Assembly (NCBI GenBank): GCA_016278265.1
Contig: JADQCE010000001.1
Span: forward strand, 124,001 to 188,000
Direction: 5' to 3'
Origin: Halothiobacillus sp.
GTDB taxonomy: Bacteria; Pseudomonadota; Gammaproteobacteria; Halothiobacillales; Halothiobacillaceae
DNA length: 64,000 nucleotides
How positions within the stretch are numbered: position 1 is the first letter of the stretch; each line of letters begins with the position of its first letter. Below are positions 1 to 64,000 of this stretch, piece by piece. The notes beneath the pieces are model-generated. The model was given only the letters and a program-made list of their open reading frames with translations, ran no database searches and was not told the DNA's origin. Both the position numbers and the translations under genes were made by a program.

Positions 1-661
1 CCTTGATAGAAGGCTCGGATTTCTCGCCGATGCGCGGTTCCTCGCCGCGCACCAGCCGGCGGATGTTGCCGTGGTGGCGCAGGATGAGCAGCAACGACAT
101 CAGCGAGATCGCCAGGGCGATGAACGGCGGCGCGATAAAGGTAGCCAGGGTGGCTGCCACCACCGCGGCAAACAGCGCGGACAATGAGGAATAACGGGTT
201 GCCCAGGCCGTACTCAGCCAGCCGACGATAGCGACCAACCCGATCAGCGGCGCCATGGCTAGGATCGCGCCTGCGGCGGTCGCCACGCCCTTGCCGCCCT
301 TGAAGCCGAAGAACACGGGGAACAGGTGTCCGAGAAAGGCAAACAGGCCGGCCGTGCCCATCGCCGCTTCTCGCGAGGCGCCATCGACGGCCATTCCGGC
401 GACAATTACCGGGATCAAGCCCTTGAGGAGATCGCCGACTAACGTGACAATGGCCGCCTTCTTGCCGCCCAGGCGCAGGACGTTGGTCGCGCCGGGATTG
501 CCCGAGCCGGCCGAGCGCGGGTCCGGTAATCCCAGCAGGCGCGCCGTGATCACCCCGGTGGACAACGAGCCAACCAGGTAGGCGGCGACGGCGATGATGA
601 GCAGAAGGGGCCAGTCGAGGGCAGTCAATTGCTGAATCCGGGGTTTGAATGGGATCGTCAT
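1..661 (-). CDS. plsY: Glycerol-3-phosphate acyltransferase PlsY (3' end cut by window)
   Basis: Inner-membrane enzyme that transfers an acyl group from acyl-phosphate to glycerol-3-phosphate, the first acylation of phospholipid synthesis. The visible 220 residues contain the family's conserved loops: SGNPGATNVLR near residue 53, a GGKGVAT glycine-rich loop mid-protein, and RHHGNIRRL near the C-terminus, between hydrophobic membrane segments. The reading frame stays open to base 1, so only the last few residues are missing. Start: ATG at 661 is used; ATG at 667 and TTG at 628 (just before the first membrane segment) are also in frame, and none has a convincing ribosome site. It is divergent from the bioH-like gene. 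Confidence 0.9.
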   Translation of the reverse strand, partial: MTIPFKPRIQQLTALDWPLLLIIAVAAYLVGSLSTGVITARLLGLPDPRSAGSGNPGATNVLRLGGKKAAIVTLVGDLLKGLIPVIVAGMAVDGASREAAMGTAGLFAFLGHLFPVFFGFKGGKGVATAAGAILAMAPLIGLVAIVGWLSTAWATRYSSLSALFAAVVAATLATFIAPPFIALAISLMSLLLILRHHGNIRRLVRGEEPRIGEKSEPSIK

Positions 662-747
662 TATCATCGTCTGCCGGCGTGCTCGCAAACCAAGGCGATT
701 AGGCGGATGGTTGAGCGTGCCGTTCTCATGGCAGGGTGCGGTGCCTG

Positions 748-1464
748 ATGGCCAGCGCCCCTTCTGTCAAAGTGGCTTCGGTCGGGGTGGTGGGCGGCTG
801 GTCCTTCCCGGCGACGGTATTCGACCCGTTGTTGTGCCATCTGGTGGCTGACGAGGTGGAGGCCTTTGATTGGTTCACCTTCTCGACAGACTGGCTCGGG
901 CCAGAGCGGCGGGAACCGGAGCGACAGGAATCGGCGCGATCGCTTTCAGCCCCGGCGGTCTGGGTGGGGTGGTCGCTGGGGGGCTCGTTGCTGCTCGAGG
1001 CCGAGCGGCGGGGTCGCATCCGGCCCGCGCGGCTGGTGCTGATTCAGGCCACGCCTCGTTTTCTCGCGGCGGATGGGTGGCCCGGGGTGAGCCGCGGCGA
1101 TTGGCTGGCCTTGAGGCGAGCGGCGGCGCGGCAACCCCTTTCGGCGGCCGCCGCCTTTCGGCGTCGTTTTGATCTCCCGAGCGAGCCTGCCTCCAGCGTA
1201 CGGCTGGCCGCCACCGACGGTCTCGACTGGCTGGGCCGACTGGATTTGCGGGACCAACTGGTCGCGATCGATTTGCCCGTCGACATCTGGTTGGCCCCCG
1301 GCGACCCGCTGGTCCCCGTCGACTGGCCCCAGCATCTCGATTTGCCGGCTCATGTGCGGGTGCATCGATTCGAGCAGGGTGGACACGCCGCGTGGCTCAA
1401 GCATCCGGTTTCCTTGGCGCAGTCACTAATCCACCCGCTCACCGATGCCCGTTCGGCTGACTGA
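748..1464 (+). CDS. bioH: BioH-like alpha/beta hydrolase (pimeloyl-ACP methyl ester esterase)
   Basis: Predicted to hydrolyse pimeloyl-ACP methyl ester, releasing pimeloyl-ACP for biotin synthesis. The 238-residue protein has the nucleophile elbow GWSLGG (Ser about 76), an aspartate in GDPLVP (about 186) and a histidine in GGHAAWL (about 213), a full hydrolase triad. The stretch after the elbow (LVLIQATPRF then DGWPGV) is BioH-like. bioC follows after 77 bases, which supports the assignment, because BioC adds the methyl group that BioH removes. A GTG at 736 in the same frame would add four residues; an AGGG stretch at 733-736 fits ATG 748 better. Overall similarity to BioH is moderate, so another short-chain esterase is possible. 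Confidence 0.75.
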   Translation: MASAPSVKVASVGVVGGWSFPATVFDPLLCHLVADEVEAFDWFTFSTDWLGPERREPERQESARSLSAPAVWVGWSLGGSLLLEAERRGRIRPARLVLIQATPRFLAADGWPGVSRGDWLALRRAAARQPLSAAAAFRRRFDLPSEPASSVRLAATDGLDWLGRLDLRDQLVAIDLPVDIWLAPGDPLVPVDWPQHLDLPAHVRVHRFEQGGHAAWLKHPVSLAQSLIHPLTDARSAD

Positions 1465-1541
1465 GCGGCTCGCTCGACGCGGCACCTTGTTCCTTAAGCT
1501 GTGCCCCTTCCACAAATCAACCGCGAGTTCCTGTCTCTAGC

Positions 1542-2390
1542 ATGTCTGCCTTGCCTTCCTTTGACCTGCGCCGTGTCCGTGACCGGTTCAACCGTGCGGC
1601 GACCGACTATGATCGACATGCGGCCGTTCAGCATGAGATCGGTCGACGGCTCGATGAGCGTTTCGACTGGTTGAAGCTCGATCCGCGCCGAGTGCTCGAC
1701 CTGGGGGCGGGGACGGGACAGATGGTGCGCGCCATGCGTGAGCGCTACCCGAATGCGGATGTGGTCGGACTTGATCTCGCGGAGAAGATGCTGCGGCGCC
1801 TGCCTCGCCGGCGCTGGTGGTCACCGCATCGGGCGGCGGTCGCCGCCGACATGCATGCCCTGCCGTTTGCCGGCGGCAGCATGGATGCAGTGGTCTCCAA
1901 TTTTGCCGTGCAATGGAGTGATCGGCCTGCGGCCCTGTTCGGCGAGGTCGCCCGGGTGAGTGCTTCGGGTGCGCCGTTCGCCTTCACGACGCTGGGGCCG
2001 GATAGCCTCCAGGAGATCCGGTGTGCCTGGGGGGAAGTGGATTCGACGCCCCATGTGCACCAGTTTCTCGACATGCATGATCTGGGCGATGCGCTGGTCT
2101 CGGCCATGCTGGCCGACCCGGTGATGGATCGCGAGACGATAACCGTTACCTACCCCACGGTTGATGCCCTCCTGGCCGATCTGCGGGGCGTGGGTGTCGC
2201 CAATGCTCAGGCCGGACGTGCCACGGGGCTGACTGGCCCCAGGGCTTGGCGGCGGTTCCGGGAGGCGCTGGCGGCTCAGGCGGTCGATGGCCGCATTCCT
2301 TTGAGTTACGAGATCGTCTACGGCCTGGCGTGGGGTACCGGGGTCTCTCCGGTGGCTGATCGGGCGCACGGCATCGTGGCCGCCGGCTGA
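1542..2390 (+). CDS. bioC: Malonyl-ACP O-methyltransferase BioC
   Basis: SAM-dependent enzyme that methylates malonyl-ACP, disguising it so that fatty-acid synthesis can extend it to pimeloyl-ACP methyl ester. The 282-residue protein carries the SAM motif VLDLGAGTGQM at residues 51-61, then VVGLDLAEKML, and the BioC-specific features NFAVQW, TLGPDSLQEIR and FLDMHDLGDAL in order. It is downstream of the BioH-like gene, giving a bioH-bioC pair as in several gammaproteobacteria; the other bio genes are not in this window. The N-terminal RDRFNRAATDYD segment is also typical of BioC. Confidence 0.9.
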   Translation: MSALPSFDLRRVRDRFNRAATDYDRHAAVQHEIGRRLDERFDWLKLDPRRVLDLGAGTGQMVRAMRERYPNADVVGLDLAEKMLRRLPRRRWWSPHRAAVAADMHALPFAGGSMDAVVSNFAVQWSDRPAALFGEVARVSASGAPFAFTTLGPDSLQEIRCAWGEVDSTPHVHQFLDMHDLGDALVSAMLADPVMDRETITVTYPTVDALLADLRGVGVANAQAGRATGLTGPRAWRRFREALAAQAVDGRIPLSYEIVYGLAWGTGVSPVADRAHGIVAAG

Positions 2391-2500
2391 GCCCGTTATG
2401 CGGTCGTGTGGCGCTCCTGCAACAGATAAAACTTGCGCGTCAAGCAATCAGGTTTGCTTATGCGTGGCTGAAATGGCCGCTAACTGCTTGAAAGCGCGTC

Positions 2501-2528
2501 TTGCGGGTGGGTTTCGGTCGAGTAAATT
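2501..2528 (+). promoter_or_regulatory. Candidate sigma-70 promoter of ccoNOQP
   Basis: TTGCGG (2501-2506), a 16-base spacer and TAAATT (2523-2528), about 110 bases before ccoN. The -10 lies in a perfect tandem duplication of AGTAAATT (2521-2536), AT-rich against GC-rich surroundings. I see no good FNR/ANR site (TTGAT-N4-ATCAA) although one might be expected for a cbb3 operon. Confidence 0.4.
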
Positions 2529-2637
2529 AGTAAATTCATAGGTTTTTGTCGGCAGGGGATTCGATTATGATTGCCGACCGAGAAAAAGGGTCTGGCCGAC
2601 GCGGCCGGGATGAACCTAAAAGTCTGGAGGGGTCACG

Positions 2638-4095
2638 ATGTCCACCAATGCAGTGCCGGTAGCAACCGAGCAGTACAATTACGGCATCGTCAAGAAATTC
2701 GCCATCATGGCCATGATTTGGGCCTTGCTGGGGATGCTTGCCGGTGTCTACATTGCCAGTGAGCTGGCATGGCCGTTTTTGAACTTCAATATCGCCGAGA
2801 TCACCTTCGGTCGTCTGCGCCCCGTGCATACGACGCTGGTGATTTTCGGTTTCGGTGGTAGCGCGCTGTTCGCAACGTCCTACTACATCGTGCAGCGCAC
2901 CTGTCAGGCGCGCCTCTGGGGTGGCAAGCTCTTGCCGGAGCTCACCTTCTGGGGCTGGCAGCTCGCCATCCTCTCCGGGGTCCTGTTCTACATGGCCGGC
3001 TACACGCAGGGCCGTGAGTACGCCGAGTTCATCTGGCCGATCGACCTGTTGATCACGGTCGTCTGGGTGGCCTACTTCGCCATCTACGCGATGACTCTGG
3101 TCAAGCGCAGCCAGCCGCACATCTATGTGGCCAACTGGTTCTTCATGGGCTACATCCTGGCCGTCGCCCTGCTGCACATTTTCAACAACCTTGCGGTGCC
3201 GGTCGCCTGGAACAGCCTCGAATCCTACTCGCTGTTCTCCGGTGTGCAGGACGCCATGACCCAGTGGTGGTACGGTCACAACGCAGTCGGATTCTTTCTG
3301 ACCGTCTCCTTCCTCGGCATGATGTATTACTTCGTGCCCAAGCAGGCGGGTCGTCCGATCTACTCCTACCGCTTGTCGATCGTCCACTTCTGGGCGCTGT
3401 CGTTCTTGTACATGTGGGTTGGTGCTCACCATCTTCACTGGACCGCGCTGCCGGACTGGGTCTCCACCCTGGCTGCTACCTTCTCCATCCTCCTGCTGCT
3501 GCCATCCTGGGGCGGTATGATCAACGGCATCATGACCCTCTCGGGTGCCTGGGAAAAGCTGCGGACCGACCCGATCATCCTTTTCCTGATCACCGCGCTG
3601 GCCTTCTACGGTATGTCGACCTTCGAGGGGCCGATGCTGTCGCTCAAGTCGGTCAACGCCCTGTCGCATTACACTGACTGGACCGTAGGCCACGTGCACT
3701 CCGGTGCACTGGGTTGGGTGGCTATGATCACCATCGGATCCTTCTATCACATGATGCCGCGGCTCTGGGGTACCACGCTGTACTCGACCAAGCTGGTGTT
3801 CGTCCACTTCTGGCTGGCCACTATCGGTGTGGTGCTCTACATCGTCGCTCTGTGGGTCGCCGGCATCGGTCAAGGTCTGATGCTGCGTGCCTTCGACGAG
3901 TACGGCAACCTCGCCTATACCTTCATCGAGACCGTGTCGTTCATGCATATTCCGTACATCGTGCGCGCCATCGGCGGTGCCTTCTTCCTCTCAGGCATGC
4001 TGGTGATGTCGTACAACATGTACAAGACGATCTCGGGTGCCCGCCAGCCGGCATCCACCGAGAGTCGCGCCGCCGTTGCTGCCGCAGCACGTTAA
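2638..4095 (+). CDS. ccoN: cbb3-type cytochrome c oxidase subunit I (CcoN)
   Basis: Catalytic subunit of the high-affinity cbb3 terminal oxidase, reducing oxygen to water and pumping protons across the inner membrane. 485 residues with about twelve membrane segments. Haem and copper ligands are visible: an early histidine in [21 protein letters not shown] (CuB histidine), GAHHLHW (CuB pair) and the paired histidines in [16 protein letters not shown] 2638 follows a strong GGAGGGG ribosome site. It is the first gene of ccoNOQP, followed 18 bases later by ccoO. Length and motif order are normal for the family. Confidence 0.98.
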
Positions 4096-4113
4096 AGGAT
4101 TGAGGTTAGGTGA

Positions 4114-4848
4114 ATGAAACACGAAAGCATTGAAATCAACTCCGGCCTGCTGATCGTCCTTACCCTGGCGGTCATCAGCATCGGGGGGCTGGTCGAGATC
4201 GTCCCGCTGTTCCACATCAAGGACACGGTCGAGGATGTGGGCGGCGTGCGCCCCTACACCCCGTTGGAGCTACGGGGCCGGGACATCTACGTCAGTGAGG
4301 GTTGCTACGCCTGCCACTCGCAGATGATCCGTCCGTTCCGTGACGAAATGCTGCGCTATGGCCATTACTCCCTGGCGGCCGAGTCGCAGTACGATCATCC
4401 GTTCCAGTGGGGTTCCAAGCGTACCGGTCCGGACCTGGCGCGCGTCGGCGGCAAGTACTCCAACGAGTGGCAGACCCAGCACTTGGCCGACCCCCAATCG
4501 CTGGTGCCGGAGTCCATTATGCCGAGCTATTCGTGGCTGCTCGACACCAAGCTCGACTACAGTCAGATCGAGGACCGGATGGTCGCCCTCAAGCGCACCG
4601 GTGTCCCGTACTCTCAGAGTCAGGAGGAGTACGACGCCAATGTCGAGAAGTTCGGCAAGGCGGTGGCCGACGAGCTGCACGTTTCCAACGCCAAGCAGTC
4701 GCTGGAAGCCCAGGCGGCCGCCGAGGACTGGGACGGCAAGCCCGACCAGATCACCGAAATGGATGCCCTCGTGGCCTACCTGCAGATGCTGGGTACGATG
4801 GTCGACTTCTCCAAGTACGAAGACGGCCACTTCAACCAGTTCCGCTGA
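4114..4848 (+). CDS. ccoO: cbb3-type oxidase mono-haem subunit II (CcoO)
   Basis: Membrane-anchored c-type cytochrome that passes electrons from CcoP to CcoN. 244 residues: an N-terminal membrane anchor (about residues 11-30) and a periplasmic domain with the haem site CYACH at residues 64-68, followed by SQMIRPF and YGHYS, both typical of CcoO. A distal methionine ligand is plausible in SIMPSY. It sits between ccoN and ccoQ with short gaps, in the standard order. Nothing unusual in length. Confidence 0.97.
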   Translation: MKHESIEINSGLLIVLTLAVISIGGLVEIVPLFHIKDTVEDVGGVRPYTPLELRGRDIYVSEGCYACHSQMIRPFRDEMLRYGHYSLAAESQYDHPFQWGSKRTGPDLARVGGKYSNEWQTQHLADPQSLVPESIMPSYSWLLDTKLDYSQIEDRMVALKRTGVPYSQSQEEYDANVEKFGKAVADELHVSNAKQSLEAQAAAEDWDGKPDQITEMDALVAYLQMLGTMVDFSKYEDGHFNQFR

Positions 4849-4879
4849 TACATGAAACCGTCACGGTCGAGGTGATCTC

Positions 4880-5110
4880 TTGATAGGCGAGATATATGAA
4901 TGGTTGGGGGACATGGAGAACACCAAGCCACTGGCGCTTGTCCTGTTCTTCGTGACTTTCGTCGGCATTGTCGTGTACGTCTATTCCGGCAAGAAGCGGA
5001 AGCAGCGGCTGGAGTCGTACAAGGATATCCCGTTCCTAGACGACGACGAGCTCGACCCCACGCATCAAAAGAAACAACAGGTGAATAACGATGAGTCAAC
5101 CGGAAAATAA
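4880..5110 (+). CDS. ccoQ: cbb3-type oxidase small subunit CcoQ
   Basis: Small single-span membrane protein that stabilises the CcoN/O/P complex. Residues about 17-35 form the transmembrane helix (LALVLFFVTFVGIVVYVY), followed by a basic stretch and an acidic tail, as in CcoQ/FixQ. The TTG start at 4880 is preferred because GAGGTGATCTC precedes it at proper distance; an in-frame ATG at 4913 would give 65 residues and starts closer to the helix. The 3' end overlaps ccoP by 20 bases, implying coupled translation. Confidence 0.85.
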   Translation: MIGEIYEWLGDMENTKPLALVLFFVTFVGIVVYVYSGKKRKQRLESYKDIPFLDDDELDPTHQKKQQVNNDESTGK

Positions 5111-6011
5111 AAAGGGGCAGGTCGAGACCACCGGGCACGTCTGGGACGGCGATCTGCGCGAGTACAACAACCCCCTGCCTCGCTGGTGGCTATGGGCGTT
5201 TTACATGACCATCGTCTTCGCGGTGGTTTACTGGATCCTCTACCCGGCGTGGCCGTACGGCGACAGCTACACCAAGGGCATCAACACGGTCGAGTACACC
5301 GTGGAAAACGAGCAAGGTGAAGAGGTGACCGTGAGCGAGGCGTGGAATACGCGTGCCCTGTTCACCCGTGACATGCAGTCCAGCCCGTCGGCCCTCGCCC
5401 AGGAAGAGTGGGTCGGCAAGGTCAAGGACATGAGCTTCGAGGAAATCGAGCAGGATCCGGATACCTTGCAGTTCGCCATGTCGATGGGTAACTACACCTT
5501 TGGTGACTTCTGTGCCGCCTGTCACGGCAGCGGCGGTCAAGGCAAGATTGGCCAGTACCCGAACCTGGCCGACAACGCTTGGTTGTACGGGAACTCCTAC
5601 GAGACCATCGTCAACAAGATCAGCCATGGCATCCAGGGCATGATGCCGGCTCAGAACGTCGCCGACGACCAGATCGACGATCTGGCCAAGTACGTGTTGA
5701 GCCTGTCCGGCCAAGCCGAGATCAGTGGCGAGGCGGCCAGCCGCGGTAAGCAGGCGTTCGCCAGCTGTGCCGGCTGTCACGGCGCCGAAGGCAAGGGCAA
5801 CGAGGCCATGGGCGCACCGAACCTGGCCGACGCCATCTGGGGCGTTGCGGACGTGCCGGGTTGTGGCGACGACACCGCCTGCAAGCTTGACCAGATCAAG
5901 CACGTGGTCAACAACGGCATCCAGCGCCAGATGCCGGCCTTCGGTGATCGTCTGAGCGAGACCCAGGCACGCATGCTTGCCATCTACGTCCGGCAGATGG
6001 GCGGCAACTGA
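5091..6011 (+). CDS. ccoP: cbb3-type oxidase di-haem subunit III (CcoP)
   Basis: Di-haem cytochrome c subunit that accepts electrons from soluble cytochromes and passes them to CcoO. 306 residues: an N-terminal cytoplasmic stretch with YNNPLPRWW, one membrane helix (about 35-53), then two cytochrome domains with CAACH at 141-145 and CAGCH at 226-230. The second domain has an insertion holding two further cysteines (PGCGDDTACKLDQI), which could form a disulfide; I do not know how common that is. It starts inside ccoQ with an AGGTGA ribosome site and ends the operon, followed by a strong terminator. Confidence 0.97.
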   Translation: MSQPENKKGQVETTGHVWDGDLREYNNPLPRWWLWAFYMTIVFAVVYWILYPAWPYGDSYTKGINTVEYTVENEQGEEVTVSEAWNTRALFTRDMQSSPSALAQEEWVGKVKDMSFEEIEQDPDTLQFAMSMGNYTFGDFCAACHGSGGQGKIGQYPNLADNAWLYGNSYETIVNKISHGIQGMMPAQNVADDQIDDLAKYVLSLSGQAEISGEAASRGKQAFASCAGCHGAEGKGNEAMGAPNLADAIWGVADVPGCGDDTACKLDQIKHVVNNGIQRQMPAFGDRLSETQARMLAIYVRQMGGN

Positions 6012-6048
6012 TCGCTGATCGCGACTGAGGCCTGCCATTGCATCGAGA

Positions 6049-6077
6049 ACACCGGCCTCATGGCCGGTGTTTTTTTA
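6049..6077 (+). terminator. Rho-independent terminator after ccoNOQP
   Basis: Nine-base GC-rich stem ACACCGGCC / GGCCGGTGT with loop TCAT, followed by seven T. It lies 38 bases after ccoP and separates ccoNOQP from ccoGHI. Confidence 0.9.
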
Positions 6078-6364
6078 TTGGGAAGGCGGTGAGCGGCGGG
6101 CGAGGGCGAGTGTGCCTGCGTCGGCTGGCGGCCATGTGGAGTCCGTTGCCGGCCCTGGAGAAGGTCTACTCGATCAGCCAATCGCCCGCCGGTCGCCAAG
6201 GCCCCAGTCGTGGGGGCGAAGCCTGGTGATGCGAGCAGGACCTTTCCGGCGCAGTGTCGCCTGCCCGTCGACCGGGCCCGATGCCCGGGTGTTTATCTTG
6301 GGTTTAGAGAAAAACCCTATGGGGGATAAGATATTCCCCCGCGCATCCATTCGGAGACCGACAG
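6078..6364. other. Intergenic region before ccoG with two dyads
   Basis: No gene seen. Near its 3' end are two inverted repeats: GGGTTT / AAACCC (6300-6317) and GGGGGA / TCCCCC (6321-6340) with an AT-rich centre, the latter 25 bases before ccoG. These may be an operator or leader structure; no clear -35/-10 pair could be fixed. Confidence 0.4.
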
Positions 6365-7789
6365 ATGGCTCAGCACGACGATCCGAGCTACCCGGCTGAC
6401 ACCATGTATCAGGCCCGCGAGCCGGTCCACCCCAAGGCGATTCACGGCCGGTTCCGCCGGTTCAAGGATATCGTGTTGCTGGTGGCCTACGGGGTGTTCT
6501 TCCTGTTGCCGTGGGTGCGCTGGGAGCGGGGCGTGGGCCCGGATCAGGCGGTGATGTTCGACATTCCTTCGCGTCGTTACTACCTGTTCGACCTGGTCAT
6601 TCACCCGCAGGACATGTTTCTGCTGGCGGGTTTCTTGATCCTGGCGGCCTGGTTGCTGTTCTTCGTGACCGGCCTGGTCGGTCGGGCGTTCTGTGGCTAT
6701 TTCTGTTTCCAGACCCTGTGGACCGACGTCTTCATGAAGGTCGAGGCGTTGGTGCAGGGTGACCGTAACAAACGCATGCGCCTGGAGAAGCAGTCCTGGA
6801 ACGGCGAAAAGATCGCCAAGAAAGGGTTGACTGTCGTGATCTGGACGCTGATCGCGTTCTGGACCGGCTTTACCTTTACCTCCTACTGGGCCGACGCCCC
6901 GCAACTGTTCGTCAATTTCTTTACGCTGGATGCGGCGAGCGCGGCCTACATAACGACCGGGATTCTCACCGCTACCACCCTGATTGCCGCCGGTTTCGCC
7001 CGCGAGCAGGTTTGCATCTACATGTGTCCGTACGCGCGCTTTCAGAGCGTGATGTTCGACAAGGAAACCCTGCTGGTGTCGTATGATGAAGCTCGGGGCG
7101 AGGGCGAGGCCGGCCGTCGTCCGCTCAAGCAAGGTTTGATGACGCTCGAGGAGCGACATGCCCAAGGCGTCGGTGATTGCATCGACTGCAAGTTGTGCGT
7201 GCAGGTTTGTCCCACGGGGATCGACATTCGCGACGGGCTGCAGCTCGAGTGCATTTCCTGCGGGCTCTGCATTGATGCCTGTGACCAGATCATGACCAAG
7301 CGTGGCTGGCCTACCGGCTTGATCCGCTATGTCTCGGAGCAGGAACTGGAGACTGGCGAGAAGCCCAATCTGCTCAAGTTCCGTACCATCGGTTACGGCA
7401 TCGCCACGTTGGCGGCCACCTTCCTGTTGCTCTATGGCATCTTCGCTCGGGCACCGGCCGACGTGAGCGTTCAGCAGGTGCGTCAACCGCTGTTCACGGT
7501 GCTCGCCAGCGGGGACATCCAGAACAATTACAACGTCAAGATCAACAACAAGCTGCAGGAGCCGCTTGGCTTCAAGTTGGCCGTGGACGGCCTGCCCGAG
7601 GCGCGCGTGAGCGTGGTCGGCGGGTTCGGTTCGCTGGAAGTGCCTGCCGACGAGTCACGGCAGTACCTGGTGCATGTTCGCGCCTCGCGAGACGCCCAAG
7701 TGGGCCGTCGTGAGATACAATTCATCCTGACCGAACAGAACGGACGCATCGAGCCGCTGGAGCACGATGCCAGCTTCGTTTACCGCTGA
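6365..7789 (+). CDS. ccoG: Cytochrome oxidase accessory protein CcoG (FixG/RdxA)
   Basis: Membrane iron-sulfur protein needed for cbb3 biogenesis; in studied bacteria it acts as a cupric reductase supplying Cu(I). 474 residues with about five membrane helices, a cysteine-bearing CGYFCFQTLW segment, and two 4Fe-4S motifs between about residues 268 and 306 (CIDCKLCVQVCP and CISCGLCIDACD). The C-terminal 120 residues form the immunoglobulin-like periplasmic domain typical of FixG. It begins the ccoG-ccoH-ccoI set. The start follows GGAGACCGACAG. Confidence 0.96.
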   Translation: MAQHDDPSYPADTMYQAREPVHPKAIHGRFRRFKDIVLLVAYGVFFLLPWVRWERGVGPDQAVMFDIPSRRYYLFDLVIHPQDMFLLAGFLILAAWLLFFVTGLVGRAFCGYFCFQTLWTDVFMKVEALVQGDRNKRMRLEKQSWNGEKIAKKGLTVVIWTLIAFWTGFTFTSYWADAPQLFVNFFTLDAASAAYITTGILTATTLIAAGFAREQVCIYMCPYARFQSVMFDKETLLVSYDEARGEGEAGRRPLKQGLMTLEERHAQGVGDCIDCKLCVQVCPTGIDIRDGLQLECISCGLCIDACDQIMTKRGWPTGLIRYVSEQELETGEKPNLLKFRTIGYGIATLAATFLLLYGIFARAPADVSVQQVRQPLFTVLASGDIQNNYNVKINNKLQEPLGFKLAVDGLPEARVSVVGGFGSLEVPADESRQYLVHVRASRDAQVGRREIQFILTEQNGRIEPLEHDASFVYR

Positions 7790-7858
7790 TTGTCACCGCC
7801 CTTTGGCCTCGTCGCCCCGGACGGCGGGTGGGGCCAACACCCAACTGGATTCCTGACC

Positions 7859-8659
7859 ATGGCTGTATTGCTGCCTGCCGGGCTCGGCATGACCATCATC
7901 CCGATCCTGTTTTTCCTGCTGCGCTGGCGCTTTCCCACGGCGGGGCGTCAGATCGCCTTCATCCTGGGCGTGCTGGCGCTGGCTGCCTATGCCCCTTACG
8001 CCATCATCAACTGGCCGGGGCTGGATGTCGTGGCGATGGTGGTGGCGATCCTGGTGATGACCGCGTTCATCCTCGGGCTGATCTCGCCGCCGAAGCACGC
8101 CGACTCACACAAGATGGCGTTCCACGCGGGGCCGGCGACGATCATTGCCTTCTTCGCGGTGATCATCCTGCTCGATTCGATTTTCCTGACCATCTCGACC
8201 ACCGGACTGAGCGAGAACGTGGCGCGCCAGATCCTCCCCGAGCCGCAGGGCGGCCCGGTGGCCACCTCCTATTTCCCCGGTACGGTTGCTCACGATTACC
8301 AGGAAAAGGTGCGCGCGTTCGAGGCCTACGATGCGGCGCGTGAGGAGCAGTCCGAACGCGGCTGGCAAGTTCGACGGGGTTGGATAGGTGAACCGGGCGT
8401 TGGCCAATCGACTCCGTTCCGGATCCAGGTGCGCGATGGCCAGGGCAACCCGGTCGAGGGTGCCGAAGTGACAGCCCAGTTCCTCCGCTTTTCAAGCCAA
8501 AGCCTCGATTTCTCGCGGCGCCTCGAGGAGATCGATCCCGGTGTCTACCAGGCCGATGTGACGCCGTCGCGCCCCGGACGATGGGAAGTGATCGTCGATG
8601 TCCGCCGTGATGGCGAAACCCACCAACTGCGTGGCATGACCGACGTCGCGGCCCGGTGA
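7859..8659 (+). CDS. ccoH: Enlarged FixH/CcoH-type protein with extra membrane segments
   Basis: CcoH is an assembly factor that stays with the cbb3 oxidase. The C-terminal half (from about residue 150) matches FixH: AHDYQEKVRAFEAYDAA, then a beta-rich domain with GNPVEGAEVTAQFLR and PGVYQADVTPSRPGRWEV. Unlike usual CcoH (about 150-180 residues, one N-terminal helix), this has roughly 110 added N-terminal residues with three further hydrophobic spans before the normal anchor (IIAFFAVIILLDSIF). Position between ccoG and ccoI supports the role. Start is uncertain: TTG 7790, directly after the ccoG stop, is also in frame. Confidence 0.8.
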   Translation: MAVLLPAGLGMTIIPILFFLLRWRFPTAGRQIAFILGVLALAAYAPYAIINWPGLDVVAMVVAILVMTAFILGLISPPKHADSHKMAFHAGPATIIAFFAVIILLDSIFLTISTTGLSENVARQILPEPQGGPVATSYFPGTVAHDYQEKVRAFEAYDAAREEQSERGWQVRRGWIGEPGVGQSTPFRIQVRDGQGNPVEGAEVTAQFLRFSSQSLDFSRRLEEIDPGVYQADVTPSRPGRWEVIVDVRRDGETHQLRGMTDVAAR

Positions 8660-8693
8660 TCATCGGTGGGCGCGTGAGAAGCCTGTTCGTGCG

Positions 8694-11165
8694 ATGTCGG
8701 TCGATCCGTTGAACGAGCCTCGCCCAGGGTCCGCCCCGCCCGAGAGCGCGGCCGCGTGCTTTCATTGTGGTCTGCCCGTGCCCACCGGGGCGGACTACCG
8801 CACCCGCGTGCTCGGCGAGCCGCGTGACATGTGCTGCCCCGGTTGCCAGGCGGTCGCCCAGGCGATCGTCGAGGCGGACATGGAAGAGTATTACCGCCAC
8901 CGCACCGAGGCCTCGCCGCGCCCGGACGATGATCTCGAACGCGTGCTCGAGGAGTTGTCGATCTACGATCGCCCCGAGATGCAGAAATCATTCGTCGCCA
9001 ACCGCGAGGGTGACCGGCGCGAGGCCTCACTGATCCTCGAGGGCATCGTCTGCGCCGCCTGTATCTGGCTTTCCGAGCGCCACGTGCGCCAGTTGCCCGG
9101 GGTGGAATCCTTCTCGGTGAACTTCACCACGCACCGCGCCCAGGTGATCTGGGACAACACCCAGGTACAGCTCTCCGAGATCCTGCGGGCGATCGCTGCC
9201 ATCGGCTATCGCGCCTATCCCTACGATCCCGATCGCCAGGACCGCGTTTATCGGCGTGAACGCCACGACATGATGCGTCGCCTGGCGGTCGCCGGGCTGG
9301 TCTACCTGCAGGTAATGATGATCTCGCTGTCGCTGTACTTCGGCGACTTCCTCGATCTGTCCGATGACCTGCGTTACTTCTTCTGGTGGGTCAGCCTGGT
9401 GCTCTCGACGCCGATCGTGCTCTATTCGGGCCAGGCCTTCTTCCGGCCCGCCTGGCGAGATCTGAAGCAGCGACGCGTGAGCATGGACCTGCCCGTGTCG
9501 ATCAGCATCCTGCTGGCGTATTCCGGCAGCGTGTACGCGGTGCTGACCCACAGCGGCGAGGTCTATTTCGACTCGGTCACCATGTTCATCTTCCTTTTGT
9601 TGGCCGGCCGGTTCCTGGAGCAGGGGGCGCGCCACAAGGCCGGCGAGCTGGCCGAGTCGTTGAACAAGCTGGTGCCGCAGGTCGCCAACCGATTCGAGGC
9701 CGACGGCTCGGTGGCGGTGATCCCGGCCTTCGACCTGGTCCCCGGTGACCGCATCCTGGTTCGTCCCGGCGGACCGGTGCCGGCCGACGGGGTGGTGATC
9801 GAAGGCGAGAGTGGCATCAACGCCTCGATGCTCACCGGCGAGAGCCTGCCGGAGTTCAAGCGTGCCGGGGACTACGTCTCCGCCGGTACCGTCAATACCG
9901 AAAGCCCGCTGGTGGTCGAGGTGGACAAGGTCGGTCAGGACACCATGGTCTCGTCGATCGTCCGCCTGATCGACCGGGCGCAGTCACAGAAGCCACGGAT
10001 TGCCGAGACGGCCGACCGCTTTGCACGCAAGTTCGTCATCGCGCTGCTTGTCACCACCGCGCTGGTTACGGCGGCCTGGCTGGTGATCGATCCGTCTCGC
10101 GCGTTCTGGATTGCCGTGGCGATCCTGGCCATCACCTGTCCGTGCTCGCTGTCACTGGCCACGCCAGCGGCGATCGCCGTGGCGGTGGGGCGGCTCACCC
10201 GTTCGGGGCTACTGGTCACCCGCGGCCGGGCACTGGAAGGATTGGCGCGGGTGACCCACGTGGTGTTCGACAAGACCGGCACGCTGACCACCGGTGAGCT
10301 GACGGTGCGCGACGTGGAATCATTGGCCGATGTCGAGTCCGGGCGCCTGGCGGGTATCGTCGCGGCCCTCGAGCAGTATGCGGATCACCCGGTTGGGCGG
10401 GCGTTGTCTACCTGGGGCAATGAGCACACGGCCGAAAAGGCACACGCGGTCACGCAGATGGAGAGTGCCAGCGGCCGCGGCGTGACCGGCTGGATCGATG
10501 GTGAGCGCTTTGCCGTCGGTAATATCCGCCTGATGGAGGATTTGGCGGTGACCCTGCCCGAGGCACACGCTGCCGTCGACGAACTGGTGGTCTGGGTGGC
10601 GCGCGGCTCCGAGGTGATAGCCCGCGCGGTGCTGACCGACCAGTTGCGCGACGACGCCCACGAGGTGGTCGAACGCCTAAAGCAACAGGGGGTGTCGGTC
10701 TGGCTGCTTTCCGGTGATCACCCGGACCGGGCGACCATGATCGGCAAGCACCTGGGCGTGGATCATGCCGAGGGAGGGTTGCTTCCGGAAGACAAGATGG
10801 AGCGCGTCGCCGCGCTGCAGGCCGATGGCGGGCGGGTGCTGATGGTTGGCGACGGGGTCAACGACGCCCCGGTGCTCGCCTGCGCGGATGTTTCCATGGC
10901 GATGGGGGGCGGGACCGCGGTCGCCAAGCACAGCGCGGACATGGTGTTGCTCAATGACCGGGTGGCCGAAACGGCCTTTGCGGTGGGCTATGCCCGGCGG
11001 ACCATGGGCGTGATCCACCAGAACTTGACCTGGTCGGTCTGGTACAACGCGATTGCGATTCCGATCGCCGCGCTGGGCTTCGTTCAGCCCTGGCTCGCGG
11101 CAATCGGCATGTCGGTCAGTTCGATTGCCGTGATCGGCAACGCCCTGCGCCTGCGCCGCGGATAG
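8694..11165 (+). CDS. ccoI: Copper-transporting P1B-type ATPase CcoI (FixI)
   Basis: Copper-exporting ATPase that supplies copper for the cbb3 active site. 823 residues. N-terminal cysteine pairs (CFHCG at 22-26, CCPGCQ near 56) precede a degenerate metal-binding domain with GIVCAACIWL near 118. The transport helix has CPCSLSLATP (about 481), the phosphorylation site is DKTGTLTTGE (about 525), and GDGVNDAPVL is the hinge motif. The extra N-terminal cysteine cluster marks the FixI/CcoI branch rather than CopA. No ccoS follows: the gene ends 32 bases before a convergent gene. Confidence 0.95.
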   Translation: MSVDPLNEPRPGSAPPESAAACFHCGLPVPTGADYRTRVLGEPRDMCCPGCQAVAQAIVEADMEEYYRHRTEASPRPDDDLERVLEELSIYDRPEMQKSFVANREGDRREASLILEGIVCAACIWLSERHVRQLPGVESFSVNFTTHRAQVIWDNTQVQLSEILRAIAAIGYRAYPYDPDRQDRVYRRERHDMMRRLAVAGLVYLQVMMISLSLYFGDFLDLSDDLRYFFWWVSLVLSTPIVLYSGQAFFRPAWRDLKQRRVSMDLPVSISILLAYSGSVYAVLTHSGEVYFDSVTMFIFLLLAGRFLEQGARHKAGELAESLNKLVPQVANRFEADGSVAVIPAFDLVPGDRILVRPGGPVPADGVVIEGESGINASMLTGESLPEFKRAGDYVSAGTVNTESPLVVEVDKVGQDTMVSSIVRLIDRAQSQKPRIAETADRFARKFVIALLVTTALVTAAWLVIDPSRAFWIAVAILAITCPCSLSLATPAAIAVAVGRLTRSGLLVTRGRALEGLARVTHVVFDKTGTLTTGELTVRDVESLADVESGRLAGIVAALEQYADHPVGRALSTWGNEHTAEKAHAVTQMESASGRGVTGWIDGERFAVGNIRLMEDLAVTLPEAHAAVDELVVWVARGSEVIARAVLTDQLRDDAHEVVERLKQQGVSVWLLSGDHPDRATMIGKHLGVDHAEGGLLPEDKMERVAALQADGGRVLMVGDGVNDAPVLACADVSMAMGGGTAVAKHSADMVLLNDRVAETAFAVGYARRTMGVIHQNLTWSVWYNAIAIPIAALGFVQPWLAAIGMSVSSIAVIGNALRLRRG

Positions 11166-11197
11166 GGTTGCAACTGGTCGCTTGAGTGGGCGGTGTC

Positions 11198-11686
11198 TTA
11201 ACCGCTCATGCTGTGGATGTACTGGTTAAGCTGGGCGACGTCGGTGCTGGTGCGCCGATAGAGGTGATCGAGACTGACGATCGCGTACTCGAGTAGTAGC
11301 ACGGTGAAGACCGGGTGCTCGAGGCGCAGGCGATTGTATTTCTCCCGCGGCAGGCGGAGCAGTCTCACCGAGGAGCGGGCCCGCATGCGGACGTTGCGCG
11401 GCTGGCGATCGAAGAAACTCATCTCGCCGAGCATCTCGCCGGCGTGGATCTGGCCGACCGGCGTCTCGTTGGTGGTCGGGCCGACGATCAGTTCGGCCGT
11501 GCCGTCGAGCAGGAAGTAGATGGACTCGCCCACTTCCCCGATGTCGGCGATGATCCGGCCGCGCTCGATGATCTCGAAATCACAGAAGTCGAGAAACGCG
11601 CTGACCTCGGCGTGGGTCAGAATCTGCGTGTCGACGTGGCGGGCGAGAAAGTCGACCAGGGCGTCGCGGTCGTTGTCGGTCATCAT
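11198..11686 (-). CDS. Stand-alone cyclic-nucleotide-binding-domain protein, no DNA-binding domain
   Basis: 162 residues forming one CNMP-binding beta-roll: [18 protein letters not shown], then [24 protein letters not shown], the phosphate-binding cassette, then a helical C-terminus. There is no helix-turn-helix, so it is not a CRP/FNR activator by itself; it may act by partner binding. The cassette resembles cAMP-binding forms, but the ligand is unknown. ATG 11683-11686 (two tandem ATGs; the upstream is used) follows GGGAG. The frame stays open upstream to 11872, but that extension is low-complexity and unlike the family. Convergent with ccoI, divergent from glyA. Confidence 0.75.
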
Positions 11687-11854
11687 CGCGTCAGTGCTCC
11701 CATGCCGTTTGCGGGAAAGTAAAAGTAGATGGCTCCATTGTCGCGAGCCGGCGCGGTTTTGTCGATCCTCTATCAGCAGAGGGTGGTCATGACGCGGATT
11801 CATGCCGTTGTTGCATACCGCTCCCCGGCGCCGGGCAGGCGGCCGGTCCCAACA

Positions 11855-11863
11855 TGCTAGAAT
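11855..11863 (+). promoter_or_regulatory. Extended -10 promoter element for glyA
   Basis: TGCTAGAAT: an extended -10 with TG one base before TAGAAT. No good -35 is seen 17 bases upstream, as is usual for extended -10 promoters. It would give a leader of about 135 bases. Confidence 0.45.
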
Positions 11864-11897
11864 TTGCCGCATTGTTCGGTCGTCCCAAAAAGCTCTC

Positions 11898-11971
11898 CGG
11901 GGAAGCTCCCCGTGATCGCTCCGGGGGCGGCCGCTCGTGTTTCGCGGCCTCGTCGGATCGAGGTTGCCCCG
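11898..11971 (+). other. Structured leader of glyA
   Basis: Successive hairpins: CGGGG / CCCCG (11898-11912), then an outer stem CGGGGC / GCCCCG (11923-11928 with 11966-11971) enclosing GGCCGC / GCGGCC and, alternatively, CCTCG / CGAGG. It resembles a three-way junction about 30 bases before the glyA start. I cannot assign it to a known riboswitch class. Confidence 0.35.
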
Positions 11972-12003
11972 AATTTGCTTTCACCTTTGTCAGGAGCCGA
12001 CTC

Positions 12004-13266
12004 ATGTTTGCCAAGTCCATGACCATCGCGGGCTACGACCCGGAACTTGCCGATGCGATCAACGCCGAGGAGCGCCGCCAGGAAGATCACGTCGAGCTGA
12101 TCGCCTCGGAGAACTACGCCAGCCCGCGCGTCATGGAGGCCCAGGGCTCCGTGCTGACCAACAAGTACGCCGAAGGCTACCCGGGCAAGCGCTATTACGG
12201 TGGCTGCGAGTACGTCGACATCGCCGAGCAGCTGGCCATCGACCGGGCCAAGCAGCTCTTCGGCGCCGACTACGCCAACGTCCAGCCACACTCGGGCTCA
12301 CAGGCCAACGCGGCGGTGTTCCAGGCGCTGGTCGAGCCGGGTGACACGGTACTCGGCATGAGCCTCGACGCCGGCGGTCACCTCACCCACGGCGCCAAGC
12401 CCAACTTCTCGGGGCGGATCTACCACGCGGTGCAGTACGGTATCGACGCCGAGGGCTACGTCGATTACGACGAGGTCGAGCGCTTGGCCAAAGAGCATAA
12501 GCCGAAAATGATCATCGCCGGCTTCTCCGCTTACTCGCGCGTGATGGACTGGGCGCGCTTCCGCGAGATTGCCGATTCGGTGGGCGCCTACCTGATGGTC
12601 GACATGGCCCACGTCTCCGGCCTGGTGGCCGCCGGCCTCTACCCGAACCCGGTGCCGCACGCCCACGTGGTGACCTCGACCACCCACAAGACCCTGCGTG
12701 GCCCGCGCGGCGGCATTATCGTGGCGAAGGCCGACCCGGATCTCGAGAAGAAATTCCAGTCGCGCATCTTCCCGGGCACGCAGGGCGGCCCGATGATGCA
12801 CGCGATCGCCGCCAAGGCCGTCGCCTTCAAGGAGGCCCTGGAGCCGGACTTCAAGGCTTACCAGCAGCAGGTGATCGACAACGCGCGGACCATGGCCAAG
12901 GTCTTCGTCGACCGCGGCATCGATGTGGTCTCGGGCGGCACCGACAACCACCTGTTCCTGGTCAGCTTCGTCAACCGCGGCCTGACCGGCAAGGCGGTCG
13001 ACGAGGCGCTGGGTCGTGCCCACATCACGGTCAACAAGAACGCCGTGCCCAACGACCCGCAGTCGCCGTTCGTCACCTCGGGCATCCGGGTAGGTACCGC
13101 GGCGATCACCACCCGTGGTTTTGGTACGGAGGAGAGTCGCGATCTGGCCGGCTGGATGTGCGATGTCATCGACGACATCGAGAACGAGTCGGTGATCGAG
13201 TCGGTGCGCGAGAAGGTCACCACCCTGTGCCGCCGCTTGCCGGTCTACGAGGCCAACCGGGCCTGA
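12004..13266 (+). CDS. glyA: Serine hydroxymethyltransferase GlyA
   Basis: PLP enzyme that interconverts serine and glycine while charging tetrahydrofolate with a one-carbon unit. 420 residues, normal length. Visible hallmarks: [27 protein letters not shown], the [15 protein letters not shown] region and the PLP lysine in [12 protein letters not shown] (about 230). ATG 12004 is preferred over the longer open frame from 11854 because AGGAG lies seven bases upstream and the encoded [15 protein letters not shown] is the normal SHMT start. It heads a long co-directional set with nrdR and the riboflavin genes. Confidence 0.98.
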
Positions 13267-13288
13267 TCGGGCCGGGTCGGGGCACGAT

Positions 13289-13789
13289 ATGCGCTGCGCG
13301 ATCTGTGGCAACGACGACACCCGCGTGATCGACTCCCGAGCGATCGACGCGGGCGAGGGCATTCGCCGTCGGCGCGAATGCGCCGCCTGCGGGCAGCGCT
13401 TCACCACCTACGAGCGGGCCGATCGGCAGATGCCGCGGGTGGTGAAGTCCAACGGTGCACGGCAGAATTTCGATGATCGCAAGCTGCGCGACGGCATGAT
13501 GCGCGCGCTGGAAAAACGGCCCGTGCCGACCCGTCGGATCGAGGAGGCGATCGAGCAGATCGAGCGCCAACTGCGTAGTCGCGGCGAACGTGAAATCGCC
13601 GCCCGGGAGATTGGCGACATGGTCATGGCGCAACTGCGCCGTCTCGACCATGTTGCCTACATCCGCTTTGCCTCGGTGTACCTGAGCTTCGACAGTGTCG
13701 AGGCCTTCCGTGACGCGATTGAGTCGCTCGCCAATGACGTCATCAGCGACCCGGATCACCAATTGCCCCTGATCGGCGATGCCAACTAA
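13289..13789 (+). CDS. nrdR: Transcriptional repressor NrdR
   Basis: Nucleotide-sensing repressor of ribonucleotide reductase genes. 166 residues: an N-terminal zinc ribbon with cysteines at 3, 6, 31 and 34, then an ATP-cone domain from about residue 46 starting PRVVKSNGARQNFDDRKL. It binds NrdR boxes when loaded with dATP/ATP. It lies between glyA and ribD, a common gammaproteobacterial order, and its end overlaps the ribD start by 11 bases. Confidence 0.97.
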   Translation: MRCAICGNDDTRVIDSRAIDAGEGIRRRRECAACGQRFTTYERADRQMPRVVKSNGARQNFDDRKLRDGMMRALEKRPVPTRRIEEAIEQIERQLRSRGEREIAAREIGDMVMAQLRRLDHVAYIRFASVYLSFDSVEAFRDAIESLANDVISDPDHQLPLIGDAN

Positions 13790-14921
13790 AGCCCCCGATC
13801 CGCGCGCGTCCCACGAGGATCGGCAGTGGATGAACCACGCGCTGGCGCTGGCCGAGCGTGGCCTGACCACCACCTCGCCCAATCCGCGCGTCGGCTGCGT
13901 GCTGGTCCGCGATGGGGCGATCGTCGGCGAGGGCTTCCACGCCCGCGCCGGCGGGCCGCACGCCGAGGTGCATGCCCTGCGGCAGGCCGGTGATCGGGCT
14001 CGTGGCGCGACGGCCTACGTCACGCTCGAGCCCTGCAGTCATGTCGGCCGGACGCCGGCCTGTGCGCCGCAGCTGGTCGAGGCCGGCGTGGCCCGTGTGG
14101 TGACCGCCATGAACGATCCCAATCCGCAGGTGGCCGGTCGTGGACACGCCATTCTGCGCGAGGCGGGGGTCGAGGTGGTCGAGGCGATCGCCCCGGCGGC
14201 GGCCCGGGCGCTCAACCCGGGATTCGTCTCGCGCATGGAGCGCGGGCGGCCCTGGGTGACGGTCAAGGTGGCCCAGTCGCTCGACGGACGCAGTGCGCTG
14301 GCCAGTGGCGAAAGCCAGTGGATCACCGGCGAGTCGGCACGGCGCGATGTGCAGTGCCTGCGCGCGCGCCAGTGCGCAGTGCTGAGCGGCATCGACACCG
14401 TGCTGACCGATAGTGCGCGCCTGAACGTGCGCCTATCGGCCGAAGAGCTGGGTATCGAGGGCGAGGTGCGTCAGCCGGTACGCGTGGTGCTCGACTCTGG
14501 CCTGCGACTACCGCCCTTTGCCGCGATCTTCGATTCAGCGGGGCCGGTGTGGATATACACGCGTGATGTAGACGATGGCGTGCACCACGACGCCCTGGTC
14601 AAGCGTGCGGCGACCCTGAGCGAGGCTCCGGCCGCGCCGCGGTTGGGCCTCGATCTGGAATTCATCCTGGCCGACCTGGCGCGGCGGGAAATCAACGAGG
14701 TATTGGTCGAGGCGGGCGCCAAGCTGGCCGGGGCGTTCGTCGCCGCCGGACTGTGCGACGAGCTGGTCGTCTACCAGGCGCCGGTGCTGCTGGGGCACCA
14801 CGCCCGCCCGGCGCTGGCGCTGCCCGAGCCGGGCGCGTTGGCCGACGCGATGCGCTGGACACTGGTCGACGAGACGCGCCTGGCCGACGACCTGCGCCTG
14901 ACCCTGCGGCCGGTCCGCTGA
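13779..14921 (+). CDS. ribD: Riboflavin biosynthesis deaminase/reductase RibD
   Basis: Bifunctional enzyme performing the deamination and the reduction of the pyrimidine intermediate in riboflavin synthesis. 380 residues. The N-terminal deaminase domain has the zinc motif HAEVHAL (about residue 61) and PCSHVGRTPAC (about 88-98). The C-terminal reductase domain has the NADPH-binding LDGRSAL, the EINEVLVEAGAKLAGAF stretch and typical spacing. It overlaps nrdR, so translation is probably coupled, and precedes ribE by 34 bases. Confidence 0.96.
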   Translation: MPTKAPDPRASHEDRQWMNHALALAERGLTTTSPNPRVGCVLVRDGAIVGEGFHARAGGPHAEVHALRQAGDRARGATAYVTLEPCSHVGRTPACAPQLVEAGVARVVTAMNDPNPQVAGRGHAILREAGVEVVEAIAPAAARALNPGFVSRMERGRPWVTVKVAQSLDGRSALASGESQWITGESARRDVQCLRARQCAVLSGIDTVLTDSARLNVRLSAEELGIEGEVRQPVRVVLDSGLRLPPFAAIFDSAGPVWIYTRDVDDGVHHDALVKRAATLSEAPAAPRLGLDLEFILADLARREINEVLVEAGAKLAGAFVAAGLCDELVVYQAPVLLGHHARPALALPEPGALADAMRWTLVDETRLADDLRLTLRPVR

Positions 14922-14955
14922 CGTTCGCGACCGACCATTACCTGCGGAGAAACTC

Positions 14956-15597
14956 ATGTTCACCGGCATCATCCAGACCGTCGGCACCCTGGTCGCGCAG
15001 ACCCCCACGGGCGGCGACGCGCGCCTGACCATCGAGGCACCGGGGCTCGACCTGGCGAACACCGCTATTGGCGACAGTATCGCCGTCAATGGTGTCTGCC
15101 TGACGGTCACCGATCTTGAGGGCGACTGCTTTTCGGTCGACTGTTCGGCAGAGACCCTGCGTCTGACCACCGTCGGGCAACTGGCGGCCGGTTCTCGCGT
15201 CAATCTCGAGCCGGCGCTCACCCTGGCCACCCGGCTGGGCGGGCACCTGGTCAGTGGTCACGTCGACGGGCTGGCGATCATTGATGCTCGGCGCAGCGAG
15301 GCGCGGGCCACCGAGTTCTGGTTGCGCGTGCCGCCGGAGCTGGCGCGTTACGTCGCCAAGAAGGGCTCGGTCGCCATCGACGGGGTGAGCCTGACGGTCA
15401 ACGAGGTCAGCGGGGTGCGCTGTCGCCTGACCATCATCCCGCACACGCTGGACGTGACCATCATGGGTGAGTACCGGCCCGGGCAGCAGGTCAATCTGGA
15501 GGTGGATTTGATGGCCCGTTACCTCGAGCGACTGCTGCAGGCCGGCGAGGGCGCCGGCGGTTCCGGTGGGCAGAGCCCCTATCAGGGGCTGAGCTGA
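14956..15597 (+). CDS. ribE: Riboflavin synthase alpha chain RibE
   Basis: Joins two molecules of 6,7-dimethyl-8-ribityllumazine to give riboflavin. 213 residues in two repeated lumazine-binding barrels: MFTGIIQTVGTL with SIAVNGVCLTV in the first, and GHVDGLA with SVAIDGVSLTV in the second. The internal duplication is easy to see. ATG 14956 follows GGAG. It is part of the rib cluster between ribD and ribBX. No FMN riboswitch is visible upstream of it. Confidence 0.97.
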   Translation: MFTGIIQTVGTLVAQTPTGGDARLTIEAPGLDLANTAIGDSIAVNGVCLTVTDLEGDCFSVDCSAETLRLTTVGQLAAGSRVNLEPALTLATRLGGHLVSGHVDGLAIIDARRSEARATEFWLRVPPELARYVAKKGSVAIDGVSLTVNEVSGVRCRLTIIPHTLDVTIMGEYRPGQQVNLEVDLMARYLERLLQAGEGAGGSGGQSPYQGLS

Positions 15598-15688
15598 GTC
15601 GACCGGAGCGGCTTGGTGGCCAGATGGTCTACAGTCGCGCCCGCGATGATACAATTACCGATTGCCTTCGACGGCGTTGAGAGACCCT

Positions 15689-16801
15689 ATGAGCTTTAGT
15701 TCCATTGACGAGATCCTCGACGACCTGCGCGCCGGGCGCATGGTCATCATTGTCGATGACGAGGATCGCGAGAACGAGGGCGATCTGGTCATGCTCGCGG
15801 AGCAGGTGCGCCCCGAAGACATCAACTTCATGGCGCGCTACGGCCGCGGGTTGATCTGTCTGACGCTGTCGCAGCCGCGTTGCGAGCAGTTGGAACTGCC
15901 GCTGATGGTCAGCCGCACCCGTGAGGCCTTTCAGACGGCGTTCACCGTTTCGATCGAGGCCGCGCGCGGCGTGACCACCGGCATCTCGGCCGCCGATCGC
16001 GCCACCACCATTCGCACGGCGGTGGCCCCGGAGGCGAAGCCCTTGGATTTGGTCCAGCCGGGGCACGTCTTCCCGCTGATGGCGCGTCCCGGCGGCGTGC
16101 TGGCACGGGCCGGGCACACCGAGGCGGGCGTGGACTTGGCGCGACTGGCCGAGGCGCGCGAGCCGGCGGCCGTGATCGTCGAGATCCTCAACGAGGACGG
16201 CTCAATGGCGCGCCGCCCGGACCTGGAGCGCTTCGCGGCCGAGCACGGCATCAAGATCGGCTCGATCGAGGACCTGATCCGCTACCGCATGCGCCACGAG
16301 CGCTCGGTCGAGCACCAGTTCGCCACCGAGATCGACACGCGTCACGGCCGGTTCACCTTGCACGCCTACAAGGATTTCACCAGCGGGCAGTTGCAGTTCG
16401 CCGCGGTGCGCGGCACACCGGATGCCGAGACGCCCACGCCAGTGCGGGTGCACGTGCATCACGCGGTCTGCGACCTGTTCGAACCGCAGGATCGCGATTG
16501 CGGCTGGCCGTTCTCCGACGTGCTGGCTCGGCTGGGTGACATGGAAACGGGCGTGGCCGTGGTGCTGCGCTCGACGCCCAACGAGGACGAGATGCTGCGC
16601 CAGCTGCAAGGCTGGGAGCATCCCTCGGCGCCGCCGGCCGGGGGTGAGGTCGAAGAGCTGCGAAACTACGGCGTGGGTGCCCAGATCCTTAAGGATCTCG
16701 GTGTCCGCCAGATGCGCGTGATGAGCGCGCCCAAACGCTTCCATGCCCTGGCCGGCTTCGGTCTGGAAGTGGTTGACTACATTCACGACGAGGCGGAATA
16801 A
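15689..16801 (+). CDS. ribB: RibBX-type protein: DHBP synthase fused to a degenerate GTP cyclohydrolase II domain
   Basis: The N-terminal 200 residues are a normal 3,4-dihydroxy-2-butanone 4-phosphate synthase, with [17 protein letters not shown] and [14 protein letters not shown] carrying the metal and substrate ligands. The C-terminal part has the GTP cyclohydrolase II fold, but the zinc loop reads [13 protein letters not shown], keeping only two of three cysteines, and the usual HRQEGRNIG catalytic segment is missing. This matches the RibBX class described in other proteobacteria, in which the second domain is inactive. The first riboflavin step must be encoded elsewhere. ATG 15689 chosen; the open frame begins at TTG 15662. 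Confidence 0.9.
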
Positions 16802-16825
16802 CCGCCGCTCACGGGACAGACAGGC

Positions 16826-17308
16826 ATGAATGAAGTTCAGGTGATCGAAGGCGGGCTGACGGCCCGCGCGGGACGTTACGCCATCGTGGCGACGCGCTGG
16901 AATGCACAGGTGGTTGACCGGCTGCGCGATGGCGCGATCGACACCCTGCGTCGGCACGGCATCGACCCGGCCCAGATCACGGTGGTGATGGCACCGGGTT
17001 CCTTCGAGCTGCCGCTAGTCGCCCAGCGTGTCGCGGCAAGCGAGAAATTCGATGCAATCATCTGTCTCGGTGCGGTCATCCGTGGTGCGACCCCGCATTT
17101 CGACTACGTCGCGGGCGAAGCGGCCAAGGGCATCGCCAGCGTGGCGACCGACTTCGACATGCCGGTGATTTTCGGCGTGCTGACGACCGACACGGTCGAT
17201 CAGGCAATGGAGCGCGCCGGCAGCAAGGCCGGCAACAAGGGCGCGGAAGCCGCTGCCACCGCCATCGAGATGGTCAACCTTCTCGATCAGATCGACCAGA
17301 TTGCCTAA
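16826..17308 (+). CDS. ribH: 6,7-dimethyl-8-ribityllumazine synthase RibH
   Basis: Condenses the RibB product with the RibD product to give lumazine, the riboflavin synthase substrate. 160 residues with the family signatures [23 protein letters not shown]-type [26 protein letters not shown] and [17 protein letters not shown]. Members form icosahedral or pentameric shells. It follows ribBX by 24 bases and precedes nusB by 6, consistent with one transcript. Confidence 0.98.
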
Positions 17309-17314
17309 GCGCCC

Positions 17315-17848
17315 ATGATCAAGCAGTTTCCCCAAGATGAGCCTACCGGTGGCGAGCTCCCAGAGGGCCCGCGCGGTACCGAGGAAAGTCTCCCGGGCCG
17401 TGGCGGCAAGTCCTCGCCGGCGCGTAAACAACGGCGCTGGGCGCGTGAACGGGCCGTGCAGGGGCTCTACCAGCAGTTGTTGAACCCGCTTGCGGTCGAC
17501 CAGCTCGAGGCGCAGTTCATGGAGGATTCCTTCATGCTGCGTATCGACCTCGACCTGTTTCGTCGCATCCTGCGTGGTGTCGAGCAGCATGCCGCCGAAC
17601 TCGATGCGGCCATCGAGCCCCACCTGGATCGACCGGTTCATGAGCTCGATCCGATCGAGCACGCGATCCTGCGCCTGGGTGCCTTCGAGCTGACGCACAT
17701 GCTCGAGACCCCGCGCGCGATCGTGATCAACGAGGCAGTCGAGCTTGCCAAGCGCTTTGGCGCGACGGACGGGCATCGCTATGTCAATGGCGTGCTCGAC
17801 CGGCTGGCCGATCACACCCGCCCCACCGAACCCCGTCGCCGGGACTGA
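17315..17848 (+). CDS. nusB: Transcription antitermination factor NusB
   Basis: Binds boxA RNA with ribosomal protein S10 to promote antitermination in rRNA operons. 177 residues. The globular helical domain starts near residue 38 (KQRRWARERAVQGLYQQLL) and includes LRLGAFELTHMLETPRAIVINEAVELAKRFG, the signature helix pair. The first 37 residues are a hydrophilic extension without counterpart in the usual 140-residue NusB. The position after ribH is conserved in many proteobacteria. Confidence 0.95.
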   Translation: MIKQFPQDEPTGGELPEGPRGTEESLPGRGGKSSPARKQRRWARERAVQGLYQQLLNPLAVDQLEAQFMEDSFMLRIDLDLFRRILRGVEQHAAELDAAIEPHLDRPVHELDPIEHAILRLGAFELTHMLETPRAIVINEAVELAKRFGATDGHRYVNGVLDRLADHTRPTEPRRRD

Positions 17849-17892
17849 GGGTCTCCGGCCCCGCCGGGTTGCCCGGGAGGACACTGGTCGAC

Positions 17893-18861
17893 ATGCAGGA
17901 ATTCGACCTGATCCATCGGTATTTCGATTGGGCCCCGGCGAATCCCGAGGTCGCGCTCGCCGGTGGCGACGATGCCGCGATCCTGGCCCCGCCGCCGGGG
18001 CAGCATGTGGTGATCGCCACCGACATGTTGATCGCCGGTCGTCATTTCCCTGAATCGACCGCCCCCGATGCCATTGCCCACAAGGCCCTGGCGGTGAATC
18101 TCTCCGATCTGGCCGCGATGGGTGCCGCCCCGCTGGGCTTCACCCTGTCATTGGGCTTGCCCGAAACAAACGAATCCTGGCTTCAGCGGTTTTCGAGCGG
18201 CCTGCGGGCGGCAGCGGATCGCTGGGGTTGTGATTTGGTCGGTGGAGACACCGTCCGCGCCCCCCAACTGACCCTCTCGATCACGGTGTTCGGCTCGGTG
18301 CCTGCCGGCAAGGCGATCCGGCGGAGTGGGGCCCGTCCCGGTGACCGGCTGGCCGTGACCGGCACGATCGGCGATGCGGCACTGGGCCTGATGCTGGCTC
18401 TTGGAACCGAACACGCGCTGCCCGATCTCTCCCGCTCGGATCGTGACTATCTCCTTGATCGTCTTGACCGCCCGGAACCCCGGTTATCCGTGGGCCAGGC
18501 CCTATGTGGAGTGGCCACCGCGGGCCTGGATGTCTCCGACGGCCTGCTACAGGATCTCGGTCACATGCTCAGCGCCAGCGGGCTTTCGGCCGAAATCGAT
18601 CTCGATGCCATTCCCCTCTCATTGGCGGCAAGGCGCTGGCTCGATGCCCAGCCCGCGGCTATCGACCGGATGCTGGGTGGGGGCGATGACTACGAGCTGC
18701 TGCTCGCCCTACCACCCGAGTTGCCACTTGACCCGGCTTGGGGGCTGACGGTGATCGGTCGGTTGGATAATGTCGGGCCGGTGGGCGAGATTCGGGAGCG
18801 GGCCGGTCGGTCCTTGCCGGGACAGCGCGGCTACGACCATTTCGCGGAGGAGGGCGCATGA
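17893..18861 (+). CDS. thiL: Thiamine-monophosphate kinase ThiL
   Basis: Phosphorylates thiamine monophosphate to thiamine pyrophosphate. 322 residues. The start MQEFDLIHRYF, the metal site GGDDAAIL, then HKALAVNLSDLAAMGA, GGDTVRAP and GLDVSDGLLQDL are classical ThiL/PurM-like motifs. ATG 17893 is used; an in-frame TTG at 17869 would add eight residues without family support. It follows nusB and overlaps pgpA by four bases (ATGA). Confidence 0.96.
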   Translation: MQEFDLIHRYFDWAPANPEVALAGGDDAAILAPPPGQHVVIATDMLIAGRHFPESTAPDAIAHKALAVNLSDLAAMGAAPLGFTLSLGLPETNESWLQRFSSGLRAAADRWGCDLVGGDTVRAPQLTLSITVFGSVPAGKAIRRSGARPGDRLAVTGTIGDAALGLMLALGTEHALPDLSRSDRDYLLDRLDRPEPRLSVGQALCGVATAGLDVSDGLLQDLGHMLSASGLSAEIDLDAIPLSLAARRWLDAQPAAIDRMLGGGDDYELLLALPPELPLDPAWGLTVIGRLDNVGPVGEIRERAGRSLPGQRGYDHFAEEGA

Positions 18862-19391
18862 CCGGCGCCAAAACCTCGCGACGGATACGGTTGGCCGAGC
18901 TCGGGCGCAGCCCGGTGATGTGGCTCGCCTTCGGTGGTGGTACGGGGCTTTCGCCACGTGCGCCCGGCACCGTGGGCACCTTGCCCGGCCTGCTGCTGGG
19001 CTGGCTGCTGATGATGCTGGCCGCTCCTTGGGGCGATGTGGCGGTGATCAGCCTGCTGCTTGCCGTCACCTTGGTGCTGTCCGTCCTCGGGGTCTACCTC
19101 TGCGGCGAGGCCAGCCGGCGCCTGGGCGTGCACGACCACGGCGGCATCGTCTTTGACGAGATCGTCGGGGTGTTGCTGGTGTTCGTGTCCTTGCCGGAAA
19201 CCTGGTGGCAGGTGGCCCTGATCTTTCTCTGGTTCCGCGTGTTCGACGTGATCAAGCCGTGGCCGATCGGCTGGCTGGATCGGCGCGTGCACGGCGGGCT
19301 GGGGATCATGCTCGACGACCTGCTGGCGGGCGTTTATGCCCTGGTGGCCGTCTGGCTGAGCCTGTGGGGGATCGGCGCGGTCGCTGGCTGA
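18858..19391 (+). CDS. pgpA: Phosphatidylglycerophosphatase A
   Basis: Inner-membrane enzyme that removes a phosphate from phosphatidylglycerophosphate to make phosphatidylglycerol. 177 residues with several membrane segments and the motifs FGGGTGLSPRAPGTVGTLPG, VHDHGGIVFDEIVGV and FRVFDVIKPWPI, which hold the acidic catalytic residues. Its ATG overlaps the thiL stop. It ends the rib/nusB/thiL set; moaB converges on it with only two bases between stop codons. Confidence 0.95.
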   Translation: MTGAKTSRRIRLAELGRSPVMWLAFGGGTGLSPRAPGTVGTLPGLLLGWLLMMLAAPWGDVAVISLLLAVTLVLSVLGVYLCGEASRRLGVHDHGGIVFDEIVGVLLVFVSLPETWWQVALIFLWFRVFDVIKPWPIGWLDRRVHGGLGIMLDDLLAGVYALVAVWLSLWGIGAVAG

Positions 19392-19393
19392 AC

Positions 19394-19915
19394 TTATCGC
19401 TCGGTGAGCCGCGGCATCAGCTCGACCAGGTTGCAGGGGCGCTTGCGGTAGTCGAGTTGGCTCTCGATCAGGTTGTCCCAGGCATCCTTGCAGGCGCCGG
19501 TCGAGCCGGGCAGGACGAACAAGTAGGTGCGATTGGCTACCCCGGCGGTTGCCCGCGACTGCAGGGTCGAGCTGCCGATGGTCTGGAACGACAGGGCCCG
19601 GAACATCTCGCCGAATCCGTCGATGGTCTTGTCGAACAGTACCGAAAGGGCCTCCGGGGTGCCGTCCCGGCCCGTCAGACCAGTGCCCCCGGTGGTGATG
19701 ACCACGTCGCACTCGGGGGCGGCGATCCACTGCGAGACCGCCGCGCGGATCTGGTAGATATCGTCGGGGCGCAACTGGCGCTCATAAAGCCGGTGACCGA
19801 CGCCTTCGAGCCGCTCGACCAGCAGATCGCCGGAGCGATCCTCGGCCAGGCTGCGGCTGTCGGAGACGGTCAGGACGGCGATATTCAGCGGCTTGAAGTG
19901 ACGTTCTTCACTCAT
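19394..19915 (-). CDS. moaB: Molybdenum cofactor biosynthesis protein MoaB
   Basis: MoaB/Mog-family protein that adenylylates molybdopterin in the making of molybdenum cofactor. 173 residues. Signature stretches: IAVLTVSDSRS at the start, VVITTGGTGLTGRDGTPEAL, and FVLPGSTGACKDAWDNLI. ATG 19915 lies nine bases after GGAGGG; an upstream in-frame ATG at 19939 would place that ribosome site inside the gene. No other moa gene is present here. Confidence 0.93.
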   Translation of the reverse strand: MSEERHFKPLNIAVLTVSDSRSLAEDRSGDLLVERLEGVGHRLYERQLRPDDIYQIRAAVSQWIAAPECDVVITTGGTGLTGRDGTPEALSVLFDKTIDGFGEMFRALSFQTIGSSTLQSRATAGVANRTYLFVLPGSTGACKDAWDNLIESQLDYRKRPCNLVELMPRLTER

Positions 19916-19947
19916 GGTCGGTTTCCCTCCAGGACTCATTGACTTCC

Positions 19948-20190
19948 CTACGGGGTTGCCGGGTAGGGTATCGAGTCAGGCTCGGCGCCGTCGGCGCACT
20001 TGCGGCAGGTCAGCATGGTGCCCAACATGGCGATGCGCCCCAGGCTCTGTTCCACCCAGGGGCGGTTGATCCAGGGCGGATCGTGGCGGGTGTGCTGATG
20101 ATGGCCGCATTCCAGCCGTGCGAACCAGTGGCCCTCGGCATCGCGATGGAACGAACGAATGGCTCGTGGCGGTGCCTCGGCCGAGGTCAT
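19948..20190 (-). CDS. Small DUF3565 family protein
   Basis: 80 residues of unknown function. It contains ECGHHQHTRHDPPW, a WINRPWV segment and a LTCRKCADG pair, so a small zinc-binding fold with Cys/His ligands is plausible. The start overlaps the rimO stop as TGATG, so translation is almost certainly coupled to rimO. I recognise the family from the HHQHTRHDPPW core; no function has been assigned to it as far as I know. Confidence 0.8.
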   Translation of the reverse strand: MTSAEAPPRAIRSFHRDAEGHWFARLECGHHQHTRHDPPWINRPWVEQSLGRIAMLGTMLTCRKCADGAEPDSIPYPATP

Positions 20191-21599
20191 CAGGGGACGG
20201 GCACGCCCCACAGGTCGTGCTCGTCCGCCTCGATGATCTCCACCTCGAGGAAATCGCCGGGTGCGACATCGGTGATCTCCGGCAGGTAGACCACGCCATC
20301 GATTTCCGGGGCGTCGGCCATGCTGCGCGCCACCGCGCCGGAGTCGTCCACGGCATCCACCAGCACCGGCATACGTTGTCCTACCTTCTTGGCCAGCTTG
20401 GCCGCGCTGATGGCTGCCTGCTTTTCCATGAAGCGCGCCAGGCGTTCCTGCTTGACGTCCTCTGGCACCGGGTCGGGCAGGTCGTTCGCAGTCGCGCCAT
20501 CGACGGGCGAGTAGGCGAAGGCGCCCACCCGGTCGAGCTGGGCCTCGTCGAGGAAATCCAGTAGCTCCTCGAATTCCGCTTCGGTTTCGCCGGGAAAACC
20601 GACGATGAAGGTCGAACGGATGGTGATTTCCGGGCAGATCTCCCGCCACTTGGCGATCCGCTTGAGGACGTTCTCGCTGGAAGCCGGACGCTTCATCAGC
20701 TTGAGGATGCGGTGGCTGGCGTGCTGGAAGGGGATATCCAGATACGGAAGGATCAGCCCCTCGGCCATCAGCTCGACGGCATCATCGACGTGGGGGTAGG
20801 GGTAGACGTAGTGCAGCCGAATCCACGCATCCAGCGAGCCCAGCGCCGCCGCCAGCTCACGGAAGCGGGTCTTGAGCGGCTTGCCGCCCCAGAAGTCGAG
20901 CCGGTAGCGGGTGTCTAGCCCATAGGCGCTGGTGTCCTGGGAGACGACCAGCAGCTCGCGCACGCCGGCGTTGACCAGGTTCTCCGCCTCGGTCATCACC
21001 TCGCCGATCGGTCGGCTGACCAGATCGCCCCGCAAGCTGGGGATGATGCAGAAGCTGCAACGATGGTTGCAGCCTTCGGAAATCTTGAGATAGGCGTAAT
21101 GGCGCGGGGTGAGCTTGACGCCGACGGCGTCTTCCAGTGACAGGGTGTCGGTATCCACCTGCCCATGGGCGGCCGAGTCCCGGGTCTTGTCCTTCGCCTG
21201 GCTGCCCGGTTCGGGCATCACGTCGACAAAGGGGTCGAAGCGCGGCGGCAGGTGCTGATGCACCGCCTCCATCACTTCCTGGTAGGCCTGCGGGCCGGTC
21301 ACGGCGAGCACGTTGGGGTGCGTCTGGCGCACCAGTTCGCCCTCGTCACGGCCACCGAGGCAACCGGTGACGATCACGCGGCCGTTCTCGTCCAGGGCCT
21401 CGCCGATGGTGTCGAGCGATTCCTGCACCGCCGAGTCGATGAACCCGCAGGTGTTGATGATCACCAACTCGGCGCCCTCGTAGCTGTCGGACAGAGCGTA
21501 GCCCTCCGCGCGCAGCTGGGTGAGGATGCGTTCAGAGTCGACCAGCGCCTTGGGACAGCCGAGGCTGACAAAGCCGATGCGCGGCGGGTTTTGCGTCAT
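20190..21599 (-). CDS. rimO: Ribosomal protein uS12 methylthiotransferase RimO
   Basis: Radical-SAM enzyme that adds a methylthio group to an aspartate of ribosomal protein S12. 469 residues: N-terminal methylthiotransferase domain with [16 protein letters not shown] and IINTCGFID, the radical-SAM cluster [11 protein letters not shown] near residue 177, and a C-terminal TRAM domain. An extra hydrophilic stretch (about residues 130-165) sits between the first and second domains. It overlaps both neighbours: ATGA with the DUF3579 gene and TGATG with DUF3565. Confidence 0.96.
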
Positions 21600-21934
21600 G
21601 AGGGGGTGGCATCCGGTGACGTGGGGGCGTTATCGCCGGTGTATTCCTCGAGATGGCCGTCCGGATACTGGACGTGCACCTTGAGGTTGTTGCGCTCGAT
21701 GAACTGCATCACCGAGTCGAACATCTGGCGGTTGGCCGTCTTGAGGCACGGCTCGATGGCCAACACCTTCTGCCCGTTGAGCATCACCGGGTGCAGCCGT
21801 TGCGAGTAGACCAGACGGTGCTGGGCAAACGTCGCATCCCAGCTCGAGATGCGATCGATCCAGTCACTCGGGCGGAATCGGGCGCCGGCCTTGGTCACTG
21901 ACTCGACGATGTAGCGTTTCGGCTGGTTGTCCAT
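21596..21934 (-). CDS. DUF3579 family protein
   Basis: 112 residues of unknown function. The core has [36 protein letters not shown] and [21 protein letters not shown], which is the DUF3579 pattern. It ends in an ATGA overlap with rimO, and so is upstream of and coupled to that gene. ATG 21934 is used; the frame is open back to 22054, but the extension does not look like protein. A small cytoplasmic protein with no signal peptide or membrane segment. Confidence 0.8.
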
Positions 21935-22197
21935 GAAGTCGTGGCTTGCTCGGCCTGCACCGAATGTGGATGGGGCGTGTCGAAGGCGTCCAGCGGCCGG
22001 GTGGCTTCGCGGCCCATTGGCGGCCATCGCGGTAAGCTCTGGCTCGGTCGGCACCCACCCGGATGAGTCACCGTGGTGGCCACTCCGGGGCGGGGAATGC
22101 CGGGACGCTCGACGCTTCCTTTAGAATCAATCGGCCATTTTACTTCACTTGGCCGGCAAACGCATCCGGCCAGACAAAACGAGGCAGGGAGAAGGGC

Positions 22198-22764
22198 ATG
22201 GAAACACGCGCGGGAATTGCTCAGGAGCGCCGGGACGGCTCGTTGTCGATCATCCTGGTGGATACCGGTGGGACGTTCAACAAGCGCTATCGGCCGACCG
22301 ACGGCACCCTGGTCGTCGAGCCGGGCGCGCGGGCCGCGCGGGAAATACTGCGATCGGCCGAGATGAACCTGGATATCGATTGGCTTGAGCCCGTGTGCAA
22401 GGACAGCCTGGACATGAAGGATATCGACCGTGATGCCATCGTCGCCTCGTTGTCCGACGCGGCGCGACGGCGACCAGGTGCCCCGATCGTGGTGGTGCAT
22501 GGCACCGACACTATGGCGCGGACGGGCGAGGTGCTCTCCCGGGCGTTTCCCGAGCGTTGCGTGGTGTTGACGGGGGCCATGCGTCCCTACGCGATCGATC
22601 CGGTCGAGCCGGCGTTGAATTTGGGATTGGCATTGGGCTTCGCTCAGGCGCGTCCCTGTCCCGGTGTCTACCTGGCGATGAGCGGACGGGTGTGCCCGCT
22701 GGGGGGGCTGGAGAAGGATTGCGCCGGGGCCTGCTTTCGGCCGACTGTGCCAACGGGCTGCTAA
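22198..22764 (+). CDS. Short asparaginase-domain protein (N-terminal domain only)
   Basis: 188 residues matching only the N-terminal domain of type I/II asparaginases: ILVDTGGTFNK with the nucleophile threonine, and VVVHGTDTMARTGEVL with the second Thr-Asp pair, then VVLTGAMRPY. The C-terminal domain of a normal 320-residue asparaginase is absent and the stop is followed by a terminator, so this looks like a stable short form rather than a decayed gene. Activity and substrate are unknown. ATG 22198 follows GGGAGAAGGGC. A -10-like TTTAGAAT is at about 22120. Confidence 0.75.
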   Translation: METRAGIAQERRDGSLSIILVDTGGTFNKRYRPTDGTLVVEPGARAAREILRSAEMNLDIDWLEPVCKDSLDMKDIDRDAIVASLSDAARRRPGAPIVVVHGTDTMARTGEVLSRAFPERCVVLTGAMRPYAIDPVEPALNLGLALGFAQARPCPGVYLAMSGRVCPLGGLEKDCAGACFRPTVPTGC

Positions 22765-22795
22765 AGCGGGATAGGGAAAACGCATCGCCACGAAA

Positions 22796-22821
22796 AAGGC
22801 CCCGCCAATTGGCGGGGCCTT
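22796..22821. terminator. Bidirectional terminator between asparaginase-domain gene and soxB
   Basis: Eleven-base perfect stem AAGGCCCCGCC / GGCGGGGCCTT with loop AATT, flanked by A and T runs, between two convergent genes. It can serve both strands. Confidence 0.85.
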
Positions 22822-22856
22822 CGTGTTTCGGGCACCCCTCGAGGGGGATGCTGGCA

Positions 22857-24662
22857 TCAGCACTTGTCGGTGATGCCCGGGTTGCCTTCTACACCCTTGA
22901 GGACCGGCTCGTTGAGCTCGAACGGCTTGATGTGCTTCTGGTCACGCAACCAAGTTTCGACCTGGTCCCAGATCATCTCGCCGGTGTCACCCGGGATATT
23001 GCCCGGCTCGGCAACCGATGCCCAGCCCGCGACCTTGTAGGTCTTCTTCGGGTCGATCGGCTCGCCACCCAGTTCCATGTCGAGGATGCGCTTGCCCTTC
23101 TCGGCGGTCGGCGCGCAGGCATACTTCAGACCGCCGACGCGGACCATGTCGCCACCCTGCTGGTAGTAGGGGTCGGTGTTGAAGATGTTGTCGCAGACGT
23201 CCTCGAGGATGCTCTTGATCTGCTCGCCGGTGAACTCGTTGACCGTGACGTTCGGGTAGGTCAGGCCCACCTCGGTCATCAGGTCGTCGTAGGTGATCGG
23301 CTCGCCCGGGATCAGCGAGGTGCCCCAGCGAACGCCCGGCGAGAACGAGATTTGCGCGTCGTTGACGTCGATCAGCGCGTCGCAGATCAGCTGGTCCCAG
23401 GTGCCGGTGAAGTTGCCGCGGCGGTAGAGCAGGGCATCGTTGGTCGCCAGGACGTCGCTGGTGCGCTCGCCGGCGTTGAAGGTCTTGCCCTGGAAAGTGA
23501 TTTCCTGGCTGTACAGTTTGTCGATGTACTCCTGCATCTCCTTGTCCGGCTCGATGAAGTCGGAGAAGACCGGCAGCAGGTGGTACTTGTAGTCCTGGAC
23601 CTTGCCGTTGCGGACATCGAGATCCAGCACACCCAGGTACTTGGCATTGGAGCCGGCGTTGGAGACGATGGTCTGGCCACCGCGGTTCTTGACGATGGTC
23701 GGCGTCGGAACGGCATCGTGGGTGTGACCACCCATGATCGCGTCGATGCCGGTGACACGGCTGGCCATCTTGAGGTCCACGTCCATGCCGTTGTGCGACA
23801 GGACCACGACCACTTCGGCGCCTTCGGCGCGGGCGGCGTCGACGGCTTCCTGCATCTTGTCGTCACGGATGCCGAACGTCCAGCCTTCGGTCATCCAGCT
23901 CGGGTTGGCGATCGGGGTATACGGGAAGGCCTGACCGATAACCGCCACCTTGACGCCGTTCTGTTCGCGGATCACGTACGGCTTGAACACGCGCTCGTAG
24001 AAGTCGGAGTCGAGGATGTTCTGCGCGACGAAGGCCATGTCGGTGGCGGACTCGAGGTCAGCGATGCCCTCCATCATGCGATCCTTGGTGTAGGTCGCTT
24101 CCCAGTGCGAGGTGAAGAAGTCCGGCTTGGCGATCTTCATGGCGTCGATCTGACTCTGGGCATCGGTCCACAGGGCCAGCGCGTTGCCCTGCCAGTTGTC
24201 ACCGCCGTCCAGCAGGAAGGCGCCCGGACGCTGCTCGCGCATGTGCTTGATTAGGGTGAGCAGGTGCGCAAAGCCACCGACCTTGCCGTACTTCTTGGCC
24301 GCTTCGGCGAAGTCGAGGCAGGTAAAGGCATGGGCGGCCGGGGTGTTCGGTTCGAGGCCGAAGTACTCAAGGAAATGCTCGCCTACCAGATGCGGCGGGT
24401 TGCCTTTCATCGACCCGACGCCGAGGTTGATGTTGGGCTCACGGAAATAGACCGGCTTGAGCTGGGCGTGCATGTCGGTCATGTGCAGGATCGACACGTT
24501 GCCGAAGCGCGGCACTTCGTACATGTTGCTCGAGGCGTTGTTCGCCTTGACGGAGCTCGCTACGCGCTGGGTGCCGGTGCCGGCCTGAGCGGTTTCGAGG
24601 TTGATGCCCGCGGCCGAGGCCACGGCGAGCATCTGCAGAAATTCGCGACGAGAAAGACTCAT
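22857..24662 (-). CDS. soxB: Thiosulfohydrolase SoxB
   Basis: Periplasmic di-manganese enzyme that hydrolyses the sulfone group from SoxY-bound thiosulfate, releasing sulfate. 601 residues. N-terminal Tat-type signal (SRREFLQ, then a hydrophobic stretch ending near residue 27). Metal-binding motifs in order: HMTDMHAQLKP, LDGGDNWQGN, VLSHNGMD and GGHTHDAVP; the family C-terminal domain follows. The start has GGGGAG upstream. It is the third sox gene in direction, but a terminator separates it from soxXA, so it probably has its own promoter. soxYZ and soxCD are not in this window. Confidence 0.97.
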   Translation of the reverse strand: MSLSRREFLQMLAVASAAGINLETAQAGTGTQRVASSVKANNASSNMYEVPRFGNVSILHMTDMHAQLKPVYFREPNINLGVGSMKGNPPHLVGEHFLEYFGLEPNTPAAHAFTCLDFAEAAKKYGKVGGFAHLLTLIKHMREQRPGAFLLDGGDNWQGNALALWTDAQSQIDAMKIAKPDFFTSHWEATYTKDRMMEGIADLESATDMAFVAQNILDSDFYERVFKPYVIREQNGVKVAVIGQAFPYTPIANPSWMTEGWTFGIRDDKMQEAVDAARAEGAEVVVVLSHNGMDVDLKMASRVTGIDAIMGGHTHDAVPTPTIVKNRGGQTIVSNAGSNAKYLGVLDLDVRNGKVQDYKYHLLPVFSDFIEPDKEMQEYIDKLYSQEITFQGKTFNAGERTSDVLATNDALLYRRGNFTGTWDQLICDALIDVNDAQISFSPGVRWGTSLIPGEPITYDDLMTEVGLTYPNVTVNEFTGEQIKSILEDVCDNIFNTDPYYQQGGDMVRVGGLKYACAPTAEKGKRILDMELGGEPIDPKKTYKVAGWASVAEPGNIPGDTGEMIWDQVETWLRDQKHIKPFELNEPVLKGVEGNPGITDKC

Positions 24663-24928
24663 TGAAAACTCCCCTTTACGTTTTCAGTTTGGGTCAGCTC
24701 CCGGCCCGGCATGTCGCAGGGGGCGGGATCCTTGGGATCTTTAGCGGTTCCCTGACCCGGCCCAAGCCTGGTGGGCACTTTGGGGCAGTGCCAGGAAACT
24801 GAACCGGGCCATTTAACCATACTGGCCTGCCCGGCGATAGAAAAAATACTTATGCCGGACCATGAGAACGTCGGCTTGACGGCCCTTGTCGGCCAATCCG
24901 GGTTCTCGAGATCGATTTCGCCGGGCAC
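24663..24928. other. soxB upstream region with hairpins
   Basis: No gene. It holds GATCC-TTG-GGATC (24727-24739) and a six-base hairpin GGCACT / AGTGCC (24774-24792), plus an AT-rich patch (24812-24855) likely to contain the soxB promoter on the minus strand (TATGGT or TTAAAT as -10). No clear operator could be assigned. Confidence 0.35.
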
Positions 24929-24958
24929 AAAAAAAGCAGGCCGAAGCCTGCTTTTTCG
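24929..24958 (-). terminator. Terminator between soxA and soxB
   Basis: Stem GCAGGC / GCCTGC extended by A/T pairs, loop of four, followed on the minus strand by seven T. It lies 22 bases after the soxA stop, so soxXA transcripts should end here. Confidence 0.88.
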
Positions 24959-24979
24959 GTTCGCGATAATCCCGGAAGA

Positions 24980-25840
24980 TTACTTGCGGATGCCCGGACC
25001 GTTGAGTTCCAGTTCGTTGTCGTTGTAGGACATGAAGAACTCGAGATCGCGGTAGTACGGGGAGTACTGCGCGAACGGTACCGTGCCGGTGTCACGGACG
25101 CAGCCGTAGATCCGCTTGTGCATGGTGTACATCTTGCCCTTGCTGTAGCGGAAGATCGGGAAGTGGGTGGTGTTACCCAGATTCATGTGCAGGTGTTCGG
25201 CGCGGACGTACTTGCCGCCGTGGTACTGGTGACAGTCGGCACAGGAGTTGTCCAATTGACCGGTGCGACGGAACCACGCTTCCTTGCCGCGGTTGTAGGC
25301 ATCCTTGGCGCCTTCGCTGTTGATCTGGACGTTGTTGGTCATGCCGCGCGACTCACTGGCGAGATAGGCAAGCACGTTGGCCAACTTCTTGTAGTTGTTC
25401 TTCGGATCCCAGACCTTCTCGGCATCTTCGCCAGCGTTCTTCTGGCAGTTGATGATGTCCAGACCCAGGCTGTGCACCTCACCGTCTTCCTCGTTGAAGT
25501 AGGGGTACTTGGCGCGCAGGCCCTTGGCCTCGCCCAGGCAGGAGGACAGCGGCTTGCCGTTCGGCAGGCGGTATTCGTTCCAGAGCTCTTCACCGGCCGC
25601 GATATATTGGTCGGTTTCCGGGAAAATCATCATGCCTTCCCACTGCGAGCGGGCATCTTCATCAATGGCGTAGACGCCGTTGTTGTACTCCTCGAACGGG
25701 ATGTCCGGGTAACGCTCCTGGTAGAACTCCACCATCAGTTCACGGAACTCGGACGGATCGGACGGGTTGGCCGGCTCGGCCATCGCACCGCCGGTAGCCA
25801 GAACGCTGGCGGCGATCATGCTAGAAAAAAGGCGTTTCAT
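24980..25840 (-). CDS. soxA: Sulfur oxidation c-type cytochrome SoxA (mono-haem)
   Basis: Catalytic subunit of SoxXA, which attaches thiosulfate to the carrier SoxY. 286 residues with a cleavable signal ending about residue 21 (GGAMA-EP). The single haem site is CADCH at 200-204; the conserved persulfide/axial cysteine is C247 in HKRIYGCVRD. Where di-haem SoxA proteins carry a second haem, this has two lone cysteines (C101, C132) likely to form a disulfide, as in mono-haem SoxA. Downstream of soxX, start preceded by GAGGAGATAT. Confidence 0.95.
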   Translation of the reverse strand: MKRLFSSMIAASVLATGGAMAEPANPSDPSEFRELMVEFYQERYPDIPFEEYNNGVYAIDEDARSQWEGMMIFPETDQYIAAGEELWNEYRLPNGKPLSSCLGEAKGLRAKYPYFNEEDGEVHSLGLDIINCQKNAGEDAEKVWDPKNNYKKLANVLAYLASESRGMTNNVQINSEGAKDAYNRGKEAWFRRTGQLDNSCADCHQYHGGKYVRAEHLHMNLGNTTHFPIFRYSKGKMYTMHKRIYGCVRDTGTVPFAQYSPYYRDLEFFMSYNDNELELNGPGIRK

Positions 25841-25895
25841 TATGGATATCTCCTCGTGATTCGGGTCTTGCTTTTATGATTCCTGAGACCTGTAT

Positions 25896-26276
25896 TTACA
25901 GGGTGTAGAGGTAATCAACGATGTGGCTGATTTCCTCATCACTCAGGATCTTGTTGGCCCCGAACGGCGGCATGATGGTCTGGTCGCCGAACTTGTCGCG
26001 CGGGTCCTGGAGAACCGCTACAAGATCCTCACGCTCCGGATAGCGGGCCTGCATGGCAATCAGGGCCGGGCCGATGTTGCCGGCCAGGTTGCCGCCCTTC
26101 ATCTGGTGGCACGCCAGGCAGTTGCCCGCGCCACGGCCGAAGGCGATTTCCTTACCCTTTTTGGCGGACTCGGACATGCCGGCGTCGTCCGCCATGGTGG
26201 CACCGGAGAAACTCAAGCCGGCCGCTAGCAGTGCGGCGGCGCCTGCCGTGGTGATCGCGGATGTGAACTTCTTCAT
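25896..26276 (-). CDS. soxX: Sulfur oxidation c-type cytochrome SoxX
   Basis: Electron-accepting subunit of the SoxXA complex. 126 residues with a Sec signal peptide (cleavage about residue 29, ATMADD), the haem site CLACH at 53-57 followed by QMKGGNLAGNIGP, and a methionine ligand in TIMPPFG. ATG 26276 is fixed by a strong GAGGAGGAT ribosome site; the frame is open further upstream but only through an AT-rich leader. First gene of the soxXA pair. Confidence 0.95.
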   Translation of the reverse strand: MKKFTSAITTAGAAALLAAGLSFSGATMADDAGMSESAKKGKEIAFGRGAGNCLACHQMKGGNLAGNIGPALIAMQARYPEREDLVAVLQDPRDKFGDQTIMPPFGANKILSDEEISHIVDYLYTL

Positions 26277-26605
26277 TGTTATCCTCCTCTGCGGTCGCTG
26301 TATCAGCGCCGAGATTCCTTGGTGAGTTGTCTCATTCATCGAATCGACGTGTACCACTTTAGTGGCCTGAACACTCGAGACAATAAAAAATAATTTATGG
26401 CGACATGATGGATTGATTATTAGCATTTGTTGAAATTCCATCGTCTCGCCACCCCCGCCATGAGGCGGTTTGCGCATTCATTAGTATCACATCACCGCGG
26501 CTTTTGCCGAGTTGGTGCGTCGGGGAGGGTTTGGATTCACTATGTGCGCTGCCCGGCCCATGCTGGCAGGCCCGACTCACCGATTTGCCTGCAAAAACCG
26601 CAGGT
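26277..26605. other. Intergenic region between soxX and the bepA-like gene
   Basis: No gene seen. The half next to soxX (to about 26440) is AT-rich and carries the promoter listed separately; the remaining part next to the protease stop shows no clear terminator. Confidence 0.5.
26356..26383 (-). promoter_or_regulatory. Candidate promoter of soxXA
   Basis: On the minus strand TTGTCT (26383-26378), 16-base spacer, TAAAGT (26361-26356), about 80 bases before soxX, in an AT-rich stretch unusual for this genome. Confidence 0.45.
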
Positions 26606-28006
26606 TCATTCGTCGGACTGGCCGGCGCGTCGCTCGATTTCCTGCAGGGTCGACTCGATGCGTGCTTGGGCACGTGGATTGTCGGCGGTGTAGGTGTAGG
26701 CGGTTTCCAGTTCCTGGTGAGCGGCCACCAGGTTGTCCTTGAGCAGGAAATAACGGCCGAGTTGTTCGTGGTGTTCCAGCGGGCGAGCCGCGGCGCTGGC
26801 CGCACGGGAGAGCGTCAGTGCCACCTCGGGATCCTTGGGACGTGATTCGATGGCTTGGCGTGCGGTCTGGTAGGCGGTTTTGGTATCGCCGCGATCGAGC
26901 ATCCAGTCGACCTCGACGCGGAGCAGGGTGCTGTCGTCGGGGTAAAGCGAGATCAAATCCGCGAGGACGTGATCTGCCTCTTGCATTTGCCCGCTGTCGT
27001 TCAGTGCTCGTGCCAGTGGCAGGGCATACCAGCGGTTGCCCGGGTTTTCACGGTAGAGCGGGCGCAACTTCTCGACGGCCAGGTCGTGTTTGCCCTGGCG
27101 CTGGGCGGCAATGGCCTGGCGATACGTCTCGTCAGGCTCGCCCAGGGAAAGCCTGCTACGGCCACTGAGTGCCGCTAGCCGCGCGCGGGCAAGTCGGAAC
27201 GATTCGCTGTCGGTGGCGCCGAAGCGGTCATGGTTCAGTCCGGCAAGCCGGTCACGGATCGCGCTGATGCGCGCGCTGTTCATCGGGTGGGTGCGCAGGA
27301 ACTCGAACTGTCGCCCGGGGGCGGCACCGGCCCGTCTTTGTAGCGTCTCGAAGAAGCTGGCCATGCCGCGCGGATCGATATCGGCTTGGCGCAGGGTGTC
27401 GATGGCAATGCGATCGGCTTCGCGCTCGTGCATGCGTGTGTAGTTGATCGCATTCTGTGCCGCCCCGGCGATGCCGGCTGTCGCAACCGCGGCGCCGAGT
27501 TGTGGGTCGATGGCGCCCAGCAGGATGCCGGCGATGAAGCCGGCGACGGCGGTCATGCTGTTGCCGGTCTGTGCGGCGACCATTTGTGCGATGTGGCGCT
27601 GGGTGGCGTGGGCGATTTCATGGGCGACCACGCCGGCCAGTTCGCTTTCGTTCTCCGTGGCCAGCATTAAGCCCGAGAAGATAGCGATGTATCCCCCCGG
27701 TACGGTGAACGCGTTGATCATCGGGTTGTCGACGATGATCAACTGCGGCGCGAAGCGTGTGCCGGAGGCCGATGACATCAGGCGAATGCCCAGGTCATTA
27801 AGGTAGGAATCGAGCAGGGGGTCCTCGATCACGCCGCCGCGCGCGCGCAGCTGCGCGAAGACCTCCGCGCCAATCTGGCGTTCTTCTGCGGGCGAGAGCA
27901 CGGTGTCGACCGGGTTGCCCAGTTCCGGTAGCTGCGCGTCGGCGCGACCGGACAGGCTGGTGAGCAGCAAGGCAGTCAGCAGTAGGGTGAACAGGTGTCG
28001 TGTCAT
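26606..28006 (-). CDS. bepA: BepA-like periplasmic M48 metalloprotease with TPR repeats
   Basis: Periplasmic zinc protease and chaperone of outer-membrane protein assembly. 466 residues: signal peptide ending about residue 20 (SGRADA-QL), M48 catalytic domain with GGYIAIFSGLM, then VVAHEIAHATQRHI (HExxH zinc motif) and the downstream glutamate in NYTRMHEREADRIA, then helical TPR-type repeats in the last 200 residues. ATG 28006 is selected because the signal peptide begins there; ATG 28036 is the alternative. Length and layout match BepA (about 480). Confidence 0.9.
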   Translation of the reverse strand: MTRHLFTLLLTALLLTSLSGRADAQLPELGNPVDTVLSPAEERQIGAEVFAQLRARGGVIEDPLLDSYLNDLGIRLMSSASGTRFAPQLIIVDNPMINAFTVPGGYIAIFSGLMLATENESELAGVVAHEIAHATQRHIAQMVAAQTGNSMTAVAGFIAGILLGAIDPQLGAAVATAGIAGAAQNAINYTRMHEREADRIAIDTLRQADIDPRGMASFFETLQRRAGAAPGRQFEFLRTHPMNSARISAIRDRLAGLNHDRFGATDSESFRLARARLAALSGRSRLSLGEPDETYRQAIAAQRQGKHDLAVEKLRPLYRENPGNRWYALPLARALNDSGQMQEADHVLADLISLYPDDSTLLRVEVDWMLDRGDTKTAYQTARQAIESRPKDPEVALTLSRAASAAARPLEHHEQLGRYFLLKDNLVAAHQELETAYTYTADNPRAQARIESTLQEIERRAGQSDE

Positions 28007-28326
28007 GGGGTTTGTGTATTGCTTCCCGTGGCTCATGTTTGTCGCCTGCGCTTGGACCGTATGCTCTGGTCCGGGTTTCCGGGTGTGATGAAGAATCTTC
28101 GGCGGACGTGGTGCATGTGGCGCAGTCCACGCGGTGTTGGTGCCCTGTCTGTAACTGTGCCATTTCATGGCAGTGCCCCGTTGGTGAACGGCCATGCCCC
28201 CGAGACGTTCTCGGCAGGCTTGCCCCGATTGGGGCTCCCAAGGGGTCGAAGGGTTCTTGATGGACGCGGTGTGACACTGGCCGCTAAACTGCCGCGCAGT
28301 CCTACGTGAACCGCTTTGGAGAGATT
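28007..28326. other. Divergent intergenic region, nothing assigned
   Basis: Must hold the promoters of the divergent protease and rhodanese genes. A TAAACT at about 28285 could be a -10, but no -35 fits. No RNA gene, repeat or believable small gene was seen. Confidence 0.4.
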
Positions 28327-28647
28327 ATGGCAGCCTACGAAAGCATCAGTGCCGATGAGTTGAACGCGCGGCTTGACGAGGTCGCCCTGTTCGACGTGCG
28401 TGGCCCGGCCGAGACGGATCGCGGCGTGATCGAGGGGGCCGCCCTGGTGCCGCTACACCTGGTGCCGATGAATGTCGATCGTTTCCGGGGTGATCATGAT
28501 GTGGTCATCTATTGCCATAGTGGTGCCCGCTCGGCGCAGGCCTGCCAATTCCTGGCGGGCCAGGGTATCGACCGACTCTTCAACCTTGAAGGTGGGGTGA
28601 TGTACTGGGCGGGCTCGGGCCTCCCGTTGGTGGCGCCGGAGAAGTAA
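28327..28647 (+). CDS. Single-domain rhodanese
   Basis: Cytoplasmic sulfurtransferase, 106 residues with no signal. The catalytic loop is CHSGARS with cysteine 63, following VVIYC, and the conserved FDVRGPAE and LEGGVMYW segments are present. Such proteins carry sulfane sulfur as a cysteine persulfide. ATG 28327 follows GGAGAG by five bases; a GTG at 28306 is in frame. A TusA-like gene follows after 68 bases, a pairing known from sulfur-oxidation (rhd-tusA) clusters. Confidence 0.9.
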   Translation: MAAYESISADELNARLDEVALFDVRGPAETDRGVIEGAALVPLHLVPMNVDRFRGDHDVVIYCHSGARSAQACQFLAGQGIDRLFNLEGGVMYWAGSGLPLVAPEK

Positions 28648-28715
28648 GTCTGTTGACTGCCCGGGCGCACAAGTTGCCCGGGCTCGTTTTATCGTTGCTG
28701 CCGGAGGGAGTGTCA

Positions 28716-28952
28716 ATGACTGAAGAGGCGCCGATCGAGGTGGATGCCCGGGGGCTGTCCTGTCCCATGCCGTTGCTCAAGGCGCGCAAGGCGCTGGCGA
28801 CGGCGGCGACCGGGCAGCGGATCGTGGTGTTGGCCACGGACCGCGGAGCGGAAAGTGATTTCCGTGCCTACTGCGAGCGCGCCGGCCACGAGCTGGCGCG
28901 GCTCGAATGGCAGGGAGACGAGTTGCGGGTCGAGCTGATTCGCGGCGAGTAG
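28716..28952 (+). CDS. TusA family sulfurtransferase
   Basis: 78 residues. The family motif DARGLSCPMPLLKARKAL has the CPxP cysteine at 16, which carries persulfide sulfur. ATG 28716 follows GGAGGGAG. TusA proteins act in tRNA thiolation, and in sulfur oxidisers they pass sulfur to cytoplasmic oxidation systems. Beside a rhodanese and close to soxXAB, the second role is likely, but no dsrE, dsr or hdr genes are seen here. Confidence 0.9.
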   Translation: MTEEAPIEVDARGLSCPMPLLKARKALATAATGQRIVVLATDRGAESDFRAYCERAGHELARLEWQGDELRVELIRGE

Positions 28953-29146
28953 TTTTGTCGGAATGGTTCGGCGGGTTTCGATGACCCCAGGGATGGGGAT
29001 TGTGTCGTTGTGTTGTGAGCGGGTGCCGGAGCCTTTGGCCATGATGCCGGTCGGGGTAGGCGTTCGCGGGGGTTCTGGCGTATTGTCAGAGCCGTCAATG
29101 ACAACAACAACGACAGAACGAATTTGACACAAGGGAGTGATGAGCC

Positions 29147-30094
29147 ATGGGGAATGCCCACCCGATTCGCCTGCTTATGGCAGGTATCTTCATGTTTGGC
29201 CTGCTGTTTTCCGGACTGGCCCGGGCCGAATTTCAACCGTTTATCGAAGGCAACGCGTTGCCGGGGGATGTGGAGGCCTCTGCCGAAGCGGCGCGCGAGA
29301 AGTTGACCGCCGAGGGCTTCGAATTGGTCGGGGACTACGCGCCTACCGACGGCGTGCATGTCCTGGTGGTGACCAACGACGCCTTGCTCGACACGGCGGC
29401 GCGCAGCCCGCGAGGTGGATACGGCGCGGTCCTGAGCGTGGCGCTCGAGCAAACCGAGAACGGCACGCGCGTCTCCTACCAGCATCCGCAGTACCTCGCG
29501 CATGGCTACCGTTTGGAGTCGGACAATGAGCCCGTATTTCAGGCGATGGCGAAGGCACTCGGTGCCATTGGCTATTTCGGCGCCGAGCCCATTTCCACCG
29601 CCAACCTGCGCACCTATCAGTACGCGTTTGGTCTTGAGACCTTCGAAGACTCGATCGATCTCGGCGGGTTCGACTCCTTCAATGCCGCCGACCGACAGAT
29701 CGCCAGTCGTGCCGACAACGGCGAGCGAGGCACCGAGCTGGTCTACCGTGTGCGCATTCCGGGACGCGACCAGGTGGTCTACGGTGTGGGCATGCACACC
29801 GACGATCCGAACGCGAACGGGGCAGCGCTGGTGCAAGCAGTCGATCATGACGCGCCTCGTGGCTATGCGTTCCTGCCGTACCCGGTGCTGCTCGATGGCA
29901 CCGAGGCGGAAACGCTCAGTCTGCGCTTTCGCATGGCGTTGTTCTTCCCTGATCTACCCATGATGGGTGGTGATGCCTCGTTCTTTAAGCTGCGCAAGGC
30001 ACCCGATGCCGTCAACCAGCTGATGCTTGAGGTGGTCGACGGCGAGATCGAGCAGGAAGAGCGGAGTTCGGGTGGCGGCTTCGGCACCTTCTGA
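29147..30094 (+). CDS. Exported protein of unknown function
   Basis: 315 residues; I do not recognise a family with confidence. It has a signal peptide (hydrophobic residues about 8-24, cleavage near ARA-EF). The N-terminal third (EASAEAAREKLTAEGFELVG then VLVVTNDALL and GYGAVLSVALEQ) has a helix-strand pattern loosely like DUF302; the middle is beta-rich with VYRVRIPGRDQVVYGVG; the C-terminus has MALFFPDLPMMGGD and a polar glycine-rich end. No cysteines or haem sites, so it is not a cytochrome. Ribosome site GGGAG precedes ATG 29147. The position after rhodanese-tusA suggests a sulfur role, but that is only context. Confidence 0.75.
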   Translation: MGNAHPIRLLMAGIFMFGLLFSGLARAEFQPFIEGNALPGDVEASAEAAREKLTAEGFELVGDYAPTDGVHVLVVTNDALLDTAARSPRGGYGAVLSVALEQTENGTRVSYQHPQYLAHGYRLESDNEPVFQAMAKALGAIGYFGAEPISTANLRTYQYAFGLETFEDSIDLGGFDSFNAADRQIASRADNGERGTELVYRVRIPGRDQVVYGVGMHTDDPNANGAALVQAVDHDAPRGYAFLPYPVLLDGTEAETLSLRFRMALFFPDLPMMGGDASFFKLRKAPDAVNQLMLEVVDGEIEQEERSSGGGFGTF

Positions 30095-30164
30095 ACTTGG
30101 TTGGTGATCGGCTGATGCCGCTCGCCGTGGGCGCCTGTGTTGCGCCCAAAGTGGTGAAATCTGT

Positions 30165-30184
30165 CCAATAACACGTTATATTGG
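30165..30184. promoter_or_regulatory. Palindromic site upstream of ilvB
   Basis: CCAATA and TATTGG arms with inner AC/GT also paired (eight of ten positions per arm), in a local AT-rich patch containing a TTATAT -10-like element. It is a possible operator for ilvBHC. Confidence 0.35.
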
Positions 30185-30255
30185 CAGGTCTACGATTGAG
30201 ACCGCCGGGCCCCAACGGGCGCATCCGCGGTTGATGGCAGCCTGCTCGGCCGGCG

Positions 30256-30390
30256 ATGATCTCGCCGCCCGGGCGGGCTGCCGTCGTCATGGGCTGCGTT
30301 GATCGCGTTGCACTCTTTGCTTTCGAGCAAACTCAATGAGAAGTGGATGACCATCCGGGGCGTACCCCGGATGCGGGGACGGTTACCCCG
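30256..30390 (+). promoter_or_regulatory. Attenuator-like leader of ilvBHC
   Basis: A 27-codon open frame (30256-30339) contains Val-Val, two further Val, Ile and Leu codons, but only a weak ribosome site. It is followed by alternating segments CGGGG (30356-30360), CCCCG (30365-30369), CGGGG (30374-30378) and CCCCG (30386-30390), which can pair 1:2 and 3:4, or 2:3. The first hairpin extends to ATCCGGGG / CCCCGGAT with loop CGTA. No T run follows. Confidence 0.35.
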
Positions 30391-30485
30391 AAATCGGACG
30401 CTCGCTCCGGTGGTTCGCCCACCGTCGAGTCGATCGTCAAGTCATTTATTCAGTGAAACGCGCAAGTTTCGAGGTGAGTACTCTC

Positions 30486-32186
30486 GTGGAATTATCCGGC
30501 GGTCAAATCCTGGTCGAGTGCCTCAAGGCGGAAGGGGTCGATACGGTCTTCGGCTACCCCGGTGGGGCAGTCCTTCACATCTACGATGCCCTGTTTCAGC
30601 AGGAAGACGTCCAGCACGTGCTCGTGCGCCACGAACAGGGCGCGGTCCACATGGCCGACGGCTATGCCCGTGCCACCGGCAAGCCGGGCGTGGTGCTGGT
30701 TACTTCCGGCCCGGGGGCGACCAACGCCGTGACCGGCATTGCCACCGCGCACATGGATTCGATCCCGCTGGTGGTCTTCACCGGCCAGGTGCATAGCGCG
30801 CTGATTGGCAACGACGCCTTCCAGGAAGTCGACAACGTCGGCATCACGCGCCCCTGCGTGAAGCACAACTTCATGGTCAAGGACGTGCGTGACATGGCCG
30901 AGACCATCAAGAAGGCCTTCTACGTGGCGACCACCGGTCGCCCGGGCCCGGTTGTGGTCGACATCCCCAAGGATGTCACCGACCCGAAGGTCAAGGTGCC
31001 GTTCGAGTACCCGGAAAAGGTCGCGATGCGTTCCTACCAGCCGACCGAGAAGGGGCACTCCGGGCAGATCCGCAAGGCGGTCGACCTGATCGTCAACGCC
31101 GAGCGCCCGATGATCTACACCGGCGGCGGCGTCATCCTCGGTCGTGCGGCCGACGAGCTGACCCATTTCACGCGCAAGCTCGGTTACCCGATCACGCAGA
31201 CCCTCATGGGCCTGGGCGCCTACCCGGCGAATGACAAGCAGCATCTGGGCATGCTCGGCATGCACGGCACCTACGAGGCCAACATGGGCATGCATCATTG
31301 CGATGTCCTGATCGCTATCGGCGCGCGTTTCGATGACCGCGTCACGGGGGATCTGTCCAAGTTCTGCCCGTACGCCAAGATCGTGCACGTCGACATCGAC
31401 CCGTCCTCGATCTCGAAGAACGTGATCGTCGACGTGCCGATCGTTGGCGCGGTCAAGTCGGTGCTCACCGAGATGATCGAGTTGGTTAACCAGGCCGGCG
31501 GCGCGAAGAAGACCAAGGAGCTCGAGTCTTGGTGGGACCAGATCGAGCAGTGGCGCGGCATGAAGTGCCTCGAATACAAGTGGTCCGACGAGATCATCAA
31601 GCCGCAGTACGTGGTGCAGAAGCTCTGGGAGGTCACCGGCGGTGATGCCTTTGTCACCTCCGATGTCGGTCAGCACCAGATGTGGGCGGCGCAGTACTAC
31701 GGCTTCAACAAGCCGCACCGCTGGATCAACTCCGGCGGTCTGGGCACGATGGGCTTCGGCCTGCCGGCCGCGCTGGGCGCCAAGTGGGCGTTTCCCGACG
31801 AGGAGGTGGCCTGCGTGACCGGCGAGGGCAGCATTCAGATGTGCAGCCAGGAGCTGTCCACGGCGCTGCAGTACCAGCTGCCGATCAAGATCGTCAGCCT
31901 CAACAACGGCTACCTCGGCATGGTCCGTCAATGGCAGGAGTTCTTCTATTCCGGTCGCTACGCGATGAGCTACATGGAATCCCTGCCGGATTTCGTCAAG
32001 CTGGCCGAGTCCTACGGACACGTCGGCATGCGCATCGAGAAACCATCCGACGTCGAGGGCGCGCTCCGGGAGGCGTTCGCCATGAAGGACCGCCTGGTCT
32101 TCATGGACTTCCAGACCGATCCGGAAGAGAACGTCTACCCGATGGTTCCCGCTGGCGCGGGCCTCAACGAAATGATCCTGCTGTGA
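30486..32186 (+). CDS. ilvB: Acetolactate synthase large subunit
   Basis: ThDP and FAD enzyme making acetolactate or acetohydroxybutyrate, the first common step to valine, leucine and isoleucine. 566 residues: N-terminal GVDTVFGYPGGAVLHIYDAL with the catalytic glutamate in VRHEQGAVHMADGY, the FAD-binding middle domain, and the ThDP motif from GEGSIQMCSQEL to NNGYLGMVRQWQEFF. GTG 30486 gives the family start MELSGGQIL and has GAGGTGAG eight bases upstream; GTG 30453 is in frame but less likely. ilvH and ilvC follow. Confidence 0.96.
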   Translation: MELSGGQILVECLKAEGVDTVFGYPGGAVLHIYDALFQQEDVQHVLVRHEQGAVHMADGYARATGKPGVVLVTSGPGATNAVTGIATAHMDSIPLVVFTGQVHSALIGNDAFQEVDNVGITRPCVKHNFMVKDVRDMAETIKKAFYVATTGRPGPVVVDIPKDVTDPKVKVPFEYPEKVAMRSYQPTEKGHSGQIRKAVDLIVNAERPMIYTGGGVILGRAADELTHFTRKLGYPITQTLMGLGAYPANDKQHLGMLGMHGTYEANMGMHHCDVLIAIGARFDDRVTGDLSKFCPYAKIVHVDIDPSSISKNVIVDVPIVGAVKSVLTEMIELVNQAGGAKKTKELESWWDQIEQWRGMKCLEYKWSDEIIKPQYVVQKLWEVTGGDAFVTSDVGQHQMWAAQYYGFNKPHRWINSGGLGTMGFGLPAALGAKWAFPDEEVACVTGEGSIQMCSQELSTALQYQLPIKIVSLNNGYLGMVRQWQEFFYSGRYAMSYMESLPDFVKLAESYGHVGMRIEKPSDVEGALREAFAMKDRLVFMDFQTDPEENVYPMVPAGAGLNEMILL

Positions 32187-32198
32187 GGGCGGCCTGAC

Positions 32199-33771
<1,573 letters not shown>

Positions 33772-33813
33772 TTGCGGGGCGATCGCGCGAGACAATCCCG
33801 GGAGGGGCAGAAC

Positions 33814-34593
33814 ATGGATCACGAAACGCATACCGACGAGCAGGCGCAAGAGGCGCAGGCGGCCCATCGGCGGCGCAAGGCGATCTACCTTCTGCCCAAC
33901 CTGTTCACGACCGGCGCCTTGTTCGCCGGTTTTTTCGCGATTGTAATGGCCGTTCAGGACAACTTCGTCTCGGCGGCCATCGCCGTTTTCGTCGCCATGT
34001 TGCTGGATGGCCTGGACGGGCGTGTCGCGCGAATGACCGGCACGGAGTCTGAGTTCGGTATCCAGTACGACTCGCTCTCCGATGTGGTCTCCTTCGGCAT
34101 TGCCCCGGCACTGATCGTCTACCTCTGGAGTCTGCAGGGCATGGGCGATCGCTGGGGCATGCTCGGCGCGTTCGTCTTCGCCGCGGCGGCGGCGATTCGT
34201 CTGGCGCGTTTCAACGTGCAGGTGGAAACGGTCGACAAGGGCTACTTCGTGGGGCTGGCTTCGCCTGCGGCCGCGGCGGTCCTGATGAGCATGGTGTGGT
34301 TTTTCGAGGCGCATGACATCCCGTTTCAGGCACAGCAAGGCTGGGTCTGGGTGATCACCATCACCACCGGGTTGTTGATGGTCTCGAGCTTTCCGTACTT
34401 CAGCGGCAAACGGCTCTCGCCGCGCCTGCGGCTGTCCTTTCTCAGCCTGCCGATCGCGATCATCGTGTTCGTGCTGCTCTTGAGGGATTTCGCGCTGACG
34501 CTCTGGGTGATCGCTAGTGCCTATGCGCTTTCGGCCCCGTTGTGGACGCTCTCGCGCGGATTGCGCCGGCGCCTGAAACGCTCGATGTCTTGA
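33814..34593 (+). CDS. pssA: CDP-diacylglycerol-serine O-phosphatidyltransferase
   Basis: Inner-membrane enzyme making phosphatidylserine. 259 residues with about eight membrane helices and the CDP-alcohol phosphotransferase signature (DGLDGRVARMTG, then SEFGIQYDSLSD) near residues 62-87. The N-terminal 25 residues are hydrophilic and rich in Gln/Glu/His. ATG 33814 follows GGGAGGGG. It lies between ilvC and leuA, an order found in other gammaproteobacteria. Confidence 0.95.
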   Translation: MDHETHTDEQAQEAQAAHRRRKAIYLLPNLFTTGALFAGFFAIVMAVQDNFVSAAIAVFVAMLLDGLDGRVARMTGTESEFGIQYDSLSDVVSFGIAPALIVYLWSLQGMGDRWGMLGAFVFAAAAAIRLARFNVQVETVDKGYFVGLASPAAAAVLMSMVWFFEAHDIPFQAQQGWVWVITITTGLLMVSSFPYFSGKRLSPRLRLSFLSLPIAIIVFVLLLRDFALTLWVIASAYALSAPLWTLSRGLRRRLKRSMS

Positions 34594-34624
34594 ATCGGAG
34601 CGCCTCGGTCGTTAACTTGGCAAG

Positions 34625-34738
34625 ATGAGCAGTCGTTTTCGCACAGCCCGTTATCCCCTCCCGACCACCGTTCCGGTGGTGGGGCTGCGCGTCGTCTGCC
34701 CGTCGCTGCTGCTGCGACTGCCCCGCTGGGGCGATTGA
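34625..34738 (+). CDS. Probable leuA leader peptide
   Basis: 37-codon open frame in the leuA 5' region. Codons 16-24 encode Val-Pro-Val-Val-Gly-Leu-Arg-Val-Val and codons 28-32 Leu-Leu-Leu-Arg-Leu, a strong clustering of regulatory amino acids as in attenuation leader peptides. Hairpins overlap it: ACCACCG / CGGTGGT inside the Val codons and GTCGC / GCGAC over the Leu codons. The ribosome site is weak. The stop is 91 bases before leuA. Ribosome stalling at scarce leucine or valine would free downstream leader RNA. Confidence 0.55.
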   Translation: MSSRFRTARYPLPTTVPVVGLRVVCPSLLLRLPRWGD

Positions 34739-34829
34739 CACGATGCCTGGCGAGGCGACCCACGCGACCACCGACTAGATAAAGAACGTCCGACGGGGGA
34801 ACCCGGCGGCGACACCTGAGGTTTTTGCC
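34739..34829 (+). promoter_or_regulatory. Possible attenuator region before leuA
   Basis: Between the leader peptide stop and leuA. CCG-GGG-GAA-CCC-CGG forms a nested stem (about 34791-34808), and ACCT / AGGT next to TTTTT covers the GAGG ribosome site of leuA. There is no perfect terminator, so control could be translational. Confidence 0.3.
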
Positions 34830-36377
34830 ATGAGCAGCAGTGACTCCTTGATCATCTTCGACACCACGCTTCGCGACGGCGAGCAGAGCCCGGGCGCGTC
34901 CATGACGCGTGACGAGAAGCTGCGTATCGCCCGTCAGCTCGAGCGGCTGGGCGTGGACGTGATCGAGGCCGGCTTTGCCGCGGCGAGCGAGGGCGATTTC
35001 AACGCCATCCGCACCATCGCCGAACACGTCGAGCACTCGACAATCTGCTCGCTGGCACGCGCCGGCGAGAAGGACGTACGTCGCGCCGGCGAAGCGGTCT
35101 CCCCGGCACCGCGGCGGCGTATTCACACGTTTATCGCCACCAGCCCGATCCACATGGAGAAAAAGCTCCGCATGACGCCGGACGAGGTGGTCGGCCATGC
35201 GGTAAAGGCGATCAAGATCGCGCGCGAGTACACCGATGACGTCGAGTTCTCGGCCGAGGACGCGGTGCGCTCGGAGATGGATTTCCTGGTGCGGGTATTC
35301 GAGGCGGCGATCGAGGCCGGCGCGACCACGCTCAACGTGCCGGACACGGTCGGGTACGCCACGCCGGACCAGTGGGCCGAGCAGATGGCGATCCTGATCG
35401 AGCGGGTCAACGGCTCGGAGAAGGTGGTCTGGTCGACGCACTGCCACAACGACCTCGGTCTGGCCGTGGCTAACTCGCTGGCCGCGGTACGCTCGGGGTT
35501 CCGGCAGGTCGAGTGCACCATCAACGGTCTCGGCGAGCGGGCCGGTAACGCCGCGCTCGAGGAGGTGGTGATGGCCACCCGCACTCGGCCGGACATCTAC
35601 GGCGTGTCGACCCGCATCGACGCCACCCAGATCGTGCCGACCTCCAAGCTGGTCTCCACGATTACCGGCTACCCGGTGCAGCCGAACAAGGCGATCGTCG
35701 GCGCCAACGCCTTCGCCCACGAGTCCGGCATCCACCAGGACGGCGTGCTCAAGCACCGCGAGACCTACGAGATCATGCGGGCCGAGGACGTTGGCTGGTC
35801 CACCAACCGGTTGTCGCTGGGCAAGCTTTCCGGGCGCAATGCCTTCAAGAGCCGCCTGAAGGATCTGGGCGTCGAGCTCGAAAGCGAGGAGGCGCTCAAC
35901 GATGCCTTCCGCCGCTTCAAGGAATTGGCCGACAAGAAACGCGAGATCTTCGACGAGGACATCCAGGCGTTGGTCTCGGAGGTCTATGACGAGCAGGAAG
36001 AGGCCTTCCGCCTGGTCGCGCTTCACGTCTGCTCGGAAACCGGCGAGACGCCGGAGGCGACCATTACCGCCTCGATCCACGGCGAGGAAATGACCGCGAC
36101 GGCCACCGGGGCCGGCCCGGTCGACGCTGCGCTGGCAGCGATCGAGAAGATCGTCGCCTCGGGCGCCAACCTGCAGCTCTACTCGGTAAACAACATCACC
36201 AGTGGCACCGACGCCCAGGGCGAAGTGAACGTGCGCCTCGAGCGTGCCGGGCGCATCGTCACCGGGCAGGGCGCAGACACGGATATCGTGATCGCCTCGG
36301 CGAAGGCCTACCTCAATGCCATCGAGCGCCTCGAGCATCCCCCGAAGCGCGCCCACCCGCAGATGGGTGACGTGTGA
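34830..36377 (+). CDS. leuA: 2-isopropylmalate synthase LeuA
   Basis: Condenses acetyl-CoA with 2-ketoisovalerate, the first committed step to leucine. 515 residues: TIM-barrel domain with [32 protein letters not shown] and the metal site [14 protein letters not shown]; then [18 protein letters not shown]; and a C-terminal regulatory LeuA dimer domain from about residue 390 that binds leucine for feedback inhibition. Preceded by a leader peptide. The rest of the leucine pathway (leuBCD) is outside this window. Confidence 0.97.
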
Positions 36378-36396
36378 CGCGGAGGCCGGTCTGAGC

Positions 36397-36921
36397 ATGG
36401 CCTTGCGGGTTGATCGGGAGGCCGCCCTGGGGTGGCTCGGTATCGAGAGTTTTCGCCCCAGTGGGCGCGTGCGCCCGGCCCGTTTGCAATCGCCCGTCGA
36501 TGACGATGAGCCGATCAGCGATGCGACCGTCGAGGCGCGGGACGAGCCGCAGCCGGACTCGGCTGAAGCCCCGGTGGAAACCTCGGTCGATGTCCCGACC
36601 CCGGTGCCTGACGGGATGGATGACGGGCCACATCGGGAAGAGCCCGTTGGCGAGGCGGCCCTGACCCCGGCTCAGGCGCCGGGCGATCCGGCCGACGAGG
36701 TGCTGCCGGACCGGTTGTGTCTGGCGGTCGACTCCCCCCATCGTCCACTGGCCGAGGCGATTGCCCAGGTCGGCGGTCTGGCCTGCGAAACGGCTGAGGG
36801 CGGCGACATCGTGACCGTGAGAGGGGAAACCTGGGAGCTGGCGGCTCTGGCCGGTGATGGGGCTGCCAAGCGTCGGCTGTGGCGGGCCCTGGTAGCCCGT
36901 GGCCGGCGGGTGCGCGGGTGA
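36397..36921 (+). CDS. holD: Candidate DNA polymerase III psi subunit (HolD-like)
   Basis: 174 residues, not recognisable at a glance. Three things suggest HolD. The gene is immediately upstream of and overlaps rimI, as holD does in E. coli. The N-terminus (REAALGWLGIESFRPSGRV) resembles the HolD start with its LGI followed by an aromatic residue and arginines. The end (GAAKRRLWRALVARGRR) resembles the HolD final helix. In between is a 70-residue Pro/Asp/Glu-rich low-complexity stretch (about 35-105) that E. coli HolD lacks. If correct, it bridges clamp loader and SSB through the chi subunit. ATG 36397 follows GGAGG. Confidence 0.45.
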   Translation: MALRVDREAALGWLGIESFRPSGRVRPARLQSPVDDDEPISDATVEARDEPQPDSAEAPVETSVDVPTPVPDGMDDGPHREEPVGEAALTPAQAPGDPADEVLPDRLCLAVDSPHRPLAEAIAQVGGLACETAEGGDIVTVRGETWELAALAGDGAAKRRLWRALVARGRRVRG

Positions 36922-37385
36922 GGGCCGAGTCCGACGTCATGCCGGCGTGGGACTGGGCCGCGCTGGCTGGCGAAGACCTGCCGGAGATCGTCGCGATCGA
37001 GGAGGCGGCCCATCCCTACCCCTGGAGTGAGGCGATCTTCGAGGATTGCCTGCGGGCAGGCTATCGGCTCGACGGGGCCTTTTCGCGCGGGCAGTTGATC
37101 GGCTACTCGGTGGTGATGACCGTGCTTGATGAGTGGCACCTGCTCAACCTGTGCGTCGATCCGGCCCTCCAGCGGCGCGGGGTGGGACGATTCCTCCTCG
37201 AGCGGTTGCTCGAGTCGGCGGACGCCGGCGAGGCCAGCTGCCTGATCCTCGAGGTCCGCGCCGGCAACACCGCCGCCATTGCCCTCTACGAGTCGGCGGG
37301 CTTTACGGATATCGGCCACCGAAAGGCGTATTATCCGGCCCCCGGTGGGCGGGAGGATGCGCGCGTGATGCGCCGCCTCCTGTGA
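36918..37385 (+). CDS. rimI: Ribosomal protein bS18 N-acetyltransferase RimI
   Basis: GNAT acetyltransferase that modifies the N-terminus of ribosomal protein S18. 155 residues. Signature parts: IVAIEEAAHPYPWSEAIFEDCL, the acetyl-CoA loop LQRRGVGRFLLERLL, then LEVRAGNTAAIALYESAGF and the end YYPAPGGREDARVMRRLL, matching RimI closely. The GTG 36918 start overlaps the preceding stop (GTGA); ATG 36939 is the alternative. Translation is probably coupled to the holD-like gene. Confidence 0.92.
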   Translation: MRAESDVMPAWDWAALAGEDLPEIVAIEEAAHPYPWSEAIFEDCLRAGYRLDGAFSRGQLIGYSVVMTVLDEWHLLNLCVDPALQRRGVGRFLLERLLESADAGEASCLILEVRAGNTAAIALYESAGFTDIGHRKAYYPAPGGREDARVMRRLL

Positions 37386-37452
37386 GTTCCCAAATCATTG
37401 TTTCATCGGTTCGTCGTGATGACGGGCCCTGTCATTGCAGACCCGAGAGTCC

Positions 37453-39054
37453 ATGAGCACTACCCCCGAAAACGATTACTCCAGCCGCCGGACCTTCGCG
37501 ATCATCTCGCACCCCGACGCGGGCAAGACCACCATGACCGAAAAGCTGCTGCTGTTCGGCGGTGCCATCCAGCTCGCCGGCACGGTCAAGGGGCGCAAGT
37601 CGGGTCGGCATGCCACCTCCGACTGGATGGCGATGGAGAAGGAGCGGGGCATTTCCGTGACCTCGTCGGTGATGCAGTTCCCTTACCGTGAACGCATCAT
37701 CAACCTGCTGGATACCCCCGGCCACGAAGACTTCTCCGAAGACACCTACCGCGTACTCACCGCGGTGGATTCGGCACTGATGGTCATCGATGCCGCCAAG
37801 GGCGTCGAGGCGCGGACCATCAAGCTGATGGAGGTCTGTCGACTGCGTACCACACCGATCATGACCTTCGTCAACAAGCTCGACCGCGAGGGCCGTGACC
37901 CGCTCGAGCTGCTCGACGAGGTCGAGACCGTGCTCAACATCCGTTGTGCGCCGGTGACCTGGCCGATCGGCAGCGGCAAGCGTTTCCGCGGCATTTATCA
38001 CATCGCCCAGAACACCACCTATCTCTTCGGCTCGGCCGATGGCACCCGCGATCAGGCCGTCGAGGCGATCAAGGGGCTCGACAACCCTCTGCTCGACGAG
38101 CGTCTCGGCACCCAGGCCGACGAGTTGCGCGAGGAGATGGAACTGGTGGAAGGTGCGGCCGACGAGTTCGATCTCGACGCCTACCTCAAGGGCGAGCAGA
38201 CGCCGGTGTACTTCGGCTCGGCGATGAACAACTTCGGTGTGCAATCCTTGCTCGACGACTTCGTCGAGTACGCCCCGTCACCGCAACCGCGCGAGGCAAC
38301 CGGCCGCACGGTCGAGCCCTCGGAGAAAAAGTTCACCGGATTCGTCTTCAAGATCCAGGCAAACATGGACCCGCAGCACCGCGACCGGATCGCCTTCCTG
38401 CGTATCTGTTCCGGCGAATTCCGTCGCGGCATGAAGTCCCACCACGTGCGCCTGGGGCGCGACGTGAAGATCCCCGACGCCCTGACCTTCATGTCCTCCG
38501 ACCGCGTGCGACTGGAGACGGCCCAGGCGGGCGACATCATCGGCATCCACAACCACGGCACGGTCCGCATTGGTGACACCTTCACCGAAGGCGAGAAGCT
38601 GGCCTTCACCGGCATTCCGAACTTCGCCCCGGAACTGTTCCGGCGTGCGCAGCTCAAGGACCCGCTCAAGTCCAAGCAATTGCTCAAGGGGCTGTCGCAG
38701 TTGTGTGAGGAAGGGGCGACCCAGCTCTACCGGCCGCTGACCAACAATGACCTGATCCTGGGTGCCGTGGGCGTGCTGCAGTTCGACGTGGTGGCCCAGC
38801 GCCTGAAGGACGAGTACAACGTCGACTGCCGCTTCGAGGCGGTCAACGTGAATACCGCCCGCTGGGTGGAATGCGACGATCCCAAGCGCTTCGAGGAGTT
38901 CAAGAACAAGAATCAGGCGAACCTGGCCATCGACCATGCCGGCGAGCTGGTCTACATCGCGCCCACCCGGGTCAACCTGCAGATGACCCAGGAGCGTTGG
39001 CCCGAGGTGCGTTTCCTGGCCACCCGCGAGCACGGCGACTACCGCACGGAGTAA
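37453..39054 (+). CDS. prfC: Peptide chain release factor 3
   Basis: GTPase that recycles RF1/RF2 from the ribosome after termination. 533 residues. GTP-binding motifs: [19 protein letters not shown] (G1), [14 protein letters not shown] (G3) and [10 protein letters not shown] (G4). [23 protein letters not shown] is the RF3 signature switch region. Later domains are of normal length. ATG 37453 chosen; a run of residues from an upstream start at 37435 is not conserved. A single-gene unit following rimI. Confidence 0.97.
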
Positions 39055-39108
39055 GTCGCGAACCTCCTGGCTTGCGGACTCGTCTGGCGTCCACGGATCC
39101 GTGGCGGA

Positions 39109-39819
39109 TCAGTGCTCTTGCGGGTCCCCGTCGGGATTGCCGCCGAGCGTGTGGTCGACCAGCTGGTCGAAGTGTTCCGGGTTGATGTACTGGAACAATT
39201 CGTCGCCGTCGGGCTCGACGGTGATAGCCAGCCCCTTCTCCGGGTAGAGCCACAGCATTGCCGGCGGCTCGTCGCCGTCGCGTTCGCCGCGGGGGATCGG
39301 CCGCTTGTCCGTCGGCTCGCCGAAGCGACGGGTGATCAGTTCTTCCTCGTAGTCTGCAGTGGGCGCGTAGCTGATCGAGCGGATCGGTTTGTCCTGTGCT
39401 TCGACCAAGGCCTCCTCCGACATGGACAACTTGCGTGCCCCGCTCGGGGTCGGGTCGGCGATGCGCGAGTCTCCCGCCCAGCGCTCCAGTGTTGCCGGAT
39501 CAACCTCGGCCACCAGGATCACCTTGGCGGTCAGCGGGCCGACGTTCATGCGCCCGAAGAACGCCTCCATCGACAGCGGCTCGCCGGGTTGGGCGAATAT
39601 CGCTAGATCGGCCTTCTGGTCATAGCGCCGCTTGAAATCGAGCAAGGTCGACTCCCCCAGCGTTACCCCGAACACCGATACCTGTCCGCGGTCATTGAGC
39701 TCGACGTCCCATGGCAGGAACGGATGCTCGGGCGGAGTGGGTTGGCAGCCGGCCAACATGGCGGCCAGCAGGGCCGCGCCCAGGGCTAAGGATCGAGGGG
39801 CAGAAACGAAGCGCTGCAT
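39109..39819 (-). CDS. Lipoprotein of unknown function
   Basis: 236 residues. A lipoprotein signal with lipobox LAGC (cysteine about 25) follows a hydrophobic stretch. The mature part has repeated short features: FGVTLGESTLLDFKRRY, VILVAEVDPATLERW, YEEELITRRFGEP and YPEKGLAITVEPDG, which look like alternating beta strands and helices. I do not recognise the family. It is convergent with prfC and divergent from the tandem rhodanese gene. ATG 39819 is chosen because the signal peptide starts there. Confidence 0.75.
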   Translation of the reverse strand: MQRFVSAPRSLALGAALLAAMLAGCQPTPPEHPFLPWDVELNDRGQVSVFGVTLGESTLLDFKRRYDQKADLAIFAQPGEPLSMEAFFGRMNVGPLTAKVILVAEVDPATLERWAGDSRIADPTPSGARKLSMSEEALVEAQDKPIRSISYAPTADYEEELITRRFGEPTDKRPIPRGERDGDEPPAMLWLYPEKGLAITVEPDGDELFQYINPEHFDQLVDHTLGGNPDGDPQEH

Positions 39820-40018
39820 AGGTATTCCAGAAGAATCGAGGGATGGAGGCAGTCGGTCGGACAAGCGGTCGACGGCCGCGACACGAGTCCGGATTTAATC
39901 AGCCCGGCGCGCGGCGGGCAAGTCGGCCGTCACGGCAGGCACCACGTCTGTATTGCGTCGATCGAGCGCAAGGGCGTATGTTGCCTGCATTCGGTTTGTC
40001 ACATGAGGAGGGATGCGC

Positions 40019-40873
40019 ATGCCGATTGCAGGGAGTTCGAACGGAATCGTTGGGCGATTGGGATTGTTTGGGCGGCTACCGGGCGCCCTGGTATTCGGCG
40101 TGGTGATGCTGCTTGCTGGGCCGGTCGTCGCGGAAGATTTCCCGCTGCGTGACAAGTACGCCTCGGTGGGGGTGGCGCCGGTGGAAACCGAAGAACTGGC
40201 GGCCTCGCTTGATGCCATGACCGTGGTGGACGCGCGCTCGTCCTACGAGTATGAAACCCTGCATATCCGGGATGCCGTTTCGATCCCGCTTGCCTCGCGT
40301 GATTTTGATGAATCCGTACGGACCCTGGCCGAGGAATCGGGCCAGCCTTTGGTGTTCTACTGCAATGGCGTGACCTGCGCGGTTTCCTACAAGGCCGCGC
40401 TCAAGGCCAAGGAGGCCGGGATCGCGGATGCGCGTGTCTATGACGCCGGCGTGTTTGCCTGGGCCCAGGCCCAACCCCAGCACACGGTCCTGCTCGGCGA
40501 GCCGCTGCAAAGCGCCGACCGGCTAATCGCCGACGAGGCCTTCAAGGGCCGTGTCCTAGATGAGGATGCCTTCTATGCGCGCATCCAGTCGAGCGCCGAC
40601 CCGGTGATCGTCGATATCCGCAGCAAGGATCAGCGCCGGGGGGTATCGTTGTTCCAGATGCGGGACCGTCACGTCCCCCTGACCAACGACAACCAGGACC
40701 TCGACGGGCTGGTGCAGGCGGCGATGACCGAAAAACGGCAGATGTTCTTCGTCGATGCCACCGGCAAGCAGGTGCGCTGGTTGCAGTACTACCTCGAGGA
40801 GCAGGGTGTTCCGCAGTACTGGTTCCTCGAGGGGGGAGCAAGCAAGATATTCGAAGGCATGGGGCTTCAATAG
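40019..40873 (+). CDS. Exported tandem rhodanese-domain protein
   Basis: 284 residues. Signal peptide (hydrophobic residues about 20-38, cleavage near VVA-ED), then two rhodanese-like domains. The first has VVDARSSYEYETLHIRDA and a catalytic loop CNGVTCAVS with cysteine 115. The second keeps VIVDIRSKDQRRG, but where the cysteine should be it reads FVDATGKQV, so it is probably inactive. A periplasmic sulfurtransferase fits a thiosulfate oxidiser. Start: ATG 40019, seven bases after GAGGAGG; ATG 40013 lies too close to that site. Confidence 0.85.
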   Translation: MPIAGSSNGIVGRLGLFGRLPGALVFGVVMLLAGPVVAEDFPLRDKYASVGVAPVETEELAASLDAMTVVDARSSYEYETLHIRDAVSIPLASRDFDESVRTLAEESGQPLVFYCNGVTCAVSYKAALKAKEAGIADARVYDAGVFAWAQAQPQHTVLLGEPLQSADRLIADEAFKGRVLDEDAFYARIQSSADPVIVDIRSKDQRRGVSLFQMRDRHVPLTNDNQDLDGLVQAAMTEKRQMFFVDATGKQVRWLQYYLEEQGVPQYWFLEGGASKIFEGMGLQ

Positions 40874-40931
40874 CGGCCCGAGCGGTCCGTCCCGTGCGCG
40901 CATCGCGTGGCCCGGTAAGAGAGCGCCTTGT

Positions 40932-41828
40932 TCACTCCATTGGGTAGCGCTCGGACCATTCGGTGGTCCAGCGTTCCAGCAACCCGGCCACCGTCTCCCG
41001 GTCGCTCACCGTGGTGTCCAGCCCGAGCACGTTTGCCGCGTCCCACAGGTTCTCCATGACCCGCTGGTTGTCCAGCGGGGTGGCGTGGTTGGTCTTGCTC
41101 AGCTTGCGCCCGTCGGGGCCATTGACCAGCGGCAGGTGCAGGTAGCCCGGCACGTGCAGACCCAGCGTATCGGCGAGTTCCACATGCAGCGGCGTGAGAT
41201 CGGCCAGGTCTTCGCCGCGCACGACCTGCGTGATGCCCATCTCGTCGTCATCGACCACGTTGGCCAGATGATAGGCAATCGGCCCGTCGGCCCGCCGCAG
41301 GACCGGGTCGCCCACCTCGGTGGCCAGGCGCTGGTCCAGTTTGCCCAGGCGTCGGTCGGCCACCGTGCGCCGGTGAGCGCCCACTCGGAATCGCCACGCG
41401 TGACGCTCGTGGGCCGCGGCAGGCTGTTCGCGGCAAAAGCCGGGATAGATCGGACCGTTCGCCCCGATGGTCTGCCCGTGCTGTTCCGCCCAGTCGCGCA
41501 GCCGGGCCCGTGTGCAGTTGCAGCGATAGAGCCGTCCGGCGGATTCCAGTCGCGCCAGGGCGGTTTCGTAGCGCGCGACACGCTCGCTCTGAAAGACCAC
41601 CTCGCCATCGAAGGTCAGCCCGTGGGCCTGCAATTGATCGAGGATCGTCTCGATCGCGTCACGACGGCTGCGTGCCTGGTCGGTGTCGTCGATGCGCAGC
41701 GACCAGCGCCCGTCGTGGGCTCGGGCATCCAGAAAGCTCCCCAGCGCCGCGACCAGCGAGCCGGCGTGCAGCGGCCCGGAGGGCGTCGGAGCGAAGCGGC
41801 CATGATAGGTCGTGGTCCTGGGGGTCAT
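40932..41828 (-). CDS. gluQ: Glutamyl-Q tRNA(Asp) synthetase
   Basis: Truncated glutamyl-tRNA synthetase that glutamylates queuosine in tRNA-Asp. 298 residues, without the anticodon-binding domain of GltX. It has GRFAPTPSGPLHAGSLVAALGSFLDAR (HIGH-type motif), a zinc-binding region around YRCNCTR and YPGFC, and GRKLSKTNHATPL (KMSKS-type motif). Convergent with the tandem rhodanese gene and divergent from the lytic transglycosylase gene. Confidence 0.95.
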   Translation of the reverse strand: MTPRTTTYHGRFAPTPSGPLHAGSLVAALGSFLDARAHDGRWSLRIDDTDQARSRRDAIETILDQLQAHGLTFDGEVVFQSERVARYETALARLESAGRLYRCNCTRARLRDWAEQHGQTIGANGPIYPGFCREQPAAAHERHAWRFRVGAHRRTVADRRLGKLDQRLATEVGDPVLRRADGPIAYHLANVVDDDEMGITQVVRGEDLADLTPLHVELADTLGLHVPGYLHLPLVNGPDGRKLSKTNHATPLDNQRVMENLWDAANVLGLDTTVSDRETVAGLLERWTTEWSERYPME

Positions 41829-42002
41829 GTGGGTGCCTGCGTTGCGTGCTGCGTTTCGATGTAATGACGGGTGGCGGCGAACTCAAGCGCAATTGGCGCA
41901 TCCTATGGGAGCCACGCGATCCTGATATGTTTTGAGCCGGGCCGTGTTCTCCTCGAATGCCCGGTGGTCCGTCCGCCGCCCCCGATGTCGTAGAGTATCG
42001 AT

Positions 42003-44027
42003 ATGTTCCGATTCCGTGTTCCCGCTCCTGCTCGTGTTTTCGTCCGTGGCCCCACGAAGGTGCCAGCTCTTTTGTTGGCGCTCGTGCTGCCGCTTGCTCC
42101 GGCGCTGAGCGCCGCCAACGAGCCAAAAGGCACCATGGGCGTCGCGTTGGACGACGAACTGGAGATGGCCCTCGAGGCGATCGAGCGTGGTGATCGCTAC
42201 GGCCTGGACAGGGCGCTGGCGCGCTTTGAAGGCACCCGGCACGGCAAACAGGTAATACCCTACCTGGAAGTGCAGTGGTTGCTAGACCGGGTCGGCGAGG
42301 CGCCGTCAGCCGTGGCTGCCCGGTTGCGAGAGCACCCCGATATCCCGTTGATGCCACGACTCAAGCGGCGATACCTGGATCACCTGGCCGATACCGAGGC
42401 GTGGGGCGAGTACCGGCTGGTCTTCGACCGTGCCCCCGAAATCAACCCGGGGGTCCGACGCCAATGTGCCTATTGGCAGGCCGAGCTGGTGCTTGATGGC
42501 ACCTTGAGCGAGGAGCAGAGCGACGCCGCGTTGGCGGTGTGGGAGCGCGGTCGCAGCCAGCCGGAGGCCTGTGACCCGGCCTTCGACTGGCTCGATGCCA
42601 ATGGGTATCTCGACGAGTCGGCCTATCGGGCGCGCGTGCGCGCCGCCGTTGAAGCGAGCCAGGATGGGCTGGCGCGTTATCTCGTTCGCCAGGGACCGAC
42701 CGGGCTGGCCGCCTACCGGGACCGTTGGCAGTCCTTGCGTGATCGACCGGCCGCGGCCGTCCCGGCCCTGATCGAGGCCGAGGGGGATGCCGAGGAGATC
42801 ACCCAGGGATTGCTCTGGCTGGCCAAGCGCGAACCGGCGCGTGCCCGTGAGTGGGTGGCGCGTGCCGCATCCCAGGAGCTGATCGATGCCGAGCAGGCTG
42901 GCAGCGTGTCCCGGCTTGCCGCGCTCAAGGCCGCCTATCTCTACCAGCCTCAGGGGCACAAATGGCTGACGGAGGTGCCGCTGGCCGCCCGAGACGAGGA
43001 GGTCTGGACCTGGACCGTGCGTTCGGCCTTGCGGCACCTGGACTGGTCACGCGTCAAGACGTCGATCGATGCCATGCCCGACGAATTGACCGAGCGGCGC
43101 GAATGGCGCTACTGGCGGGCCGTCGCCGACGATCATCTGGGGCAGTCGACCGCCGCGCGTACGGTCTGGCGCGAGCTGGCCACGACACCCGATTATCACG
43201 GCTTTCTGGCCGCGGACCGGCTCGGTATTGCCTATCCCCTGCCCGCGGATCAAGGCGAGCCGCCGACGCCATCGGACGAGGCCGTGGCGACGTTGGCCAA
43301 CAACCCCTGGCTGTCGCTCGCCTTTGCCCTGCATCGGCTCGATCGCCCCGAGGACGCCCGTCGCCTGTTCAATCACGAGATCGACGGGTTGGACGACGAT
43401 GTCCTGCCGGCACTTGCCTATCTCGCCGACCAGGCCGACTGGCCCGACCGGGCCTCGGTGGTGATCGCGCGCATGGACAAGCTGCACGATCCGGCGTGGT
43501 ACGCCACCCGCTTTGCCCTGCCGCACCGGGCACTCGTGGAGGCTCAGGCCGAACGACAAGGCGTGCCGGCCGAATGGATCTACTCGATCATGCGCCGCGA
43601 AAGCCTGTTCATGCGCGACATCGGTTCCGGTGCCGGCGCGCAGGGCCTGATGCAGTTGATGCCGGCGACCGCGCGCTGGATCAATCGACAGGCCGCACTG
43701 GGAGTGTCGCCTAGGCAGCTGGCAGACCCTGGCACCAATGTCGCGCTGGGCACCGCCTACATCGGGCACATGGCCGAACGATTCGACGGCCAGTACCCGC
43801 TGGCCACCGCGGCCTACAATGCCGGTCCGGGGCGCATCCAGGGATGGCTGCCCGAGGTGCCGTTGCCCGGTGATGTCTGGGTCGACACGATCCTGTTCGA
43901 CGAGACGCGCGCCTATGCCCAGGCGGTGCTGGCGGGCATGGTGACCTACCGCTGGCGATTGACCGGCGAGCCGCGTCGCTTGGGCGAGTTGCTGTCGGTG
44001 GTCACGCCCGGCGATGACCGGGAATGA
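42003..44027 (+). CDS. slt: Soluble lytic murein transglycosylase (Slt family)
   Basis: Periplasmic enzyme cleaving peptidoglycan glycan strands to 1,6-anhydro products. 674 residues: signal peptide (about 20-38, LSAAN), a long helical superhelix (about 45-500) typical of Slt70, and a C-terminal catalytic domain with the glutamate in SIMRRESLFMRDIGSGAGA, then QGLMQLMPATARW and ATAAYNAGPGRI. Length and order match Slt70. The TG codon context upstream shows no strong ribosome site. sbcB follows 54 bases downstream. Confidence 0.93.
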   Translation: MFRFRVPAPARVFVRGPTKVPALLLALVLPLAPALSAANEPKGTMGVALDDELEMALEAIERGDRYGLDRALARFEGTRHGKQVIPYLEVQWLLDRVGEAPSAVAARLREHPDIPLMPRLKRRYLDHLADTEAWGEYRLVFDRAPEINPGVRRQCAYWQAELVLDGTLSEEQSDAALAVWERGRSQPEACDPAFDWLDANGYLDESAYRARVRAAVEASQDGLARYLVRQGPTGLAAYRDRWQSLRDRPAAAVPALIEAEGDAEEITQGLLWLAKREPARAREWVARAASQELIDAEQAGSVSRLAALKAAYLYQPQGHKWLTEVPLAARDEEVWTWTVRSALRHLDWSRVKTSIDAMPDELTERREWRYWRAVADDHLGQSTAARTVWRELATTPDYHGFLAADRLGIAYPLPADQGEPPTPSDEAVATLANNPWLSLAFALHRLDRPEDARRLFNHEIDGLDDDVLPALAYLADQADWPDRASVVIARMDKLHDPAWYATRFALPHRALVEAQAERQGVPAEWIYSIMRRESLFMRDIGSGAGAQGLMQLMPATARWINRQAALGVSPRQLADPGTNVALGTAYIGHMAERFDGQYPLATAAYNAGPGRIQGWLPEVPLPGDVWVDTILFDETRAYAQAVLAGMVTYRWRLTGEPRRLGELLSVVTPGDDRE

Positions 44028-44081
44028 CGCGGAATCATTCGGACTGATTCACTTATTCACTGATGCCATGGAGTCGGGCCC

Positions 44082-45632
44082 TTGTCTGTTGCCACCACGC
44101 CACCGAGCTTCCTGTTTTTCGACCTGGAGACCACCGGTGCCGAGCCGGTCTTCGACCGCCCGCTGCAGTTCGCGGCCATCCGTACCGACATGGCGCTCGA
44201 GCCGATCGGCGAGCCGGTGGTCTGGTACGCGCGTCCCCCCGAGGATTGCCTGGCGCACCCGGCGGCGGTAATGACCACCGGCCTGCTGCCCGATGACCCA
44301 GTGCTGGCCGGGGCCGACAGCGAGGCGAACCTGGCCAATCGCATTCACCGACTGGTGAGCCAACCGAACACCTGCGTGGTGGGGTTCAACAACCTGCGCT
44401 TCGATGCCCCGATGTTGCGGTTTCTGTTCTGGCGCAACCTGCTCGACCCCTATCGTCACGAATGGGCCGACGGCAACAGCCGTTTCGACGTGCTGGACGC
44501 CGCGCGCGCCTACCGGCTGCTGGCACCCGATGCACTCAATTGGCCGGTCGGTAGTGACGGTCGGCCGACCTTGCGGTTGACCGAACTGTCGGCAGCCAAC
44601 GGGCTGACGCACGAGAACGCGCACGACGCGCTCAGTGATGTCGAGGCCACCATCGATTTGGCGTGCGCCCTGCGCAAGTCCGACCCGGCGCTCTGGGAGC
44701 GTCTGCTCGCGGCCAGGGACAAGCGCGAGGTTGCTCGGGTGGTCGACCAGCCCGATCACGCCGCGTTCCTGCACGTCTCGCCACGGCTGCCGGCGCGGGT
44801 GGCCTCGGCATCGATGTTCTCCTCCTTCGGTCAGGTCGACGCCAATCGCAATCGGCGCGAATGTTGGGACCTGCGCTTCGACCCATTGCCCTGGCTGGAT
44901 CTGGATGCCGAGCAGTGGGCCGAGCGTCGCTTCCTGAAGAACCCGCCGATCGATGCCGAACGTGACTGGGACGACCTGCGCCTGCCGATCAAGTCGATTC
45001 ACCTCAACCGGGTGCCGGTCGTCCTGCCCGCCGAGACGCTTGAGCGAGACGGGGTGGCCCAGCGCATGGTCATCGATCGCGCGCGGATCGACGAGCATGC
45101 CGAGTCGTTCCGACGTCACTTCGATGCCTTGCGCGAACGCCTGATCGGGGCGTTGGCGCAGACCGAGGGCGATTTCCCGCCCCGGCCGGCCGAGCAAGCG
45201 CTCTACGCGGGCTTCGTGCCCAATGCCGACCGGCGCCATCTCGAGGACTGGTGGGGGCGCGCGCGGAGCCTGCGGTCGCGGCAGGACGCGATCAGCCATG
45301 CACGGGACCTGCTTGCCTGGTCGTTCGAGGATCCGCGCCTGCCGGACCTGGTGGAGGGCTTTGTCGCCCGCAATTTGCCCGAGGCACTGGATGCGGCCTC
45401 CGGGGAACGATGGCGGACCCGTCTGGCCGATCAATTGCGGCCCGGGCAGCGTGCCGGGCAGTCCGAAGGGGCGGATGTCGGGGCAGCGCGCGACTTTCCC
45501 TCGCTGTTCGCAGAGGTCGAACGTCTGGCCGACGACGATCACTGGTCGCCCGAGCAACGGGCGTTGCTGGGTCCGTATCGGCGCTGGCTCGAGGAGCGCG
45601 AGCGCGCGGTGGCCAACGGCGTTGGTAATTGA
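44082..45632 (+). CDS. sbcB: Exodeoxyribonuclease I
   Basis: Single-strand DNA 3'-5' exonuclease of mismatch repair and recombination. 516 residues. DEDD exonuclease motifs: FFDLETTGAEP near residue 12, VGFNNLRFDAPMLR, and ENAHDALSDVEATIDLA; the SH3-like and C-terminal domains follow, with KNPPIDAERDW-type segments typical of ExoI. The best start is TTG 44082, nine bases after GGAG; no in-frame ATG lies before the first motif. An unusual start codon for this set of genes. Confidence 0.93.
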   Translation: MSVATTPPSFLFFDLETTGAEPVFDRPLQFAAIRTDMALEPIGEPVVWYARPPEDCLAHPAAVMTTGLLPDDPVLAGADSEANLANRIHRLVSQPNTCVVGFNNLRFDAPMLRFLFWRNLLDPYRHEWADGNSRFDVLDAARAYRLLAPDALNWPVGSDGRPTLRLTELSAANGLTHENAHDALSDVEATIDLACALRKSDPALWERLLAARDKREVARVVDQPDHAAFLHVSPRLPARVASASMFSSFGQVDANRNRRECWDLRFDPLPWLDLDAEQWAERRFLKNPPIDAERDWDDLRLPIKSIHLNRVPVVLPAETLERDGVAQRMVIDRARIDEHAESFRRHFDALRERLIGALAQTEGDFPPRPAEQALYAGFVPNADRRHLEDWWGRARSLRSRQDAISHARDLLAWSFEDPRLPDLVEGFVARNLPEALDAASGERWRTRLADQLRPGQRAGQSEGADVGAARDFPSLFAEVERLADDDHWSPEQRALLGPYRRWLEERERAVANGVGN

Positions 45633-45683
45633 TTCACCGCTTCCCTGACAGCCACCAAGCAGCGGTAATTCAGATACTTGCGC

Positions 45684-45710
45684 TCAAGTGAGCGGACGGT
45701 AGGCCGATAA
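45684..45710 (+). promoter_or_regulatory. Sigma-28 (FliA) type promoter of the CBS-domain gene
   Basis: TCAA (45684-45687), exactly 15 bases, then GCCGATAA (45703-45710), a perfect match to the sigma-28 -10 and a good -35 (TCAAGTGA; consensus TAAAGTTT). The start point would be near 45717, about 20 bases before the CDS start. A sigma-70 promoter here is not obvious. Confidence 0.7.
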
Positions 45711-45737
45711 CGCTAGAGGGAACACGAGGAATCGAGC

Positions 45738-46376
45738 ATGAGCTTTACGGTCTTTGGTCGCGGGGTCAGCGACGGGGTGACGATCGACGAGGCGACGTCA
45801 CCCGGTCTGCTGCGCCCGCCGATGATGGTCGAGCCGCCGCCGGCGGTCCGCGAGGACCAGGCCGGTACGCCGTTCGCGCTGGATCGTGATGCTCGCGCCC
45901 CCCGGGATGATTCGCTGCGTGCCTATCGAGAGGCCGCCGGGCAGGTCAATCGGGAGCCGACGCCGGTGTCGGTGGCCGAGCAAATCATGTCGCGGCCGGT
46001 ACTCACCATCCGCATCAATGACACCGTGGGCCGGGCGCGTGACCTGATGGCAGAGCGGCGCATTGGCCTGTTGCCGGTTCTGGGGGAGGACGGCCGCATT
46101 GAGGCGGTCATCACCCGGGGCGATATCACGCGCCAACGGATTCGCTACTCGGACCTGGCCAAGATGCCGGTGGGGGCGATCGCCCGCTTCGAGGTGCTGA
46201 CGGCCGGTCCCCAGACCAACGTCCGCGAACTGGCCCGGGTGCTACTCGAGCAGGACATTCGTGGCATGCCGATCGTCGACCAGGCCGAGGACCCGCCCCG
46301 GGTCGTCGGCGTGGTGACGCGCAGCGACATCCTGCGCACCTTGATCAACTACGCGTCGCTCGAGCTCTGGCTCTAG
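45738..46376 (+). CDS. CBS-domain pair protein
   Basis: 212 residues. The first 75 residues are hydrophilic and look disordered. Two CBS domains follow: about 78-130 (AEQIMSRPVLTIRINDTVGRARDLM, RIGLLPVLGEDG) and about 148-205 (ARFEVLTAGPQTNVRELARVL, IRGMPIVD, GVVTRSDILRTL). CBS pairs bind adenosyl nucleotides or second messengers and regulate partners; none is fused here. Because the promoter is of the sigma-28 type, a link to motility or chemotaxis is likely but unproven. Ribosome site AGGAATCG. Confidence 0.85.
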   Translation: MSFTVFGRGVSDGVTIDEATSPGLLRPPMMVEPPPAVREDQAGTPFALDRDARAPRDDSLRAYREAAGQVNREPTPVSVAEQIMSRPVLTIRINDTVGRARDLMAERRIGLLPVLGEDGRIEAVITRGDITRQRIRYSDLAKMPVGAIARFEVLTAGPQTNVRELARVLLEQDIRGMPIVDQAEDPPRVVGVVTRSDILRTLINYASLELWL

Positions 46377-46394
46377 CCCCGTTCTGGCAGGGGT

Positions 46395-46823
46395 TCAGGT
46401 GGTCGGCGTCGTGCCTAGGCGTTGCGCCAGTTCGCAGCTGTCGGTGTAGGCATCGCGCATCAGGTTGAAGCAGGTGGCCAGGAACAGGCTCTGCAGTTCA
46501 ACGAACTCGTCAAAGGATTCCCGCTCGGCCTGTTGGCCACCTTCGGCGCTGGTGAGCAGCGTGTCGGCGGACTTGTGCATCTGCACGTGCAGTTGGTGGA
46601 CCTTGTTGAATTCGCCCTGACGTCCCGGCGGGGCGCCGTGGCTTTCCAGAAAGCGGCCGAAACGGCATTCATGCTCGCTCAGCGCCGGCCGCGGCGTGCC
46701 ATACAACAGCACCGCCATGATTCGTGAGTACCAGTCAAAGTGCCAGTAGGTAACTTCCTCGAAGCCGTCGATAAAGGCCTGGTAGTCGAACGGATCCGGT
46801 AGGTTAGGGGACGATGCACTCAT
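46395..46823 (-). CDS. Stand-alone CZB (chemoreceptor zinc-binding) domain protein
   Basis: 142 residues matching the CZB pattern: a histidine in YWHFDWYSRI (H28), the cysteine motif HECRFGRFLESHGAP (C53), and HQLHVQMHKSA (H79, H83), together the 3His/1Cys zinc site. CZB domains normally end chemoreceptors or diguanylate cyclases and sense zinc or oxidants such as HOCl; here the domain is alone. Convergent with the CBS gene, 18 bases apart. ATG 46823 is preferred; GTG 46835 is also in frame. Confidence 0.75.
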   Translation of the reverse strand: MSASSPNLPDPFDYQAFIDGFEEVTYWHFDWYSRIMAVLLYGTPRPALSEHECRFGRFLESHGAPPGRQGEFNKVHQLHVQMHKSADTLLTSAEGGQQAERESFDEFVELQSLFLATCFNLMRDAYTDSCELAQRLGTTPTT

Positions 46824-46878
46824 GAGTGATTTCACTTGCGGTGTGGGGCGTGTGGATGAGTCTAGGCGATTTCATTTT

Positions 46879-46932
46879 GCCCTGACGGGTGAATTCGACC
46901 ATTCGACCATGACGAGTTGATGTCGTCAGGGC
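46879..46932. repeat. Long inverted repeat with tandem octamer in its loop
   Basis: Nine-base arms GCCCTGACG / CGTCAGGGC around a 36-base loop that holds a tandem ATTCGACC-ATTCGACC. It lies between the phosphatase stop and the CZB gene start; there is no T run. Confidence 0.5.
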
Positions 46933-46949
46933 GGTATCGAATGCGGCGT

Positions 46950-47705
46950 CTAGCTGTCCAACAGTCCGGCCAGATAATGTAGATCGACCACGCCGTTATC
47001 GGGGGCGGGCCCGGCAAGCGTCTCGGCGGGTGCGCCCGGCTCGCCCAGCTGCGAGAGCACGGCAATCGCCCCGTCGAAATCGTCCCCGGCGGTATAGTCG
47101 TTGATGGTGACCAGTACCGGGATGGCGGCGGCGCAGGCCGAGCGCACCCCGTTCGCCGAGTCCTCGAGGGCAATGGTTTCACTGGGGGCCAGGTCCATCT
47201 TATCGAGCGTCCAGGTGTAGATGTCTGGCGCGGGCTTTTTCTTTGGGACGATGTCGCCGGCGGCGATCACCTCGAACCAGTCAGGGCTGTCATCGCCCAG
47301 CGTGGCGCGCAACAGGCCGGTCACGTTTTCCGGCGTGGTGGTCGTGGTGATGGCCAGGCGCATGCCGGCATCGCGGGCCTCGTCGATCAGTCGCTTTACC
47401 CCGGGGCGCAGCGGGATCTCGCCACGCTGCAAGAGCTCGAGATAATGCGCCGTCTTGGCCTTATGCAGCCCGGCGATCCAGCCGGCGAGGTCATCAACGG
47501 CTGGCAGCGTGGGGGCATGGGTGTCGATGAAGTGCCGGATGCGCTCCTTGCCGCCGGTGACGGACAGCAGCTCGCCGTAGGTGGGGATGTCCCAGTGCCA
47601 GTCCAGCCCGGCCTCGCGGAAGGCGAGGTTGAAGGCGACGCGGTGACCGTCGCGTTCGGTGTCGGCCAAGGTGCCGTCGACGTCGAAAAGAATCGCTTGC
47701 AGCAT
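46950..47705 (-). CDS. cbbY: CbbY-like HAD family phosphatase
   Basis: HAD hydrolase, 251 residues. Motifs: FDVDGTLADTERDGHR (nucleophile aspartates), ITTTTTPENV, and DIVPKKKPAPDIYTWTL with EDSANGVRSA. The long cap helix region and the KPAPDIY motif resemble CbbY, the phosphatase that removes xylulose-1,5-bisphosphate, an inhibitor of Rubisco. That role fits an autotroph, but no cbb genes are near and related beta-phosphoglucomutase-type enzymes look similar. ATG 47705 used. Confidence 0.75.
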   Translation of the reverse strand: MLQAILFDVDGTLADTERDGHRVAFNLAFREAGLDWHWDIPTYGELLSVTGGKERIRHFIDTHAPTLPAVDDLAGWIAGLHKAKTAHYLELLQRGEIPLRPGVKRLIDEARDAGMRLAITTTTTPENVTGLLRATLGDDSPDWFEVIAAGDIVPKKKPAPDIYTWTLDKMDLAPSETIALEDSANGVRSACAAAIPVLVTINDYTAGDDFDGAIAVLSQLGEPGAPAETLAGPAPDNGVVDLHYLAGLLDS

Positions 47706-47789
47706 GCGGGGTTCCACTTTGGTTACCATTGGGCCCGTTCCCGGAACGGGGGCATGGATCATGTATCAAAACGAACGAGAGTCTACTCA

Positions 47790-48596
47790 ATGCGTAAACG
47801 ACCGGCCAGTTCCGGTGCCCGCTGGATTGCGGGTGGCTGGCAGCTTTTGAAGACCCGCCCGGGTCTCGTGATCGGCAGCGTGCTGCTGATGTACCTGTTG
47901 GTGTTCCTTACCAGTTTCGTGCCGTTGATCGGCATGGGGGCGGGCTACCTGATCGCCCCCATCCTCGGGGGTGGTGTGATCTTGATCTTTGCCCGTCTTG
48001 CCGAGATCCTTGAACGGGCCGAGCAGGAGCCACTGGCCCGCGAGCAGCCGATCGGTTTTGATCTGCTGTTCTCGCAGTTCTCCGGGCAAGCACCATGGCG
48101 TCCCTTGCTGGGGCTGGGGGGCGTGACCATCCTGGTGAACCTCGCCATCCTGCTCCTGCTGGCGGCCTTTCTTACCGCGGCGATGCCGGAGGGCGGCATG
48201 GCGGCCCTCAACGCCCCCGAGACCAGCGACAGCGAGCGCTTGGAGCAATTGCTGCCCATTCTGACCTCCGGGTCGGCCATGGGCATCTGGCTGGCGGTGA
48301 TCGTGATCTACGTGCTCTATCTCTCGGCCATGCTGTTCGCCATTCCGCGGGTGGTGCTCGCCCAGGCGAGTCTGACCGCGGCACTGGTGACCAGCTTTCG
48401 CGCCGTCTGGATCAACTGGTTGCCGATGTTGATTTTTGGCCTGATCTGGCTGGGGTTGTTCCTGACCATTCCGCTGACGGCCGGGTTGAGCGCGATCCTG
48501 CTGGTGCCCTGGGCGTGGGCGGCGCTCTATGCCGCCTATGTGTCGATCTTCCCGGCCGAGGACGCCCAGCCCGACGCCGACGAGGTCGTCGGCTGA
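47790..48596 (+). CDS. BPSS1780-type membrane protein
   Basis: 268 residues of unknown function. It begins with a basic stretch, then RWIAGGWQLLKTRPGLVIGSV, and has six or more hydrophobic segments (IGMGAGYLIAPILGGGVILI, VTILVNLAILLLLAAFL, and later ones). The layout is typical of the BPSS1780 family of inner-membrane proteins. An in-frame ATG at 47754, after GGGGG, would add 12 residues. Terminated by a bidirectional hairpin shared with slyD. Confidence 0.7.
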   Translation: MRKRPASSGARWIAGGWQLLKTRPGLVIGSVLLMYLLVFLTSFVPLIGMGAGYLIAPILGGGVILIFARLAEILERAEQEPLAREQPIGFDLLFSQFSGQAPWRPLLGLGGVTILVNLAILLLLAAFLTAAMPEGGMAALNAPETSDSERLEQLLPILTSGSAMGIWLAVIVIYVLYLSAMLFAIPRVVLAQASLTAALVTSFRAVWINWLPMLIFGLIWLGLFLTIPLTAGLSAILLVPWAWAALYAAYVSIFPAEDAQPDADEVVG

Positions 48597-48661
48597 TTGC
48601 GGCGGTGTTTTCCCGGGAACGATGCCGGGAAGCAAACCGGGGCAAATAAACTGGGGCAAAC

Positions 48662-48694
48662 AAAAAAGGCAGCGTGAGATACGCTGCCTTTTTA
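48662..48694. terminator. Bidirectional terminator between BPSS1780-type gene and slyD
   Basis: Stem AAAAAGGCAGCGT / ACGCTGCCTTTTT with loop GAGAT, between convergent genes, with A and T runs on both sides. Confidence 0.88.
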
Positions 48695-48736
48695 ATGGCC
48701 GGGCGGGACACCCCGCTCGCGCCGATCGGCGGTCGA

Positions 48737-49219
48737 TCAGTGCTCGTGACCGTCCGGACCGTGGACGTGACCGTGCTCGATCTCCTCTTCGGAGGCCGGG
48801 CGCACGTCCTTGATCTCGACGTCGAAGTGCAGGGTCTCGCCGGCGAGTTCGTGGTTGCCGTCGAGGGTGATCTCGTCACCGTTGACGTCCTTGATGGTCA
48901 CCACGGTGACGCCGCCTTCGGTCTGTGCCTGAAAGCGCATGCCCGGCTCGATCTCGTCGACGCCCTGGAACATGGAGCGCGGCACGGTCTGGATCATTTC
49001 CTCGTTGCGCTCGCCATAGGCATCGGCCGGCTCGATCGAGACGGAGAGGGTGTCACCGACCGCCTTGTCGTCCAGCGCCTTTTCCAGGCCCGGGATGATG
49101 TTCTGGTGGCCGTGCAGGTAGGCCATCGGGCCGGTCTGCTCGGAGCTGTCCATGACTTCTCCGGCATCATTCTTCAGGGTGTAGTCGATGGAAACGACGT
49201 GGTCGTTTTGAACTTGCAT
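48737..49219 (-). CDS. slyD: FKBP-type peptidyl-prolyl isomerase SlyD
   Basis: Prolyl isomerase and metallochaperone. 160 residues: split FKBP domain with VSIDYTLKNDAGEVMDSS and AYGERNEEMIQTVP around an inserted chaperone flap (residues about 75-130, FDVEI after NHELAGETL), and a short His-rich tail (HGHVHGPDGHEH) able to bind nickel. Last gene of the minus-strand set wrbA-DUF2069-galU-slyD, 101 bases after galU. Confidence 0.95.
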   Translation of the reverse strand: MQVQNDHVVSIDYTLKNDAGEVMDSSEQTGPMAYLHGHQNIIPGLEKALDDKAVGDTLSVSIEPADAYGERNEEMIQTVPRSMFQGVDEIEPGMRFQAQTEGGVTVVTIKDVNGDEITLDGNHELAGETLHFDVEIKDVRPASEEEIEHGHVHGPDGHEH

Positions 49220-49320
49220 TGATTTGCCTCGCGTGGACGGCTGTGAATGTCGGGGTGCTCCCGATTCCTACTGCGACGTCAGGATGGACGAGAGGTTCCC
49301 CGGACGCGCGGGTAAGGACC

Positions 49321-50142
49321 CTAGCGCGTGCTCAGGTGATAAAAGTGGTTAGTGGCGGCGACGAAGCCCGACGGGCTGCCGCAGTCGAAACGCCGTCCCT
49401 TGAACCGGTACGCGATTACCTTGCCTTGTTCGGCCTGCTCGCGCAAGGCGTCGGTGATCTGTATCTCGCCGCCGGTGCCCGGGGGAGTGTCCCGCAGGAT
49501 GTCGAAGATGTCCGGGGTCAGGATGTAGCGACCGATGATGGCGAGATTGCCCGGTGCGTCTTCGGCGCTGGGCTTTTCCACCATGTCCGTGACCCGCATG
49601 ACGTCGTCATCGATGGGCGTGCCGCCGATGATGCCGTACTTGTGGATGTCGTGTTCGGGGACCTCCTCGACGGCGATCACCGAGCACTGGTGCCGCTCGT
49701 AGATGGTGGCCATCTGCGCCATGATGCCGACCGGCGAGCCGACACACAGGTCGTCGGCCAGCACCACGCCGAACGGTTCGTGACCGATCAGGCGCTCGCC
49801 AGTCAGGATCGCGTGCCCCAGGCCGAGCATTTCCAGTTGGCGGGTGTAGGAGAACGTGCAGTTGTCGATCAGTCGATCGATCGAGGCGAGCAGCGATTCC
49901 TTCTTGGTGCCGCGGATTTGGTGCTCGAGCTCGTAGTTGACGTCGAAGTGATCCTCCAGCGCCCGCTTGCCGCGCCCGGTCACCATGGCCATCTGGGTCA
50001 TGCCGGCCTCAAAGGCCTCCTCGACGCCGTACTGGATCAGCGGGCGATCGAGAATCGGCAGCATCTCCTTGGGCATGACCTTGGTGGCCGGGAGGAACCG
50101 GGTGCCGTACCCGGCGGCGGGAAACAGACACTTGTCGATCAT
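49321..50142 (-). CDS. galU: UTP-glucose-1-phosphate uridylyltransferase GalU
   Basis: Makes UDP-glucose from UTP and glucose-1-phosphate for envelope polysaccharides and glycogen or trehalose. 273 residues. The nucleotide-binding start CLFPAAGYGTRFLPATKVMPKEMLP, LGHAILTGERLIG, VVLADDLC and GEIQITDAL are present in order. The gene lies 2 bases after the DUF2069 gene in the same direction. Standard length. Confidence 0.96.
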   Translation of the reverse strand: MIDKCLFPAAGYGTRFLPATKVMPKEMLPILDRPLIQYGVEEAFEAGMTQMAMVTGRGKRALEDHFDVNYELEHQIRGTKKESLLASIDRLIDNCTFSYTRQLEMLGLGHAILTGERLIGHEPFGVVLADDLCVGSPVGIMAQMATIYERHQCSVIAVEEVPEHDIHKYGIIGGTPIDDDVMRVTDMVEKPSAEDAPGNLAIIGRYILTPDIFDILRDTPPGTGGEIQITDALREQAEQGKVIAYRFKGRRFDCGSPSGFVAATNHFYHLSTR

Positions 50143-50144
50143 CG

Positions 50145-50590
50145 TTAGTCCTCTGGTTTGCTGTTTTCTTGTTCGGGGTGGCCGTTACGGGCCGTACCAT
50201 TGCCGGCCGAGGTGCTTCGGGCCTTCAGGTGCCGCCGGCGCTTGATGCTGTGCCACCAGGCGGCCAGGAAGGCCAGCGTCGAGGCGACGGCGACCCACAG
50301 GTGCCAGCCGCGATCGGTGGCAACTGCCCAGGCATCGGTGGCCGAGATCAGAAGGTAGAACAGGGCGACCAGCGCCGCCCAGATCATGGTCTTGTAATGC
50401 CCGCGCCACAGGCCGGGCAACACGACGATCGCCGGCAGCAGCATCAGGACCGTGGTCAGGCCCTGCGGTCGGATCTCGGCGCGACCGGCGAACCACAGAC
50501 CGACATATCCCGCGACCACGCCGACCAGCCCGAGTAGCATCAGGCGCAGTGGCCAGATCGGCAAACCTTCGCTGGTGTGACCGGCAAACA

Positions 50591-50591
<1 letters not shown>
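50145..50591 (-). CDS. DUF2069 family inner-membrane protein
   Basis: 148 residues with four hydrophobic segments (LRLMLLGLVGVVAGYVGLWF, LTTVLMLLPAIVVLPGL, TMIWAALVALFYLLIS, LWVAVASTLAFLAAWW) and a polar C-terminal tail with KRRRHLK. The pattern GLWRGHYKTMIWAALVALFYL is typical of DUF2069. No known function. Its start overlaps the wrbA-like stop as TGATG; the same linkage of these two families is seen in other gammaproteobacteria. Confidence 0.82.
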
Positions 50592-51388
<797 letters not shown>

Positions 51389-51419
51389 CTAGACTTGGTA
51401 ACACGGAGAGGGCGCGGCA

Positions 51420-52007
51420 ATGAATTCGAGTCATGTAATGCAAATGCGGACGATGGCAACCCGGGGGACTGCCCCGATGATTACCCCAATTTTCGCTTTG
51501 GGGGCAGCGCTGGTGCTCGCCCTGGGATTGGTGCTCTCCCCGGCCAGTTACGCACAGGAACTCGAGGGCTTCTGGGACGACCCGTTCAAGGACCTGCAGG
51601 CGGATGTCGAGGCCGCCCGTGATGAGGGCAAGGCCGGGGTGTTTGCGTTCTTCGAAATGGACGAGTGTCCGTTCTGTCATCGGATGAAGACCCAGGTGTT
51701 CACCGACCCCGAGGTGCAGGCGTACATCAAGGAGCACTTCGTCACAGTCAGCATCGACATCGAGGGTGACGTGATGATCACCGCGCCTGACGGCGAGCAG
51801 CTCAAGGAGAAGGATTTTGCCTTCAAGAAGTACCGCGTTCGCGCTACGCCGGTGATGATCTTCTTCGACACCGAGGGCGAGCCGGCGCTGCGCTACACCG
51901 GCCCAACACAGTCGCCCGAGGAATTCCGGCAATTGATGGCGTTCTTCGCCTCCGGTGCCTACAAGGAGCCGGGCATGAACTTCTTCAAGTACAAGAAGCA
52001 GCAGTGA
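51420..52007 (+). CDS. Periplasmic thioredoxin-like protein (SoxW-like)
   Basis: 195 residues: an N-terminal membrane segment/signal (about 23-45, cleavage near SYA-QE), then a thioredoxin fold with active site DECPFCHRM (cysteines 83 and 86) and the cis-proline in RATPVMIFFD. The CPFC motif, length and AYKEP-type end resemble SoxW and DsbE-like periplasmic thioredoxins that reduce SoxYZ or haem-protein thiols. Ribosome site GGAGAGGG. The tolC-family gene follows after 51 bases. Confidence 0.85.
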   Translation: MNSSHVMQMRTMATRGTAPMITPIFALGAALVLALGLVLSPASYAQELEGFWDDPFKDLQADVEAARDEGKAGVFAFFEMDECPFCHRMKTQVFTDPEVQAYIKEHFVTVSIDIEGDVMITAPDGEQLKEKDFAFKKYRVRATPVMIFFDTEGEPALRYTGPTQSPEEFRQLMAFFASGAYKEPGMNFFKYKKQQ

Positions 52008-52058
52008 TCGTTGCGGCCGCCTGGGGCGGTGTGACGATCTGGCAGGGAGGCATCGAGC

Positions 52059-53528
52059 ATGAGTAATCGGCAACTTTTCGGCACGAATCGGCCGGCTGGT
52101 CGGCCAGGCGACCGATCACGGCCGATCGCCGTGGCATCGGTGGTCGCGTGCTTGCTCGTCGGTTCGGCGCTCTCAGGGGCGATAGCGGCGGATACCGTGC
52201 CGCCACCGCCGCCTGTTGACGAGCAGGGGCTGGTCAGTCCCGAGCCGTTGCCGGACTCCTTCACGTTCGAGCAGATGCTGGCCCTGCCGCTGGACAACCA
52301 GTACGGCGTGGTTGGCGCCCGGGCACGTTACGAACGTCGGCGCGCCGAACAGCAGATGATCCGCTCGTCCAATCGACCGCAGGTGACGGTCGATGGACGA
52401 CTGCGCTATATCGAACCGGGCGCTCTCGCGGTCGAGAACGATCAGCACGATGATCACCGGGCGGGGCTGTCCCTGCGGCAGAAGCTGTTCGACTTCGGCC
52501 GGCAGCAGGACCGCGAAGACGCCGCCGAGTCCCGCCTGGTCGGCGCACGGCTGTCCCTGATGGATGAGCAGAAACGCCAGCGGCTGGCACTGCTGCGGGC
52601 CTATTTCGATGTCCTGCTCGCCGATCAGCGCTACCAGGCACTCAACGAGCGCATGGCGATCTTGTTCATTCGCTACGACCGCGCCCGCGACCGGCGCGAG
52701 CTGGGTCAGACCTCCGACTACGACATCGCGGTGTTCGAGCGCGATTATCAGGCGGTGATGCTGCAGCGTGCCCGGGCGGATGCCGATCGACGCCTGACCC
52801 GCCGCCACCTGGCCGAGATCGCTGGCCGTCCCGGACAGTTGCCGCGCGAGCTCGAGGCCCCCGACCTGGATCCACTGTTCGAACGAGAGGTGCCGGCGGT
52901 GGGTGACCTGATCGAGACGGCAATTGACGAGGATCTCGCCCTCAACGCCCTGCGCCACCTGCACGACGGCAGCAAGTCCGACCTGGCCGCGGCGCGTTCG
53001 GGCAACCTGCCCAGCGTCCACGGCGAGATCAACGCCGATTACTACACCCGCGAAGGGGCCACCCGCGACCCGTTCCGTGCCGGCGTCTACCTGGAGTTCC
53101 CACTGTTCCGGGGTGGCGCGCGCAACGCCGAGATCGCCGCGGCACAGGCCGAGCGCATGGACGTGGTCGCCCGCATGGCTGAGCGCGAGGCCGATATCCG
53201 CCGCTACGCCACCGAACTGGTGGAGATGATCCGGGTGAACCAGTCGATCGGGCAGCAGCGCATCGATGCGCTGGATAATTACGCCGAGCTCAACTTCATG
53301 CGCAACCAGACGCTTTACCAGATGGAAAAGGCGGCCGACCTGGGCGATGCCATGGCGGAGATGTCGATGGCAAAACTCGAGCGCATGCAGACCACTTACG
53401 CCCTGGCCATGCGCTGGGCCGAGCTGGCCCTGCTGACCGATCAGCCGCTGGCAGCGGTGCTGATGGGGCAGGCGGGGAGGGAGCTCGACGAGAACGGCGG
53501 CGAAACCATCACGGAGGAAACCTCATGA
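52059..53528 (+). CDS. TolC family outer-membrane channel protein
   Basis: 489 residues. Signal peptide (hydrophobic about 24-43, AIAAD). Long helical repeats in two TolC halves: SLRQKLFDFGRQQDREDAA and LEFPLFRGGARNAEIAAAQ are the two family landmarks (aromatic-Leu-Phe followed by Gly and Arg). A proline run follows the signal. Forms a trimeric channel with periplasmic tunnel. Overlaps the adaptor gene by four bases (ATGA), so the pair is translationally coupled. Confidence 0.88.
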   Translation: MSNRQLFGTNRPAGRPGDRSRPIAVASVVACLLVGSALSGAIAADTVPPPPPVDEQGLVSPEPLPDSFTFEQMLALPLDNQYGVVGARARYERRRAEQQMIRSSNRPQVTVDGRLRYIEPGALAVENDQHDDHRAGLSLRQKLFDFGRQQDREDAAESRLVGARLSLMDEQKRQRLALLRAYFDVLLADQRYQALNERMAILFIRYDRARDRRELGQTSDYDIAVFERDYQAVMLQRARADADRRLTRRHLAEIAGRPGQLPRELEAPDLDPLFEREVPAVGDLIETAIDEDLALNALRHLHDGSKSDLAAARSGNLPSVHGEINADYYTREGATRDPFRAGVYLEFPLFRGGARNAEIAAAQAERMDVVARMAEREADIRRYATELVEMIRVNQSIGQQRIDALDNYAELNFMRNQTLYQMEKAADLGDAMAEMSMAKLERMQTTYALAMRWAELALLTDQPLAAVLMGQAGRELDENGGETITEETS

Positions 53529-54313
53529 AACAGATCGAGTCGGGCTGGATGCGTCGTCTCACCGTGCCGGTGGCGTTGTTGGCCGCCGGCCTTGCGGGGC
53601 CCGTCTGGGCCGCCGAGGTCGAGGGGCAGCTGAATTTCGCTGACCGGGTGGCGCTGTCGACACCGGTTGCCGGGGTGGTGGAATCGGTGCCGGTGCGGGC
53701 CGGCGAACGGGTCGAGGCAGGCGCGCTGCTGCTGGCGCTGGATGCCACGCCGTTCGATCAGCGCCACCGCATGGTCGCCGCGCAGATCGAGGGGTTGAGC
53801 CTGGCCGCCGACGAGGCGGCACTGGACGCCGAACGGGTCCAGGCGCTCTATGACCGGACGGTCGGCTCGGATTCCGAGCGCGCCCTGGCGGTGATTGCCC
53901 GCGAGCAGGCCGAGGGCGAGCGCGACCGGGTGCGCGCACAGGCCGCGCTCCGGGCATGGGAGCGTGACCAGGCCCGGCTGGAGGCGCCGTTCGACGCGCA
54001 GATCCTGTCGGTGGATGCCGCGGTGGGCGAGGTGGTCTCGCCGCAATTGACGCCGCCGACCCTGATCGAGATTGCGCGGGCGGACCAGTTGTTGGCCACG
54101 GCGCGGGTTAGCGCCGATGAGCTGGGTTCGCTGGCGCTGGGTGATGAGATCACGGTTGCCCGGGGCGGTGAACGGCGGACCGGAACGGTCGATGCCATTC
54201 GCGTGCGTAGCGATGGCGAGGGGCCGGTACAGTACGAGTTGGCGGTGCGTGTGGAACGGGGGGACGGCTGGCGGGCCGGTCAGTCGGTCTCGCTGGAGTT
54301 GCCCGACGACTGA
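53525..54313 (+). CDS. Membrane-fusion (periplasmic adaptor) protein
   Basis: 262 residues: signal peptide (about 11-29, VWAAEV), lipoyl-like barrel halves (VAGVVESVPVRAGERVEAGALLLALD and LEAPFDAQILSVDAAVGEVV), an alpha hairpin between, and a beta-barrel part with LGDEITVARGG. This is the RND/ABC adaptor layout but small. No RND, ABC or MFS pump follows: a terminator and proS come next. It must use a pump encoded elsewhere, or work in another way. Confidence 0.85.
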   Translation: MKQIESGWMRRLTVPVALLAAGLAGPVWAAEVEGQLNFADRVALSTPVAGVVESVPVRAGERVEAGALLLALDATPFDQRHRMVAAQIEGLSLAADEAALDAERVQALYDRTVGSDSERALAVIAREQAEGERDRVRAQAALRAWERDQARLEAPFDAQILSVDAAVGEVVSPQLTPPTLIEIARADQLLATARVSADELGSLALGDEITVARGGERRTGTVDAIRVRSDGEGPVQYELAVRVERGDGWRAGQSVSLELPDD

Positions 54314-54340
54314 ATCCGAATGCTGGTTGGATAATTAAGG

Positions 54341-54374
54341 AAACGGGGCGGGATGAATCATCCCGCCCCGTTTT
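54341..54374. terminator. Strong terminator between adaptor gene and proS
   Basis: Near-perfect stem AAACGGGGCGGGATGA / TCATCCCGCCCCGTTT followed by T-rich sequence; serves both convergent genes. Confidence 0.9.
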
Positions 54375-54396
54375 GTTTTAAGCCGGCGTTGGTCAC

Positions 54397-56103
54397 TCAG
54401 GCCAGTTGTGCATCCAGCCAGTCGAACAGGCCGTCGGCGGCGATATCCTCGTTGGCCTCGGCATCGCGACGGCGCACCTCGAGCTGACCGGCGGCCAGGC
54501 CGCGCGGGCTGACCACTACGCGCAACGGGATGCCGATCAGTTCCCAATCGGCGAAGGCCGCGCCCGGACGCATGCCGCGGTCGTCGAGGATGGTCTCGAT
54601 GCCGCGTGCGCGCAGATCCGCGTAGATGGACTCGGCACGCTCCATCACGCTGGCATCCTTGTTCGCGCCGATTGGCACGATGACGACCGTGAACGGCGCG
54701 ATGGGCTGGGGCCAGCGGATGCCGCGCTCGTCGAAGTTCTGCTCGATCGCGGCGGCAACGATGCGCGAGACGCCGATGCCGTAGCAGCCCATCAGCGGGG
54801 TGATCGGCTTGCCGTCCTCGGCGAGCACCTCGCAGTTCATCGCCCGGCTGTACTTGTCGCCCAGCTGGAAGACGTGGCCCACCTCGATGCCGCGGCAGAT
54901 GTCGAGTTTGCCCTGGTCGTCCGGGGCCGGGTCGCCGGCAACCGCGTCGCGCAGGTCGGCGGTTTCCGGCTCGGGCAGGTCGCGCGCCCAGTTCACGCCG
55001 GTGAGGTGATAGCCGTTCTTGTTTGCCCCGCAGGCGAAATCGGCCAGGGCAGTCGCCGCGTGGTCGGCTATCACCGGGATGTCGAGGCCGACTGGGCCAA
55101 TCGAACCCACCGCGGCGCCGGTCAGTTTCGGTGCCTCGGCCTCGTCGACGAAGGTCAGCGGCTCGGCAATGGCCGGGTGCTTGGTCGCCTTGATGTCGTT
55201 GAGGGAGTGGTCGCCGCGCAGGACCAGCGCGACGGCCGGTGACTCGGTGCCGGTGACCAGCAGGGTCTTGACCGTGCGCGAGGCCGGTAGCTTGAGTGCG
55301 CTGGCTACCTCGTCGATGGTCCGTGCGCCCGGCGTGGCCACCTCGGCCATGGTCTCGGTCGGCTCCTGACGGGGCTGCTTGGTCGGGAAGGTCGGGGCCA
55401 TCTCGACGTTCGCGGCGTAGTCGCCATCGACGGCGTAGGCGATCGCATCCTCGCCGGAGTCGGCCAGCACGTGGAATTCGTGCGAGGCGTTGCCGCCGAT
55501 CGAGCCGGTGTCGGCGACCACCGCGCGCCAGGCCAGTCCCAGCCGATCGAGGATGCGGCTGTAGGCGGCGTACATCAGCTGGTAGGTCTGCTCCAGCGAT
55601 TCGGCATTGGCGTGGAAGGAGTAGGCATCCTTCATGATGAACTCGCGGGCACGCATGACACCGAAGCGCGGGCGGATCTCGTCGCGGAATTTCGTCTGGA
55701 TCTGGTAGAAGTTGACCGGCAGCTGGCGGTAGCTCTTGAGCTCGCGGCGGGCGTAGTCGGTGATCACTTCCTCATGGGTGGGCCCGAAGCAGAAATCACG
55801 CCCGTGCCGGTCGGTCAGGCGCAGCAGCTCGGGGCCGTACTGCTGCCAACGACCCGATTCTTCCCACAGCTCGGCGGGTTGCACCGCCGGCATCAGAAGC
55901 TCCAGCGCCCCGGCGGCATCCATCTCTTCGCGCACGATCGTCTCGACGCGACGCAGGACCTTCAGGCCCAGCGGCGACCAGGTGTAGAGCCCCGAGGCCA
56001 GCTTCTTGAGCATCCCGGCGCGCAGCATCAGCTGGTGGCTGACGATCTCCGCTTCGGCCGGGGTTTCCTTCATGGTGTTGATGGCGAAGTGGCTGGCGCG
56101 CAT
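54397..56103 (-). CDS. proS: Prolyl-tRNA synthetase
   Basis: Charges tRNA-Pro. 568 residues, the bacterial long form: class II catalytic core split by a YbaK-type editing insert (about residues 225-380; starts [20 protein letters not shown]) and a C-terminal anticodon-binding domain. Motif 2 region includes [16 protein letters not shown]-like [20 protein letters not shown]. The last gene on the minus strand before the shared terminator; upstream is a DUF4124 gene. Confidence 0.97.
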
Positions 56104-56229
56104 GAGGGTCTCGTTCGTGTTGGAAATCGGGGAGGCCGGTGTGTCGTATTGCCGGCTCGTGGCAGGCCGGGATTGTACCGAGCGGGGCGCCGGGGCGTCG
56201 AGAGAATCGAGCGGAAAGGATCTGGAAAC

Positions 56230-56258
56230 GACAACGGCCGCTCGCGGCGGCCGTTGTC
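56230..56258 (-). terminator. Hairpin after the DUF4124 gene
   Basis: Twelve-base perfect stem GACAACGGCCGC / GCGGCCGTTGTC, loop TCGCG, 19 bases after the stop. The T run is weak, so it could also block read-through into proS by pausing. Confidence 0.6.
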
Positions 56259-56276
56259 TGCAACGAACGGGAGGGG

Positions 56277-56801
56277 TTATTCCTCGGCGGCGCTGCAGGC
56301 CTCTTCGATGATGGCATCGAGTCGCTCGAGTCGCTCGGTGCGCTGGGCCTCACTCATCGGCTGATACTTGCCGTCTTCGTCCTGGAGCATCAGCTGGTTG
56401 CCGCTGTTGGCCACCGCTTCGTGCTGCTCCCGCGCTTGACGGCATGTCTCCCGCGCCTTTTCCCGATCGACCACCTTGACCTCGGTAGCGGGGTCGCTGG
56501 CGCGATCATCGTACGCCGCTGGTGTCTCCTTGTTCTCGGATGCAACCGTCGACGTGCTGGGGGCGGGGTCCGCGCCGCCGGCCTCGAGGACCTCCGAGGG
56601 CCGGTCCTTGGGTGGGGTCTGCGAGAACTGCACATTGCCGCGCTCGTCGACCGACTTGTAGACCGTGGCTGCCTGGGTGGGGCTCGCCGTCAGGGCCAGC
56701 ATGAAGGCAACGGCCAGAGCTGTTGCCGACGTGATGATGACACGACCGGTCCCTGTGCCGTAGCGGGCCGGGGAACGGGGATGTGCTGCGATTCCTTGCA
56801 T
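56277..56801 (-). CDS. DUF4124 domain-containing periplasmic protein
   Basis: 174 residues. A hydrophobic signal follows a polar start (about residues 20-43, cleavage near TQA-AT). Then the DUF4124 domain: [21 protein letters not shown] coiled, charge-rich C-terminal part ([16 protein letters not shown] to [11 protein letters not shown]) has two cysteines. Function unknown; such proteins are common periplasmic accessory proteins. Divergent from the LysR gene. Confidence 0.8.
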
Positions 56802-57035
56802 GATGTCGGGTCCCGAAGTGATGGACGATCCAGTGACGAGTCAGCCCCTGATCGAACCAGAAGCATTGCCTGCTTGAGCATAAACCGCCTGATCGGCCCT
56901 GAAAAGCCCTCGACGAGCCGTTCGTGCCGTGCTCGTTGCGACTGGGCGTTGGTCGCAAAGCACAAGGTGGCTTGATACACTCTCTGCCCAGTTTATCGCG
57001 CACCTTTATCGCTCACCGGAACAGAGACTGAACCA

Positions 57036-57989
57036 ATGGCCGACCGTCGCCTCAAGGTTTTCAATACCGTTGCCCGCCTGCTGAGCTTTACCAAGGCAGC
57101 CGAGGCGCTGCACATGACGCAGCCGGCGGTGACGTTCCAGGTTCGGCAGCTCGAAGAGCATTTCGATACCCGCCTGTTCGATCGAACGCACAACCGCGTG
57201 ACGCTCACCGACGTCGGGCACACGGTTTACGAGATTTCCGAACGGATATTCGAGCTCTATGACGAGATGGACCGACGGGTCAAGGAGATGACCGGCGAGA
57301 TCGGCGGGGCGCTCAATATCGGTGCGAGCATGACGGTGGCTGAGAACATGCTGCCCGCCCTGTTGGGTAATTTCCGCCAGGAGCATCCCGATCTGTCCGT
57401 GCGCCTGAAGGTGGGGAACACCGAAGCCGTGGTCTCGATGGTCGAGCACAACGTGGTCGACCTGGCCTTGGTCGAGGGCAGCGTCACCAACAAGAACCTG
57501 CTGGTCGAGACCTGCCGCCGTGACGAGCTGGTGGTGATCATGCCGCCGGAGCACGAGCTTGCCAGTTACGGCGAGGAGGGCGTGCCGGTGCAGAAGCTGG
57601 CGAAGTACCCCTTTATCTGCCGTGAGGAAGGCTCGGGCACCCGCGAGGTGATCCTCTCCTACATGAACGAGCAGGGATTGGCCGAAGGTTGGGACGTTTG
57701 CATGGAACTGGGCAGCCCCGAGGCGATCAAGGGGGCCGTCGAGGCTGGCATGGGGCTGTCGATCATGTCATCGGCGGGCATCAGCAAGGAGCTTAAGCTT
57801 GGCCTGCTGACGGCCGTGCCCCTCAAGCCGCGGCTGTATCGCGACTTCTCCTTCGTGCGCCAGCGCCACAAGTTCCGCCTGCCGGCGATGGAGCAGTTGC
57901 TGGAGTTTTCGCGTCATTACTGCCGTGACAGCACGCCGATGCATGACCTGGAGGTGATCCAGCACACGGCCAACGGCGAAGAGGCCTGA
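57036..57989 (+). CDS. LysR family transcriptional regulator
   Basis: 317 residues. The N-terminal winged helix has FNTVARLLSFTKAAEALHMTQPAVTFQVRQLE, a normal LTTR recognition helix; the effector-binding domain includes IGASMTVAENMLPALLGNF and the MVEHNVVDLALVEG loop. It is not CysB, whose N-terminus differs; the group to which it is closest (with TVAE and GSGTREVI) is often found near carbon, sulfur or selenium metabolism genes, so targets cannot be named. Followed by a strong terminator. Confidence 0.85.
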   Translation: MADRRLKVFNTVARLLSFTKAAEALHMTQPAVTFQVRQLEEHFDTRLFDRTHNRVTLTDVGHTVYEISERIFELYDEMDRRVKEMTGEIGGALNIGASMTVAENMLPALLGNFRQEHPDLSVRLKVGNTEAVVSMVEHNVVDLALVEGSVTNKNLLVETCRRDELVVIMPPEHELASYGEEGVPVQKLAKYPFICREEGSGTREVILSYMNEQGLAEGWDVCMELGSPEAIKGAVEAGMGLSIMSSAGISKELKLGLLTAVPLKPRLYRDFSFVRQRHKFRLPAMEQLLEFSRHYCRDSTPMHDLEVIQHTANGEEA

Positions 57990-58024
57990 TTAGGCTAAAT
58001 CCGTTCGAGTCAACTTAATCGTGA

Positions 58025-58060
58025 AAACGCCCGGATGCCACCGCCTCCGGGCGTTTTTTA
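58025..58060 (+). terminator. Terminator after the LysR gene
   Basis: Stem AAACGCCCGGA / TCCGGGCGTTT, ten-base loop, then a T run. Confidence 0.88.
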
Positions 58061-58218
58061 TTGTGTGAACCCCGAGCAACCAGAGCTGGAGCATGGATGG
58101 GTGGGGGCGAGCGTGCTCGTGGTGGGTTCTCGTCCGGTTGCATTCAGTCCGGCGTTGTCGAGACAAAGAGGACGGTCATCGTCAACGGTGTGGTCTTACC
58201 TGAAGTTGGCGCGCACGC

Positions 58219-58249
58219 AAAAAACCCGGCGCGGGCGGACCCGGCCGGG
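58219..58249 (-). terminator. Terminator of the DUF302 lipoprotein gene
   Basis: Minus-strand stem CCCGGC / GCCGGG with a GC-rich loop, followed on that strand by six T; 41 bases after the stop. Confidence 0.6.
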
Positions 58250-58289
58250 CTGGATGAACCGCCCCGAGGGGCGATCGGATGAACGGGGC

Positions 58290-58859
58290 TTAGAAGCCGC
58301 CGCTGGCACCTGCTTTCATCATCTTCATGATCGTGTCACGGACGTGCATGGCGTCTTGCTTGAACTCTTCCGGCATTTCCTTGCCGCCGTGAACGAACAT
58401 GTCCATGTTCAGGCTGTAGAGGTGGTAGCGACCCTCGTCGTCCTCGACCACGGAGATGCGGCAGGGCAGGTAGGCCGAGAAGTACGGGCTGAAGTCGACG
58501 GCCTTGCGGGCGATCTGCGGGCTGCAGTACTGATAGATGTTCATGTACTTCTGCTCTTCGCCGGTCTCGAGCTCGAGCTGCTTGGACAGGGGCATTTCGC
58601 CCACGTTCGCCAGGCCTGAGCCGACGGCCGCGGATTCGATGCTCATCTTGATGTCCTCCGGCGTCAGGCCTTCGGCGACTTCCATATGCCAGACCGTGGC
58701 CGCGCCCAGATCGCCGCCGCTTTCGACGAACTTGTCGTACATCTCGCTGTAGACGTCCATCGCCTGCGGATCGAGGTCGTCCTTGACGGACATGAAGCCG
58801 CAGCCGGACAGTGTCATGATGACGGTACCGAGGATCGATACCTTGAGGAAATTGCGCAT
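58290..58859 (-). CDS. DUF302 domain lipoprotein
   Basis: 189 residues. Lipoprotein signal with LSGCG (cysteine 20). Residues about 85-150 fit DUF302: ANVGEMPLSKQLELETGE, YQYCSPQIARKAVDF and YLPCRISVVEDDEGRYHLYSLN, including the conserved cysteine pair. An acidic, methionine-rich C-terminal helix follows. DUF302 proteins occur in sulfur oxidisers, often near sox or cytochrome genes, without known function. Not in an operon: it has its own terminator and an AT-rich upstream region (58900-58985). Confidence 0.82.
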   Translation of the reverse strand: MRNFLKVSILGTVIMTLSGCGFMSVKDDLDPQAMDVYSEMYDKFVESGGDLGAATVWHMEVAEGLTPEDIKMSIESAAVGSGLANVGEMPLSKQLELETGEEQKYMNIYQYCSPQIARKAVDFSPYFSAYLPCRISVVEDDEGRYHLYSLNMDMFVHGGKEMPEEFKQDAMHVRDTIMKMMKAGASGGF

Positions 58860-59025
58860 GGGTGACTCTCCCTGTGTAATTTTTCGTCTTGAAGCCAGGT
58901 GGCCTCGACAACCCTGATTATCTGCGCATTAGTACATGCTTACAAACTTGATTAATTTACTCCTGATAAAGGGGCTTAATTTGGCTATCCAGCCCTGTCA
59001 TGTCGCGGTTTGATGATACGGAAAT

Positions 59026-59045
59026 CGCCCGTAACAACGCGGGCG
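59026..59045 (-). terminator. Weak hairpin after the phoH-family gene
   Basis: CGCCCG / CGGGCG with an eight-base loop, 44 bases after the stop; only a short T tract follows, so it is weak. Confidence 0.35.
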
Positions 59046-59088
59046 AGAGGTCCGTGTCGGCCGATTTGGGGTCGTTTCTTTCGGACCT

Positions 59089-60516
59089 TCAGAGTACCTC
59101 GGCGGCAAATTCGGCCAAGCGTGAGCGTTCGCCGCGAGTGAGCGTCACATGCGCCCCGTGGGGCCAGCCGCGGAAGCGGTCGACCACGAAGGTCAGCCCC
59201 GAACTGGTCTCGGTGAGATAGGGGGTGTCGATCTGGGCGATGTTGCCCAGGCAGACCATCTTGGTGCCCGGCCCGGCACGGGTGATCAGGGTGCGCATCT
59301 GCTTGGCCGTTAGGTTCTGTGCCTCGTCGATGATGACGAGCTTGTTCTGGAAAGTCCGGCCGCGCATGAAGTTGAGCGAACGGATCTTGATGCGCGACTG
59401 GAGCAGGTCGTTGGTCGCTGCGCGTTCCCATGAGCCTCCGCTTCCGCCATCGGTCTTGGCGAGTACCTCGAGGTTGTCCATCAACGCACCCATCCACGGC
59501 GTCATCTTCTCTTCCTCGGTGCCGGGCAGAAAACCGATGTCCTCACCGACCGGGATGGTCACGCGGGTCATGACGATCTCGGTGTATAGCTTCTGTTCCA
59601 GGACCTGGGTCAGCGCGGCGGCCAGCGTCAGCAGGGTCTTGCCGGTGCCGGCCTGGCCGAGCAGGCTGACGAAATCCACCTCGGGGTCCATCAGGGCGTT
59701 GAGGGCAAAGCTCTGTTCCGGGTTGCGGGCGGTGATCCCCCAGACCGAGTGTCGCTCCTGCTGGTAATTGGTGACGCTCTCGAGCACGGCGGTGCCGTCG
59801 GGCTCGACCTGGCGCACCACGGCGGTAAAGGGCGCCGGGGCCTCGAGTCGCAGGTAGAGGTTCGGATACCACTCTGCGGTGTCGGCCCCGTGGACGCGAT
59901 AGAACACGCGGCCTTCGTCCTGCCAGGATTCGAGCGCCTCGCCGTGCGCCTCCCAGAAGTCCGGGCCAAGTATCTGGTGGCCGGTGTGCAGCAGCGAGAC
60001 GTCATCGAGGACCTGGTCGTTATGGTAGTCCTCGGCCTTCAGCCCGACCGCGGTCGCCTTGATCCGGAGGTTGATGTCCTTGGAGACCAGGATCACCTCG
60101 CGGTCGGTGATTCGCTCCTGCAAGGCCAGGGTGATGCCGAGGATCTGGTTGTCCGCGCGGCTGCCCGGCAGGCTGATCGGCAGTTCGTTGCTCTCCTCGC
60201 GCGTTTGCAGGAAAAGCCGTCCGGTCGGCGTCACGCTGCTTTCCGACTGGCCGTGCAAGACGGTATGGATCGACAGGCCCTGGTTGATCGTGGCGATGTC
60301 CACGTCGGTCAACATGTCGTCGAGGAACCGACTGACCTGTCGGACGTTGCGCGCCGTCTCGGACTGGCCCTTCTTGCCGGCGTCGAGTTCCTCGAGCACG
60401 ATCATCGGCAAGTAGATGTCGTGTTCCATGAAGCGGTAGAGGGCGGTGGGGTCGTGCATCAGCACGTTGGTGTCGAGGATGAACAGGCAGCGGTGCTTGC
60501 GGGTGGTGTTGATCAT
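59089..60516 (-). CDS. PIN domain-PhoH family ATPase/ribonuclease
   Basis: 475 residues with an N-terminal PIN nuclease domain (CLFILDTNVLMHDP, with VLEELDAGKKG and later SKDINLRIKA acidic residues) and a C-terminal PhoH ATPase domain (Walker A in LLGQAGTGKTLLTL, Walker B in VIIDEAQNLTAKQMRTL). This PIN-PhoH fusion (PhoH2-like) is thought to be an ATP-driven RNA nuclease/helicase. bcp lies upstream, in the same direction, 50 bases away, perhaps cotranscribed. Confidence 0.92.
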   Translation of the reverse strand: MINTTRKHRCLFILDTNVLMHDPTALYRFMEHDIYLPMIVLEELDAGKKGQSETARNVRQVSRFLDDMLTDVDIATINQGLSIHTVLHGQSESSVTPTGRLFLQTREESNELPISLPGSRADNQILGITLALQERITDREVILVSKDINLRIKATAVGLKAEDYHNDQVLDDVSLLHTGHQILGPDFWEAHGEALESWQDEGRVFYRVHGADTAEWYPNLYLRLEAPAPFTAVVRQVEPDGTAVLESVTNYQQERHSVWGITARNPEQSFALNALMDPEVDFVSLLGQAGTGKTLLTLAAALTQVLEQKLYTEIVMTRVTIPVGEDIGFLPGTEEEKMTPWMGALMDNLEVLAKTDGGSGGSWERAATNDLLQSRIKIRSLNFMRGRTFQNKLVIIDEAQNLTAKQMRTLITRAGPGTKMVCLGNIAQIDTPYLTETSSGLTFVVDRFRGWPHGAHVTLTRGERSRLAEFAAEVL

Positions 60517-60566
60517 CGCGTGGGTCTTGCTCCCTGCTGGTGGTTAAAGGCGGGCTGTCGGCCTTC

Positions 60567-61061
60567 TTAAAGGGCCTTGACCGCCTCGAGTACCGCCTCG
60601 ACGTGACCCGGTACCTTGACCTTGCGCCAGGCCTGCTGGATCACGCCGTCGGCGTCGATGAGAAAGGTGCTGCGCTCGATGCCTTCGAAGCGTTTGCCGA
60701 ACATGTTCTTCATGCGCAGGACGTTGAAGGCCTGGCTGACCGAGCGGTTCGTGTCGGCGATCAATGGAAAGTCGATGCCCTGCTTGTCGCAGAACTTGCG
60801 ATGGCTGGTCGCATCATCGTTCGACACGCCCACGACCCGGGCGCCAGCAGCCGTGAAGGCGGGCAGGGCCGCCTGGAAATCGCGTGCCTCGGTGGTGCAG
60901 CCGGGGGTGTTGTCACGCGGGTAGAAGTAGAGGACCAGCTGGGTGCCACGGAAGTCCGCTAACCCCAGCGTTTCGCCGTCGGTGGTCTGGCCGGTGAAGT
61001 CCGGTGCTGGTTGGCCCTGATGGGGTTCGGGGGAGGGCGTGGCGCGGCTCTGGGTACTCAT
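60567..61061 (-). CDS. bcp: Thioredoxin-dependent peroxiredoxin Bcp
   Basis: Peroxidase reducing hydrogen and lipid peroxides. 164 residues with catalytic cysteine in YPRDNTPGCTTEARDFQ. The resolving cysteine found five residues later in E. coli Bcp is missing (ARDF instead), so this is probably a 1-Cys or differently resolving form; another cysteine occurs at HRKFCDKQG. N-terminus (MSTQSRATPSPEPHQ) is low-complexity. Divergent from dapA. Confidence 0.93.
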   Translation of the reverse strand: MSTQSRATPSPEPHQGQPAPDFTGQTTDGETLGLADFRGTQLVLYFYPRDNTPGCTTEARDFQAALPAFTAAGARVVGVSNDDATSHRKFCDKQGIDFPLIADTNRSVSQAFNVLRMKNMFGKRFEGIERSTFLIDADGVIQQAWRKVKVPGHVEAVLEAVKAL

Positions 61062-61200
61062 TGGGTTCGATGGAACTCCTCGGCTGTGACGATGTGATGA
61101 AAGCGGGTATCCGGCGGTTGGCTCCTGAGATCAATATAGCAGCCGTCCAAAGACCCGTGCGGGCTGTGACGACGGGGTGTTGAGCCGCGATGGCTACGGC

Positions 61201-61230
61201 TTGTCACTGGCGGATAACTGCCGGTACTAT
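61201..61230 (+). promoter_or_regulatory. Candidate sigma-70 promoter of dapA
   Basis: TTGTCA (61201-61206), 18-base spacer, TACTAT (61225-61230). It leaves a leader of about 95 bases. On the opposite strand TATATT near 61132-61137 may be the -10 of bcp. Confidence 0.5.
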
Positions 61231-61332
61231 GCGAGTTTGGCTCCGCCCATTCGAAGACCTCCCGCATGGTTGTCAACGGGCGCGACAGCCGCGATCTACC
61301 GATCCGTAGGCGACACAAACACGCGAGGCGAC

Positions 61333-62250
61333 ATGGCGGCGAATACGATTACCGGCAGCATGGTGGCCCTGGTCACCCCATTGCATGAAGACGGCGCAGT
61401 GGATTATGTCGGTCTCAAACGCCTGATCGAGTGGCACATCGCCGCCGGCACGCACGCGATCGTTGCGGTCGGCACCACGGGCGAGTCAGCGACCCTCGAC
61501 TACGAAGAGCATATCGCCGTGATCAGGGCCGTCGTGGATCTGGCCGCCGGCCGCATCCGGGTGATTGCCGGTACCGGCGCGAACTCCACCCGCGAGGCGC
61601 TCGCCCTGGCTAGGGGGGCTCGATCCGCGGGTGCGGATGCGCATCTCTCCGTCACCCCGTACTACAACAAGCCCACCCAGGAAGGCCTCAAGCAGCACTT
61701 CCGGGCGATCGCCGATGTGGTCGACCTGCCGATGATTCTCTACAACGTTCCCGGCCGGACGGCGGTGGACATGGCACCGGACACGACCTTGTCGCTGGCC
61801 GAGCACCGGAACATCGTCGGCATCAAGGAGGCCACCGGCTCGATCGAGCGCATGCGAGACATTATCCAGCGCCGGCCGGCCGACTTCGCCGTCTACAGTG
61901 GCGAGGACAATCTGGGGGCGGCCTGTATGCTCGCGGGTGGCCAAGGCAGCATCTCGGTGACTGCCAACGTCGCGCCGACGTTGATGGCGCAAATGGCCGA
62001 GGCGGCGCTCGCCGGTGACGACGAGGCGACCGAATCGCTCGACACCCGTCTGGCACCACTGCATCGCGAACTCTTTTGTCAGACCAATCCGATTCCGGTC
62101 AAATGGGCCTTGCACCGCATGGGCCTGATCGGACCGACATTGCGTTTGCCACTGACGCCGCTGGATGGCTACTGCCATGCGGGGCTTGAGCAGGCGCTCA
62201 ACGAGGCCGGCTGCCTCGTGTCCGATTCACCCGAATCGCTCTCACTCTGA
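61333..62250 (+). CDS. dapA: 4-hydroxy-tetrahydrodipicolinate synthase DapA
   Basis: Condenses pyruvate and aspartate semialdehyde, first step to lysine and diaminopimelate. 305 residues, N-terminus extended slightly: MAANTITGSMVALVTPLHEDG. Catalytic residues: TTGESATL threonines, tyrosine in SVTPYYNKPTQEG, and Schiff-base lysine in VGIKEATGS. ATG 61333 after GAGG. The downstream bamC lies 41 bases away, the classical dapA-bamC pair. Confidence 0.96.
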   Translation: MAANTITGSMVALVTPLHEDGAVDYVGLKRLIEWHIAAGTHAIVAVGTTGESATLDYEEHIAVIRAVVDLAAGRIRVIAGTGANSTREALALARGARSAGADAHLSVTPYYNKPTQEGLKQHFRAIADVVDLPMILYNVPGRTAVDMAPDTTLSLAEHRNIVGIKEATGSIERMRDIIQRRPADFAVYSGEDNLGAACMLAGGQGSISVTANVAPTLMAQMAEAALAGDDEATESLDTRLAPLHRELFCQTNPIPVKWALHRMGLIGPTLRLPLTPLDGYCHAGLEQALNEAGCLVSDSPESLSL

Positions 62251-62291
62251 AAACACCCGACACTCAAACAAGACACTGGAACCGAACAGGC

Positions 62292-63407
62292 ATGCGATAC
62301 CCCACCCCCTCCCGGATGTTGACCTTTGCCGCACTAGCGGCCACGAGCCTGATCAGCGGTTGCTCCAGCATTCCGTTCATCGGCGGCGACGATGACCGCG
62401 AGGCCGACCGCGCCGCGCAACTGGCAGTGCCGCCGGCGTTTTCCGCCCCGGCCGCCGGCGGTTCGGTCGCCCTGCCGGAGATCGCCTCGGCGCGGGCCGA
62501 GCAGATGTCGCGCAACCAGGACGGTGGCGTGCTGGCCACGGGCACCGACATCCGGGTGGCCGGCGAGCCGGGCAGCCGCTACCTGGTCGTGGGGACCAAT
62601 CCCGACTCCGTCTGGCCGAAGTTGCAGGGCTTTCTGCGCGACGAGGGCTATTCCATCCGTCGGCTGGAGCCGGGCGTCGGCCTGATCGAGACGGACTGGA
62701 CCGGCGTGGCCAACAACGATGGGGGCGGTTTCAACATCATGAGCTTCCTCAAGATCGCCCGGGACACGCTGTTCAAGCCGGACTCCATCGAGAAGGTGCG
62801 CCTGCGCATCGAGCGGGGCGAGGGCGAGAACGAGACCCTGGTGTTCGTCACCGGGCAGAAACGCGAGCTGACCGGCGACGAGCCGCTGGTGCCGGGTGAC
62901 GAAAGCACCACCTTTGAGTACAGCAACCCGGTCGATTCCTCGGCCATGACCGCCGAGACCATGTCGCGCCTGGCGGCGTATCTCTCCGGCAACGATGCCG
63001 AGGAATCCCGTGCCCTGGTCGGACAGACGTTCTCTGCCCGCTCCAAGGTGATCACCGGCGACGAGCCCGAGGATCGCTACATCGAGGTCAGCCAATCCTT
63101 CCCGCGTGCCTGGAACCGCGTTGGCCTGGCGCTGGATCGCCTCGGTTTCGACCCGGTCTCGCGCGATCAGGACGAGGGCGAGATCGAGGTCAAGCACAGC
63201 TACCCGCAGGGCCTCTACGAGGGCATCGTGATGCGCGGCGTGACCATCGACAAGGACGCCGACATGACCCTGCACCTGACCCTCAAGGTCGAGCCGCGGC
63301 GTGACGGCGGTACCGACGTGCGCATCGAACGGATCAATATCGCCGGCGGCACCCTGCCTCAGGATCGGGCCGTGATTCTCTCCAAGATCAACGCGGAACT
63401 CGAGTAA
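62292..63407 (+). CDS. bamC: Outer-membrane assembly lipoprotein BamC
   Basis: Lipoprotein of the BAM complex that inserts beta-barrel proteins. 371 residues. Lipobox LISGC (cysteine about 23), then a flexible N-terminal stretch and two helix-grip domains: residues about 95-215 (YLVVGTNPDSVWPKLQGFL, GLIETDW) and about 265-360 (YIEVSQSFPRAWNRVGLALDRLG). Linked to dapA as in E. coli (dapA-nlpB). Followed by a strong terminator. Confidence 0.92.
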   Translation: MRYPTPSRMLTFAALAATSLISGCSSIPFIGGDDDREADRAAQLAVPPAFSAPAAGGSVALPEIASARAEQMSRNQDGGVLATGTDIRVAGEPGSRYLVVGTNPDSVWPKLQGFLRDEGYSIRRLEPGVGLIETDWTGVANNDGGGFNIMSFLKIARDTLFKPDSIEKVRLRIERGEGENETLVFVTGQKRELTGDEPLVPGDESTTFEYSNPVDSSAMTAETMSRLAAYLSGNDAEESRALVGQTFSARSKVITGDEPEDRYIEVSQSFPRAWNRVGLALDRLGFDPVSRDQDEGEIEVKHSYPQGLYEGIVMRGVTIDKDADMTLHLTLKVEPRRDGGTDVRIERINIAGGTLPQDRAVILSKINAELE

Positions 63408-63449
63408 TTCCGGCGGCCCCGCCGAGGTCTGACCGCGACTTACCGTGAA

Positions 63450-63481
63450 AAAAGCCCCGTCTCGATGAGACGGGGCTTTTT
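63450..63481. terminator. Bidirectional terminator between bamC and folE2
   Basis: Stem AAAAGCCCCGTCTC / GAGACGGGGCTTTT with loop GAT, and T run on each strand. Confidence 0.9.
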
Positions 63482-63558
63482 GATTTGCGGAGACGGTTTG
63501 CTGGTTTAAGGGAACAACCCTCGAGTCAGCGCCTATTGCCGACGGCTCATCACCCGGG

Positions 63559-64000
63559 TCATCGTCCGGGTCGATGGATCACGGCCCAGGCCGAGTGATT
63601 GTGGATCGACTCGAAGTTCTCGACGCTGATCGAAAATCCGTTGAGACCCGGATAGCCTTCCACGGCGTTGGCGACGTCGCGCACCATGTCCTCGACGAAC
63701 TTCGGATTGTCGAAGGCGTACTCGGTGATGTACTTCTCGTCCGGACGCTTGAGCAGCCCCCACAAGGGGCAGGAGCCCTCGGCCTCGACCGCGGTGATGA
63801 GATCGCGCAACGAGAGCGCCGGATCGCTGATTTCCGTCTCGACCGTGATGTGAGAGCGCTGGTTGTGCGCGCCGTAGGCCGAGATCTCCTTCGAGCAGGG
63901 GCACAGGCTGGTAACGGGGATCACGAGCTTCAGGCCGATGTGTGCCCGGCCGTGCTCGACGCGCCCGATCAGGGTGACGTCGTAGTCCATCATCGCGCCC
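63559..64000 (-). CDS. folE2: GTP cyclohydrolase FolE2 (5' end outside the window)
   Basis: Type IB GTP cyclohydrolase making dihydroneopterin triphosphate for folate synthesis (and queuosine). The visible 146 residues are the C-terminal part: DYDVTLIGRVEHGRAHIGLKL, the catalytic SLCPCSKEISAYGAHNQRSHI, then SCPLWGLLKRPDEKYITEYAFDNPKFVED. The frame is open beyond base 64000, as expected of the about 270-residue family. It replaces or accompanies FolE; FolE2 is favoured under zinc limitation. Confidence 0.93.
   Translation of the reverse strand, partial: GAMMDYDVTLIGRVEHGRAHIGLKLVIPVTSLCPCSKEISAYGAHNQRSHITVETEISDPALSLRDLITAVEAEGSCPLWGLLKRPDEKYITEYAFDNPKFVEDMVRDVANAVEGYPGLNGFSISVENFESIHNHSAWAVIHRPGR

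Follow-up and report, generated by a model that had tools for sequence, protein, structure and literature searches.

FliA (sigma-28) directs transcription from promoters with a -35 element TAAA or TCAA, a spacer of 15-16 bases, and a -10 element GCCGATAA upstream of the start codon. Besides structural flagellar genes, its targets include YcgR and YhjH, which tune motility by a nucleotide through PilZ or EAL domains and c-di-GMP. In the 64,000-nucleotide stretch of DNA analyzed here (the window), a site with the same -35 (TMAA), 15-base spacing, and -10 as the FliA class 3 promoters precedes a gene for a CBS-domain protein. In contrast to those promoters, the site would drive a gene lying away from the flagellar clusters, and in contrast to YcgR and YhjH, the product is a CBS protein with adenine nucleotides as putative ligands, rather than a PilZ or EAL protein acting with c-di-GMP. 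Among the literature matches listed, which for the most part did not include subscription papers, we found none describing a CBS gene under FliA control.

The closest known counterparts of the product are AcuB and other stand-alone CBS-pair (Bateman) proteins, with which it shares the tandem CBS pair and its predicted fold. It differs from them in its N-terminal hairpin motif, its linker, and its LELW tail, as well as in the four identified neighbors of its gene, which are slt-like, sbcB, CZB, and cbbY genes. The convergent CZB protein has in common with the CZB domain of DgcZ the 3His/1Cys ligands and a tryptophan three residues after the first histidine; unlike DgcZ, it carries no GGDEF or other output domain detectable by Pfam, and its gene follows cbbY. 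Proteins consisting of CZB only make up 27.1% of the 10,140 CZB sequences in a published survey, some of them perhaps incomplete (PMC8262984), and thus this architecture is already known. The features of the locus are as follows.

42003..44027, + strand, soluble lytic transglycosylase-like gene (slt), with an SLT domain and NCBIfam matches below the curated cut-offs
44082..45632, + strand, exonuclease I gene (sbcB), the conserved upstream neighbor of the CBS gene; PRK11779 at 394.6 bits, cut-off 260
45684..45687, + strand, predicted FliA (sigma-28) -35 element TCAA, read from the sequence; TCAA in 8/10 and TTAA in 2/10 (G007, G008) Guyparkeria orthologues
45703..45710, + strand, predicted FliA -10 element GCCGATAA, 15 bases after TCAA; identical in 9/10 Guyparkeria orthologues, GCCGATAC in one
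45738..46376, + strand, CBS-domain protein gene, 212 aa (Pfam, family alignment, AlphaFold model)
45738..45794, + strand, N-terminal motif M[ST]FxV[FY]GxG of most aligned members, within residues 1-19; predicted beta hairpin and short helix
45978..46133, + strand, first CBS domain, residues 81-132 (Pfam)
46173..46349, + strand, second CBS domain, about residues 146-204; two Pfam stretches, limits judged from the alignment and model
46359..46373, + strand, C-terminal tail LELWL; L208, E209, and W211 invariant in 23/23 aligned sequences
46395..46823, - strand, stand-alone CZB protein gene, 142 aa (Pfam), with zinc ligands H28, C53, H79, and H83; outside the putative FliA unit
46950..47762, - strand, CbbY-type HAD phosphatase gene (CbbY 4uar, E 1.1e-57), upstream of the CZB gene on the same strand

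FliA-type sites in the genome and across the family

The whole element, TCAA-N15-GCCGATAA, occupies positions 45684-45710 and agrees with the FliA consensus in its -35, spacing, -10, and downstream start codon. An element with perfect spacing and a perfect -10 at this place had been claimed from the sequence alone, and the reading was accurate; its closeness to the CBS start was also correct, although the distance to the ATG at 45738 is 27 bases rather than the 28 given. A consensus scan of positions 45560-46960 found neither a sigma-70 promoter nor a terminator. A dyad, ACTTG-N4-CAAGT (45676-45689), overlaps the -35 element and may be an operator; by eye, several though not all Guyparkeria genomes show it, with 3-4 bases between its arms.

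The original prediction called for FliA to be encoded in the genome, and its gene lies ~43 kb downstream of the CBS gene, at C10:213011-213667, with a score of 257 bits that exceeds the cut-off. The window itself yielded no match at E <= 1e-5 in a tblastn search with 44 E. coli flagellar and chemotaxis proteins, in line with the earlier statement that it holds no such genes. The first flagellar match past the window is fliM at contig position 203169, ~15 kb beyond the window end and ~33 kb from the CBS gene.

A search of the 2.73-Mb genome of origin for TMAA-N15-GCCGATAA gave seven matches compared to none for the reversed control, and over 11 Guyparkeria genomes the counts were 43 and 1. Thirteen of the 43 are two recurring non-promoter sites (nine inside cheZ and four opposite an ORF), leaving 30 compared to 1. 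In the genome of origin, the exact motif precedes flgK (between flgJ and flgK), the flagellin gene fliC, an MCP gene, the CBS gene, and a Usp-family gene; of the remaining two matches, one lies inside cheZ and the other opposite a 367-aa ORF. Since five of the seven are in a promoter-like position and two are not, an exact match alone is no proof of function. Leaving the CBS gene aside, three of the five promoter-placed sites precede motility genes, and thus, as the genome-wide check proposed with the original prediction had anticipated, such sites mark flgK, flagellin, and chemoreceptor genes.

Three of these matches deserve a separate mention. The MCP gene behind the perfect FliA-type site at G000:C10:71724-71750 is interrupted at codon 50 by an in-frame stop and thus may be a recent pseudogene or reflect an assembly error. 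The Usp-family gene (Pfam E 4.8e-13) has a perfect TCAA-N15-GCCGATAA upstream at G000:C6:916686-916712 and is possibly an unusual FliA target. The perfect motif inside cheZ (G000:C10:214584-214610) recurs in 9/11 genomes of the genus, which probably reflects coding conservation, with an internal promoter being possible.

The source genome groups with Guyparkeria (Halothiobacillaceae); seven named relatives, recorded as Guyparkeria, Halothiobacillus, or Halothiobacillaceae, were found at 73-96% protein identity. A full-length CBS gene is present in 10/11 Guyparkeria genomes, and a FliA-type site precedes it in 10/10, a count that omits the 64% complete G003, where a partial diverged CBS fragment without a site lies at a contig end. 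The -35 and -10 elements are 15 bases apart in seven orthologues and 16 in three (G004, G005, and G010). Mean pairwise identity among the 10 genomes is 0.97 in the -10 octamer compared to 0.34 in the 11 preceding spacer bases. In the two genomes with the TTAA variant, the site lies 30 bases further upstream, and in G002, where a longer gap separates the CBS gene from sbcB, the site keeps its place before the former. FliA scored above cut-off in 9/11 Guyparkeria genomes; the drafts G006 and G010 have the site but gave partial FliA matches only, and no FlhA match was found in G003 and G006.

A scan with a hand-made matrix and 200 mononucleotide shuffles per sequence scored the site at p <= 0.01 in 10/10 Guyparkeria CBS genes and detected no FliA site (p > 0.05) before any of 10 CBS genes from other Halothiobacillaceae, a set that omits G019, G021, G024, and one of two G025 copies as truncated or duplicate. 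The presence of the site in 10/10 genomes despite near-random spacer identity makes it very probable, as far as sequence comparison can tell, that the CBS gene is under FliA control in Guyparkeria. The proposed check for conservation in close relatives thus came out positive within the genus and negative in the rest of the family scanned (0/10), so FliA control is seen within the family only in Guyparkeria. Outside this genus, sbcB and the CBS gene share 4 bases at their junction in 5/8 mapped loci (G011, G013, G017, G022, and G025), and the gaps in the other three (G014, G015, and G020) are 24-54 bases; the overlap together with the missing site suggests that FliA control is not ancestral there.

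Predicted fold of the CBS protein and co-occurrence of its family with flagella

Pfam recognizes two CBS domains in the 212-aa protein (E 1.5e-22). The AlphaFold model has a mean pLDDT of 73.9; the CBS pair is modeled with confidence, the linker (residues 33-74) has low confidence, and block means for the N-terminal hairpin are 70-79. In Foldseek searches with this model, the 14 best matches were AcuB chains, many of them with AMP, ADP, ATP, or Ap4A; the best one (E 3.5e-11, ~126 columns) covers the CBS pair only. All 20 NCBIfam matches of the protein fell below cut-off, and no AcuB-named model was among them. The modeled fold suggests that the protein probably binds adenine nucleotides, as AcuB does, and the sequence conservation of the N-terminal hairpin and the LELW tail suggests that they are probably partner-docking elements.

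By its aligned sequences, the protein belongs to an as yet unnamed family whose two termini are conserved. We searched a class sample of 369 genomes with a profile built from 23 CBS proteins and a cut-off of E <= 1e-31, chosen after the list was inspected, generic CBS matches beginning at 1e-29. Family matches were obtained in 21 genomes outside Guyparkeria, 16 over essentially the whole profile and five partial, and members occur under 14 family labels. FlhA, called at E <= 1e-50, is present in 20/21 carriers compared to 176/344 other genomes (one-sided Fisher p 2.7e-5, kinship ignored) and in 16/16 full-length carriers. Compared to genomes with only generic CBS matches (96/137), the enrichment is smaller (p 0.009, kinship ignored). 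In the phylum sample (398 genomes), FlhA is present in 21/22 carriers and 299/375 others, a borderline difference (p 0.050, kinship ignored); 15/22 of these carriers share one family label (f207), and five are partial matches in longer frames. The Fisher tests omit four Guyparkeria rows in the class sample and one in the phylum sample. Many FlhA-bearing f207 genomes have no family member, and thus presence of the family is patchy.

FliA-like sites at p < 0.05 precede 5/20 distant members and 5/21 further ones, leaving 31/41 scanned without a site at this threshold. The scan of the first 20 omits G237, where the match starts inside the gene, and used a start one codon late for G069 and G253; the scan of the further 21 omits the five partial phylum-sample matches. 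An identical site in G438 and G588 scored p 0.040 and 0.075, respectively. Several rows of the further-member scan are close relatives, which makes the combined p values optimistic. Membership of the CBS gene in flagellar clusters by position was considered and rejected: a cluster was found in only 1/23 stretches around distant members, several of which are short contigs. The exception is the G237 contig, where the C-terminal part of a family member ends a flhB-flhA-fliA-che cluster, in an order sampled with only 12 genomes. In G115, an MCP gene lies directly downstream of the family member.

A link between the CBS gene and flagella can be examined in genus g3 of the Halothiobacillaceae, where both a FlhA match and an above-cut-off FliA are absent in 4/5 genomes (G012, G016, G018, and G020). 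Three of these (G012, G016, and G018) have no CBS gene between sbcB and the CZB gene, and a search at E <= 1e-3 did not detect one elsewhere; a single event probably accounts for all three absences. G020 keeps a diverged CBS gene, and the flagellated G014 keeps CBS as well.

The CZB gene and alternative readings of the locus

Pfam identified CZB as the only domain of the 142-aa protein (E 6.5e-10, run on a 146-aa frame with a longer start), confirming the description of this convergent neighbor as a CZB domain and nothing else. All four ligands are invariant in 13/13 aligned rows including DgcZ, and the 3His/1Cys zinc site is thus kept. A search of solved structures with the single CZB sequence gave no match at E <= 1, and a profile search found DgcZ, which is itself part of that profile. 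No CbbY-named NCBIfam model was among the matches listed for the adjacent phosphatase gene.

The order sbcB-CBS facing CZB-cbbY is kept in 10/10 Guyparkeria genomes with a full-length CBS gene and likewise in G011, G014, and G020 from two other genera. In genus g4, which is probably Halothiobacillus, CBS is likewise preceded by sbcB and CZB by cbbY, with the two blocks at different places. The CZB gene lies behind a CbbY-like phosphatase gene in 20/20 genomes mapped; six further CZB-bearing g4 genomes are outside the map. The conserved units are therefore best read as sbcB-CBS and cbbY-CZB, which abut in three genera and are apart in a fourth. The CZB-cbbY adjacency (46395-47762; also at L128-L131 and L134) may point to a connection of redox state or zinc with the Calvin cycle. 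In G001, G009, and G010, cbbY and CZB are separated by additional, similar-looking intergenic DNA that is absent from the window; a TAGACT/TAAACT-like element, seen by eye, recurs before CZB.

This arrangement bears on the other half of the original prediction, in which the CBS and CZB proteins may act together as a pair of sensors with motility as their output. Their convergent placement in all Guyparkeria with a full-length CBS gene and in the three genomes of other genera, as well as the retained zinc ligands, would fit such a pair. However, the two genes are at separate loci in g4, CZB is constantly associated with cbbY, and no FliA-type site was found before CZB in the 26 genomes scanned, the genome of origin included (best 9/12 positions). 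Moreover, CZB is kept in four genomes without flhA and fliA, three of which have no CBS gene. Synteny, regulation, and loss pattern thus disagree with a functional pair, and the check for its conservation at homologous loci turned out negative; we rejected this reading as very improbable. The original prediction accordingly survives in its FliA-promoter half and fails in its sensing-pair half. A chance or relic origin of the promoter-like sequence has hardly any probability either, for while two of the genome's seven exact matches fall within an ORF or opposite one, the site before the CBS gene is conserved across 10 genomes with diverged spacers and has shifted position in two.

The CBS protein could also regulate metabolism or DNA repair in a general way, in association with sbcB, the Guyparkeria FliA promoter having been added as the gap widened, with no motility role. 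Adjacency to sbcB in all four genera, with overlaps or short gaps outside Guyparkeria, is consistent with this scenario, as are the absence of a FliA site from the 10 other Halothiobacillaceae CBS genes scanned and the CBS gene of G020, retained without flhA and fliA. On the other hand, sbcB is kept in the three g3 genomes where CBS is absent, no exonuclease I-like neighbor was recognized beside distant members in ORF listings read by eye, and FlhA accompanies nearly all class-sample carriers of the family. We consider this scenario unlikely, at roughly one chance in four.

Proposed role of the CBS protein

The explanation that we favor, with somewhat better than even confidence, is that the CBS protein, produced under FliA control, senses adenine nucleotides and tunes motility. 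The CBS gene of Guyparkeria would belong to the late flagellar genes, those of class 3 that depend on FliA. Once FliA is active, RNA polymerase with FliA would read TCAA-N15-GCCGATAA and produce a CBS transcript that begins with a short leader. The product would be soluble, consist of a Bateman module with conserved ends, and probably bind adenine nucleotides as AcuB does. Its hairpin and LELW tail would probably dock onto a partner, such that motility or chemotaxis output follows the energy status of the cell, and the neighboring CZB gene would form a separate unit with cbbY. Taken by itself, a motility role of the CBS protein, suggested by regulation, co-occurrence, and fold, stands at slightly short of even chances. 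A wider proposal, that the whole family serves the flagellum as a dedicated accessory, sensing adenine nucleotides and adjusting motor or chemotaxis output to energy charge, with FliA control acquired repeatedly, is tentative and rather doubtful.

If the favored explanation is true, a nucleotide sensor would be joined to the flagellar regulon in sulfur-oxidizing autotrophs and other swimmers, and a defined protein family would be at hand for testing how cells fit costly motility to their energy supply.
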